NCBI GenBank assembly: GCA_012511175.1
Contig: JAAZGO010000035.1
Location: 1-43,030 of the forward strand
DNA from: Fastidiosipila sp.
Lineage (GTDB): Bacteria; Bacillota; Clostridia; Saccharofermentanales; DTU023
Length of the DNA: 43,030 nucleotides
Direction of reading: 5' to 3'
This document shows positions 1-43,030 of this stretch, one piece after another. The stretch's first letter is position 1; each line of letters begins with the position of its first letter. Position numbers and translations under genes: made by a program. Below the pieces are notes generated by a model. It saw only the letters and a program-made list of their open reading frames with translations, had not been told where the DNA came from and ran no database searches.

Positions 1-20
1 ATTTCCTGTATGATTGCCAT
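1..20 (-). CDS. 5' end of an unidentified gene, cut by the window edge
   Basis: Reading the minus strand, an ATG at 20-18 opens a frame beginning M-A-I-I-Q-E that runs off the window. An ideal ribosome binding site, AAGGAGG at 33-27, sits 6 nt upstream of the ATG. A small hairpin (ACCGC/GCGGT, 36-49) lies just before that site. The gene is downstream of mgtE on the same strand, with 143 bp between them, so it may be co-transcribed or have its own promoter. Six codons do not allow any functional call. It is supported only by the start context. Confidence 0.55.
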
Positions 21-163
21 GAGATTCCTCCTTCAACCGCAAAGGCGGTGTGTGCTTTACTCACCTTAGCAGTTTAGGAAGGAATCTCTTTTTCTCCTAC
101 CGACCTACAAATACGTTACTCGAACTTTGTGGGGATTATGTGAAGATTTAAACCGGAACCGGA

Positions 164-1522
164 TCAGATTTTCAGGAGGGCGACGGCGATGGCAAAATAG
201 ATGGCCAGGGCAGCGGCGTCCACCAGGGTGGTAATGAGGGGCGCAGCCATGATGGCCGGGTCAATTCTCAGTTTTTTTGCGATCAGGGGCAGGATGCCGC
301 CAATGACTGCTGCCATGAAAACTGTCGCAATCATGGCCAGGGCCAGGATCAGGGCCGTTGTGAAATCCCGATAGATCAGATAGACCCGCACGAAGTTCAC
401 CGCGCTCAAGACCGTGCCCATCAGAAGGCTGGTCGCCGATTCCTTGATGATTACCCTGAAAATATCGCTGATTTTTATCTCACCCAGAGTCATGCCGCGG
501 ATCATGAGGGTGCTGGACTGGGAACCGACGTTGCCGCCGGTGTCGGTCAGCATGGGGATAAAAGAAACGAGCAGGGGGTAAGCGATGAAAGCTGCTTCAT
601 GTTTTTCCAGGATCAGGCCGTTAATCATGCCCGACACCATGAGGATGAAAAGCCAGGTGATGCGGTGCATGCCATGCTGCCAGAAACTGGTTTTCAGATA
701 AGGTTTCTCAGAGGGGGCGATGGCGGCCATCTTTTCGAAGTCTTCCGTTGTTTCTTCCTGCATGACATCAACGGCATCATCGATGGTCACGATGCCGACC
801 AGACGGTTTTCGTTGTCGACCACCGGAATAGCCAGGAAGTTATATTTGTGGAAAAGTCTGACCACTTCCTCACGGTCCATGGTGGTGTTAACACTGATGA
901 TATCGGTCTCCATGATGTCCCCGATTCGTTCCCCGTCGTCAGCCAGGAGGATGGCTTTGACAGAAATGACGCCCTCCAGAAAACGCTGTTCATCGGTGAC
1001 ATAGCAGGTGTAAATGGTCTCACGGTCTTCGCCGAAGGTCCGCAGATGGGTAATGGCCTGGGCCACAGTCATGTCCTGTTTCAATCGGGTGTACTCCGCG
1101 GTCATGATGCTGCCTGCCGAATCTTCGGGGTATTGGAGGTAGCGGTTGATGACCCGCCGTTTATCAGGATTGGTGAGCCGCAGGATGCGGTTGACCATAT
1201 TGGCCGGCATTTCTTCAAGGAAATCGACTGCGTCATCGACGAAGAGTTGATCAAGCATCTGGGTGGTCTCTTCATCAGTGAATGCCTCGACGACGCGCCG
1301 CTGCGTGTCGGATTCGAGATGGGCGAAAACTTCAGCGCAGATCTCCTTGGGGAGCATACGGAAAACAAAAGCGGTCTCATCGTCCGGCAGGGTTTCCATG
1401 AACAAGGCGATATCGACTTCATTGTCTTCCCGGAGCTCGCTTAATAGAGAGGCGTAGTCCCTGTCATTCAAAAGTTCGGTCAAATGACTGATGTAGAGTT
1501 TTTCGTCCATTTTTTCACTCAT
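164..1522 (-). CDS. mgtE: Magnesium transporter MgtE
   Basis: Magnesium channel/transporter of the inner membrane, 452 aa, the normal family length. The order is typical: an N-terminal helical domain (about 10-130) with MgtE_N-type repeats, two CBS domains (about 135-255) that sense intracellular Mg2+, and a C-terminal membrane domain (about 280-450) of five hydrophobic helices. The family hallmark TDTGGNVGSQSSTL is in the membrane part. The ATG at 1522 has AAAGGAGG 8 nt upstream. The gene follows ridA on the same strand, but a terminator-like hairpin lies between them, only about 24 nt before the start codon. No M-box riboswitch is visible, so feedback is most likely through the CBS domains. 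The identification is secure. Confidence 0.95.
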   Translation of the reverse strand: MSEKMDEKLYISHLTELLNDRDYASLLSELREDNEVDIALFMETLPDDETAFVFRMLPKEICAEVFAHLESDTQRRVVEAFTDEETTQMLDQLFVDDAVDFLEEMPANMVNRILRLTNPDKRRVINRYLQYPEDSAGSIMTAEYTRLKQDMTVAQAITHLRTFGEDRETIYTCYVTDEQRFLEGVISVKAILLADDGERIGDIMETDIISVNTTMDREEVVRLFHKYNFLAIPVVDNENRLVGIVTIDDAVDVMQEETTEDFEKMAAIAPSEKPYLKTSFWQHGMHRITWLFILMVSGMINGLILEKHEAAFIAYPLLVSFIPMLTDTGGNVGSQSSTLMIRGMTLGEIKISDIFRVIIKESATSLLMGTVLSAVNFVRVYLIYRDFTTALILALAMIATVFMAAVIGGILPLIAKKLRIDPAIMAAPLITTLVDAAALAIYFAIAVALLKI

Positions 1523-1545
1523 GACATCCGCCTCCTTTGCTTATC

Positions 1546-1590
1546 CTGAAAAAAGAGAAGTCCGACGCTGGATGACCGGCGTCAGACTCC
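1546..1590 (-). terminator. Rho-independent terminator or attenuator after ridA, just before mgtE
   Basis: On the minus strand the arms 1588-1579 and 1568-1559 pair over 10 bp with one G-U wobble. The loop is 10 nt. The stem is followed by a T-rich run (TCTCTTTTTTC). It ends about 24 nt before the mgtE start codon, which leaves no room for a separate mgtE promoter downstream of it. Confidence 0.7.
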
Positions 1591-1614
1591 TGCTTGTTTG
1601 GGTAATCGGCCGGC

Positions 1615-1995
1615 CTATTCCATTGTCGCGATGCATTCGATCTCTACCTTGGCGCCACCCGGCAATGCTCGCACCTCATAGCAGGCCCGGGCGGGGTACG
1701 GACTTGGGAAGTAGGCGCCATAGATTTCATTGACAGCCTTGAAGTCGGCCATATCAGTCAGCAGAACGGTCGTTTTGACCACCTGTTCCGGTCCCAGTCC
1801 GGCTTCCTTCAAGAGGGTGTCCAGATTGGCAAGTGCCAGTTTTGCCTGATCTGCTGCTTTGTCGGGCATAACACCGGCCACGGGATCAATTCCCAGTTGT
1901 CCCGAGATAAAAAGGAAACCATTGGAGGCAACGGCAGGTGAATAAGGGCCGATGGCCTTTGGAATATGGTCGGAATGAATCGCAATTTTCGGCAT
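1615..1995 (-). CDS. ridA: RidA family enamine/imine deaminase
   Basis: Reactive-intermediate deaminase (YjgF/YER057c/UK114 family), 126 aa. Family members hydrolyse reactive 2-aminoacrylate and related enamines released by PLP enzymes. Visible family features include the N-terminal AIGPYSPAV segment, the ISGQLGIDP strand, the active-site arginine in PARACYEV (Arg103) and the C-terminal VEIECIA with Glu120. The frame is open further upstream, but the ATG at 1995 is chosen because GAGGAG precedes it and the family begins there. The gene lies 92 bp after lpdA on the same strand. The window also encodes PLP enzymes (threonine synthase, tryptophanase) of the kind that generate such by-products, though not in this operon. 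Confidence 0.93.
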   Translation of the reverse strand: MPKIAIHSDHIPKAIGPYSPAVASNGFLFISGQLGIDPVAGVMPDKAADQAKLALANLDTLLKEAGLGPEQVVKTTVLLTDMADFKAVNEIYGAYFPSPYPARACYEVRALPGGAKVEIECIATME

Positions 1996-2087
1996 GGCAT
2001 TCTCCTCAATGCTAACTGGATGCACATACGCGTCAGGCTCTGGCGCCCACATTATTCTGTCTTAGTTTACCACAGGTGCGGGCGTCG

Positions 2088-3449
2088 CTATTTGAGCTGA
2101 AAGAGCGCTTCACGTACGATTTCGCAGACCGTGGGATGAGGGAAAACGGTCCGCTTCATGGCATCCAGGGACATTTTCTGTTCGATCATAATCCCGAAGG
2201 CCAGGATCATCTCAGAGGCGTAGGGGGTCAGCAGATGGCAGCCCAGAAGCACCTTGCTTTCCTGGTCGAAGAGCAGTCTGCAAAGACCGGTACCGCGCTC
2301 CGTTTCCGCCTGATAGCGACCGGACCAGCCCATGGGAATCTCGACTTCCAGGTAAGCGCAGCCCTGGGCTTCCAGTTCTTCTTTTGTTTTCCCGACACCG
2401 GCCACTTCCGGGTCGGTATAGATGACTGAAGGTATGGCGCAGTTGGACATGCGGTCGTCGATTCCCAGCATGTGATTGACAGCCACTTCGCCTTCCCGGC
2501 TGGCCGCATGCGCCAGCATGAATCCGCCGACCACATCTCCGATGGCGTAGACCCCGGGGCAGCTTGTCTCCATCTGCTCATTGACCACTATGGCTCCCCG
2601 GTTTACAGCTACGGGCAGCTGTTCCAGACCAAAACCGGAGGTGACAGGCCGCCTTCCACAGGATAAGAGGATGATGTCTCCGGACTCTTGATGCTCCGCG
2701 CCATCTTTCTCAAAGAATACCGTTCCGCCATCGACGCGGGTGACACAGGCCGAAAGGTGGAAAACCATGCCAAGATTCTCGTAAACTTGCTGCAGACGGC
2801 GGCCAATTTCAGAATCGATGGTGCCTGCGATATGATCCAGCATTTCCACGACCACGACCTGTGAGCCTACAGCCTGGTAATAACAGGCCATCTCCAGACC
2901 GATGACACCGCCCCCGATGACAACCAGCCTTTGAGGGATTTCTTCCAGGTCAAGGATCTCACGGTTGGTGATCACCGTCTTGCCCAGTCCTTCACGAATA
3001 CCTGGGAGGGGGAGAATAACGGGTTCGGAACCCGTTGCGATCATGAGATTCCTGCCTTCGTAAAGCTCTTTGTCCGCTTGAACCCGAAAGGGATCTCCTT
3101 CCCGGGGGAGAATCATGGCCATTTGATTGATGACTTCGACGCCAGCTTCATTCATCTGATTCCTAATGCCGGCCACCAGTCTTCGGACCACCTTCTTTTT
3201 TCGCTTGATCACGGTCAGCTGATCGTAGGAAACTGCCTCGGCCTTGATCCCGAAAGCCGCACTGTCCACGGCATGCCTGTAGAGTTTGGCTGAGTTCAGC
3301 AGAGCCTTGGAAGGAATGCAGCCTTCGTTCAGGCAGACACCTCCCAGGTTTTCCTTTTCAAAGAGGGCAACGGAAAGGCCTGCCCGTCCAGCACGTTCAG
3401 CGGCGACATAACCACCGGGGCCTGCCCCGATAATAATAAGATCGTACAT
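2088..3449 (-). CDS. lpdA: Dihydrolipoyl dehydrogenase (E3)
   Basis: FAD-dependent disulfide oxidoreductase that reoxidises dihydrolipoamide on E2 or GcvH using NAD+. It is 453 aa, a typical length. The FAD-binding GAGPGG is at 8-13, the redox-active pair Cys39/Cys44 is in GGVCLNEGCIPSK, a second Rossmann motif (VVIGGGVIGLE) lies mid-protein, and the C-terminal catalytic pair His438/Glu443 is in HPTVCE. The ATG at 3449 has AAAGGAG upstream. No E1, E2 or glycine-cleavage genes are adjacent, so the partner complex cannot be told from this window. LplA at 13907-14989 could lipoylate it. A possible -10 box (TATAGT on the minus strand, near 3494) lies in the leader. Confidence 0.95.
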   Translation of the reverse strand: MYDLIIIGAGPGGYVAAERAGRAGLSVALFEKENLGGVCLNEGCIPSKALLNSAKLYRHAVDSAAFGIKAEAVSYDQLTVIKRKKKVVRRLVAGIRNQMNEAGVEVINQMAMILPREGDPFRVQADKELYEGRNLMIATGSEPVILPLPGIREGLGKTVITNREILDLEEIPQRLVVIGGGVIGLEMACYYQAVGSQVVVVEMLDHIAGTIDSEIGRRLQQVYENLGMVFHLSACVTRVDGGTVFFEKDGAEHQESGDIILLSCGRRPVTSGFGLEQLPVAVNRGAIVVNEQMETSCPGVYAIGDVVGGFMLAHAASREGEVAVNHMLGIDDRMSNCAIPSVIYTDPEVAGVGKTKEELEAQGCAYLEVEIPMGWSGRYQAETERGTGLCRLLFDQESKVLLGCHLLTPYASEMILAFGIMIEQKMSLDAMKRTVFPHPTVCEIVREALFQLK

Positions 3450-3510
3450 GGTTTACTCCTTTTGTCATGGCTGTTTTGATCCTGAATTACTATAACAGAC
3501 CCCCGGGCAT

Positions 3511-3540
3511 AAAAAAGCCCGCCGGTCCAAACCGGCGGGC
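3511..3540 (-). terminator. Rho-independent terminator of the nucleoside ABC operon
   Basis: A perfect 10-bp GC-rich stem (3517-3526 with 3531-3540) with a 4-nt loop is followed, on the minus strand, by six T residues (3516-3511). It lies 22 bp after the stop codon of the last permease gene and upstream of lpdA, so it separates the two transcription units. Confidence 0.93.
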
Positions 3541-3561
3541 CTGACATGAGATGTGCCGGAA

Positions 3562-4536
3562 TCAACGCTCCTCCCGGAAATAGTTCAAGCCGGTGCCAGC
3601 GGGCTGCGCGTGTTCCTTGATCTGCATCATGCTGGTGATGATGAGGACAATAATGGTGGCGATGTAGGGAAACATGCGGTAAATCGGTACAGGCAGGCCC
3701 TTGATGGGAACGTACATGTACATGACGCTGAGGCCGCCGAATATGATGGCGCAGTAGATGGCCCGGAGGGGATTCCAGGTCGCGAAAATTACAAGCGCGA
3801 TGGCAAGCCAGCCGTAGCCGCTGATGCAGTCATGAACCCAGATGCCCTTTTGGTCCACCATGGACATGTACATGCCGCCCAGGCCACACAGGCCGCCTCC
3901 AACCAGCGCTGCCAGGTAACGGTAGCGCGTGACGTTGATGCCGGCGCTGTCTGCCGTCGCCGGGCTTTCTCCGACTGCCCTCAGCGACAGGCCTTTTCTG
4001 GTCCTTCTTAAAAACCAGCCCATCAGGATGGCAATGGCCAGGGCCAGGTAGACCAGCCAGTTGTATTTGAAGAAAAGTGTTCCGATAACAGGGATTTCCG
4101 CCAGTTTGCCAAAATTAATCCGCCCGTACATGGCCTTGGTCTGGTCGTTGACCGTCACGTAGCCGCCGGCTTTGTGGCCCAGCACTTCCCCGAAAAACTT
4201 GCCAAATCCTGTTCCGAAGATGGTCAGGGTCAGGCCGGTGACATTCTGATTGGCCCGGAGGGAGACGGTCAGCACGGCATAGATCAAGCCGCCAAGCGCT
4301 CCGCATAGAAAAGCGAAAATGAAGGCGAAGACCGCCGCCAGCAAGCCGCCCTGGCCGAACCACTGCTCGACATACCAGGCACCGGCCAGACCCGCGATGG
4401 CCCCCATGTACATCATGCCCTCAACACCCAGGTTAAGGCTGCCTGACTTTTCCGTCAGGATTTCCCCGCAGGTGGCAAGCAGGAGCGGTGTACCGGCCAG
4501 AACAGCCGCATTGAGGAGATTGATAAGGGGATTCAT
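3562..4536 (-). CDS. ABC transporter permease, BMP/nucleoside-type (NupQ/YufQ-like)
   Basis: Inner-membrane permease of the BPD_transp_2 (branched-chain/ribose) family, 324 aa, with about eight to ten hydrophobic helices. The early ATCGEILTEKSGSLNLGVEG segment and the later TRKGLSLRAVGESPATADSAG cytoplasmic loop are characteristic of the permease pairs that work with BMP-family lipoproteins. It is the last gene of the importer operon and overlaps the upstream permease by 4 bp (ATGA), indicating translational coupling. GAGGTG precedes the ATG. Substrate by family is purine nucleosides. The exact substrate is inferred from the operon. Confidence 0.9.
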   Translation of the reverse strand: MNPLINLLNAAVLAGTPLLLATCGEILTEKSGSLNLGVEGMMYMGAIAGLAGAWYVEQWFGQGGLLAAVFAFIFAFLCGALGGLIYAVLTVSLRANQNVTGLTLTIFGTGFGKFFGEVLGHKAGGYVTVNDQTKAMYGRINFGKLAEIPVIGTLFFKYNWLVYLALAIAILMGWFLRRTRKGLSLRAVGESPATADSAGINVTRYRYLAALVGGGLCGLGGMYMSMVDQKGIWVHDCISGYGWLAIALVIFATWNPLRAIYCAIIFGGLSVMYMYVPIKGLPVPIYRMFPYIATIIVLIITSMMQIKEHAQPAGTGLNYFREER

Positions 4537-5741
4537 ACCGACACCTCTTCGATCATTTTTTCAATCCTGGCCCGGCTGTGCCGGAAGACCAGCTTGTATT
4601 CCAGGAACAGTTCACAGCCCAGCATGAAGAAAAGGATGATGCCGGTCAGCAGATCGGCGGCTGACGCGGGAATCTTCATGGTGGACTGGATGGCCAGGGA
4701 CCCCTTTTTCAACATGGCAATAAAGATGGAAACGGGAATCATAATAAAGGGATTCAGCTTGGACATCCAGGCGACGATGATGGCTGTGAAGCCGACTCCC
4801 CCGGCGGTTGTTTCCGTCAGGGTGTAGTCGGCGCCGGCCACCTGGAAATAGCCGGCAAGGCCGCAAAGGGCGCCGGAGATCAGAAGTGTCCGGATCTGGA
4901 TCCAGCCGGTACTCATCCCCGCGTAGCGCGCTGTGTTCAGTGAGTCGCCGATGACGGAAATTTCATAGCCGTGCTTGGTCTTTTTCAAATAAAGGTAGGC
5001 CAGAACAGCCAGGGCAAGCGCAAAAATCCAGCCGATATGGACGCCGAAGACCTTGGGCAAAACGATCTGGCTGAGCGAGCTTTTAAAGTTGATGATTTTG
5101 GGAAAAGTAGTCTTCTCCGGTTTCCAGCTGGTCAGGTTTTTGAGGTAGTTGATGTATTCAATGGCGATGTAGTTGAGCATGAGGGTGAACAAGGTCTCAT
5201 TGGTGCCCCACTTGGTCTTGAAGAGAGCAGGCAGGAAACCAAAAAGAGCCCCGCCGGTAATGGCGGCGAGGATCAACAGGATATGAAGGGGAATGGTGCC
5301 GATTTTTGTTCCGCTGTTGATCAAAGCAACGACGATGTGTGACATAAAAATGGCGCCAGCCAGGATCTGACCCTCCCCTCCGATGTTCCAGAACCTCATT
5401 TTGAAAGCGAAGGCGATGGCGACGCCCGCGATCAGGAGGGGGACAGCCAACCGGAAAGTTTCCGCTGCCGACGTTTTTGAACCAAAGGAGCCGGTTGCCA
5501 TGCTGATGTAGGCGTTGACGGGATTTTTGCCAATCAGAACGATCAGGAGAGCTCCGACGAGAAGCGCCAGAATGAAGCCGATCACATAGACCATAACCTT
5601 CTGCCCGGCCGGGACGACACCGCGTTTGGCAATTCGGACAAAGGGTTCCTTGATGATGCATACCAGCGGTTCATGTTCAGGCGGGCAGATCACAGCCTGC
5701 TCATCTGCCGCCAATTCATTCTTGTTTACGGGGTCTTTCAT
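4533..5741 (-). CDS. ABC transporter permease, BMP/nucleoside-type (NupP/YufP-like)
   Basis: Second permease of the importer, 402 aa, BPD_transp_2 family. A hydrophilic N-terminal tail of about 45 residues is followed by multiple membrane helices. MRFWNIGGEGQILAGAIF is the family signature, and KKTKHGYEISVIGDSLNTARYAG is the loop expected to contact the ATPase. It overlaps the ATPase gene upstream by 4 bp and the second permease downstream by 4 bp, so all three are translationally coupled. It forms the heterodimeric channel with the 3562-4536 product. Confidence 0.9.
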   Translation of the reverse strand: MKDPVNKNELAADEQAVICPPEHEPLVCIIKEPFVRIAKRGVVPAGQKVMVYVIGFILALLVGALLIVLIGKNPVNAYISMATGSFGSKTSAAETFRLAVPLLIAGVAIAFAFKMRFWNIGGEGQILAGAIFMSHIVVALINSGTKIGTIPLHILLILAAITGGALFGFLPALFKTKWGTNETLFTLMLNYIAIEYINYLKNLTSWKPEKTTFPKIINFKSSLSQIVLPKVFGVHIGWIFALALAVLAYLYLKKTKHGYEISVIGDSLNTARYAGMSTGWIQIRTLLISGALCGLAGYFQVAGADYTLTETTAGGVGFTAIIVAWMSKLNPFIMIPVSIFIAMLKKGSLAIQSTMKIPASAADLLTGIILFFMLGCELFLEYKLVFRHSRARIEKMIEEVSV

Positions 5742-7303
5742 ACGGCGGCAGCTCCTTCCTCTTCATCAACTCTGTGGCCCAGCATCATAAGGCCGATTGC
5801 CTGTTTTGAAGTTCTTCGGGGATCAACCAGGCCTGTAACCTGACCTCCGCTCAAGACCAGCAGGCGGTCCGAAATCTCCATCAGGACATCCAGGTCTTCG
5901 CCGATGAAGATGACGGCAACCCCCTTTTCCTTCTGTTCATTAAGCAATCGGTAAATGGTGTAGGAGGAGTTGATATCAAGTCCCCGGACAGGATACGCTA
6001 CGATCAGGAGACGCGGGCTGGAGTCAATTTCCCGGCCGACCAGAATCTTCTGTACGTTGCCTCCCGACAGCTTGCGAATGGGGGTGAAAACATCGGGAGT
6101 GACGATTTCCAGCTCTTCGACCAGCCGTTCAGCGACCTTCTGGGGTGTCTTGCGGTCGACCAGAAAACTTTTTTTCCGTTTATAACTCTTCAACATGATG
6201 TTGTCGACCATGTCCAGTGACGGCACCAGCCCCATGCCCAGCCTGTCTTCGGGGACGAAGGCCATGGCAATTCCTTTTCTGGTAATTTCATTGGGGGATC
6301 TGCCGACGATGTTTTCCTCGACTTCAAAACCGTTGATAAAACTCCGGTACAGGATGGCCCCGCCCGCAACGGGGTGGAGTCCGGTAATGGCCTCACAGAG
6401 TTCTTTTTGTCCACTTCCGGTAATACCCGCGATACCCAGGATCTCACCTCCATAAGCTTCAAAAGAGACATCCTCGAGGGCTCTGGTTTTGTCCGGCGTC
6501 AGGCAGGTCAATGAAGCAACGCGGAGCACAGGCTTTTTATCTCCGATAATGGGGCGCTCAATTTCGAGCGAAACGGACCGGCCGACCATCATGTCGGTCA
6601 GGGATTGGATGGAGGCTTCCTTGGTTTCGACGGTATCGATGTATTCGCCCTTGCGGAGGACGGTGACACGGTCAGAAACGGCCAGCACCTCGTTTAATTT
6701 ATGGGTAATTAAGATGATTGACTTATTGTCTTCTTTCATGGCCCGCAGGATTTCAAAGAGTTTCTCGGTTTCCTGCGGTGTCAGGACGGCCGTCGGTTCG
6801 TCAAGGATGAGAATATCAGCTCCCCGGTAAAGTGCCTTGACAATTTCCACGGTTTGTTTTTCAGAGATGGACATGTCGTAGACCTTTTTGTTGGGTTCAA
6901 GATAAAAACCGTACCGGTCCGCAATTTCCTTAACATGCCTGGCCAAAGCACGGCGGTTGACGGTCGTACCCCCCGGCAGGCCCAATACGATGTTTTCTGC
7001 CGCAGTAAAGACTTCGACCAGTTTGTAATGCTGGTGCACCATGCCGATGTTGAGGGCAAAGGCGTCTTTGGGTTCACAGATGGCCACAGGTGTCCCGTGT
7101 ATTCGGATTTCCCCCAGATCGGGAAAGTAAATGCCGGAAAGAACATTCATTAAGGTGGTTTTGCCGCTGCCGTTTTCTCCCAGCAGGGACAAAATCTCTC
7201 CCTTTCGAAGTTCCAGATGGACATCTTTCAGGGCTTCAACCGTGCCGAAATTTTTGCAGATATGATTCATTTCGACGACATTGTCGAAATCAAGATGTTG
7301 CAA
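5738..7303 (-). CDS. ABC transporter ATP-binding protein, BMP/nucleoside-type (NupO/YufO-like)
   Basis: Duplicated sugar/nucleoside-type ATPase, about 521 aa, energising the two permeases. Domain 1 has Walker A GENGSGKT (42-49), a signature region MSISEKQ and Walker B LILDEPTAVL. Domain 2 has a degenerate P-loop (GITGSGQKE), signature LSGGNVQK and a degenerate Walker B ending PVRGLD, as is usual in this family. The start is problematic. The best-placed ATG (7312-7310, GGAGGG 4 nt upstream) is in frame but its next codon is TAA. Translation must therefore start at TTG 7303 or at ATG 7270, neither with a convincing binding site. The N-terminus aligns best with relatives from TTG 7303. It lies 179 bp after the lipoprotein gene, across a double hairpin. 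Confidence 0.9.
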   Translation of the reverse strand: MQHLDFDNVVEMNHICKNFGTVEALKDVHLELRKGEILSLLGENGSGKTTLMNVLSGIYFPDLGEIRIHGTPVAICEPKDAFALNIGMVHQHYKLVEVFTAAENIVLGLPGGTTVNRRALARHVKEIADRYGFYLEPNKKVYDMSISEKQTVEIVKALYRGADILILDEPTAVLTPQETEKLFEILRAMKEDNKSIILITHKLNEVLAVSDRVTVLRKGEYIDTVETKEASIQSLTDMMVGRSVSLEIERPIIGDKKPVLRVASLTCLTPDKTRALEDVSFEAYGGEILGIAGITGSGQKELCEAITGLHPVAGGAILYRSFINGFEVEENIVGRSPNEITRKGIAMAFVPEDRLGMGLVPSLDMVDNIMLKSYKRKKSFLVDRKTPQKVAERLVEELEIVTPDVFTPIRKLSGGNVQKILVGREIDSSPRLLIVAYPVRGLDINSSYTIYRLLNEQKEKGVAVIFIGEDLDVLMEISDRLLVLSGGQVTGLVDPRRTSKQAIGLMMLGHRVDEEEGAAAV

Positions 7304-7374
7304 CTCTTACATAACTCCCTCCAGCCGGCGCGCAGGGCCCGGAGAAACGTCCTGTGCCGGTCAGTTAAGGCTGC

Positions 7375-7410
7375 CGCAATGCGGTGTACGCCAAAAGCGA
7401 CCACATTGCG
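7375..7410 (-). other. Intercistronic hairpin (inner) between lipoprotein and ATPase genes
   Basis: Two 11-nt arms (7375-7385 and 7400-7410) pair with a single C/A mismatch around a 14-nt loop. There is no T-run after it. It may limit 3' decay or slow ribosome/polymerase read-through within the importer operon. The function is inferred. Confidence 0.6.
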
Positions 7411-7428
7411 TCGAAACGAGCATAGGCA

Positions 7429-7455
7429 GGGAGCGCGTCTCCAGGGCGCGCTCCC
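7429..7455 (-). other. Intercistronic hairpin (outer), GC-rich, after the lipoprotein gene
   Basis: A perfect 9-bp GC-rich stem (7429-7437 with 7447-7455) and 9-nt loop begin 28 bp after the stop codon of the binding-protein gene. There is no T-tract, so it is not a classic terminator. Such hairpins commonly protect the abundant binding-protein transcript while letting some transcription continue into the transporter genes. That role is inferred. Confidence 0.65.
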
Positions 7456-7482
7456 GCATTTTCCCGGTAAGCTGACTACTGA

Positions 7483-8676
7483 TCAGTCACCGATCATGGT
7501 GATGCCTTCAAGGATGTGATCCCAAGCGGGTGATGAGGCGGGCTCAATATAGGTTTCACCCTCTTTGACGACCACTTCGCCTTCATTGTTGACCAGGGGG
7601 CCGGTGAAGACGTCCCAGTCGCCTGAGACAATTTTGGCGCGGGCAGCTTCGATCGCCTCAGCGGTGCCCGGGGCGACCAGGGCCTCGTTCAGCCGGGAGA
7701 TATCAACGGCGCCCTCAGCCAGTCCTTCACCCCAATCCTTGGGGATAGGCTTGCCCTCCACGTAGTTGGAGACAGCAAGAACCAGATAACGCGACCAGTC
7801 CCAGATAGCGGACGTAAGCGTTGCCTTGGGGGCTGCGTCGATCATGTCGGAGTTGTAGCCGACGTGGAAAACGCCTTCCGCTTCTGCAGCCGTTGCAGGG
7901 GCGGTCGAGTCACAGTGCTGGCCGATCACATCACAGCCCTTTTCGATCAGGGCCTTGGCGACCTGAGCTTCTTTCTGGGGGTCGTTCCAGGAGCCGGTGT
8001 TCATGACGATCATCTCGACATCCGGGTTGACGCTTTTGGCGCCCAGGTAGAAGCCCGTGAAGCCTTGAATGCATTCAGCGAAAGGATGGGCATTGACATA
8101 GCCGAGGAGATTCTTTTCGGTCTTCAGGCCGGCAGCAATGCCGGACAGGTAACGGGCCTGATAGATCTTGCCAAAGTAGTTATGGACATTGGGCATGTCG
8201 CTCAGGGCGCAACGGAAACCGGAGGCATGGCAGAACTCAACTTCGGGATGGTCTTCGGCGACTGTCAGGACATATTCCTCAAATCCGAAGCTGGTCGCAA
8301 AGATCAGGTTACAGCCCTGCTCAACCAGTTCACGCAGGGCGGCCTCGCAGGCCTGATCCTCGTTGGTATTGAATTTGTTGATGATCTGATCATCTCTCAG
8401 TCCGAGTTCTTTGGCCATTTTCTGGGTGCCCAGGTCATGGTTGTAGGTGTAGCCCATGTCGCTCGGATCTGTAATATGGACGAAGCCAAGCTTGATGTTC
8501 TCAAGCGTCACACCATCCGAGGGTGGCGGCGGGGCCTCTGTCGGTTTTCCCGGCTCAGCTTGTGTCGGTCCGGGCTCGGTCTTACCCGGCTCTTCAGGTT
8601 TTTTGTCGCACGCCACCAGGGTCACCACAAAAGCGACGCACAGCAAAATAACAATCCATTTTTTGAAATGTTGCAT
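7483..8676 (-). CDS. BMP family ABC transporter substrate-binding lipoprotein
   Basis: Extracellular binding lipoprotein of the BmpA/Med/PnrA family, 397 aa, expected to bind purine nucleosides for the downstream ATPase and permeases. The signal peptide starts MQHFKKWIVILL and ends in the lipobox LVAC, so Cys is lipidated. A proline/glutamate/glycine-rich spacer (about residues 25-55) then leads to the folded domain starting near IKLGFVHITDPSDMGYTYNH. The typical DVIGQHCDSTAP and VGYNSD segments are present. ATG 8676 is chosen because GGAGGAAAAGGCT precedes it and the signal peptide begins there. It is the first gene of the four-gene operon. Confidence 0.93.
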   Translation of the reverse strand: MQHFKKWIVILLCVAFVVTLVACDKKPEEPGKTEPGPTQAEPGKPTEAPPPPSDGVTLENIKLGFVHITDPSDMGYTYNHDLGTQKMAKELGLRDDQIINKFNTNEDQACEAALRELVEQGCNLIFATSFGFEEYVLTVAEDHPEVEFCHASGFRCALSDMPNVHNYFGKIYQARYLSGIAAGLKTEKNLLGYVNAHPFAECIQGFTGFYLGAKSVNPDVEMIVMNTGSWNDPQKEAQVAKALIEKGCDVIGQHCDSTAPATAAEAEGVFHVGYNSDMIDAAPKATLTSAIWDWSRYLVLAVSNYVEGKPIPKDWGEGLAEGAVDISRLNEALVAPGTAEAIEAARAKIVSGDWDVFTGPLVNNEGEVVVKEGETYIEPASSPAWDHILEGITMIGD

Positions 8677-9085
8677 AGCCTTTTCCTCCAAAAGGGTTAT
8701 TGTATTGGGTATCATATCACAAAAAGCGGAAGGCAACCGGGTTAACTGAAAGGGATTGGGGCAATCTCCGGCAGGCAGCGGTTAGGATGGAAAATCATTT
8801 CAGGAGGGTTCCCGTTCCTTTTATCCGGCAATCCGGGTCTGGTTATCCGCTTCCCTTCAGCTTCAGCCGGCAACACACTCCCAATCTTCCCCGCCTTGAA
8901 GGATTTGGCGCAATTCTTTCGGACAAAAGGAGACCTTGCCGCCGGCCGCCGATTCAACAGAAAAATGTCAGGCAAGAGTGATCAAAAGACTGCTAGAGCG
9001 TATAATTGGCAGTATAATTAATCAAGGATCACCACTATTGATTCCAACGCATCACTGGCTGGAATTGGAAAGGAAGACGTTCACC
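8677..9085. other. Divergent intergenic region, about 410 bp
   Basis: It separates the minus-strand importer operon from the plus-strand lipoprotein gene. No convincing coding frame with a ribosome binding site is seen. It should hold the importer promoter: TATGAT- and TACAAT-like -10 elements lie on the minus strand near 8700-8715, without a good -35. It also holds the lipoprotein promoter near 9001-9018. No clear riboswitch fold was recognised by eye. Confidence 0.6.
9001..9018 (+). promoter_or_regulatory. Tandem TATAAT -10 boxes upstream of the lipoprotein gene
   Basis: Two perfect TATAAT hexamers stand 6 bp apart (9001-9006 and 9013-9018), 68-85 bp upstream of the ATG at 9086, in an otherwise GC-rich sequence. 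No strong TTGACA-like -35 element is visible 16-18 bp upstream of either. This gives either two overlapping promoters or one promoter with a duplicated -10. Confidence 0.55.
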
Positions 9086-9889
9086 ATGAAAAAAAGCATA
9101 GGGGTTCTGCTTGTGGCGCTTATAGTTTTGATCTTTGCGCTTCCAGGCTGTTCCAGGAGTGTTCCGGAAGGCCCAGGCCAGCCCGCCACTGAAGCGGGTG
9201 GAGCCCATAAGACAGAGCCAGCACCGGCCAGGACAGAAACGGGGGGCACCAAGCCTCCAGCCGGCAACAAGGCGGCTGATTCCTACGCGGCATACCAAGA
9301 GGCAAAAAGCCAACTGATCACACGCTTGTCTGATGCCGTCTCCGGCAACCCTGAAGCCGGCATGGCCATGCTGTCCTTTCTTGGCATCACCGCGGTTGAT
9401 CTGGTCATGCTTCCGGCAGCTTTTCTCGGCGCAGATGAAATGACCATGGAAATCGGTTTGGGGATGCTAGGAGCAGAAGGTTTCAAATACGATGTTGACG
9501 GCGACAAATCCACTGTCACTTTCAAGGATCAAAGCGGCAAGGAAACGGTTTTTGCAGGAAGGTTCGACAGCAAAGCGGGAGGCTCAATCTTCACTTCAGT
9601 TGTTGACGGCAGGGAGGCACTCTATTCCGAGTACCGGCAAACGCCTTATGGCTATGCCGGACAATACTATATTGTGAATGATGACGGCAGCGTCATGCTC
9701 TATCTGCTGGCGATTGAAGGCAAGGACGGAACGGTGGGATTTGAGCAGGAGGCAACAAAACCGGAGCCGCTTTCAGGCAATGAGGGACCGGACTTTCCCA
9801 AGGCTGCAAAAGAATGGTACAGCATCAAGGGCAAGCAGGTGACCGGGATCAACCCGGACGGCCAGGAGCTTGACTTCTTGATTCCTTAG
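9086..9889 (+). CDS. Putative lipoprotein of unknown function
   Basis: A 267-aa predicted lipoprotein. The signal peptide MKKSIGVLLVALIVLIFALPGC ends in a lipobox-like LPGC, followed by a low-complexity Pro/Glu/Thr/Gly spacer (about 25-65) much like that in the BMP lipoprotein. The rest is a soluble domain with a repetitive beta-rich look (for example VTFKDQSGKETVFAGRF and the later VDGREALYSEYRQTPYGYAGQYYIVNDD, a possible beta-sheet). I do not recognise the family. ATG 9086 is chosen over the longer open frame because the signal peptide starts there. It appears monocistronic, between the tandem -10 boxes and a terminator-like repeat. Confidence 0.75.
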   Translation: MKKSIGVLLVALIVLIFALPGCSRSVPEGPGQPATEAGGAHKTEPAPARTETGGTKPPAGNKAADSYAAYQEAKSQLITRLSDAVSGNPEAGMAMLSFLGITAVDLVMLPAAFLGADEMTMEIGLGMLGAEGFKYDVDGDKSTVTFKDQSGKETVFAGRFDSKAGGSIFTSVVDGREALYSEYRQTPYGYAGQYYIVNDDGSVMLYLLAIEGKDGTVGFEQEATKPEPLSGNEGPDFPKAAKEWYSIKGKQVTGINPDGQELDFLIP

Positions 9890-9911
9890 TAATCAGGGCC
9901 ATCCACGAAAC

Positions 9912-9959
9912 AAAAAACCGCTTTGCGCCGGAAGATGAATCGGGGTAAAACGGTTTTTT
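9912..9959. terminator. Terminator-like inverted repeat after the lipoprotein gene
   Basis: AAAAAACCG (9912-9920) pairs with CGGTTTTTT (9951-9959) around a long inner segment that can add a few more pairs. The A/T-rich outer arms give a T-tract on both strands. It lies 22 bp after the lipoprotein stop codon. The long loop lowers confidence. Confidence 0.6.
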
Positions 9960-10072
9960 ATTCTGCAATGCCCAAGCGTGAGCACGAACGCTTGATGGGC
10001 GTGGCACAGGGTTTGTCGATTTGATAAACTGTAAACAATCAGTTGCCTTGTCAGATCCCAGAGGAGTTGAAA

Positions 10073-11329
10073 ATGCCAAAAAACAAATCGAAAATCCCCC
10101 ACCTGTTGGGATACACCTGCACCCTCTGCCAGCGGCATTATCCTTACAGGGAGGAGATGCTGACCTGCCCGGAGTGCGGCGAAACCGGAATTCTTGATAT
10201 CGACTACGATTACGATATCATCAGGGAATTTGTCTCGCGGGAGCGTCTTCGCCGTGATCACGATAACAGCATGTGGCGCTACAAAGCTTTATTGCCCCTG
10301 GCTGAACGCGATTACTCAGGCTTTTTAAGGGTTGGCTGGACGCCACTTTATCCATCGCTGCGGCTGGGCAGCGAATTGGGGCTCAAGGCCCTTTACATCA
10401 AGGATGACGGCCTTAACCCGACCGCCTCGCTTAAGGACCGGGCCAGCGGGGTCGCGGTTGCCAAAGCCATCGAACTCGGCTATGACACAATTTCATGTTC
10501 TTCAACAGGCAATGCGGCTTCATCCTGTGCCGGCAACGCCGCCCGGGCAGGCTTGAAAACGGTGATTTTCGTTCCGGAAAGAGCCCCTCAAGGCAAGCTT
10601 GCGCAGATGCTTATTTTTGGCGCCCGCGTCGTTTCAGTTGTGGGGGACTACCGCGAAACCTTCAACCTGTCAAAAGCCGCCATCGCCAAATATGGCTGGT
10701 ACAACCGCAATGCCGGCATCAATCCCGTGATGGCGGAGGGGAAAAAGACGGTATCGCTTGAGATCGCAGAACAGCTCGATTTTGAGCCGACCGACTGGGT
10801 GGCCGTGTCCGTCGGAGACGGCTGTACCATCGGCGGCGTCTATCTTGGTTTCAGGGACCTTTACGAACTTGGCCTGATCGAACGCCTGCCCAGGATCTTG
10901 GGTGTTCAATCAACCGGCTGTTCACCCTTTGTCGACGCAGCCCGTGACAAGGTACCTCTGAAACCGACACCGGAAAATACCCTGGCTGACTCCATCTCGG
11001 TTGGCATACCGCGAAACCCCGTCAAAGCCCTCCGTGCCGTCTCGGCTACCGAAGGCGCCTGGATGGCCGTCCCGGATGAGGCCATTCTGGCTGCTATGAA
11101 GGAGATGGGCGAAAAAGAAGGTGTTTTCGGGGAACCGGCCGGCGTCACTTCCTATGCCGGTGTCAAGCAGGCTGTCAGCGAGGGAATCATCAAGGCGGGT
11201 GAAACGGTGACCTGCATCTGTTCTGGCAGCGGTTTAAAGGATGTGGCAAATGCCCTGAAAGCTGCGGGAAGCCCGGTCCGGAGCCGGCCCGACCTGGAAG
11301 AATTGGAACAAACCGGCCTGTTTGCATAA
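10073..11329 (+). CDS. thrC: Threonine synthase
   Basis: PLP enzyme converting O-phosphohomoserine to threonine, 418 aa. The N-terminus carries a four-cysteine zinc-ribbon-like element (CTLC and CPEC, about 15-42), as in the long threonine synthases. The PLP lysine is in NPTASLKDRASG (Lys121), followed by SCSSTGNAASS and a glycine-rich phosphate-binding loop near VSVGDGCTIGG. ATG 10073 has GAGGAG 6 nt upstream, and the frame before it lacks a binding site. No other threonine genes (hom, thrB) are nearby. Related fold type II enzymes exist, but the overall sequence fits threonine synthase well. Confidence 0.9.
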   Translation: MPKNKSKIPHLLGYTCTLCQRHYPYREEMLTCPECGETGILDIDYDYDIIREFVSRERLRRDHDNSMWRYKALLPLAERDYSGFLRVGWTPLYPSLRLGSELGLKALYIKDDGLNPTASLKDRASGVAVAKAIELGYDTISCSSTGNAASSCAGNAARAGLKTVIFVPERAPQGKLAQMLIFGARVVSVVGDYRETFNLSKAAIAKYGWYNRNAGINPVMAEGKKTVSLEIAEQLDFEPTDWVAVSVGDGCTIGGVYLGFRDLYELGLIERLPRILGVQSTGCSPFVDAARDKVPLKPTPENTLADSISVGIPRNPVKALRAVSATEGAWMAVPDEAILAAMKEMGEKEGVFGEPAGVTSYAGVKQAVSEGIIKAGETVTCICSGSGLKDVANALKAAGSPVRSRPDLEELEQTGLFA

Positions 11330-11409
11330 CAAATGTTCCCGACAGATCCGGTGATAATGGGAGATGATCTGAACATTACGAAGAAGCATTTCTGTGAGGA
11401 GGGGTTGCG

Positions 11410-13896
11410 ATGAGTCAATATGAAAAACTGGGTGTCTTTTACCTGGGAACTGAAAACAGAGATTTGGACGGGGACGGACGCGCTGATTTCATGTTGTTCG
11501 ATTCCCGTGATCTGGTCACGCACGCCATGATCGTTGGAATGACGGGCAGCGGTAAAACAGGCTTGGGTATCGACATGATTGAGGAAGCTGCCATGGATGG
11601 CATCCCAACCATTGTTGTCGATCCAAAGGGAGATATGGGAAATCTGCTTCTGACCTTCCCTGATTTGAATCCGCAGGATTTTGAGCCCTGGGTTCATCCG
11701 GAGGAAGCGGAGGCGGAGGGGCTTTCGGTCAGTGAGCTGGCTGCGAAAAAAGCGGAGATCTGGCGCAAAGGCCTGACTGACTCGATGCAAGACGGCGAGC
11801 GGATCCGCGCTTTGAGGCAAAATGCTGAATTTGCCCTCTACACGCCGGGTGGCCAGTTCGGCAGGCCCCTGTCGCTTGAGGGCATGTTTAAAAAGCCCGC
11901 CCCTGCCGCCATGGCCGATGCCGAGGTTTTTCAAGAGGTGGTTTCGACGACGGCGACCAGTCTTCTTCACCTGGTCGGCATTAAAGACGCTGATCCGGTT
12001 TCGAGCAGAGAGCACGTGTTCCTGTCGACCTTGATTCAAAAGACCTGGCAGGACGGCTATGACCTGGCCATCCCCACCCTGGTTCACTGGATCGGCAAGC
12101 CGCCTGTCAAGACCATCGGCGTCATGGATGTTGATACCTACCTGCCGGAGAAGGAGCGCTTTGCCCTGGCCCTTCGCTTTAACAATCTCATCGCCTCGCC
12201 TGCTTTTTCGGCCTTCATGGAAGGCGAGCCCTTTGACATCCCCTCCCTCCTTTACACGCCCCAGGGGAAACCCAAGATCTCGATTCTATCGATCGCGCAC
12301 CTTGCGGATGCCGAGCGCATGTTCTTCGTGACCCTGCTCCTCAACCGCATGATCGCCTGGATGCGGACGGAACAGGGTACTTCATCCCTGCGCGCTTTGT
12401 TTTATATGGATGAAGTATTCGGATATTTCCCGCCTATCGCCAACCCCCCGGCAAAAAAACCGTTGCTGACTCTCCTGAAGACGGCCCGAGCCTACGGACT
12501 GGGGATCGTTCTTGCCACGCAGAATCCGGGGGATATCGACTACAAGGGTCTTTCCAACGTGGGAACATGGTTTGTCGGGCGGCTGACAACGGAACGGGAC
12601 CGGACCCGTCTGCTGGAGGGCATGGCGGATGAATCCATTGAGGGAATCAGCCGCGCAGAACTGGGCAAGCTGATCGCCGGGCTCCAGCAACGGCAGTTTA
12701 TTATGCGCTCGGTCCGCGGGGGTGAACCCCTTCTCTTCCAGACCCGCTTTGCCATGTCCTATCTGGCAGGGCCCCTGACCCGCGATCAGATCAAGTATCT
12801 GGCGGCCCAGTCAGGATATTTCCCTCATGCTGCGCCTGAGCCCATCGGGAAACCAGTTGCAGGGGGACCTGATACTGGCTTCTTCGTACCCGAACCCATG
12901 CCTGAGCCCTTTGTGCCCCAAGCTGCAGAAGAGGCGGTTCCGGCACCGGCTCCGCCGCCCGTGACCGGTCTGACAGGGCCCCCCATCGAGCAGGCGGCCG
13001 TGGCGCCGCAGGCAGCTTCAGGCATTCCGGTCAGTTATTTGCCGGCCACGCCCGGGCAGGTCTACAGGCCGGCCCTGGCCGGTTTTTTGACCGTCTATAT
13101 CAAGGATGACAAACGGAATATCTCGCATACGGAGACAGTTACACGGTTTACACCACTGGGCGGCGGCGTTGTCCCTGTTGAGTGGGACAACAAGCTTGAT
13201 CTGGATTTGACTCTTGATGATCTGGAAAAAGAACCCACAAGAGGCGCCACTTTCTCAGATCTGCCTCCGGAGGCCAAGCTGAAAACCAGCTTCACGGCCT
13301 GGCAGCGCGCTCTGGTAGATACAGTCTGGCGCGAGTCAGCGGTCGAGATCCGCGAGCACAAAAAGCTGGGCCTTGTTTCGGAACTTGAAGAAGAGGAGCG
13401 TGACTTTATCGCCAGGGTCAAGATGGCCGCCCGGGAGCAGCGGGACCGGGAACTTGACGAAATCGAGGCCAAATATGATAAAAAACGTTTGGCCATTGAT
13501 GAAAGAATCGCCAAGGCCGAAGAACGGGTGGACCGGGTCAAAGACCAGGCCAAGGATGCCAAGATGCAATCAGCCATTTCGTTCGGAGCAGCAGCACTTG
13601 GTGCTGTTCTGGGCAAATCCCTGGTTTCGCAGGCTAACGTCTATAAGTCGGCAACAGCGGCCAAGAGTCTGTCGCGTGCCAGTAAGTCCTCCAGCAACGT
13701 CGGCCGGGCCCAGGAATCCATGGAGCGGGTCGAGCAGCAGCTGAAGCTGCTTGAGGAAGACATGCAAAAAGACATCAAGGCCCTGAGTGACCGCTATGAG
13801 AATGCGGCTGACGATATCGTGACGGTGACGGTCAAACCGCTCAAGAGCAATGTCGTTGTCAATGCCCTTATTCTGGTCTGGATGCCGGGGAACTGA
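11410..13896 (+). CDS. HerA/FtsK-like ATPase (DUF87-type) with Pro-rich linker and coiled-coil tail
   Basis: Large 828-aa P-loop ATPase. Walker A is GMTGSGKT (43-50), followed by the HerA-type VVDPKGDMGNLL (69-80). Walker B is LFYMDE (330-335), and a sensor-like ATQNPGDIDY begins at 369. A proline/alanine-rich linker spans about 475-560. The C-terminal part contains a small folded region, a long charged coiled coil (about 655-715), a Gly/Ala-rich hydrophobic patch (about 719-735) and a second coiled coil (about 758-790). HerA relatives translocate DNA, usually with the NurA nuclease, but no nuclease gene is adjacent and the gene is flanked by its own terminator. ATG follows GAGGAGGGG. The ATPase assignment is firm; the biological role is unknown. 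Confidence 0.85.
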   Translation: MSQYEKLGVFYLGTENRDLDGDGRADFMLFDSRDLVTHAMIVGMTGSGKTGLGIDMIEEAAMDGIPTIVVDPKGDMGNLLLTFPDLNPQDFEPWVHPEEAEAEGLSVSELAAKKAEIWRKGLTDSMQDGERIRALRQNAEFALYTPGGQFGRPLSLEGMFKKPAPAAMADAEVFQEVVSTTATSLLHLVGIKDADPVSSREHVFLSTLIQKTWQDGYDLAIPTLVHWIGKPPVKTIGVMDVDTYLPEKERFALALRFNNLIASPAFSAFMEGEPFDIPSLLYTPQGKPKISILSIAHLADAERMFFVTLLLNRMIAWMRTEQGTSSLRALFYMDEVFGYFPPIANPPAKKPLLTLLKTARAYGLGIVLATQNPGDIDYKGLSNVGTWFVGRLTTERDRTRLLEGMADESIEGISRAELGKLIAGLQQRQFIMRSVRGGEPLLFQTRFAMSYLAGPLTRDQIKYLAAQSGYFPHAAPEPIGKPVAGGPDTGFFVPEPMPEPFVPQAAEEAVPAPAPPPVTGLTGPPIEQAAVAPQAASGIPVSYLPATPGQVYRPALAGFLTVYIKDDKRNISHTETVTRFTPLGGGVVPVEWDNKLDLDLTLDDLEKEPTRGATFSDLPPEAKLKTSFTAWQRALVDTVWRESAVEIREHKKLGLVSELEEEERDFIARVKMAAREQRDRELDEIEAKYDKKRLAIDERIAKAEERVDRVKDQAKDAKMQSAISFGAAALGAVLGKSLVSQANVYKSATAAKSLSRASKSSSNVGRAQESMERVEQQLKLLEEDMQKDIKALSDRYENAADDIVTVTVKPLKSNVVVNALILVWMPGN

Positions 13897-13906
13897 TAGC
13901 TCAGAT

Positions 13907-14989
13907 CTAGAAAGATTGTTCGCGGATGACATGTCCCATGTCATCCGCGATTGTTTTTTGGGAGATTTCACCGACCGTTTCATCCACTTCGCCGAGACCT
14001 GCGATGCGGTCCGCAAGGTGGTGAGAATTGAAAGGAGTTCCGGGCAGGGAGTTGGCTATCTGCCTGAAAAAATCACTGTCCAGGGCATCGCTGAAAATCT
14101 GGGCTTCTGAGATTATCCCCTGCTCCACCTTCAGCAACAGTTCCGCCTGCCCCCAGGGGAATCGTCCGGTTTCAATCCTGGCATCAAAGTCGATGGTGTT
14201 TCCGTACCGCCATTCCCATGAGGCATAAACTTCTTCCAGCCGGGCAAGTTTTTCTCCCCCCGCGATCCTGCCCGCGTCAACTATCTCCACGCCGGTCCCC
14301 TTTCCATATTGGGCCAGGAAGGAGTCAATGACCGAATCGCACAAGGCGGGGATGGTCAGATCGCTTCTGGCTTCAATAAGGTTGATGACGCGGGAAGTCA
14401 CGGACTTGATGGCGCGGGATTGGAGCTTGAGCTCAGAGACGGTCAGATAACGCAGGAGGGGTTCGAGCCTGGTGTCAACCATCAGGGTGCCGTGGTGGAG
14501 CGCCACACCGCGCCAGTAGCGGAAGGCATTGCCTGAGAACTTGCGATCCCCGATCAGGATATCATTTCGTCCCGACCGTACCGCCTGGATGCCGAGCAGG
14601 CGGACCGCCTCCAGGATGACATCAAAGTTGCGGCCCAGATCGAAACGGGACCGGGGCAAGATGATGGAAAAGTTCAAATTGCCCAGGTCATGGTAGACCG
14701 CGCCACCTCCGGTGCTTCTTCGTGCCAGGCGGCCTCCGTCCCTCTCCAGTGCCCTGGTCCGGCATTCCGCCCAGGCGTTCTGGTTGCGGCCGATGACCAC
14801 CGTGTGCTCATTTTGCCAAAGATAGAGGATGGCACCGTAACGCCTTTCCGGATCCTTGTCAGAGTCGCTTTGGCAGAGATCCATCAAATATTCCTCAAGT
14901 GCCAGGTTGTGCCAGGGGTTGACGGAATCTGCGGTCACGACAAGGAGCGGAAAATCCGCGCTTTTCTTCATGGCTGGCTGCTCTTTCAT
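13907..14989 (-). CDS. lplA: Lipoate--protein ligase
   Basis: Cytoplasmic enzyme that adenylates lipoate and transfers it to a lysine of lipoyl domains (E2, GcvH). It is 360 aa, long enough to contain the LplA catalytic domain and a C-terminal accessory domain. Motifs include the RRSTGGGAVYHDLGN lipoyl-AMP binding loop (about 90-104), catalytic Lys150 in GDRKFSGNAF, and the HHGTLMVDT segment. The ATG at 14989 has a weak binding site; a second ATG six codons in is possible. The last codons lie inside a strong hairpin that doubles as the terminator of the convergent ATPase gene. It is functionally linked to Lpd at 2088-3449. Confidence 0.93.
   Translation of the reverse strand: MKEQPAMKKSADFPLLVVTADSVNPWHNLALEEYLMDLCQSDSDKDPERRYGAILYLWQNEHTVVIGRNQNAWAECRTRALERDGGRLARRSTGGGAVYHDLGNLNFSIILPRSRFDLGRNFDVILEAVRLLGIQAVRSGRNDILIGDRKFSGNAFRYWRGVALHHGTLMVDTRLEPLLRYLTVSELKLQSRAIKSVTSRVINLIEARSDLTIPALCDSVIDSFLAQYGKGTGVEIVDAGRIAGGEKLARLEEVYASWEWRYGNTIDFDARIETGRFPWGQAELLLKVEQGIISEAQIFSDALDSDFFRQIANSLPGTPFNSHHLADRIAGLGEVDETVGEISQKTIADDMGHVIREQSF
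13920..13959. terminator. Terminator hairpin embedded in the 3' coding end of lplA
   Basis: A perfect 14-bp stem (13920-13933 with 13937-13950) and 3-nt loop are followed on the plus strand by TTGTTTTTT (13951-13959). It terminates the ATPase transcript. On the other strand the same bases encode the LplA residues DDMGHVIRE just before the lplA stop codon, so one element serves as both terminator and coding sequence. Confidence 0.88.
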
Positions 14990-15057
14990 CTATTTTACTA
15001 TCCTGCTATTCTAGCTGAAAAGACAAGGTCAGGAAAGGACGCAGGACCGCGCGTGCT

Positions 15058-15534
15058 ATGATCAATGGTATGAAATCTGACGGTTCCGCCTTAATGCCCG
15101 CTAAAGCCGGCAGGCCGCTTGTGCGCGAGCGCTCGAGCGGCGCCATTGTCTTGCGTGATATGGACGGTGAAACACGCGTCCTGCTGGTCCAGCACAAGCC
15201 GGGCCACTGGTCCTTTCCCAAGGGCCACCTTGAGGCGGGGGAAACCGACCAGATGGCAGCCATCCGGGAAGTCTGTGAAGAAACCGGCGTCAGGATCTCC
15301 CTCCTGCCGGGCTTCAAGCGGTCATCGACCTATTCGCCGCGTCCCGGTGTCTTAAAAACAGTCGTTTTTTTCCTGGCTGCCTACCGGGGGGGAGAACTTG
15401 AACCTCAATTGAGTGAAGTGCGTTCGGTGCGCTGGATGGGGTTGGACGAGGCGTCAGGATTCCTGATTTTTGACAAAGATCTTGAGATCTTCCACCAAGC
15501 CCTGGCCTGGCGTGCTGATTCGGGGGAGGAGTAA
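15058..15534 (+). CDS. NUDIX hydrolase
   Basis: A 158-aa pyrophosphohydrolase of the NUDIX superfamily, acting on a nucleoside diphosphate linked to another moiety. The complete Nudix box GX5EX7REVxEETGV starts at GHLEAGE (about residues 59-81). The KPGHWSFPKGH lead-in and the SFPKGHLEAGE style resemble the bacterial MutT/Ap4A-type group. The substrate cannot be told from sequence. It starts the plus-strand cluster; its stop codon overlaps the GGGGGAGGAG binding site of mazG, so the two are probably co-expressed as nucleotide-pool sanitation genes. An ATG four codons downstream is an alternative start. Confidence 0.88.
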   Translation: MINGMKSDGSALMPAKAGRPLVRERSSGAIVLRDMDGETRVLLVQHKPGHWSFPKGHLEAGETDQMAAIREVCEETGVRISLLPGFKRSSTYSPRPGVLKTVVFFLAAYRGGELEPQLSEVRSVRWMGLDEASGFLIFDKDLEIFHQALAWRADSGEE

Positions 15535-15538
15535 GGGC

Positions 15539-16387
15539 ATGGAAACGGCAAAAGAAGGCGGGCAATTTGCCATGAAAGAGAGCTGTACCTTCGACGACTT
15601 GCTCGCCATCATGGATTTCCTCAGAAGTGATCAAGGATGTCCCTGGGATCGCATCCAGACACACGAGAGCATCCAGGGCAACATGCTGGAAGAAGCTTAT
15701 GAAGCGGTTGATGCCATCCAAAGCGGGGATCCGGATAAACTGCGTGAGGAGCTGGGTGATGTGTTGATGCAGGTCGTTTTTCATGCAGGCATTGCCAGGG
15801 ATGAAGGATATTTCACCTTTGAGGATGTTGTCTCAGGTCTGTGCCGTAAACTGATCTCACGGCACACGCATCTGTTCGGCGACGATCAGGCGACGACACC
15901 GGACATGGTTCTTCGAACCTGGGAAAAAAATAAGCGGATCGAGAAAGGCTTTGAAAGTACGGCAGCGTCCATGCGGGCCATCCCGCTTGCCATGCCGGCC
16001 CTGACCCGTGCCGACAAGCTTCAAAAAAAAGCGGCGGATACCGGTTTTGACTGGCCCTCTCCCCGGGGTGCCTGCGTGAAAGTCAAGGAGGAACTCCAGG
16101 AACTGCTCGATGAAGCCGACCGGGGTGACCCGGTCAGAATCCGTCAGGAAGCCGGGGATCTGCTCTTTGCCGTGGTCAACCTGCTCCGCCTGCTGGGGGT
16201 TGACCCCGAAACAGCACTGACGGACTGTTCACAGCGCTTTATCCGGCGATTCGATGCCATGGAGAACCTGGCGAAGGAGGAAGGGGTCTCCCTGAACCGC
16301 ATGGATTTGGAAGCCATGGACGCCTTGTGGGACCGGGTAAAAAGATCTGAAAGCGAAACCGAAAGGGACCGGGGCTGTGAGGCTTGA
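15539..16387 (+). CDS. mazG: Nucleoside triphosphate pyrophosphohydrolase MazG
   Basis: Hydrolyses (d)NTPs to NMP and pyrophosphate, 282 aa, with two MazG repeats. The first begins near LLAIMDFLRSDQGCPWDRIQTHES and contains the metal-binding EEAYEAVDAI and EELGDVLMQVVFH motifs. The second contains VKEELQELLDE and EAGDLLFAVVNLLR. ATG 15539 is chosen because GGGGGAGGAG lies just upstream, although the frame is open earlier. It overlaps the next gene, rqcP, by 11 bp, matching the mazG-rqcP order of Bacillus and Clostridium chromosomes. Confidence 0.95.
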   Translation: METAKEGGQFAMKESCTFDDLLAIMDFLRSDQGCPWDRIQTHESIQGNMLEEAYEAVDAIQSGDPDKLREELGDVLMQVVFHAGIARDEGYFTFEDVVSGLCRKLISRHTHLFGDDQATTPDMVLRTWEKNKRIEKGFESTAASMRAIPLAMPALTRADKLQKKAADTGFDWPSPRGACVKVKEELQELLDEADRGDPVRIRQEAGDLLFAVVNLLRLLGVDPETALTDCSQRFIRRFDAMENLAKEEGVSLNRMDLEAMDALWDRVKRSESETERDRGCEA

Positions 16388-16622
16388 TAAGTTTTTGAAA
16401 ATTTCACGTATTGTGAAGCGTCGCACCGTCGCAAATGAAATGGCCGCAGCCGGCCGGGTTGAAATCAACGGAAAACGGGCCAAGCCGGGTGCCGAAGTCA
16501 AAACCGGAGATATTCTCCAGATCGGCTACGGGGCAAAGCAGATACGCGTCCGCGTGCTGGAAGTCAGAGAGTATGCAAAAAAAGAAGAGGCGGCATCTCT
16601 CTACGAGATCTTAAACAGCTGA
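16377..16622 (+). CDS. rqcP: S4-domain RNA-binding protein RqcP (YabO/Hsp15-like)
   Basis: An 81-aa single S4-domain protein. It opens MRLDKFLKISRIVKRRTVANEM and continues AAAGRVEINGKRAKPGAEVKTGD, the classic S4 fold that binds structured RNA. Firmicute relatives (YabO, now RqcP) bind stalled 50S subunits and help RqcH add alanine tails to aborted peptides. The start is GTG at 16377, inside the end of mazG (11-bp overlap), which implies translational coupling. It is followed by a 129-bp gap and then divIC. The sporulation genes yabP and yabQ that often sit here are absent. Confidence 0.88.
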   Translation: MRLDKFLKISRIVKRRTVANEMAAAGRVEINGKRAKPGAEVKTGDILQIGYGAKQIRVRVLEVREYAKKEEAASLYEILNS

Positions 16623-16680
16623 AACATCGCTAAATCACCCATTTTGTCACACAATTGTCATATCGGGCCATTTCAGAACA

Positions 16681-16709
16681 TTGCAAAACCGAACAAACTG
16701 CTCTACCAT
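16681..16709 (+). promoter_or_regulatory. Candidate sigma-A promoter for divIC
   Basis: TTGCAA (16681-16686) and TACCAT (16704-16709) are separated by exactly 17 bp, 43 bp before the divIC start codon. The gap between rqcP and divIC is unusually long for this cluster, consistent with a separate promoter. The match is moderate (two mismatches in each hexamer at most). Confidence 0.45.
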
Positions 16710-16751
16710 TGATTTACTATCAACAGGATGTCAGGTCGACAGGAGCACTCC

Positions 16752-17072
16752 ATGCGATTGAGTTATGCTGAAAACCGCAGAGTTGAGCGCAGGCAATCGT
16801 CCCTGTCTTTTTTAGCGCGTTTCTTTGCCGGCGTGGCTGCGATCGTTATTCTGACACTCTGCGTTTCCGCCTATTTTAGCCAGCAAAGTGAATTTGAGCG
16901 CCTGACGGCGGAGAGGCGCAAATTGGAGCGCGAACGTGACCGCCTTTATGAAAGGTACGAGTCCTTGAAGAGCCTGGACGAAATTGCTGAATCCAATCAA
17001 TACATCGAACGCATCGCGCGTGATTACCTCCGCATGGCCATGCCGGGCGACATTCTGATCATCACAGATTAA
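16752..17072 (+). CDS. divIC: Septum formation initiator protein DivIC/FtsB-like
   Basis: A 106-aa bitopic division protein. A short basic cytoplasmic N-terminus is followed by one membrane helix (about 22-42) and an extracellular coiled coil rich in Glu, Arg and Leu (about 47-75). The short C-terminal tail IARDYLRMAMPGDILII matches the DivIC/FtsB family. By family it works with FtsL and DivIB/FtsQ to activate septal wall synthesis. ATG 16752 is preferred over the ATG at 16728 because AGGAG (16741-16745) sits at correct spacing. It lies downstream of mazG-rqcP, as in Firmicutes. Confidence 0.88.
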   Translation: MRLSYAENRRVERRQSSLSFLARFFAGVAAIVILTLCVSAYFSQQSEFERLTAERRKLERERDRLYERYESLKSLDEIAESNQYIERIARDYLRMAMPGDILIITD

Positions 17073-17094
17073 CCCGTTACAGGAGTTCCGGGCG

Positions 17095-17925
17095 ATGCTT
17101 TATCTGGGTTGCCATCTGTCGGCATCGGCGGGCTATCTGGCCATGGCCAGGACCGCCCTTTCAATTGGCGCCAACACCTTCCAATTCTTTACCCGAAACC
17201 CCAGAGGCGGAAAAGCGCGCGCCCTGGATCTGGACGATATCGAGGCCTATAACCGTTTTGCCAGAAAGAATGGAATCGGAACCATCGTAGCCCACGCGCC
17301 CTACACCATGAACCTTTGCTCCGACAAGGCATCCGTTCGTGAATTCGGACGCGATGTCCTTCGTGAAGACCTTGAACGGCTCCAGCACATTGACCATGTC
17401 GTCTATAACCTCCACCCGGGCAGCCATGTCGGCCAAGGCAGGGATCGGGGAATGGCCATGATTGCCGACGCACTGAATCAGGTGCTGACCGGAGACATCA
17501 AGACGCCGGTGCTTCTTGAGACCATGGCCGGCAAGGGCAGCGAAATCGGCTCCGCTTTCGGCGACCTGGCCGGTATCATCGACGGGGTCGTCCATAAGGA
17601 CAAGATGGGCGTCTGCATGGACAGCTGCCATATGTATGACGCGGGTTATGATGTGGCGGGGGGCCTCGACCAGCTGCTGTCGGAATTCGACCGGCTTGTC
17701 GGCCTGGACCGGCTTCAGGCCTTTCATTTAAATGACAGCAAAAATGAAGCCGGAAGCGGAAAAGACCGGCATGCCAAGATCGGGGAAGGTACAATGGGGC
17801 TGGAGGCTGTCGTGCGGATAATCCGCCACCCCTTATTGCAGGGGCTGCCCTTTATTCTCGAGACGCCCAATGAAGTCGATGGCTATGCCAGGGAAATTGC
17901 GCTGCTTCGCAGCCTGGCAGGCTGA
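17095..17925 (+). CDS. nfo: Deoxyribonuclease IV (AP endonuclease)
   Basis: Zinc-dependent AP endonuclease, 276 aa, cleaving 5' to abasic sites in base excision repair. The AP2Ec TIM-barrel motifs are all visible: GCHLSASAG near the start, HAPYTMNL, NLHPGSHVG, LETMAGKG, CMDSCHMYDAGYD, the long HLNDSKNEAGSGKDRHAKIGEG (written in two parts, HLNDSKNEAG and SGKDRHAKIGEG), and FILETP. These supply the His, Asp and Glu ligands of the trinuclear zinc site. It follows divIC by 22 bp, with ATG 7 nt after GGAGTT, and may be co-transcribed with it. Confidence 0.95.
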   Translation: MLYLGCHLSASAGYLAMARTALSIGANTFQFFTRNPRGGKARALDLDDIEAYNRFARKNGIGTIVAHAPYTMNLCSDKASVREFGRDVLREDLERLQHIDHVVYNLHPGSHVGQGRDRGMAMIADALNQVLTGDIKTPVLLETMAGKGSEIGSAFGDLAGIIDGVVHKDKMGVCMDSCHMYDAGYDVAGGLDQLLSEFDRLVGLDRLQAFHLNDSKNEAGSGKDRHAKIGEGTMGLEAVVRIIRHPLLQGLPFILETPNEVDGYAREIALLRSLAG

Positions 17926-17944
17926 TAGACGCTATTTCCCACAT

Positions 17945-18244
17945 TCAGGCTTGTGGAAAACCGATCAATTCCTTTAGCGAATCGATTTCTTCTACAGCTC
18001 TCCCGACGGCATCCTGTGGGATAAAGTAATCGTAGATTCCACTGCCAGCCCCCAGTTCGATGGCCAGGGCAGCGCCTTTTCTGCCACGCTTCAAGTAAGG
18101 AATCTCCCGCTCCTCCAGGTAGGATTCAACATGCGCGCTCCAGATCATAGGGGCTGAGATCAGGTAGACCGGCTCATCAGGGGCTGGCCGGTTTCGGTCG
18201 CGCAGGGAGGCGTCTTTGGCTCTTCTTTTTAAAAAATTGAACAT
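17945..18244 (-). CDS. DUF2007-like small protein
   Basis: A 99-aa protein with a basic N-terminus (MFNFLKRRAKD) and a single alpha/beta domain from PVYLISAPMIWSAHVESYLEE to AVEEIDSLKEL. The pattern of a short strand, a helix labelled AHVESYLEEREIP, and IYDYFIPQDAVGRA at the end resembles DUF2007 (putative signal-transducing proteins with a PII-like fold). ATG 18244 is chosen because GAGGAGGTG lies upstream, though spacing is rather long; longer in-frame starts lack support. It is convergent with nfo and divergent from the DUF5058 gene. Its function is unknown. Confidence 0.65.
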   Translation of the reverse strand: MFNFLKRRAKDASLRDRNRPAPDEPVYLISAPMIWSAHVESYLEEREIPYLKRGRKGAALAIELGAGSGIYDYFIPQDAVGRAVEEIDSLKELIGFPQA

Positions 18245-18373
18245 GGGTACGCGCCACACCTCCTCTTTCCAGTTTGCCCATCCATATCCGGGCACCAGCC
18301 GCGGCAAAAGGCCTGCTCTGTTAAAATGCTAACATCAGCCCGCCCTTCTGGGCAATGGAAAGGGGAGGTGTTT

Positions 18374-19096
18374 ATGTTCCATGTCAACCACCCGGTTCTG
18401 TACGCCTTGGCATCGCTTGTCATTTTGTACGTGCTGGGGCAGTCAGTCTTTTTTACCATCCAGGCTTACAGGCGCGCCCGTGAGATGGGGATGGAAAAGT
18501 CGCTTCTCCGTGCAATCATGCGGGGTTCAGCCATCTTTACCCTGGCGCCTGCGGTAGCCATCCTGATCGGGGTCATCGCCCTGTCCCAGTATCTGGGCCT
18601 TCCCTTGCCCTGGCTCCGCCTCAGTGTTTTGGGAGCCATCACCTATGAGCTGCCCGCCGCTTCTGCCGCAGCGTCCGCCCTGGGTATTTCCATAACGGAT
18701 GCCATCGTGGATGCCCGGGCTTACTCAACCATTGCCTGGGTGATGACCCTGGGGATTCTTTCAGGAATCGTCGTCATCACTTTCTTTCTCAAACGGATTG
18801 AAAAAGGCTTGATGACCATCAAGTCAAAGGATGAGAAGTGGGGCGCGCTTTTGATGGATTCACTTTTCATTGGAATGGTTTCCGCTTTTCTCGGCATGAT
18901 TTTTTCAAAAATCCGTCTTGGCCTGGCCGGGTGGATTCCTGTTTTTGTCATGATTTTCTCATCCGTCCTGATGCTGATTTTCGGCTTTCTCGTCAAAAAG
19001 AAGAAGATCGCCTGGCTTGAAAATTATGCCATGCCCTTCAGCATGATGGGTGCCATGGCCTTTTCCATTCCGCTCACTTTTTGGATCGGAGGTTGA
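18374..19096 (+). CDS. DUF5058 family multipass membrane protein
   Basis: A 240-aa integral membrane protein with about six to seven hydrophobic helices. The opening MFHVNHPVLYALASL, the segment SAIFTLAPAVAILIGVIALSQ (given in part) and LPLPWLRLSVLGAITYE match my memory of the DUF5058 family, which is common in Clostridia and has no assigned function. ATG 18374 has GGGGAGGTG at good spacing. The next gene begins 2 bp after this stop codon, so the two encode a likely two-component membrane complex, perhaps a transporter or channel. The substrate is unknown. Confidence 0.8.
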   Translation: MFHVNHPVLYALASLVILYVLGQSVFFTIQAYRRAREMGMEKSLLRAIMRGSAIFTLAPAVAILIGVIALSQYLGLPLPWLRLSVLGAITYELPAASAAASALGISITDAIVDARAYSTIAWVMTLGILSGIVVITFFLKRIEKGLMTIKSKDEKWGALLMDSLFIGMVSAFLGMIFSKIRLGLAGWIPVFVMIFSSVLMLIFGFLVKKKKIAWLENYAMPFSMMGAMAFSIPLTFWIGG

Positions 19097-19098
19097 CC

Positions 19099-19752
19099 AT
19101 GAGCCTGTACGAAAGGAAAATTCATCGCTGGGGCCGCCTGTCAGGTATCCTGGCCATTATCATGTTCATCGCCTATCCGCTCCTGATGAGCCTTTACTTC
19201 AAGGCCTGGCCCTATCTTGGGGCCCTGGGCAAGGGTTTGCTCGGCGTTGTTCCCATCTTTTACACCATCGGCATCATCGAAGCCTTCACTTACGGACCCA
19301 TGCTGGGATCCGGGGGCTCCTACCTGGGTTTTGTTACTGGAAATATCACCAACCTGAAAGCTCCCTGCGCCATCAATGCCATGAAGGTGGCAAAAGCGGA
19401 TCCCGGCACGCCGGAAGGTGAGGTGGTCTCAACCCTGGCGATCGGCATCTCCTCCATGGTAACCACGGTGATTCTTTTTCTCGGCATGATCCTCCTGAGC
19501 AGCCTGGCGCCCATCCTGGAATCCCCGGTGTTCAAGCCAGCCTTTGATAATATCCTGCCGGCCCTGTTTGGAGGACTTGCGGTTGTCTTCATCTCCAGGA
19601 ACTGGAAGATTGCCATCGGCCCCATGCTGTTCATGCTTGCCCTGTTCATCGTGCAGCCCGGCCTGGCGGATGCGGTGAGTGTCCTGGTTCCGGTAGGGGC
19701 CCTGATCACCCTGGCTATTTCACGGGTGCTCTACAAAAAGGGAAAGCTGTAG
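19099..19752 (+). CDS. Multipass membrane protein, partner of DUF5058 protein
   Basis: A 217-aa membrane protein with about six hydrophobic helices and very few charged residues. The conserved-looking stretch GSGGSYLGFVTGNITNLK, followed by PCAINAMK, may line a pore. ATG 19099 has CGGAGG just upstream, inside the end of the DUF5058 gene. The start is 2 bp after the preceding stop codon, so translation is coupled. I do not recognise a characterised family. The constant pairing with DUF5058 that I recall in Clostridia suggests the two act together. It converges on trkH with a 36-bp gap. Confidence 0.75.
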   Translation: MSLYERKIHRWGRLSGILAIIMFIAYPLLMSLYFKAWPYLGALGKGLLGVVPIFYTIGIIEAFTYGPMLGSGGSYLGFVTGNITNLKAPCAINAMKVAKADPGTPEGEVVSTLAIGISSMVTTVILFLGMILLSSLAPILESPVFKPAFDNILPALFGGLAVVFISRNWKIAIGPMLFMLALFIVQPGLADAVSVLVPVGALITLAISRVLYKKGKL

Positions 19753-19788
19753 TTTTGAGAAGAGATGAAAAAGGGGCAGGCGGGATGT

Positions 19789-21240
19789 CTACGAAGTTCT
19801 GCGCCAGGTTTTTGGCGAAACGAAGAGCAGGAAGGGGAGGAACTCAAGACGTCCGGCCAGCATAAGAAAGCTCAGGACCATTTTTGTGAAGTCGCTGAAA
19901 GCGGAGAAATTGGAAGTCGGCCCGATGCTGGACAAGCCGGGGCCGACATTGTTGACGGCTGTGGCTGCAGCAGAAAAAGCAGTCATCAGATCGGGGCTCT
20001 CCAGGGACAAGAGGAGGGTACCGAGGGCCAGGAAAATGAGGTAAATAGAAAGGTAGCGAAGGACAGGCTGCTTATCACTTTCCGGAAGGATCTGGCCATC
20101 AATACGCACGGACATGACCTGCCTCTGGTCGCGCGACCGGAAAATCTGCTCGCGGGCTGACTTTAGATAGACAATGAAGCGGGATACCTTCAAGCCTCCC
20201 CCGGTCGAGCCAGCGGAAGCGCCGATCATCATGACCAGCAAAAGAAGGACCTGGCTGACGAGCGGCCAGAGGGTGAAATCCTGGGTGGCGTAACCGGTCG
20301 TACTCATGATGGAACTCACGGTAAAGAAAGAATGCTCAAACGCTTGCCCGGCGGTCGGGGATTGTCGGAGAATACCCAGGGTAACCAGCAGGGAGACGGT
20401 CAGATAAATGCCAAGGTACCAGCGCAGCTCCTCGCTTCGAAGTACCTGACGCAGCCCCTTGCGCAGGCTCAGGAAATAGACCTGGAAATTGACGCCGAAG
20501 AGGATCATGGCCGCTGTCAGCACCCAGTTGATGAATGAGCTCTGGTAAAAGCCAATGCTGGCGCTCTTATTGGAGAATCCGCCCGTCCCCGCGGCACCGA
20601 AGGCGTGGATGATGGCGTCAAAGACCGGCATGCCGCCCAAACAAAGCAGGACAAAAGTGATCAGGGTCATGACGAAGTAGATGGCGTAGAGGATCATGGC
20701 CGTTTTCCGGATTCTTGACACAAGTTTCCCGAAATAAGGGCCGGGCATTTCCGCTTTCATGATGTTGACAGAATCGGCGGGCGAATCGGCATTGATCACA
20801 AAGGCGAAGACCAGCACGCCCATGCCGCCGATAAAGTGGGTGAAACTGCGCCAGAAGAGGCAGTAATGTGACATGGACTCCACATCCTGGAGAATGGATG
20901 AACCGGTGGTTGTGAAGCCTGAAACAGTTTCAAAAAAAGCGTTGACAAAGCGGGGAATTTCTCCCGCCAGCATGAAGGCCAGGGCGCCCGCCAATGAAGC
21001 TGACAACCAGGTCAGAAAGGTGATTACCATGCCTTCGCTGGCGCGAAGCCTGATTCTTTCCGGCCGTTTCAGGGTCATCAGGGTGCCGAGGCCGAAGAAA
21101 CCGACGGCGACCAAGCCAAAACTTTGGAGAGCCGGCTTGATTTCGCCGAAGACCAGGGCGACGACCAAGGGCAGGAGGAGCAGGAGAGAGCAGATCTGGA
21201 AAATCCGCCCCTGAACATAGCGAACTGAATTGAAATTCAA
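19789..21240 (-). CDS. trkH: Potassium uptake channel subunit TrkH
   Basis: K+-translocating subunit of the Trk/Ktr system, 483 aa. The four selectivity-filter-like P-loops are visible in order: SGFTTTGSS, GAAGTGGFSNKS, STTGYATQDF and AVNNVGPG. GASAGSTGGGLKVSR is the family's gating-loop region. The start is TTG at 21240, 2 nt after the trkA stop, and GGAGG lies 6 nt before it, inside the last trkA codons. This decides the start despite the absence of ATG. It is co-transcribed with trkA, whose product regulates it. Confidence 0.94.
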   Translation of the reverse strand: MNFNSVRYVQGRIFQICSLLLLLPLVVALVFGEIKPALQSFGLVAVGFFGLGTLMTLKRPERIRLRASEGMVITFLTWLSASLAGALAFMLAGEIPRFVNAFFETVSGFTTTGSSILQDVESMSHYCLFWRSFTHFIGGMGVLVFAFVINADSPADSVNIMKAEMPGPYFGKLVSRIRKTAMILYAIYFVMTLITFVLLCLGGMPVFDAIIHAFGAAGTGGFSNKSASIGFYQSSFINWVLTAAMILFGVNFQVYFLSLRKGLRQVLRSEELRWYLGIYLTVSLLVTLGILRQSPTAGQAFEHSFFTVSSIMSTTGYATQDFTLWPLVSQVLLLLVMMIGASAGSTGGGLKVSRFIVYLKSAREQIFRSRDQRQVMSVRIDGQILPESDKQPVLRYLSIYLIFLALGTLLLSLESPDLMTAFSAAATAVNNVGPGLSSIGPTSNFSAFSDFTKMVLSFLMLAGRLEFLPFLLFVSPKTWRRTS

Positions 21241-21242
21241 TC

Positions 21243-22601
21243 TCAGCCTCCCAGGATATCGTCAAGGTCGGTAAGTCTTGTTCCGGTGGCGACGACAATG
21301 ACACGGTCACCCGCCAGGATTTGGTCACCGCCGCCGGGAAAGAGGATTTCCTGACCGCGGGCGATGCAGGCAAGGCGCAGCTGCGGTCGGATATCGAGTT
21401 CCAGCAGGGTTTTGCCGATCACCTTGCTTCTGGGATTGGCGACGAACTCCAGAGCTTCAACCCGGCCTTCCTCGAAGCGGTAAAGCGCTTCGACGGAAGA
21501 TCCCTGTGAATTGTCCAGCGCCCGGATGGTCCGGACGATTTCGTCAGAAACAATGTGATGAGGGGTGAGGACATTTTGTAAATCCGATTCACCTAAAATA
21601 TTGAGCAGGCGGGTCCGGTTGATTTTTGTGATGGTTTTCTGTACGCCATTATGAGAGGCGACCCAGGAGGCCAGGACGTTCTCTTCGTCGATGCCCGTCA
21701 ATGAAATGAAAGCGTCGTAGTGCTGGATGTTGCATTCTTCCAGAACCCGCTGGTCGGTTCCGTCAGCGCGGATGACATCCACCCAGGGGTAGTGCTGGAA
21801 GACGAACTCAGCAATGCCGCGGTCGCGTTCAATCAGCTTGACGGCATACTTCTGTTTGTTCATCAGGCCCAGGAGCCAGTAGGCGATGGCCCCGCCTCCC
21901 GTGATCAGAACATTCCTGATCCGGGGCGCCATGGTGTTGGTGTGGGCATAGAAGTTTTGAAGGGTGTCAACTTCTCCGGTTACATGAATGGTATCGCCGG
22001 CATGGATCACACTCTTGCCGTCCGGGACAAAAACCTCGCCGTCACGCCGGATTACGCAGACCATCAAGTCTTCGCCGCACTGGCGCTTGAAATCCAGAAG
22101 CTTCATCCCCGCAAGGATGCTGTCCCCGGGAACCCGGACAGCGACGATATATACCTTGCCGCGGAAAAAGCTTTCTACGCTGATGGCAGATGGATAGCGC
22201 AGCATCCTCATAATCTCTTTGGCGGATTCCAGGTTGGGGTTGATCAGGAGGTCAATGCCCAGGCTCTGCCTGAAAGCGGGCGTGGGGGGGCTGTAGTCGG
22301 GATTGGAGACGCGGGCGATGGTCTTTCCCGCCCCCAGGCTTTGCGCCAGAATGGCGGAGATAAGATTGATTTCGTCCGAGCCTGTCATGGCCATAAAGGC
22401 GTCGCATTCACCAACACCTGCTTCCAGCTGGGTGGCATAGCTTGCGGCATTGCCTATCACACCGGAGAGGTCGAATTCCTCCATGATGTCTTCGAACCAC
22501 TCCTCATTTTTCTCAATGATGGTGACGTCGTGCCCCTCGGCCACCAGCTCCCCTGCAAGGGTGTGCCCGTATTTGCCGGCTCCGGCGATAACGATTTGCA
22601 T
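21243..22601 (-). CDS. trkA: Trk system potassium transporter regulatory subunit TrkA
   Basis: Cytoplasmic RCK gating protein, 452 aa, with two tandem RCK_N plus RCK_C units. The first begins with the Rossmann motif GAGKYGHTLAGEL; the second begins with VLITGGGAIAYWLLG near residue 230. Its nucleotide-binding loop is less canonical than the first. Each unit ends in a TrkA_C beta domain (DSILAGMKLLDF and SKVIGKTLLELD regions). It binds NAD(H) or ATP and controls TrkH. ATG 22601 has GGAGG 6 nt upstream. A hairpin 94 bp upstream separates it from the SleB-like gene. Confidence 0.95.
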   Translation of the reverse strand: MQIVIAGAGKYGHTLAGELVAEGHDVTIIEKNEEWFEDIMEEFDLSGVIGNAASYATQLEAGVGECDAFMAMTGSDEINLISAILAQSLGAGKTIARVSNPDYSPPTPAFRQSLGIDLLINPNLESAKEIMRMLRYPSAISVESFFRGKVYIVAVRVPGDSILAGMKLLDFKRQCGEDLMVCVIRRDGEVFVPDGKSVIHAGDTIHVTGEVDTLQNFYAHTNTMAPRIRNVLITGGGAIAYWLLGLMNKQKYAVKLIERDRGIAEFVFQHYPWVDVIRADGTDQRVLEECNIQHYDAFISLTGIDEENVLASWVASHNGVQKTITKINRTRLLNILGESDLQNVLTPHHIVSDEIVRTIRALDNSQGSSVEALYRFEEGRVEALEFVANPRSKVIGKTLLELDIRPQLRLACIARGQEILFPGGGDQILAGDRVIVVATGTRLTDLDDILGG

Positions 22602-22694
22602 GTTCGGCCTCCATGATGCAGCGGCTGCTTTAATCTCCGCACACCCGTGTTAGACGTATTCTAGCGCAATCCGCCTCTTTCGTGTTCAAATCAG

Positions 22695-22720
22695 AAGGGG
22701 CTGCCCTGCGGCAACCCCTT
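22695..22720 (-). terminator. Hairpin between the SleB-like hydrolase gene and trkA
   Basis: Arms 22695-22705 and 22710-22720 form an 11-bp stem with one C/A mismatch and a 4-nt loop, 20 bp after the hydrolase stop codon. The T-tract on the minus strand is weak (CTGATTTG), so this is a poor terminator or a transcript-stabilising hairpin. Confidence 0.55.
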
Positions 22721-22739
22721 ATTGGTGTAAGAATCCAGT

Positions 22740-23606
22740 CTATCGGTGTGGACTGAAGAATCGTACGGCTTTTCTTTGAACAACGAATTTTTGCGTTTCA
22801 TGCCATTTCCCCCGTGCAAGGTTGCTGGCGTAAAAGTAATAGATGGGGTGCTGGACACCGCTCCCGCCTTGATCAAAAACAAAAGCAACCGCCTGCTTGA
22901 CCGTGTTTGAAACATTGCGTTTGATGGCTGCGGTGTAACCATATTTCCTCTTAATCACCGCTGTGCTGTTGGTTCCTTCTTTCAGCATGGAATCCCGGAT
23001 GCACTGCGCAACCAGAACGGCTCCAAGATAATCGTTTCCCCATTCGCCCATAACCAGCCCCTCCAAAGTCTGACGGTCCGATACCTGAAGTGTGCAGCCC
23101 TGGTAGTTGGGATCAGGTTCTTCGATTTGGATTAGAAACTGGCTGCCGGCATCGGGAGTCGCTTGCGGCCGCGGCTCTTCTTCAGCTGCTGCCTGTGTTT
23201 CGGCGTCTGCCCCGCTCTGCGTTTCTTTACTCTCCGCTTCTTCTCTTTCCGACTCTTTATTCTCTGCTTCTTTTTCCACTTGGAGGTTCTGTTTCCTCAG
23301 TTGATTGTCAATCAGTTCGCGTTTGGGCGGTTTGGCGGGAATTTCGCTTTTATGCTGAAATGCCTTGATCTCCGGGATCAGGCCCGGGGTTTTTGTCTGT
23401 CTGCGGCTGAGAGGCGATTCCTCAAACAAGATCAGTTCCTCAGCGTCTTCCGGCCGTATGTGGGGTTCCTCATCAAGGGATTCTTCTGCGAGTGGGTTCG
23501 CCTGGGATTCCTCTTTATGACCGATGGCCGGCAGGATTGTCAGAGCGATCGCCAGGATCAGCAGGCCGGTCACGGTTTTCGCATTTCTTTTTATTTTATC
23601 TTTCAT
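22740..23606 (-). CDS. Exported SleB/CwlJ-like cell wall hydrolase (putative)
   Basis: A 288-aa protein with a membrane-anchor or signal segment (about 12-30). A long charged, Glu-rich low-complexity region follows (about 30-170, for example KEAENKESEREEAESKE). The C-terminal domain (about 185-288) resembles Hydrolase_2 (SleB/CwlJ): LEGLVMGEWGNDYLGAVLVAQ (shown in part), with the presumed catalytic Glu in MGEWG, then repeated Tyr/aromatic positions and a final HETQKFVV segment. SleB relatives are lytic transglycosylases that cleave peptidoglycan. The similarity is by eye and moderate. The binding site before ATG 23606 is weak (AAGAGA). Confidence 0.6.
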   Translation of the reverse strand: MKDKIKRNAKTVTGLLILAIALTILPAIGHKEESQANPLAEESLDEEPHIRPEDAEELILFEESPLSRRQTKTPGLIPEIKAFQHKSEIPAKPPKRELIDNQLRKQNLQVEKEAENKESEREEAESKETQSGADAETQAAAEEEPRPQATPDAGSQFLIQIEEPDPNYQGCTLQVSDRQTLEGLVMGEWGNDYLGAVLVAQCIRDSMLKEGTNSTAVIKRKYGYTAAIKRNVSNTVKQAVAFVFDQGGSGVQHPIYYFYASNLARGKWHETQKFVVQRKAVRFFSPHR

Positions 23607-24075
23607 AACAGTTCTCTTGTCTTTCTTTCATTCCCGGCGCTGCGCACAAATGTATGCAGGTTAAAACGACAATGGATTTGCGCGAGGAGGGAGTTTTATT
23701 TAGACCGCGTACCAGAATAGACCAGTCCAGCTGCATTTGAAAGCGTGAAAAAGCCGAATCCATCAGGGGCGAGGAGGCAGTTCCTTGTCAGATCGGTTGA
23801 TTGGGTGCTGTGCATACGTCAATATAATTAAGCAATCAGTAACAATGATTGTTCATAATAGACAAAAATTTTCTGCTAAATGCTCCTTGTTCGAAAAATC
23901 CGGCAGATTGCAAAAGCCGGCCGCTCAAGGCTCTTACCTTCCAGCACCCGGCCCGGCTCACTTATTAAAGGTCAGGCGGTTTCCCAGGCAGGGTCGGGAT
24001 TCCATGCACAGCCGGGGGAAAGAGGATAAAATGAAGACAATCAATTGCTTTTATCGGGATCTGAGGAGGTTGATG
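23607..24075. other. Divergent intergenic region, about 470 bp
   Basis: It lies between the SleB-like gene (minus) and the M42 peptidase gene (plus). The frame open through 23785-24075 has no coding look and no good start signal. An AT-rich island at about 23820-23880 contains TATAAT (23823-23828), a 13-bp palindrome and CATAAT (23854-23859); the rest is GC-rich and featureless by eye. No RNA gene was recognised. Confidence 0.55.
23823..23859 (+). promoter_or_regulatory. Promoter/operator island upstream of the M42 peptidase gene
   Basis: A perfect TATAAT (23823-23828) is followed by the perfect palindrome AACAATGATTGTT (23841-23853, centred on G23847) and then a CATAAT (23854-23859). A palindrome abutting -10 boxes is the usual layout of a repressor operator. 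The -35 elements are poor (TTGGGT 16 bp upstream of TATAAT at best). Which of the divergent genes it controls is not certain. Confidence 0.45.
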
Positions 24076-25158
24076 ATGGCTAGCCGTACGTTTCTGGAGA
24101 TGATGAAAGCCTATTCCGAGGCCAGGGGCCCTTCTGGATTTGAGCATGAGGCGGCGGATCTGGTGATCCAATACACGGGCGACCAGGGTGAAGTAATACG
24201 CGACACCATGCAGAATGTTTTCGTTCACCGCCACGGAAATGCGGGTGACCGCGTCCGCGTCCAGCTTGATGCCCATCTTGATGAAGTCGGTCTGATTGTC
24301 CAATCGATCAAACCCAACGGGATGCTGGGTGTGCTCCCACTCGGAAGCTGGGTGCCCGGCAATATTCCGGCACATCTTTTCCGCGTGCGGACCCGTGAAC
24401 GCCGATGGATTCCCGCTATTGCCTCCAGCAAACCGCCTCATTACCTGACCGAAGCCGAAAGGAAAGAGGGGATCACCATGGAGCAGATCGAACTCGACAT
24501 CGGCGCCGGTTCAAAGCAGGAAACTGAGGAGGAATTCGGTGTCGGCCTGGCGGCCCCCGTGGTTCCTGACGTTACCTTTGTTCATGACGAGGCGCGCGGT
24601 CTGCTCCTGGGAAAAGCCTTTGACTGCCGTCTGGGATGCGCCGCCATGACCGAAACCCTGAAAGAACTCCAGGGTGAGGCACTTGGGGTGGATGTCACCG
24701 CTGCCTTTTCCGTTCAGGAGGAGATCGGGGGCAGGGGGGCCATGGTGACTGCACGCCGGACCGGCGCCGACCTGGCCATCGTGTTTGAAGGGACACCTGC
24801 TGATGACAACTTCGCGCCCGCCGGCCATAGTCAGACAGCACTCGGCAAAGGCCCCATGCTCCGCCACATCGACCGGTCCATGATCACCCATCCCGGTTTC
24901 CAGCGCTACGCGCTGGCCCTTGCTGATGAAGAGGGTATTCCGGTCCAGGAAGCTGTCAGAAGCGGCGGCGGGACAAACGGAGGCTTGATTCATACGCAGG
25001 GGGCGGGGATTCCCACCATTGTCATCGGCATCCCGGTCCGCTACATCCATACACATTACGGCTGGGCCAGGCTGGGTGATGTGGAAAAGGCGGTCAGCCT
25101 TGCTGCCGCCCTCATCCGGTCCTTTGACGGGACCATCCTTGACCGCTTGATTTACTGA
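24076..25158 (+). CDS. M42 family metallopeptidase (glutamyl/leucyl aminopeptidase-like)
   Basis: Cytoplasmic co-catalytic dinuclear-metal aminopeptidase, 360 aa, close to the family norm. Visible motifs are ARGPSGFEHE near the N-terminus, DAHLDEVGLIV (first metal His/Asp), KAFDCRLGCA (bridging Asp), VQEEIGGRGA (general-base Glu plus ligand Glu), FEGTPADDN (ligand) and the final GIPVRYIHTHYG (last His). It forms the tetrahedral oligomers known for TET peptidases by family. ATG 24076 is preferred because GAGGAGG is 6 nt upstream; ATG 24073 and an in-frame ATG at 24031 with AGAGGA are alternatives. It ends 9 bp from gatB, tail to tail. Confidence 0.93.
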   Translation: MASRTFLEMMKAYSEARGPSGFEHEAADLVIQYTGDQGEVIRDTMQNVFVHRHGNAGDRVRVQLDAHLDEVGLIVQSIKPNGMLGVLPLGSWVPGNIPAHLFRVRTRERRWIPAIASSKPPHYLTEAERKEGITMEQIELDIGAGSKQETEEEFGVGLAAPVVPDVTFVHDEARGLLLGKAFDCRLGCAAMTETLKELQGEALGVDVTAAFSVQEEIGGRGAMVTARRTGADLAIVFEGTPADDNFAPAGHSQTALGKGPMLRHIDRSMITHPGFQRYALALADEEGIPVQEAVRSGGGTNGGLIHTQGAGIPTIVIGIPVRYIHTHYGWARLGDVEKAVSLAAALIRSFDGTILDRLIY

Positions 25159-25167
25159 AGGTTCGCT

Positions 25168-26598
25168 TTAAAGACTGCCAATCGTTTCCCGGATCATGGA
25201 TTCGGCCAAAATGGGATTGGCTCTGCCACCCGTTTCTTTCATGACACCGCCAATCAGTGAACGCATGGCGCTGTCCTTTCCCTTGAGGAAATCCCTGACC
25301 GCGCGCTCATTGGAAGCGACCGACCGCTCAACTGCCGGCCGCAGTTTTTCTTTGTCGTTGATCTGAGCCAGCTCGTGTTCCTCGATGTAGGAAGCCGGAT
25401 CGAAGTCTTCTTCCATCAAAGCCTTGAGCACTTGCCTGCCCGTGTTGCTGTTGATCTCGCCCTTGGCCAGCAGGTCTGCCAGTTTTCCCAGACTGACGGG
25501 GTTCAGCAGGTCGTCTGTCGTGTCCTCGGTGTAAAGAGGCGCGACATCCGCCAGGATCAGGTTGACCAGGGTTTTTGGATTGGAAGTGACTGCAACTGCT
25601 TTTTCGAAGAAGTCAGACAACTCCTTGTCGTCAGTCATCCGTTCGGCTTCATAGGCTGTCAGGCCGTAATCTTCCATGTACTGCGCCTTTCGCTCGTCCG
25701 CAAGTCTGGGGATGACGGCACGGATTCTTTCGATTTCCGCTGCTCCGACTTCGACCGGAACCAGGTCCGGGTCGGGGAAATAGCGGTAATCGGCAGCTTC
25801 CTCTTTTTTCCGCATGGAGGAGGTCTGACCTGTTTTTTCATCAAAACGTCGGGTTTCCTGGGTGATGGTGCCGCCTTCTTCAAGCAGTGCGACCTGGCGT
25901 TTGAATTCGCTCTCGATGGCCCGGGCCACAAAGTTGAAAGAGTTCAAGTTTTTCAGTTCAACCCGGGTGCCCAGAGTCTGGTCACCCTTTTTCCGGACCG
26001 ACAGGTTGACGTCGCAACGGAGTGAACCCTCATTCATCTTGCCGTCGGAGATGCCTGTATAGCGTGCCATGGCCCGAAGCTTGCGCAGGTAGGCGACGGC
26101 TTCATCGCCGCTCCGCAGATCGGGTTCCGAGACGATTTCGATCAGGGGAACTCCGCAGCGGTTGCAATCGACCAGGGTGCCCTGGCCGGCAAGATGGATC
26201 AGTTTGCCGGCATCCTCCTCAACATGGATGCGGGCAATACGAATGCGTTTGCTTTCATCCCCCGACAAGATATCCAGGTAGCCGTCGGTGCAGAGAGGGA
26301 AGTCATTCTGGGTGATCTGGTAAGCCTTGGGCAGGTCGGGGTAAAAGTAATTTTTCCGGTCGAATCGCGACCAGGGTTCAATTGAGCAGTGGGTTGCCAG
26401 CCCGGCCCGGATGGCGAACTCCACCACTTCCCGGTTCAGGGCGGGAAGCGCACCGGGCATGGCCAGGCAGACGGGGCAGACCTGAGTATTGGGCGGCGCT
26501 CCGAAGGTGGTGGCACAGTTGCAAAAAAGCTTGTGCTCTGTCTTCAGCTCAATGTGGACTTCAAGGCCAATAACAGACTCGTAATCCGCGTAGTTCAT
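25168..26598 (-). CDS. gatB: Asp/Glu-tRNA amidotransferase subunit B
   Basis: Kinase/tRNA-binding subunit of GatCAB, 476 aa. It phosphorylates the side-chain carboxylate of misacylated Asp-tRNA(Asn) or Glu-tRNA(Gln), then the ammonia from GatA amidates it. Motifs include IGLEVHIELKTEHKLFC and VCPVCLAMPGALP (cysteines of the zinc site), RKNYFYPDLPKAYQITQ, and the C-terminal YqeY-like helical domain that holds tRNA. ATG 26598 overlaps the gatA stop by 4 bp and has GGAGGTG upstream inside gatA. It is the last gene of the aspS-gatC, gatA, gatB operon. Confidence 0.97.
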   Translation of the reverse strand: MNYADYESVIGLEVHIELKTEHKLFCNCATTFGAPPNTQVCPVCLAMPGALPALNREVVEFAIRAGLATHCSIEPWSRFDRKNYFYPDLPKAYQITQNDFPLCTDGYLDILSGDESKRIRIARIHVEEDAGKLIHLAGQGTLVDCNRCGVPLIEIVSEPDLRSGDEAVAYLRKLRAMARYTGISDGKMNEGSLRCDVNLSVRKKGDQTLGTRVELKNLNSFNFVARAIESEFKRQVALLEEGGTITQETRRFDEKTGQTSSMRKKEEAADYRYFPDPDLVPVEVGAAEIERIRAVIPRLADERKAQYMEDYGLTAYEAERMTDDKELSDFFEKAVAVTSNPKTLVNLILADVAPLYTEDTTDDLLNPVSLGKLADLLAKGEINSNTGRQVLKALMEEDFDPASYIEEHELAQINDKEKLRPAVERSVASNERAVRDFLKGKDSAMRSLIGGVMKETGGRANPILAESMIRETIGSL

Positions 26599-28067
26599 GG
26601 CGTCACCTCCGGCGCGGCGGGAATGAGGCCGTGCGCATCTTCGTAAAGAGCGGCCAGCTGGTAAAGCAGGCTTTCCGAGAAAGGTTTTCCCATGAGTTGC
26701 ATGCCAACCGGCAGACCCTGTCCGGTCAGGCCCAGGGGCACGGAAAGAGCAGGCATACCGGTCAGGGAAGCGGGGAGAGTGAAGCGGTCATTGCTGTACT
26801 TGCTTCCTCCCAGCTCTTCAGGCAGGCTGCCCAAAGGCCATGCCGGCGTTGCCGTGACCGGGGTCAGGATGGCCTGGCAGGTCTGAAAGACCTTTTTGAA
26901 CTCCTCCATAACGAGGGAACGCGCCTGAGCTGCCTTATAAAAATAATCGCGGTAGTTGTCTTCGGAGAGGGTGAAGGAGCCCAGGAGGATGCGTTGCTTA
27001 ACTTCAGGGCCCAGAGCCTCGGAACGGGACCTGGTATAGACATCCTCCAGGTTTTCCTCACCCTGGCTGCGATAGCCAAAGTGGATGCCATCATAGCGGT
27101 TCATGGCCGAAAAGCCTTCAGCACTGGAAAGAATGTAATAAGCGGCAAGGGAGGCATCAAGGGTTTTCAGGTCGACCGGAATGATCCTAAGCCCCTGGCT
27201 TTCATAGAAGCGGAGCGCCTTCTCAAGAAGATCATGCACTTGGGGGTCCAGGTCATCGGATGCAAAATAGGATTCCGGCCAGCCGATTGTCAGCTGAGCG
27301 GGCACCTCCCCGATGGCATCCAGGAAGGAACCACCCTGCCGGTCAAGGCTGTGAACATCCTTTCTGTCCCGGACCGCAATGGCGTCCAGGACCAGGGCAT
27401 TGTCCCTCACGCTCCTGGTCATGGGGCCCACCTGGTCGAGCGAGGCGGCGAAGGCTGTAACACCGCGTCTTGAGACCAGGCCATAGGTCGGACGGAGGCC
27501 GACAAGGCCGCAGAGGGCAGCGGGCTGGCGGATGGACCCGCCCGTGTCTGAGCCCAGGGTGAAACAGGCTTCGCCCGAGGCGACCGCCGCCGCAGAACCG
27601 CCGGAACTCCCGCCGGGAACACGTGTCAGATCGTAGGGATTGCGTGTCGGATGGAAAGCAGAGCTTTCGGTCGAATGGCCCATGGCGAACTCATCCATAT
27701 TGGTTTTCCCTAAAAGCACCATTTCCTGCTGCCTCAGGAGCCGCCAGACAAAGGCATCATAGGGGGGAATGAAATCTTTCATCATTCGGGAGGCATTGGT
27801 TGTCGGGATCCCGCGTGTCGCGATATTATCCTTAAGCGCGCCCGGAATACCTGCGAGCGGAGGAAGTTGAAGTCCCCCGGCGATCAGCTGATCGACCCGG
27901 TCCGCCTGCTTTAAGGCAGATTCGCGGGTCAGCGTGATGTAAGCGCCAATCCTGTCTTCGCCCTGATCAATAGTCCTGAAGACGGCTTCAGCCAGCTCAC
28001 GGGCCGAAAAGTCGCGGCTTCTCAAAGCCCCGGCTATTTGTGTCAATTCCATCTTTCGATAATCCAT
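26595..28067 (-). CDS. gatA: Asp/Glu-tRNA amidotransferase subunit A
   Basis: Glutamine-hydrolysing amidase subunit of GatCAB, 490 aa. The Ser-cisSer-Lys triad is intact: Lys79 in PGALKDN, Ser154 in PGGSSGGSAAAV and Ser178 in SDTGGSIRQPA, the same numbering that I recall for the Staphylococcus aureus enzyme. It releases ammonia that is channelled to GatB. ATG 28067 is chosen because GGGAGAG lies directly upstream, 10 bp after the end of the aspS-gatC frame; the longer frame before it overlaps gatC and lacks support. The stop overlaps the gatB start. Confidence 0.96.
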   Translation of the reverse strand: MDYRKMELTQIAGALRSRDFSARELAEAVFRTIDQGEDRIGAYITLTRESALKQADRVDQLIAGGLQLPPLAGIPGALKDNIATRGIPTTNASRMMKDFIPPYDAFVWRLLRQQEMVLLGKTNMDEFAMGHSTESSAFHPTRNPYDLTRVPGGSSGGSAAAVASGEACFTLGSDTGGSIRQPAALCGLVGLRPTYGLVSRRGVTAFAASLDQVGPMTRSVRDNALVLDAIAVRDRKDVHSLDRQGGSFLDAIGEVPAQLTIGWPESYFASDDLDPQVHDLLEKALRFYESQGLRIIPVDLKTLDASLAAYYILSSAEGFSAMNRYDGIHFGYRSQGEENLEDVYTRSRSEALGPEVKQRILLGSFTLSEDNYRDYFYKAAQARSLVMEEFKKVFQTCQAILTPVTATPAWPLGSLPEELGGSKYSNDRFTLPASLTGMPALSVPLGLTGQGLPVGMQLMGKPFSESLLYQLAALYEDAHGLIPAAPEVTP

Positions 28068-28077
28068 TTGCTCTCCC

Positions 28078-30171
28078 TCACTCGACCACCGGGGGTACGA
28101 GAAAGAAACCATCCTGCTCCGCCGGCGCACTTTGGAAAATTTCCTCCCTGGTAGGCGGTCGGTCATCTGCTTCCGTCAGGTGGACATTGCGGGCAGCTGA
28201 CGGCGAGTAGAGAGGTGGCACATCCCTGGTATCAATTGAGTCAAGCGCATCAGCCAGTGCGATCAGCTCCCGAAGCTGGCGGCGTGTTTCTTCTTCCTCT
28301 GGCGCGGTCAGCCGGAGCCGGGACTGGGCTTCCAGTTTTTTAAGGTCAATCTCGCGGATCCGCTCTTGCCTGCCCGGCCGGGCAGGATCCCGTGAAACGG
28401 GGCTGTCATCGCCGGCCAGCTGGATCCCCAATTCCACCAGTTGTTGGGGATCGACTGGGGAAGGGGCTTCTGTCATGGGGTCGGAAGCATCCTTTGTTTT
28501 GGGAAAAGCAATCACATCGCGCAAAGAAGGCCGGCCTGCCAGAATCATGACCAGCCTGTCGAGGCCAAAAGCAAATCCGCCGTGGGGAGGTGCCCCATAC
28601 TGGAAGGCCTTCAGCATGAAACCGAACCGCTCTTGAATATCTTTGTCAGACAGGCCCAGCGTCTTGAAAACCTGCGTCTGGATATCTTTGCGGTGGATCC
28701 TGATACTGCCCGAGCCCAGTTCTGTCCCGTTCAGGACCAAATCGTAGGCCTGGGACCGGACACGGGCGGGGTCCGTTGAAAGAAAGTCCAGGTCCTCCGC
28801 GAAGGGCATGGTGAAGGGATGATGCTGGGCCAGATAGCGGCCTTCCTCCGAAGAGAACTCGAACATGGGGAAGTCGGTGATGAAAGCGAAAGCAAAGCGG
28901 CCGGGTTCCCGGAGGCCCAGAAGGTCAGCCAGCCGGAGCCTTAATGTGCCTGTCACGCGGCGTGAAAGGTCAAGCGGGCCAGCGGAGAAAAGGACGAAGT
29001 CACCCGGCGAGGCTGAAACCTGGCGCAGGATCTCCTCGATTTGCTCCGGGTCAATAAACTTGGTCAGGATGGAATAGATCTCTCCCGAGGAACGCCAGGC
29101 AATCCAGGCCATGCCACCGGCTCCCTCGGCGAGGGCATGCCCGGTCAGTTCCTCAATGGTTGTACGTGAGAAGTCAGCCTGCCCGGGAACTGTGATGGCG
29201 CGGACGACGCCTCCCTCTGCAACAGCCTGGGAAAAGACGGAAAAACCAGTCTGGCCGGCGATCTCTGTGATGTCGACGATAGGAAGATCAAAGCGCAGAT
29301 CCGGCTTGTCCGTACCGTACCGGTCCATGGCCTCCTCCCAGCTCAGCCGGGGGAAGGGTTTGGGAAACTCCGCACCCACCACTTCCTTCATGACTTGCCG
29401 GAAAAGGGATTCCAACAAAAGTATGACGTCTTCCTTCTCCACGAAGGACATCTCAAGGTCCAGCTGGGTAAATTCAGGCTGGCGGTCAGCCCGCAGGTCT
29501 TCGTCTCTGAAACAGCGGGCAATCTGGTAGTAGCGGTCAAATCCTGAAACCATCAGGAGCTGCTTGAAGAGCTGAGGTGATTGGGGAAGCGCGTAAAATG
29601 AGCCCGGGTGAACCCGGCTTGGAACCAGGTAATCCCGGGCGCCTTCCGGTGTGCTTTTAGTCAGGAGGGGGGTCTCGATATCAACAAAGCCCTCCTGATC
29701 CATGAAACGCCGTATAGCTCCTGTCACCTGATGGCGGAAGCGGATGTTGTCACGAAGCTGCGGCCTGCGCAGATCGAGAAAACGGTAAGCCAGGCGCAGT
29801 TCCTCTCTGACATGGTCAGCATCTGAAGGATCAAAAGGGAGCGGGTCACAGTGCGCAAGCAGCTGGGCTTCCCTCACGCGAAGCTCGACTGTACCCGTGG
29901 CAATTTTTGGATTGACGGTTTCTTCTTCCCTCAGGTGGACGACTCCCCTGACGAGCAGGACCGACTGATTGCGGACCTGCTCAGCAAGCTCAAAGGACTT
30001 GGCTGTCGTGTATTCAGGGTTGAAGACCGCCTGAAGCACGCCCTCACGGTCAGAAACATCGACAAAAATCACCCCGCCCATGTCGCGCTTGGTGTCGACC
30101 CAGCCGCAAGCGGTTGCCTCCCGGCCCACATCACGCTCTGAAAATAAACCGCAGTATTCTGTTCGTTCCAT
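28078..30171 (-). CDS. aspS: Aspartyl-tRNA synthetase fused to GatC (AspRS-GatC)
   Basis: A 697-aa fusion. Residues 1-about 587 are a complete bacterial AspRS: OB-fold anticodon domain (CGWVDTKRDMGG, 22-33), class II motif 2 RCFRDEDLRADRQPEF (219-234), GAD insertion domain, motif 3 GLDRLVMILAG (from 536), and the normal end LVELGIQLAG. A 17-residue linker (about 588-604) leads to a full GatC (605-697), with AQSRLRLTAPEEEE, LDSIDTRDVPP and the C-terminal DGFFLVPPVVE. GatC normally is a separate ~95-aa subunit bridging GatA and GatB. No internal ATG/GTG/TTG with a binding site precedes the GatC part, so one polypeptide is expected. gatA begins 10 bp later. Residue 31, which is His in some non-discriminating and Leu in discriminating AspRS, is Met here. 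ATG 30171 fits the family start. Confidence 0.93.
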   Translation of the reverse strand: MERTEYCGLFSERDVGREATACGWVDTKRDMGGVIFVDVSDREGVLQAVFNPEYTTAKSFELAEQVRNQSVLLVRGVVHLREEETVNPKIATGTVELRVREAQLLAHCDPLPFDPSDADHVREELRLAYRFLDLRRPQLRDNIRFRHQVTGAIRRFMDQEGFVDIETPLLTKSTPEGARDYLVPSRVHPGSFYALPQSPQLFKQLLMVSGFDRYYQIARCFRDEDLRADRQPEFTQLDLEMSFVEKEDVILLLESLFRQVMKEVVGAEFPKPFPRLSWEEAMDRYGTDKPDLRFDLPIVDITEIAGQTGFSVFSQAVAEGGVVRAITVPGQADFSRTTIEELTGHALAEGAGGMAWIAWRSSGEIYSILTKFIDPEQIEEILRQVSASPGDFVLFSAGPLDLSRRVTGTLRLRLADLLGLREPGRFAFAFITDFPMFEFSSEEGRYLAQHHPFTMPFAEDLDFLSTDPARVRSQAYDLVLNGTELGSGSIRIHRKDIQTQVFKTLGLSDKDIQERFGFMLKAFQYGAPPHGGFAFGLDRLVMILAGRPSLRDVIAFPKTKDASDPMTEAPSPVDPQQLVELGIQLAGDDSPVSRDPARPGRQERIREIDLKKLEAQSRLRLTAPEEEETRRQLRELIALADALDSIDTRDVPPLYSPSAARNVHLTEADDRPPTREEIFQSAPAEQDGFFLVPPVVE
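28369..28386. repeat. 18-bp perfect palindrome in the AspRS-GatC linker
   Basis: CCTGCCCGGCCGGGCAGG is a perfect 9+9 palindrome. In the reading frame it encodes the linker residues PARPGR between AspRS and GatC. GGATCC lies on both sides (28357-28362 and 28385-28390). Its position at the domain junction suggests a fusion scar or an RNA hairpin between the two coding parts; that role is inferred. Confidence 0.6.
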
Positions 30172-30294
30172 ATGACCGTTCCCATCTCCCGGAAGGCAGG
30201 TGTGATCAGCGTGTTGCGAGCACACAAAAACAGACCCATGCTCCGGCAATTGCCTGTATTTTATCATACCGGGCCCTGGCGGATCAGGCGATAA

Positions 30295-30328
30295 GGGCAG
30301 GCAAGAACAGACCGGTCCAGGCCTGCCC
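30295..30328. repeat. Inverted repeat upstream of aspS-gatC and the RDD gene
   Basis: GGGCAGGC (30295-30302) pairs with GCCTGCCC (30321-30328) over 8 bp around an 18-nt loop, in the 217-bp gap between two divergent genes. The same GGGCAGG core appears in the palindrome inside the aspS-gatC linker. It may be an RNA leader structure or an operator; nothing decides between them. No T-box element was recognised. Confidence 0.4.
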
Positions 30329-30388
30329 GGGCACTTCAGTCTTTATGATAAACTCGTAGCAGGAAAGCAGAGGGGTTTTGGCGGGCTC

Positions 30389-30883
30389 ATGTCAAGGCAC
30401 TGGATCGTGAAGAAGGAAAAAGACGATCGCGGTGCCCTTTTATATTTGTGGAGGCGGTTATTTGCGCGGCTTGTCGATTTTCTGCTCTGGCTGGCACTCT
30501 GTTACTGGCTTGAAGAGAAATTTTTCCTTCAGTCCTCTTCGCACAGCCTGGCACGTTTTGGCATCGACCAACTTGTCGCCTGTGGTCTTATGGTCCTGAC
30601 CGAACCACTGTTTTTGTCATCCTTGTCGACCAGTCCCGGCAAAGCGCTGGCAGGCCTTCGGGTCGTCAGCTCGTCAGGAAAGCGGTTGACCCTGAAGCAG
30701 GCCTATGACCGGGCTTGGCTGATCTGGCGCCATGTGCTCGGCTTCGGTCTGCCCTTTTTCAGAGTTGTTAAACTTTTCAGGGCATATACCGCCAAGCGCC
30801 ATGGTTTTTTCTTTGACTGGGAAAAGAAAACTTTTTTCCGGCCCCTTCTGGCAGGGGCCAAGGGAGTGTATGGAAGAGAGTAA
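30389..30883 (+). CDS. RDD family membrane protein
   Basis: A 164-aa small integral membrane protein of the RDD family, with three hydrophobic helices. Family residues appear in LFARLVDFLLWLALCYWL (R-D in helix 1), SPGKALAGLRVV after helix 2 and the polar LKQAYDRAWLIWRHVLG in helix 3. RDD proteins have diverse or unknown roles, some in ion exchange or transport. The binding site before ATG 30389 is weak. It overlaps the downstream patatin gene by 14 bp, so the two are linked in one transcript with sbcD and sbcC. Confidence 0.85.
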   Translation: MSRHWIVKKEKDDRGALLYLWRRLFARLVDFLLWLALCYWLEEKFFLQSSSHSLARFGIDQLVACGLMVLTEPLFLSSLSTSPGKALAGLRVVSSSGKRLTLKQAYDRAWLIWRHVLGFGLPFFRVVKLFRAYTAKRHGFFFDWEKKTFFRPLLAGAKGVYGRE

Positions 30884-31760
30884 TGCAATCCGGAGCAATG
30901 TTTTTCACACGGCACTCATTTTTGAGGGTGGCGGCATGCGGGCCTGTTACACCGCCGGGTTTGTCTCCATGCTGCTCGAGCACGCCATCTATTTCAACTA
31001 TGTCGCAGGAATATCCGCCGGCGCTTCCCACGCGGTCAACTACCTTTCACGCGATCCGGTGAGGGCCCGCCGTTCATTCACCGACATCGTACAGGATCCT
31101 TCTTTTGGCGACATCAGCTCCTGGCTCAAGGGTGACGGCTACTTCAACGTCGACTACATTTACTCGAAATCTCCCCGGGCGGACGGGGCACTCCCCTTCG
31201 ATTTTGAAACCTTCACCAGGAATGAGGCCGAGTGTGCGATCGGCGCCTTTCTGCGTTACGAGGGACGAATGGTCTATTGGCATCGAAGTGACATGACTAC
31301 CGTCGAGGCGCTGAGCCTCCGCGTCCGGGCTTCCTCTTCCCTGCCTTACCTGATGCCGGAAACAGAGGTCGACGGCAAGATCTATCTGGACGGGGGACTG
31401 CATGTAGGAATCCCGCTGGATATTGCCATGGAAGACGGCTACGACCGCTTTGTCATTGCGCTGACGCGCGAGCGGGGCTTCCGGCTCGAGCCCGTCCCCC
31501 ACAACCGAATAATGAACCGTATACTGGACCGTCATCCCATTGTAAAAGAGGCCCTGACGACCCGGCATCTCCGATACAACCGCACGCTCGATGCCATCGA
31601 AAAACTCGAAAAAGAAGGCAGGGCCTACGTCTTCTATCCGGAAGCGATCGATCTTACCCTGATGGACCGGGACAGGGAAAAGCTTCTGAGCCAATACATC
31701 GAGGGACATGAGCAGGCGGTACGCGAACTTCCCCGCCTGAGGGAATTTTTGGGAGGCTGA
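30870..31760 (+). CDS. Patatin-like phospholipase
   Basis: A 296-aa acyl hydrolase of the patatin family. The oxyanion-hole motif EGGGMRACYTAGF starts at Glu19, the nucleophile elbow GISAG (47-51, Ser49) follows, and the catalytic Asp174 is in YLDGGLHVG. Ser-Asp dyad enzymes of this type hydrolyse lipid acyl chains. ATG 30870 lies inside the end of the RDD gene after AGGGAG, with short spacing. The family position after GGGM fits this start. It is followed 2 bp later by sbcD, so lipid hydrolase and nuclease genes are tightly linked. The exact substrate is unknown. Confidence 0.92.
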   Translation: MEESNAIRSNVFHTALIFEGGGMRACYTAGFVSMLLEHAIYFNYVAGISAGASHAVNYLSRDPVRARRSFTDIVQDPSFGDISSWLKGDGYFNVDYIYSKSPRADGALPFDFETFTRNEAECAIGAFLRYEGRMVYWHRSDMTTVEALSLRVRASSSLPYLMPETEVDGKIYLDGGLHVGIPLDIAMEDGYDRFVIALTRERGFRLEPVPHNRIMNRILDRHPIVKEALTTRHLRYNRTLDAIEKLEKEGRAYVFYPEAIDLTLMDRDREKLLSQYIEGHEQAVRELPRLREFLGG

Positions 31761-31762
31761 GC

Positions 31763-32932
31763 ATGCAATTCGTTCACATGGCAGATCTTCATCTGGGTAA
31801 GCGGCTGTACGAATTCCCGCTGATTGACGATCAGCGGGTCATGCTTGAGTCAGTCATCTCCCTGTGCCGGACAGAAAGTCCCGATCTGCTGCTGATTGCG
31901 GGTGATGTTTTTGACAAGGCGATTCCATCCATCGAAGCCATCGGCTTGTTTGAATCTTTCCTGGTCGGCCTCTCGCAGGCCGGGATACCTGTCATGATCG
32001 TGGCGGGCAACCACGATTCCGGCGACCGCCTGTCTTTCGGCAATACCTTTTTTGCCTCGCATGGGATCCACGTTGCGGGCCCATTTGCAGGAAAGCTGGA
32101 AAAGGTCGTCATGGCCGACCAGCATGGACCCGTGACATTCCATCTCATGCCTTTCATCCGCCTTGCCGACGTCCGTCGCTTTTTCCCCGGCAGCCGGCTC
32201 GATACAACAGCTGACGGTGTGGCGGCAGTTCTCTCAACTGCCGACCGCGGCCCCGGCCGCCATGTCCTGGTAGCCCATCAATTTGTGACTGCGCGTGGCA
32301 TCGCGCCCCTGCGGTCAGATTCTGAAGTGCTTCAGGTTGGGCTGGCAGACGAAATCGACGCGTCAATTTTTTCGGGTTTTGATTATGTGGCCCTGGGGCA
32401 TCTCCACGGAAGACAACAGGTTGGCCCCGGACCTCTCCATTACGCGGGTTCACCCCTGGCTTATTCTTTCTCGGAAGTTAATCAAACCAAGGGTGCGCTC
32501 ATAGTGGATCTGCTCCCGGGAGAAGAACCCCTTATCCGCCAGATCCCGCTGGCCAAACGCCATGCCATGCGCCGGATCCGGGGGGCCATCGGAGAGCTGC
32601 TTGCGCTTGGGAAGGCGCTGGAAGAAAGGGAAGATCCCTCCCGTTTCGATTATCTGGAAGTGACTCTGACTGATCAAGGGGCCGTGGCTGATCCCATGAA
32701 CCGGCTGAAAACCGTTTATCCTCACGTCATGCGGCTCCTGTTTGACCGGGACGGCAGTGATGAGATGAGGGACGCCCTGATCAGTGAGGACGATTTCCGT
32801 TCAATGAGTCTGGTCCAGCTTTTCGCTGAGTTCGTCATCGCCCAGACGGGTCATCCCCTGACGGACCTGCAAAAACAGGTGGTTGAGCAGGTGGCGGCAA
32901 AAATCGAATCAGGGGCTGGAGCAGGCAGATGA
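31763..32932 (+). CDS. sbcD: Exonuclease SbcCD subunit SbcD
   Basis: Mre11-type metallophosphatase nuclease, 389 aa. Metal-binding motifs follow in order: MADLHLGKRLYE (Asp8, His10), LIAGDVFDK, AGNHDSGDRL, VAHQFV and ALGHLHGRQQ. A C-terminal capping region binds SbcC. Together they cleave hairpins and DNA ends. The ATG follows GGGAGGCTGAGC. It overlaps sbcC by 4 bp. Confidence 0.96.
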   Translation: MQFVHMADLHLGKRLYEFPLIDDQRVMLESVISLCRTESPDLLLIAGDVFDKAIPSIEAIGLFESFLVGLSQAGIPVMIVAGNHDSGDRLSFGNTFFASHGIHVAGPFAGKLEKVVMADQHGPVTFHLMPFIRLADVRRFFPGSRLDTTADGVAAVLSTADRGPGRHVLVAHQFVTARGIAPLRSDSEVLQVGLADEIDASIFSGFDYVALGHLHGRQQVGPGPLHYAGSPLAYSFSEVNQTKGALIVDLLPGEEPLIRQIPLAKRHAMRRIRGAIGELLALGKALEEREDPSRFDYLEVTLTDQGAVADPMNRLKTVYPHVMRLLFDRDGSDEMRDALISEDDFRSMSLVQLFAEFVIAQTGHPLTDLQKQVVEQVAAKIESGAGAGR

Positions 32933-35900
32933 AACCCGTACGGATGACACTGAGCGCTTTCGGACCTTACGCCAGGGAGACGAGTATTTCTTTTGAAGAT
33001 GTCAGCCAGGGAATCTTTCTGATTTCCGGCGAGACGGGTTCGGGCAAAACCATTATCTTTGACGCCCTCATGTATGCGCTCTATGACGATACAAGCGGCG
33101 AGTCCCGGGGCAATCATTCCCTGCGATCCGACTTCGCGGCCCCGGAAACTGAAACTTTCGTCGAGCTGGTCTTCAGTCTTCATTCGCAGGAATACAGGAT
33201 ACGGCGCTCCCCCCGCTACCTGCGGCCCAAGAAATCGGGAAGGGGGGAAACGGAGCAGGCTCCCGCAGTCGAACTCAGCCTGCCGGACGGCCAAGTGCTG
33301 ACCTCAAAGACGCAGGCGGATCAAAAAATAAGAGAACTAATCGGCCTTGACAAAGACCAGTTCAGGCAGGTCGTTATGATTGCACAAGGGGCCTTTTTCG
33401 AGCTGATCGAAAGGTCCAGCAATGAACGGGCCGCCATCTATCGCAAGCTTTTCGACACCCTTCCCTACCGCGAGATGCAGGAAGGCCTGGGCAGCCTTTA
33501 CAAGGAAGCGAGAGATAAGAGCAAGCTTCTGACCAACCGGCTTTTTGTGGACCTTGCCCGCTTTGACATTCCTCCAGGGGAAGAGGAACTGAAAAACCGG
33601 CGTGACGCCATTGTTGCCGGTGAGGAGCGGTGGGCCGTTGAGAAATTGATGGCCGGGCTGGATCGTCTGGTGTCCGGGTTGAAAGAGCGCGCAGACCAGT
33701 CGGAGGAAGAGCTGGAGTCAGGACGCAGCCGCCTAAGGAAAGCCCGGGAATCGCTGGCAAAACTCCAAAGCGACAATGAGCGGATCGATCAGTTTGAAGC
33801 AGCCCTCCGCACAGAGAAGCAACTGGCTTCCGAAGAAAAGTCGTATCTCGAAAAAGTTGCCAGACTTGAGCAGGACAGGCGGGCCTCCAGTATGGTCCTG
33901 GTTCCCTTTGGCAAAAGGGAAGACGCGGAAGCGCGGATCCTTTCTGCAGGCCGGCAACTGTCAGAAGCGAAAATCAACCTTGACAAGGCCGAAGCTGAAC
34001 GAAGCGCGGCAGTCCTTGCCATCGAGGCAGCTAAGGAAAACAGCCACCGGCTGGAATCACTTCCAGCAGAGATAGGTGCCTTGGAAAAAGAAGACAAAAC
34101 ACTCCTTAAGCTGCAGTCTCTGGAATCGACGCAAAAGAAAATCGATGAAAAGATCGGCAGGGCGTCCAGTGAGCTGGATCAGCTCTCCGGGCAGCACCAT
34201 GACCTGTTATCCGCAATCAGGCAGGACGAGAGGGAGCTTGAAAACCTAGCCGATGTCGACCGCAAGCTTGGGCAAAGCGAGCAGCAGCTTGACAAAATAT
34301 CAAAGGCCATGGCCCGGGCGATGGAAATCCGGGCCGGTCTTTCACAAACACTTCTGGATTTGGAGGTGCTCCAAGGTGAAAGACAGGTGCTTGAAAGATT
34401 GATCCCGGAGTGGAAGGCCGACGATGCCCGGGCCAGGGAGGCGTCGGCACAGCTTTTTCTGGAGCAGGCCGGCTTGCTGGCTCTTGAACTGGAAGAGGGG
34501 AAGCCCTGTCCGGTGTGCGGTTCGACCGATCATCCTCAAAAAGCAGCCGTCTCGCTCACCGCTCCGTCGAAAGAGGAAGTCGACCGCCTTGCGGAGAAAG
34601 CCGACAAGAGCAGGTCTTTGGCGGAGGCCAGAAGCGGGGATATCCGGGGGTTGACCGAGCGGATTGATGTGGCGTTGCGGCTGCACAAAAAAGAGATGGA
34701 ATCCTTGCTGGACAGGAAGATCCCAAGCCTGCCAGACCCGGTGAAGCAAGCAGGGCTGCTGGAAGAAGAGCTGGAGCACTTTTACGCCAAGGGGCGAAAG
34801 GAGCTAGCTGTGCAGGAAGCTGGTCATCGGGCCGAAAAGGCTCGTGCGGAACGCCGTGATCATTTGAAAGCGAAAGGGAAGACCGATCACCAACTTCTCG
34901 CAGACCTGGAGCAACAGAAAAAAGAAAGCGAACAGAATCTCGCCCAAATCAGGGAAGAGGCAGCACGCCTGCGGGGTGAAGCAGCCTCCTTGCGTGAGGG
35001 GCTTTTGGGCCTGGACCGGGCTGCAGTCAGGGAGAAACTTAAAGAATGCCGCGCTTCGTATGAAAGACTGAAAAAGAAAAGTGACCAAGCGCTGCAAAGC
35101 GATCGGGAAACCATGTCAGCCCTGACAGCGGCGCAAACGCAGGTATCTTCCCTTCAATCACAGCTGCTGGTTCTCGAAGAGGAGAAAGCAGTACTTGAAA
35201 AGAATCTGATCAAGGCCCTGGAAAAAGCTGCCATTCCCTCTGAAGAAGCCTATAAGAGGATGCTCCTGAACGACAGGGACAGGCGCATGCTCCAGGAGGA
35301 AGTTGAAGCAGGCAAGGCCGCGCGTTTGGCAAATGAGAGTGACCTTGAACGATTGCGAAAAGAAACGGCGGGTTTGTCCAGGCGTGATGAACAGCAGGAG
35401 TCAGATCTGCTTGAAAGACTTGAGACAGAGCAAAAGCAGCGTGAGAATGACTTGAGCTCCGCCAAAACCCGGTTCGAAATCGCCTGCACTTCCCTCCAAG
35501 CCATCAAACAGTCATTTTCCCGGACAGCTCAGGCGGCCGAAGAAGAGAGCCTCCTGAAGGATCTTTCTGATCTTGCCTCCGGCCAGTACCGGGAGGCGGA
35601 TCAGATCAGTTTTGAAACCTACGTCCAGACCTGGTATTTTGCCCGGGTAATCCGGCACGCCAATATGAGGCTTTCGCAGATGACGGGAGGGCGCTATATC
35701 CTGCGCAGAACAGAAGAGGCGAAGGACCGGCGATCGCGGACCGGCCTCGATCTTTCGGTTGAAGATTTGTGGAACGCAAAGATCAGGTCTACCTCTTCCT
35801 TGTCGGGCGGTGAAAAGTTCCAGGTGGTGCTGTCACTGGCACTGGGTTTATCGGATGTGGTCATGGCTCACGCGGGAGGTGTCGAGATTGACTCGCTTTT

Positions 35901-36087
35901 CATTGATGAGGGGTTTGGGAGCCTCGATGAAAATTCACTTCAGGAAGCCATGGGAGTCCTGCAGGGCCTGGCAGAGGATAATCGCATGATCGGCCTGATT
36001 TCACATCTGTCCCTGCTTCATCAGGCCGTTGACAGGAGACTGGTCGCAAAAAAGGGCGAAAACGGCAGCAGCATCGCCTGGGAATGA
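32929..36087 (+). CDS. sbcC: Exonuclease SbcCD subunit SbcC
   Basis: Rad50-type SMC ATPase, 1052 aa. N-terminal Walker A GETGSGKT (34-41) precedes a very long coiled coil (about 200-860). The zinc-hook CPVCGS (Cys527, Cys530) is close to its middle, letting two molecules dimerise. The C-terminal lobe has signature LSGGEKFQ (958-965) and Walker B LFIDEGFG (990-997). ATP binding by the head opens DNA access for SbcD. It starts within the last codons of sbcD and closes the RDD-patatin-sbcD-sbcC run. Confidence 0.97.
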   Translation: MKPVRMTLSAFGPYARETSISFEDVSQGIFLISGETGSGKTIIFDALMYALYDDTSGESRGNHSLRSDFAAPETETFVELVFSLHSQEYRIRRSPRYLRPKKSGRGETEQAPAVELSLPDGQVLTSKTQADQKIRELIGLDKDQFRQVVMIAQGAFFELIERSSNERAAIYRKLFDTLPYREMQEGLGSLYKEARDKSKLLTNRLFVDLARFDIPPGEEELKNRRDAIVAGEERWAVEKLMAGLDRLVSGLKERADQSEEELESGRSRLRKARESLAKLQSDNERIDQFEAALRTEKQLASEEKSYLEKVARLEQDRRASSMVLVPFGKREDAEARILSAGRQLSEAKINLDKAEAERSAAVLAIEAAKENSHRLESLPAEIGALEKEDKTLLKLQSLESTQKKIDEKIGRASSELDQLSGQHHDLLSAIRQDERELENLADVDRKLGQSEQQLDKISKAMARAMEIRAGLSQTLLDLEVLQGERQVLERLIPEWKADDARAREASAQLFLEQAGLLALELEEGKPCPVCGSTDHPQKAAVSLTAPSKEEVDRLAEKADKSRSLAEARSGDIRGLTERIDVALRLHKKEMESLLDRKIPSLPDPVKQAGLLEEELEHFYAKGRKELAVQEAGHRAEKARAERRDHLKAKGKTDHQLLADLEQQKKESEQNLAQIREEAARLRGEAASLREGLLGLDRAAVREKLKECRASYERLKKKSDQALQSDRETMSALTAAQTQVSSLQSQLLVLEEEKAVLEKNLIKALEKAAIPSEEAYKRMLLNDRDRRMLQEEVEAGKAARLANESDLERLRKETAGLSRRDEQQESDLLERLETEQKQRENDLSSAKTRFEIACTSLQAIKQSFSRTAQAAEEESLLKDLSDLASGQYREADQISFETYVQTWYFARVIRHANMRLSQMTGGRYILRRTEEAKDRRSRTGLDLSVEDLWNAKIRSTSSLSGGEKFQVVLSLALGLSDVVMAHAGGVEIDSLFIDEGFGSLDENSLQEAMGVLQGLAEDNRMIGLISHLSLLHQAVDRRLVAKKGENGSSIAWE

Positions 36088-36193
36088 GCGGAAGCCAAAG
36101 AGGCATTCACGTGGTATAGTGGTTGCGGCAAGAAAGAAGCGGCGACAGGCTTCTTCACAATATGGATACTTTTGTCGTTAAGGAGGAGGATTT

Positions 36194-37267
36194 ATGTACA
36201 AAAAACTTTTTATTCCGGGGCCAACAGATGTCACGCCCGAGGTACTGGAGAAAATGGCTACGCCCATGATCGGGCATCGCACGAAAGAGGCGACAGCGCT
36301 CCAGCAAAGTGCATCTGAAAAACTTCAAAAACTCATGTATACAGAAAATACCATCCTCTTGTCCACCTCGTCGGGGACCGGCCTGATGGAGGGTTCCATC
36401 CGCAGCTGCACGCTTAAGAAGGCGGCTGTTTTCTCCGTTGGGGCCTTTGGTGACCGCTGGTATGATCTGGCTGAACAAAACGGGGTGCCGGCCGATATCT
36501 TCCGGTCCGAACCGGGCCAGCCGACGACACCTGAAATGGTTGATCAGGCCTTGAGCACGGGTGACTACGACGTGGTTACCGTAACCCACAATGAGACCAG
36601 CTCTGGCATCGTCAACCCCTGTGCGGAGATCGGCGAAGTGATCCGGAAGTACCCCGGTGTCCTTTACCTGGTCGATGCGGTCTCTTCCCTGGGAGGCGCC
36701 AAAATTGAGGTCGACAAATGGGGGATTGATGTCTGCATCGCGTCGACACAGAAGTGCCTGGCGCTGCCTCCGGGGCTCAGTCTCTGCTCCGTGTCGGAGA
36801 GGGCAATTGAAGCGGCCAAACAGGTTGAAAAACGCGGTTATTATCTTGACCTGGTCCGCCTTTACAAGCGGGTGAAAAAAGATTACCAATATCCCTCCAC
36901 ACCCTCGTTGTCGCACATGTTTGCCCTTGATTACCAACTGGACCGGATTCTTGAGGAGGGTCTGGACAACCGTTTTGACCGTCACCAGAGGCTGGCGGAG
37001 ATAGTCAGGGCCTGGGCGGAAAAACACTTTTCGCTTTTTGCCAAAGAGGGCTTCCGCTCCAATACCGTGACCTGCATCAACAATGAAGATGCCTTTGTCT
37101 TTGCCGATCTGAGCAGTGCCTTGCTGGAACGTGGTTTCCGGATCGGAAGCGGTTACGGGCCTTTCAAGGCCACTACCTTCCGGATCGCGACCATGGGAGA
37201 ACTGCAGGAGGAGACTTTGCGCGAGCTCCTGGCAAATATTGATGAAATTCTGGGACTGGAGGCATAA
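36194..37267 (+). CDS. Class V aminotransferase, probable phosphoserine aminotransferase
   Basis: A 357-aa PLP enzyme related to alanine-glyoxylate/serine-pyruvate aminotransferases. Motifs include FIPGPTDVTPEVLEKMATPMIGHR (shown in part: FIPGPTDV, IGHR), the Schiff-base lysine in ASTQKCLALPPG (Lys187) and a LVDAVSSLGG strand (PLP aspartate). Because serA follows directly 2 bp downstream, its likely job is 3-phosphohydroxypyruvate to phosphoserine rather than a glyoxylate reaction. This is inferred from context, since the sequence is of the PucG/AGT rather than classic SerC type. ATG 36194 has AAGGAGGAGG upstream. It starts a serine operon. Confidence 0.85.
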   Translation: MYKKLFIPGPTDVTPEVLEKMATPMIGHRTKEATALQQSASEKLQKLMYTENTILLSTSSGTGLMEGSIRSCTLKKAAVFSVGAFGDRWYDLAEQNGVPADIFRSEPGQPTTPEMVDQALSTGDYDVVTVTHNETSSGIVNPCAEIGEVIRKYPGVLYLVDAVSSLGGAKIEVDKWGIDVCIASTQKCLALPPGLSLCSVSERAIEAAKQVEKRGYYLDLVRLYKRVKKDYQYPSTPSLSHMFALDYQLDRILEEGLDNRFDRHQRLAEIVRAWAEKHFSLFAKEGFRSNTVTCINNEDAFVFADLSSALLERGFRIGSGYGPFKATTFRIATMGELQEETLRELLANIDEILGLEA

Positions 37268-37269
37268 AG

Positions 37270-38166
37270 ATGGCATTGATTTTGGCCAATGATGGCATTG
37301 ATAAAAAAGCTGAACTTAAGCTGATCGAACTCGGCCATGAAGTCGACACAAAAAAATATGAGGGGGAGGATCTGCTGAAAAGACTTGGTGAAGTGGATTG
37401 CGTAATCGTCAGAAGTGCGACCAAGATCCGCGATCCCCAGGTCGATGCCGGAGCGTCAGGCAAACTGAAGCTGATCATCCGCGGCGGCGTGGGACTTGAC
37501 AACATCAATGTCGACTATGCTGAATCCAGGGGCATCAAGGTGCGCAACACGCCAGCCGCTTCGAGCAGTGCCGTAGCCGAGTTGGCGCTTGGCCACATGT
37601 TGACCATGGCCCGCCACATCGGAGAGGCCAATGTCACCATGCGGCAGGGCAAGTGGCTGAAAAAAGAATACTCCGGGACGGAGATCGCCGGCAAGAAATT
37701 GGGCCTCATCGGGTTTGGCCGGATCGGCAACTCACTGGCTGTCAAATGCCTGGCCCTTGGCATGGAGGTCATGTTCACCGATATCCAGGATTTGGAGTGT
37801 GACATCTGCCCCCAGGTCAAATTCGATCAGGTGCTGGCTGAGTCAGATTATGTTTCCATCCACATTCCTTTTGAAGGCGGCGCCCCGCTGATCGGGAAAA
37901 AGGAAATCGACCGGATGAAAGACGGGGTCTTCATCATCAACTGTGCCAGGGGCGGGATTGTAGACGAAGATGCCCTGGTTGATGCCATCGAAGCGGGCAA
38001 GGTGCGCGGGGCTGCCCTGGATGTTTTCCGGGAGGAGCCTCTGACCAACCAGCGCCTGCTCCAGTGCGACAAAATTTCGCTGACTCCGCACATCGGCGCT
38101 GCGACGGCTGAAGCCCAGGCACGGATCGGCGACGTGATCGTCGATATTGTCAAGGAGATCCTGTAA
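37270..38166 (+). CDS. serA: Short-form D-3-phosphoglycerate dehydrogenase
   Basis: NAD-dependent enzyme that oxidises 3-phosphoglycerate in the first step of serine synthesis, 298 aa. The NAD-binding GFGRIGNSLAVKC is mid-protein; catalytic residues are the Arg in NCARGGIVDE, a Glu about 28 residues on, and His in LTPHIGAAT. No C-terminal ACT or ASB domain is present, so feedback by serine as in the long form is not expected. Other 2-hydroxyacid dehydrogenases are possible, but context favours SerA. ATG follows GGAGG, 2 bp after the aminotransferase stop. Confidence 0.9.
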   Translation: MALILANDGIDKKAELKLIELGHEVDTKKYEGEDLLKRLGEVDCVIVRSATKIRDPQVDAGASGKLKLIIRGGVGLDNINVDYAESRGIKVRNTPAASSSAVAELALGHMLTMARHIGEANVTMRQGKWLKKEYSGTEIAGKKLGLIGFGRIGNSLAVKCLALGMEVMFTDIQDLECDICPQVKFDQVLAESDYVSIHIPFEGGAPLIGKKEIDRMKDGVFIINCARGGIVDEDALVDAIEAGKVRGAALDVFREEPLTNQRLLQCDKISLTPHIGAATAEAQARIGDVIVDIVKEIL

Positions 38167-39411
38167 ATGGCGGTAGTAAGACCTTTCAGGGCCGTACGCC
38201 CCCTTCCCAGTCTGGCTGAACAGATCGCCAGCTTGCCTTATGATGTCATGGACCGGGCGGAAGCCAAAGCCATGGCAGGGAACAATGAGTTAAGTTTTCT
38301 TCACGTAGTGCGGGCAGAAATTGACCTGCCCGATTCGGTCGATGATTATGCGGACCAGGTCTACGAAAAAGGATGTCAGCGTTTGCGCCGGATGATGGCG
38401 GACGGCGTCCTGGTTCAGGATCAGCAGCCTTTCTTCTACATCTACCGGCAGATCATGAAGGGCCGCGTCCAGACAGGTCTGGTTGCGACCTTTTCAGTCG
38501 ATGAATACCTGTCCAACAAGATTAAGAAACACGAGTTCACCCGCAAGGAGAAAGAAGTGGACAGAACACGCCATTTCGACACCTGCGATGCCCATACGGA
38601 GCCCGTTTTCCTGACTTACAGGTGGCAGGAGGCCATCGACCGGCTGATCGCCGACTTTATCAAATTCACGGAACCCGTCTACGATTTCAAGACGGAAGAC
38701 CAGATCACTCACATTTTCTGGGTTCTGGATGATCCTGAAACTATTTCCCAGTTGGAATCACTTTTTGCCGGGATCCCCTCGCTTTACATCGCCGATGGCC
38801 ATCACCGCTCGGCTGTGTCCGCCAATGTAGCGCTGAAGAGGCGGGAAGAGTATCCCGATGCGCCTGCTGATGCTGAATTCAATTATTTCATGGCCGTTGT
38901 CTTCCCGGACCAGGATCTCTTCATCATGGACTACAACCGTCTGGTCAAAGACTTGAATGGCATGACACCCGCGGAGTTCCTGGAAAGGATTGGCGGGATT
39001 TACCAGGTTGAGCGGGTGAACCAGGCTTTCCATCCTCACCGGAAAGCGGAGATGTGCATGTATCTGGATGGCAGCTGGTACAAGCTGACCGCTCCCCCCT
39101 CTCTTTTTGAGGGCCTGGATCCGGTCCGCCGGCTCGATGTTTCGATTTTGCAGGACAATGTTCTGACGCCCCTGCTCGATATCGACGACCCCAGAACCTC
39201 CATGCGAATTGACTTCGTTGGCGGCATCCGGGGGCTTGACGAGCTGAAGCGCCGCGTTGATGCTGGCTGGGCCGCAGCCTTTGCCATGTGCCCGACTACC
39301 ATGGATGACCTGCTGGCCATTGCGGACGCGGAAATGGTCATGCCGCCAAAATCGACCTGGTTTGAACCCAAACTGAGGTCGGGGCTTTTCGTCCACCTGC
39401 TTTCCAACTGA
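38167..39411 (+). CDS. DUF1015 family protein, serine-cluster partner
   Basis: A 414-aa soluble protein of DUF1015 (COG4198). Family landmarks are AVVRPFRAVRP near the N-terminus, LPYDVMDRAEAKAM, HEFTRKEKEVDRTRHF, the motif ADGHHRSAVSANVA (209-222) and a C-terminal cap region. DUF1015 proteins commonly lie beside serA and serC in anaerobes. The DGHHR motif resembles the ParB/SerK-type kinase signature, so a role in phosphoserine or serine metabolism (kinase or phosphatase) is plausible but unproven. The ATG touches the serA stop codon, and AAGGAG lies inside serA, so expression is coupled. Confidence 0.85.
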   Translation: MAVVRPFRAVRPLPSLAEQIASLPYDVMDRAEAKAMAGNNELSFLHVVRAEIDLPDSVDDYADQVYEKGCQRLRRMMADGVLVQDQQPFFYIYRQIMKGRVQTGLVATFSVDEYLSNKIKKHEFTRKEKEVDRTRHFDTCDAHTEPVFLTYRWQEAIDRLIADFIKFTEPVYDFKTEDQITHIFWVLDDPETISQLESLFAGIPSLYIADGHHRSAVSANVALKRREEYPDAPADAEFNYFMAVVFPDQDLFIMDYNRLVKDLNGMTPAEFLERIGGIYQVERVNQAFHPHRKAEMCMYLDGSWYKLTAPPSLFEGLDPVRRLDVSILQDNVLTPLLDIDDPRTSMRIDFVGGIRGLDELKRRVDAGWAAAFAMCPTTMDDLLAIADAEMVMPPKSTWFEPKLRSGLFVHLLSN

Positions 39412-39437
39412 CGTTCAGGCAGGAATCAGACGGGACC

Positions 39438-40478
39438 ATGCCACAGCTGGATAAAGCCCTTCCTCATCGGTTATCGGCCGAAAGGGAGGGCTTTTTGCCA
39501 ATCTTTGAAGCCCTGCCGCTCGGCCTGGCCCCCATGGCGGGTTTTTCCACCGCACCTTTTCGCACCCTGGCCGCACGGCTGGGGGCTTCCTTCACCATAA
39601 CCGAGCTGGTGTCCGCTCGCGGAATCCGCCATGATCCCGGCCTGAAACGGTCGGCCCGCTATCTGCAGCCGACCGGAGGGGACAAGCCCTGGGGGATTCA
39701 GCTTTTTGGCCAGGATCCGGGGGATTTTGCCTTTGCCATCGACCGTGTGCTGTCAGAACCGCTCTATCGGCCAGTTTCTTTCATCGATATCAATATGGGC
39801 TGCCCTGCCCCCAAAGTCCTGAAGGAGGGGGCAGGCTGTGCATTGATGCGGGACAGACAGCAGGTCGAGCGGATTATCAGGGCCGCCGTCCGGACCGCAG
39901 GGAGGGAGGGTTGCCCGGTAACCGCCAAGATCCGGTCAGGCATTTCTCCCGATGCCGTCAATGCTGTCGAAATTGCCAGGGCCATCGAACAGGGCGGCGC
40001 GGCTGCAGTGACTGTTCACGCCAGAACCCTTGATCAGTATTACCGGGGCAGGGCTGACTGGGAAGTCATCGGCCGGGTGAAGCAGGCCCTATCCATCCCT
40101 GTATTTGGAAACGGTGACATCAGGCAGCCGGGCGATCTGGAAAAAATGCGGTCGGAAACGGCCTGCGACGGTTTTATGGTCGGCCGGGCCGCCCGGGGCA
40201 ACCCCTTCATTTTCAGGGCCCTCCGACAGGGGCCGTCCGAAGTATCCACGGATCAATGGCTGGCTGTCATGATCGAACACCTGGATGCGACGGTTGAAGC
40301 CCTGGGGGAGACGACTGCTGTCAAGGAAATGCGATCGCATTTCGCTTTTTACCTGCGGGGATTCGAAAGGTCTCCGCAGTTCAGGCGGCAGGTTATGGTG
40401 CCGGCAAGACGTGATGGTGTGGTCGCCGTTTTGCGGGAAGCCGCAAAGTTCAGACAGGCCAGCCGTTTGCTATACTGA
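39438..40478 (+). CDS. dus: tRNA-dihydrouridine synthase (DusB-type)
   Basis: FMN-dependent enzyme reducing uridine to dihydrouridine in tRNA D-loops with NADPH, 346 aa. Motifs include APMAGFSTAPFR, TELVSARG, INMGCPAPKVLKEGAGCALM (with the catalytic Cys in NMGCP), VTAKIRSG, VHARTLDQYYRG and GNGDI. The C-terminal helical domain for tRNA binding follows. The binding site before ATG 39438 is weak (ACGGGA). It lies 27 bp after DUF1015 and may be in the same transcript. Which Dus paralogue it is (A, B or C) is not certain. Confidence 0.92.
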   Translation: MPQLDKALPHRLSAEREGFLPIFEALPLGLAPMAGFSTAPFRTLAARLGASFTITELVSARGIRHDPGLKRSARYLQPTGGDKPWGIQLFGQDPGDFAFAIDRVLSEPLYRPVSFIDINMGCPAPKVLKEGAGCALMRDRQQVERIIRAAVRTAGREGCPVTAKIRSGISPDAVNAVEIARAIEQGGAAAVTVHARTLDQYYRGRADWEVIGRVKQALSIPVFGNGDIRQPGDLEKMRSETACDGFMVGRAARGNPFIFRALRQGPSEVSTDQWLAVMIEHLDATVEALGETTAVKEMRSHFAFYLRGFERSPQFRRQVMVPARRDGVVAVLREAAKFRQASRLLY

Positions 40479-40529
40479 AGCTCAATCAAACTGAAAATTC
40501 GACTCATCGTGTCAGCAAGGAGAGTGAGT

Positions 40530-41480
40530 ATGGAAAGGAAAACGGAATACATCGATTCGTCCGATGGCAGTACGCACTTATACGTGCAGATCTGGGAACC
40601 CGACGGACCTCCAAGGGCCGTCCTGCAAATCGCGCACGGCATGGTGGAGTTTATTGATCGTTATGACCGTTTCGCCCGCGTTCTGGCGGGCGAAGGCATT
40701 TTAGTCGCTGGAAACGATCACCTGGGACACGGGGGGTCGGTTAAGTCAAAAGACGATTGGGGGTTTTTTGCCGAAAAAAACGGCAACCGCTGTGTCGTGG
40801 AAGACATGCGCTCCCTGCAGTATCTCCTGCGGGAGCGGTACCCATCCATTCCGCAGTTTATTCTCGGGCATTCCATGGGATCCTTTCTGGTGCGCCAATA
40901 CCTCCATACCTACCCGGAAGACCGTTTTTCCGGTGCCATTATCCTGGGGACAGGCATGCAGCCGGCCTGGCTTCTGTCAACAGGCCTGATCCTGGCCAGA
41001 ATTATCAGGGCAGTCAAGGGGCCGCGTCACCGAAGCAGGTTCCTGACCAAACTGTCGCTGGGCAGCAACAACAAACATTTCAAGCCCAGCCGGACCCCCT
41101 GCGACTGGCTGACACGGGATCAAGCCATTGTCGACCTTTACTGCGCTGACGAACGCAACCGGTTCAAGTTCACAGCCAGTGCCTTCCTTGACATGTTTGA
41201 AGGCATTAGAACCCTCTATTCAAAGAAGAACCTGAAGAAGATGGACACAAGGACACCCCTGCTGATCGCAAGCGGGAGTGATGACCCGGTGGGATCCATG
41301 GGCAAGGCGGCGCCCGCTTATGGCAGGCAGCTGAAAGCGCTGGGATTTCAGGACGTCACAGTCAAACTCTACCCGGGGGCGCGCCATGAGCTGGTCAATG
41401 AGACAAATCATGACCAGGTGGACCAGGACATCATTTCTTTTGTCCTCGAGCACACAGACTTGAAAAGCAGGAGCGAATGA
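40530..41480 (+). CDS. Alpha/beta hydrolase, monoacylglycerol-lipase-like
   Basis: A 316-aa alpha/beta-fold hydrolase of the Hydrolase_4 (lysophospholipase/monoacylglycerol lipase) type. The nucleophile is in GHSMGSFLVRQY; the oxyanion-hole region is VLQIAHGMVE; a later GSDDPVG supplies the acidic residue; and the catalytic His lies in GARHELVNE. ATG 40530 is chosen because AAGGAG (40517-40522) is correctly spaced. It overlaps tnaA by 4 bp or touches it, depending on the tnaA start. Substrate unknown; lipid esters are most likely by family. Confidence 0.88.
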   Translation: MERKTEYIDSSDGSTHLYVQIWEPDGPPRAVLQIAHGMVEFIDRYDRFARVLAGEGILVAGNDHLGHGGSVKSKDDWGFFAEKNGNRCVVEDMRSLQYLLRERYPSIPQFILGHSMGSFLVRQYLHTYPEDRFSGAIILGTGMQPAWLLSTGLILARIIRAVKGPRHRSRFLTKLSLGSNNKHFKPSRTPCDWLTRDQAIVDLYCADERNRFKFTASAFLDMFEGIRTLYSKKNLKKMDTRTPLLIASGSDDPVGSMGKAAPAYGRQLKALGFQDVTVKLYPGARHELVNETNHDQVDQDIISFVLEHTDLKSRSE

Positions 41481-42859
41481 TGGCGACTTACATGCCGGAA
41501 CCTTATCGGATCAAGATGGTCGAACCGCTGAAAGTGACCACCAGGAAAGAACGTGAAGAAGCGATCCGCCGGGCACACTTCAACCTGTTCGGTCTCAAAA
41601 GTGATGAAATCTACATCGACATGCTTACCGACAGCGGAACAGGCGCCATGTCAGACCGCCAATGGGCGGCCATCATGATGGGGGATGAAAGTTATGCGGG
41701 GTCCCGCAGTTACTACAGCCTGATGGAGGTCTGCCAGGAGCTTTTTGGGTGGAAATACTTCCAGCCGGTCCATCAGGGACGGGCCGCGGAAAAAGTCCTC
41801 TTTCCCAACCTGTTGAAAAAAGGACAGATCTCCATCTCCAATATGCATTTTGATACGACTGCCGGACACGTCATGCTGTGCGGCGCCAAACCGGTCAACT
41901 GCGTCGATCCGCGGGCACTTGATCCGGATTCCCTTTATCCCTTCAAGGGCAACATGGACAATGCACACCTTGAAGAGTTGATTGAACAATACGGCCACGG
42001 CCAGGTGGGCATGATCGTCATTACTGTGACCTGCAATTCTGCCGGAGGCCAGCCCGTTTCCCTGGCCAACATGGAGGAAACAGCAGCCATTGCCCGGCTG
42101 CACGGGATACCGCTCGTCATTGACGCGGCCCGCTTCGCCGAGAACGCCTTTTTCATCAAAGAGCGCGAAGAAGGTCAATCAAGCCGATCCATCCGCGAAA
42201 TCGTCCGCCTCATGTTTGCCCATGCGGACGCCTTCACTTTCTCCGCCAAGAAAGATGGCATCGTCAACATGGGCGGACTGGTGGCCGTGCGCGAGGACGA
42301 AAAACTGATCGAAGGCGTAAGACGCCAGGTGGTTCCCAGTGAGGGCTTCTTGTCCTACGGAGGCCTGGCGGGCCGCGACATGGAAGCACTGGCGGTGGGT
42401 CTGGAAGAGGGTCTTGACGAGGCCTTTCTTCGTTCCTATACGGGCCAGACCCGCTATCTGGTCGACCGTTTCATTGAGGAGGGGATTCCCTGCCAGCGGC
42501 CAGCGGGCGGGCATGCGGTTTTTGTCGATGCCGGAAGGCTTCTGCCCCATATCTCCTACGACCGCTTCCCCGCCCAGTCTCTTTGTGTCGAAGCGTACCG
42601 GGAAGCGGGAATTCGTGGCTGTGATGTCGGGTCCTTCATGCTGGATCCTGATCCCGTCACAGGCCTTCAACCGGAGGCAGCCATGGAATTCGCCCGCTTT
42701 TGCATCCCCAGGAGGACCTACACCCAGGCCCACCTCGATTACGTCGTCGCCTCCATGATGCGGGTCATGGAAAAAGCAAATACCCTCAGGGGCTACCGGA
42801 TTGTCCGCGCGGAAAAAATTCTGCGCCATTTCACCGCCAGGCTGGAACCTGACGACTGA
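41477..42859 (+). CDS. tnaA: Tryptophanase (tryptophan indole-lyase)
   Basis: PLP enzyme cleaving tryptophan to indole, pyruvate and ammonia, 460 aa. The PLP lysine is Lys259 in TFSAKKDG. The residues that separate it from tyrosine phenol-lyase point to tryptophanase: Asp126 in FDTT (Thr in TPL), Val in GCDVGSF (Arg381 in TPL) and His451 in LRHFTARL (Phe448 in TPL). The NSAGGQPVSLAN and RSYYSLME segments also match. ATG 41477 gives the ATGA overlap with the hydrolase; ATG 41480 has better spacing to AGGAG. No TnaC leader or tnaB permease is present. Confidence 0.93.
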   Translation: MMATYMPEPYRIKMVEPLKVTTRKEREEAIRRAHFNLFGLKSDEIYIDMLTDSGTGAMSDRQWAAIMMGDESYAGSRSYYSLMEVCQELFGWKYFQPVHQGRAAEKVLFPNLLKKGQISISNMHFDTTAGHVMLCGAKPVNCVDPRALDPDSLYPFKGNMDNAHLEELIEQYGHGQVGMIVITVTCNSAGGQPVSLANMEETAAIARLHGIPLVIDAARFAENAFFIKEREEGQSSRSIREIVRLMFAHADAFTFSAKKDGIVNMGGLVAVREDEKLIEGVRRQVVPSEGFLSYGGLAGRDMEALAVGLEEGLDEAFLRSYTGQTRYLVDRFIEEGIPCQRPAGGHAVFVDAGRLLPHISYDRFPAQSLCVEAYREAGIRGCDVGSFMLDPDPVTGLQPEAAMEFARFCIPRRTYTQAHLDYVVASMMRVMEKANTLRGYRIVRAEKILRHFTARLEPDD

Positions 42860-42964
42860 TCTTTGCCGCCCGCGTACGGGGCCGGCTGGCTGAGTTTGCA
42901 TACGTTATAACCTGACTTTTACAGTTTGAGCTGAATCACCCAATCCATTTACGGCATCCACTAT

Positions 42965-43002
42965 CTCCCAAACTCGCCTAATGCGCAGGTTTGGGAGTTT
43001 TT
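42965..43002 (+). terminator. Rho-independent terminator after tnaA
   Basis: A perfect 9-bp stem (42965-42973 with 42989-42997) is followed by TTTTT (42998-43002). The 15-nt loop may hold a small inner CGC/GCG pairing. It lies 105 bp beyond the tnaA stop codon and ends the plus-strand run. Confidence 0.85.
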
Positions 43003-43030
43003 CCATGAGGGAAATGGCGCCCGGCTATTG

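Follow-up and report, generated by a model that had tools for sequence, protein, structure and literature searches.

The described systems closest to the locus studied here are the free serine kinases, SerK (TK0378 of Thermococcus; PDB 5x0b and others) and SbnI (5ujd, 5uje and 6nr6). Like the DUF1015 gene described below, serK of some archaea adjoins serA and an aminotransferase gene (PMC5120207). The second point of comparison is SerB, a phosphoserine phosphatase of the HAD type (TIGR00338), for which alternatives have been put forward (PMC9026213): SerB2 (PF00300, related to the Hydrogenobacter enzyme), SerB3 ("YseA" as printed) and SerB4 (HAD), of which SerB2 and SerB4 were proposed from genome context (PMC9026213). 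Of these, SerB2 belongs to the histidine phosphatases and SerB4 to the HAD proteins, unlike DUF1015. Genomes with SerA and SerC and no recognizable SerB are a published gap, reported for 450 gut genomes with none of the four SerB types (PMC9026213), Desulfovibrio vulgaris (PMC5764234), Clostridium perfringens and Enterococcus faecalis (PMC7311316), Dehalobacter (PMC4751268), and Caldithrix abyssi (PMC5317091). In the literature that we searched, we found no link between DUF1015, COG4198, or PF06245 and the missing SerB, and DUF1015 is not named in the passages of PMC9026213 that we consulted.

Can a protein with the fold of a serine kinase supply the last step of serine synthesis? The window that we analyzed, meaning the whole stretch of 43,030 nucleotides from Fastidiosipila sp., carries a three-gene cluster (Table 1). 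The preliminary description of this cluster had stated that its genes are spaced by 0 to 2 bp and that serB is not among them. Both statements held: the gaps are 2 bp (aminotransferase/SerA) and 0 bp (SerA/DUF1015), and no phosphatase gene was found within the cluster. The DUF1015 protein, whose family has no assigned function, matches PF06245 with 369.8 bits (gathering score, 25.8) over model positions 1 to 325 of 325. The top NCBIfam match of the short SerA is the phosphoglycerate dehydrogenase (PGDH) model TIGR01327 (299.7 bits; cut-off, 454), of which it covers positions 6 to 301 of 525; the C-terminal part that full-length PGDH has is lacking. A phosphoserine aminotransferase of the PF00266 family, "SerC3," has been predicted (PMC9026213), its gene sharing an operon with serA in organisms that include Clostridium. 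We infer that the aminotransferase of the window is probably of this type, converting phosphohydroxypyruvate to phosphoserine.

Table 1. Positions of the serine cluster genes and of the conserved DUF1015 motifs within the window.
Feature	Position	Strand	Remarks
Class V aminotransferase	36194..37267	+	357 aa; ORF and Pfam PF00266, 3.2e-25
Short SerA-like 3-phosphoglycerate dehydrogenase	37270..38166	+	298 aa; PF02826 3e-52 and PF00389
DUF1015 protein, subfamily A	38167..39411	+	414 aa; PF06245
H122-E123-F124-T125 of DUF1015	38530..38541	+	H122 and E123 correspond to SerK H29 and E30
A-D-G-H-H-R of DUF1015, residues 209-214	38791..38808	+	DGHHR also in SerK chains
M-P-P-K-S-T-W-F-E-P-K-L of DUF1015, residues 392-403	39340..39375	+	Conserved C-terminal motif

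The order aminotransferase-SerA-DUF1015 recurs among relatives, down to ∼50% protein identity, so the arrangement is not due to chance. This synteny is shown in silico. In the sample from the organism's own phylum, SerA and/or an aminotransferase is encoded on the same strand, no more than four genes away, at 24 of 27 subfamily A loci. The DUF1015 gene of Clostridium ljungdahlii (locus L024) likewise lies in the serine operon. Subfamily B is a divergent DUF1015 branch that is mostly found outside serine clusters; at its 73 loci in the same sample, the aminotransferase and SerA were adjacent in 9, neither was adjacent in 55, and 9 were left unscored.

The AlphaFold model of the DUF1015 protein is confident (pLDDT 93.8), and Foldseek returned nine PDB matches to it at E ≤ 0.001 (E values of 6e-7 to 4e-5). 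These matches were five SerK entries, three SbnI entries, and 1vk1, a Pyrococcus protein whose entry title reads only "conserved hypothetical" and whose sequence marks it as a close SerK homologue. The nine alignments covered 214 to 225 residues with Z scores of 11.8 to 13.5 and rmsd of 4.1 to 5.7; besides SerK, SbnI, and 1vk1, no chain among the 994 re-aligned reached Z ≥ 2. Searches by sequence starting from DUF1015 (phmmer and profile searches, PDB, E ≤ 10) did not find SerK or SbnI, and because no homology is visible at this level we did not file DUF1015 as SerK. There was no HAD family among the Pfam/NCBIfam matches of the DUF1015 protein, and the C-terminal piece of one subfamily B protein gave no useful match as a query.

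Like SerK, DUF1015 has an HE pair followed by DGHHR. The glutamate of KPHE in the SerK chains is E30, the residue mutated in the SerK structures. H122, E123, and the complete ADGHHR motif are invariant in 30/30 aligned sequences and at 105/105 subfamily A loci, and all twelve columns of the C-terminal motif are invariant in 30/30 aligned sequences. Fold and motifs are in this sense shown in silico; the equivalence of HE and DGHHR between DUF1015 and SerK rests on motif and order and not on a residue-by-residue superposition. The earlier claims that ADGHHR occupies residues 209 to 214 and that DGHHR relates DUF1015 to ParB/SerK-type enzymes both held, and we infer that ADGHHR is likely the phosphate-binding loop of the ParB/SerK fold. 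The differences from the kinases are also clear. DUF1015 has 414 residues versus about 240 in SerK and SbnI, six of the nine structural alignments begin only at DUF1015 residue 88 to 97, and the spacing from E123 to D210 is 87 residues compared with 39 in SerK.

We extended the search for serB to the rest of the source genome (1.706 Mb, 97.68% complete). No SerB over the TIGR00338 cut-off was found there, the top match reaching 32.4 bits where 144.15 is required. The top PF12710 match in this genome is a 210-aa HAD protein adjoining a RuBisCO-like protein, which we take to be MtnX of methionine salvage, and two further HAD matches resemble phosphoglycolate phosphatase/PpaX-like HADs as judged by eye. 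On these readings we rejected the matches as a hidden SerB, without excluding moonlighting phosphatases; other phosphatases of the genome (HAD and PF00300 types) remain possible candidates for the serine step. In none of the 199 genomes of the own-phylum sample did canonical SerB exceed the cut-off. Its absence is usual in the phylum and not peculiar to the source genome, and we discarded it as evidence by itself. DUF1015 of either subfamily is present in 99 of these 199 genomes, and a weak SerB-like match at E ≤ 1e-15 was seen in 7, of which 3 (G040, G105, and G131) also carry DUF1015.

Because the own phylum offers no SerB over the cut-off, the argument was shifted to the samples around L040/G199, where SerB is common. 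In the class sample, which we take as Alphaproteobacteria, SerB (E ≤ 1e-20) was found in 0/37 genomes with DUF1015 versus 241/350 without it (Fisher P of 9e-18, uncorrected for kinship; overlap rechecked). The genome counts in these comparisons are not independent. The gene order at L040 is ilvB(-) miaA(-) DUF1015(+) degP(-) hflC(-) hflK(-), and L084 has the same order with SerB(+) in the DUF1015 slot. Across the class sample, 25 of 37 DUF1015 genes adjoin miaA and/or degP, where serB usually lies, and 12 adjoin neither; 10 of the 11 serB loci inspected adjoin miaA and/or degP (L071 and L074 among them, L072 being the exception). Full-length SerA over the cut-off accompanied DUF1015 in 20/37 genomes and SerB in 18/20 tested (of 241), and it was present in 0/13 tested (of 109) that had neither gene. 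Six of the 37 DUF1015 genomes had no SerA match at E ≤ 1e-60. These data show that in the class sample DUF1015 stands in for serB, both across genomes and at the serB locus. SerB and DUF1015 are alike in chromosomal slot, in pathway partners, and in the reaction that we propose, and they differ in family and fold.

Elsewhere there are exceptions that carry both genes. In a wider phylum sample, SerB was present in 8/42 genomes with DUF1015 (G219, G227, G235, G246, G254, G274, G302, and G414) versus 189/207 without, and in the five of the first seven that were inspected DUF1015 and SerB lie at most 3 kb apart on opposite strands. Twelve DUF1015 genomes hand-picked from diverse phyla had no SerB over the cut-off, with weaker HAD matches at E ≤ 1e-5 in 9 of them (top, 105.5 bits), and two of the three DUF1015-bearing control genomes, those of Bacteroides ihuae and Methanosarcina acetivorans, had SerB over the cut-off as well. 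DUF1015 is therefore not everywhere a simple SerB substitute. In a rival reading, DUF1015 has an accessory or regulatory role in serine synthesis, for instance as a sensor of phosphoserine or of a nucleotide with a ParB-like fold, and an unrecognized phosphatase makes serine. The coexistence of both genes in some genomes favors this reading, as do the HAD proteins still present in the source genome and the finding that ParB-type folds also act as switches (PMC12704722). Against it stand the position of DUF1015 in the serB slot itself, the distribution of full-length SerA given above, and the numerous invariant H, E, D, R, and K residues, which are enzyme-like. We consider the accessory reading unlikely.

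No riboswitch or T-box was found 5' of the window's own cluster (Rfam, gathering scores), and a promoter/terminator scan gave only 9/12 consensus matches, none immediately 5' of the cluster. T-boxes were found in 5 of 79 loci scanned, each 5' of the aminotransferase-SerA pair, with DUF1015 as the third gene in four, and all seven T-box elements in these five loci read UCC (Ser); the other 74 loci had none. Serine-type regulation is shown in silico for related operons. Glycine riboswitches have been described 5' of COG4198 genes, which we take to be DUF1015, on presumed Firmicutes metagenome pieces in a 2007 paper (PMC2211319); none was found in the 79 loci scanned.

These observations bear on a second alternative, in which DUF1015 is a forward serine kinase like SerK and SbnI, its phosphoserine going to cysteine or, with SerA and the aminotransferase reversed, to 3-phosphoglycerate. 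In its favor are the fold and motifs shared with serine kinases, the coexistence with SerB in some genomes, and the Desulfurococcales serK genes near serA and an aminotransferase gene, which were interpreted as serine assimilation (PMC5120207). However, DUF1015 occupies the serB locus and never occurs with SerB in the class sample, and replacement of a phosphatase by a kinase would be unexpected. The operon also carries serine-type T-boxes in four loci, as synthesis would predict. The kinase reading appears improbable to us. DUF1015 would share the substrate pair serine/phosphoserine with SerK and SbnI, by inference, but its contexts, unlike theirs, indicate serine production.

We therefore favor the explanation that subfamily A DUF1015 converts O-phosphoserine to serine in place of SerB. 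This reaction, which the preliminary description had proposed, is likely on in silico grounds only (fold, motifs, serB locus, SerB exclusion in the class sample, and serine T-boxes in four loci); the function is inferred, with no activity data. A published computational list (PMC12828279) counts against it, with DUF1015 placed under "electron transport chain" in a single line of a table. SerA would make phosphohydroxypyruvate, the class V aminotransferase would make phosphoserine, and DUF1015 would release serine, completing the operon. The protein would be a free serine kinase fold with HE and DGHHR running toward serine, a direction that for the source organism is likewise inferred. As to catalytic roles, again inferred, the DGHHR loop and neighboring invariant K/R residues may bind phosphate, and E123 (SerK E30) may act as general acid on the serine oxygen during phosphoryl departure. 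For the phosphate acceptor, also inferred, the order of preference would be water, then inorganic phosphate (giving pyrophosphate), then a nucleotide; this is unresolved.

A third reading, in which DUF1015 is a phosphotransferase (phosphoserine and Pi to serine and PPi, or phosphoserine and AMP/ADP to serine and ADP/ATP), differs from the main explanation in the acceptor only, and we count its chances within those of the main explanation. It is possible, and if correct it would save part of the phosphate energy. The SerK active site moves phosphate between serine and nucleotide (PDB titles: phosphoserine and AMP). A change of the GxxR arginine abolished nucleotide binding in tested ParB-fold proteins (PMC12704722), and this arginine is present in DUF1015 as GHHR. 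Subfamily A also retains many invariant residues besides HE and DGHHR, which would fit such a transfer. On the other hand, SerK itself accepted neither PPi nor ATP (PMC5120207). Because the phosphate ester in phosphoserine is low in energy, transfer to a nucleotide is strongly uphill, which disfavors a nucleotide acceptor; transfer to Pi is less uphill and could be pulled by pyrophosphatase. A pyrophosphate-dependent serine kinase may have been published; we found none in the literature searched. The reversible ADP-dependent version of the reaction, suggested in the preliminary description, was neither shown nor excluded, and on these energetics hydrolysis or transfer to Pi seems the more likely course. 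A bolder claim can be entertained only as a possibility: that in many anaerobes a serine kinase fold runs in reverse, passing the phosphate of phosphoserine to Pi or a nucleotide in a reversible, energy-saving transfer, and that this enzyme replaced serB at its locus more than once.

Returning to the main explanation, DUF1015 probably performs the last serine step in many bacteria without the textbook enzyme. This is inferred in silico, and its presence in the gap species themselves is unestablished, subfamily A having been seen in genomes of named Clostridium and Enterococcus species and in a Caldithrix MAG. If true, false calls of serine auxotrophy would be corrected, and a kinase fold would be found to serve a phosphatase step.

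The three genes of the cluster occupy the positions assigned to them in the preliminary description, the first two separated by 2 bp and the last two by 0 bp. Its gene identities held against Pfam, and ADGHHR does lie at residues 209-214 of DUF1015. Its remark that serB is missing also held when the whole genome was searched: no SerB (TIGR00338) above the family cut-off was found in the 42 contigs (97.68% complete), which carry one DUF1015 gene. The best PF12710 match of this genome adjoins a RuBisCO-like protein and is probably MtnX. Elsewhere in the window, one ORF encodes an aspartyl-tRNA synthetase fused to GatC, and the ORFs that come after it on that strand resemble GatA and GatB by eye; the fusion would thus open a tRNA amidation cluster.

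Positions of the features discussed, in the window and in the loci compared
Locus	Position (strand)	Feature	Remarks
Window	36194-37267 (+)	Class V aminotransferase	
Window	37270-38166 (+)	Short SerA	
Window	38167-39411 (+)	DUF1015 (PF06245, COG4198)	
Window	28078-30267 (-)	Aspartyl-tRNA synthetase with C-terminal GatC domain	Single ORF; PF02686 at residues 653-724
Window	25168-28166 (-)	ORFs resembling GatA and GatB	By eye
L064	6357-7355 (+)	ParBc_2 (PF08857) protein	Directly after DUF1015; second ParB-type family adjoining
L021 (Clostridium ragsdalei), L024 (C. ljungdahlii)	3388-3860	Two tandem T-boxes each, UCC	Before aminotransferase-SerA-DUF1015
L029 (C. magnum)		T-box	Before aminotransferase-SerA; DUF1015 third gene
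L128		T-box	Before aminotransferase-SerA; DUF1015 not third gene
L160		T-box	Before aminotransferase-SerA; DUF1015 third gene, subfamily B

Sequence searches did not detect kinship between DUF1015 and the free serine kinase SerK. The AlphaFold model of DUF1015 (pLDDT 93.8) matched, at E <= 0.001 in Foldseek, five SerK entries of the PDB, three entries of the serine kinase SbnI, and 1vk1, a Pyrococcus protein that sequence comparison identifies as a close SerK homologue. Structural Z scores against these SerK/SbnI-type entries were 11.8 to 13.5, and no other chain among 994 re-aligned from the Foldseek list reached Z 2. In SerK sequences, retrieved using a generic probe, the motif KPHE ends in E30 (Q in 5x0j, A in 5x0e), with DGHHR downstream at 69-73. 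DUF1015 shares the fold, the HE motif, and the DGHHR motif with SerK: H122-E123 and D210-R214 are present in 105/105 loci of subfamily A, defined by at least 38% identity to the window's protein. An alignment of 30 DUF1015 sequences (39 to 87% identity to it) has many invariant residues, including PYDV, IKKHE.T, KE.DR, ADGHHR, YNR, and MPPKSTWFEPKL. The divergent subfamily B (L153-L225, L087, L095, L101, L102, L107, L112, and L117; 20 to 30% identity) has the consensus LPHEET and IADGHHR; among 72 loci, E123 is conserved in 71 and R214 in 70.

SerA and/or a class V aminotransferase was found near DUF1015 in 22 of 34 named loci, two of which (L030 and L032) have SerA matches of merely 29 to 33%. 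Canonical SerC lies directly upstream of DUF1015 or one gene off in L032, L036, and L044, and the order serC, NAD(P)-binding protein, DUF1015 has been reported without a function in two Porphyromonas species (PMC11316588). In the window's own phylum, where DUF1015 occurs in 99 of 199 sampled genomes, we retrieved 100 further loci. Of the 27 subfamily A loci, 24 had SerA and/or an aminotransferase at most four genes from DUF1015 and in the same orientation; the other three (L142, L144, and L148) did not. The 73 subfamily B loci had both genes in 9 cases and neither in 55, with 9 left unscored by gene picking. Serine genes are mostly absent beside subfamily B in this sample, and its role may be different or wider. 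Separately, a response-regulator protein directly precedes DUF1015 in L060, L061, L063, and L065, with an Hpt domain in three; in these four, no serine gene was seen beside DUF1015 and no SerB in the genome at E <= 1e-20. A ParB-type neighbor was seen in L064.

Does DUF1015 take the place of SerB? Canonical SerB scored above the cut-off in 0/199 genomes of the own-phylum sample (seven had weak matches at E <= 1e-15, three of them with DUF1015), and the replacement test was therefore moved to 387 genomes around L040 (Hyphomicrobiales), which include that of L033 (Alphaproteobacteria) and which we take to represent the Alphaproteobacteria. DUF1015 occurred in 37 of these and SerB (E <= 1e-20) in 241; none had both. 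SerA scored above the cut-off in 20 of the 37 DUF1015 genomes, in 18 of 20 picked from the 241 SerB genomes, and in 0 of 13 taken from the 109 with neither gene.

The two genes also share a location. All 37 DUF1015 loci were inspected: miaA and/or degP adjoin the gene in 25 (both directly flanking in 15), five others, all subfamily B, have a SerA-like gene nearby, and in seven neither was found nearby. In the same sample serB adjoins miaA and/or degP in 10 of 11 loci examined (8/8 in one set, plus L071 and L074; not L072), while among 20 serB loci taken from the wider phylum sample, these last three included, it does so in 9. Six genes keep identical order and orientation in L040 and L084, the slot holding DUF1015 in the former and SerB in the latter. 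Twelve of the 25 DUF1015 genes beside miaA/degP have the serB orientation and thirteen the opposite one, and the two are never mixed within a supported branch of our tree, a quick one with SH-aLRT support only and some long branches. In it, the DUF1015 of two further genomes of this sample, each of 0.9 Mb (L052 and L109), nests among Bacteroidota, which suggests gene transfer into lineages without SerB. The 37 genomes are not 37 independent events; from the separation of orientations by branch and the nesting of L052 and L109, serB was probably replaced more than once.

Genomes holding both genes are evidence against plain replacement. Among the 249 genomes sampled from the wider phylum, SerB occurred in 8 of 42 with DUF1015 versus 189 of 207 without. 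Five of the eight (L046-L050, retrieved as one set) form a single branch, the genes no more than 3 kb apart on opposite strands in each; in G246 and G274 the match coordinates place the two genes roughly 14 and 88 kb from each other, and the eighth, G414 (L057), pairs SerB with a divergent DUF1015. The control genomes of Bacteroides ihuae and Methanosarcina acetivorans also hold both. Across diverse phyla, SerB scored above the cut-off in 0 of 12 chosen DUF1015 genomes, with weaker HAD matches in nine.

T-box leaders bear on direction; a scan of 79 loci revealed them in five (table). Subfamily A supplies the DUF1015 in all but L160. The triplet after GAA, which would be the specifier in the assumed reading register, was UCC, a serine codon, in 7/7 elements. 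Subject to that register, these serine T-boxes are what one would expect of a synthetic operon. No T-box was found before the window's cluster or in the remaining 74 loci.

The fold and motifs point to an enzyme that moves a phosphoryl group between the oxygen of serine and an acceptor, E123 being the inferred acid/base; toward serine, the acceptor could be water, Pi, or a nucleotide. Energetically, a nucleotide acceptor is uphill, hydrolysis is easiest, and Pi is possible provided that a pyrophosphatase draws the reaction forward. In a survey of ParB-type folds, "DU1015" is listed among fused domains of proteins chosen for nucleotide-binding tests, and the section on those tests gives no result naming it (PMC12704722). 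One table places DUF1015 under electron transport (PMC12828279), an assignment we do not adopt. The gap left by serine synthesis without SerB is already documented. No paper in the literature searched mentions DUF1015 and serine together as whole words; most subscription papers were outside the search, and this absence is therefore no proof of novelty. The main idea of the preliminary description, that DUF1015 converts phosphoserine to serine, is supported and very likely correct, the reaction being inferred without activity data. As a substitute for SerB, DUF1015 would have a reach far wider than the window's genome.
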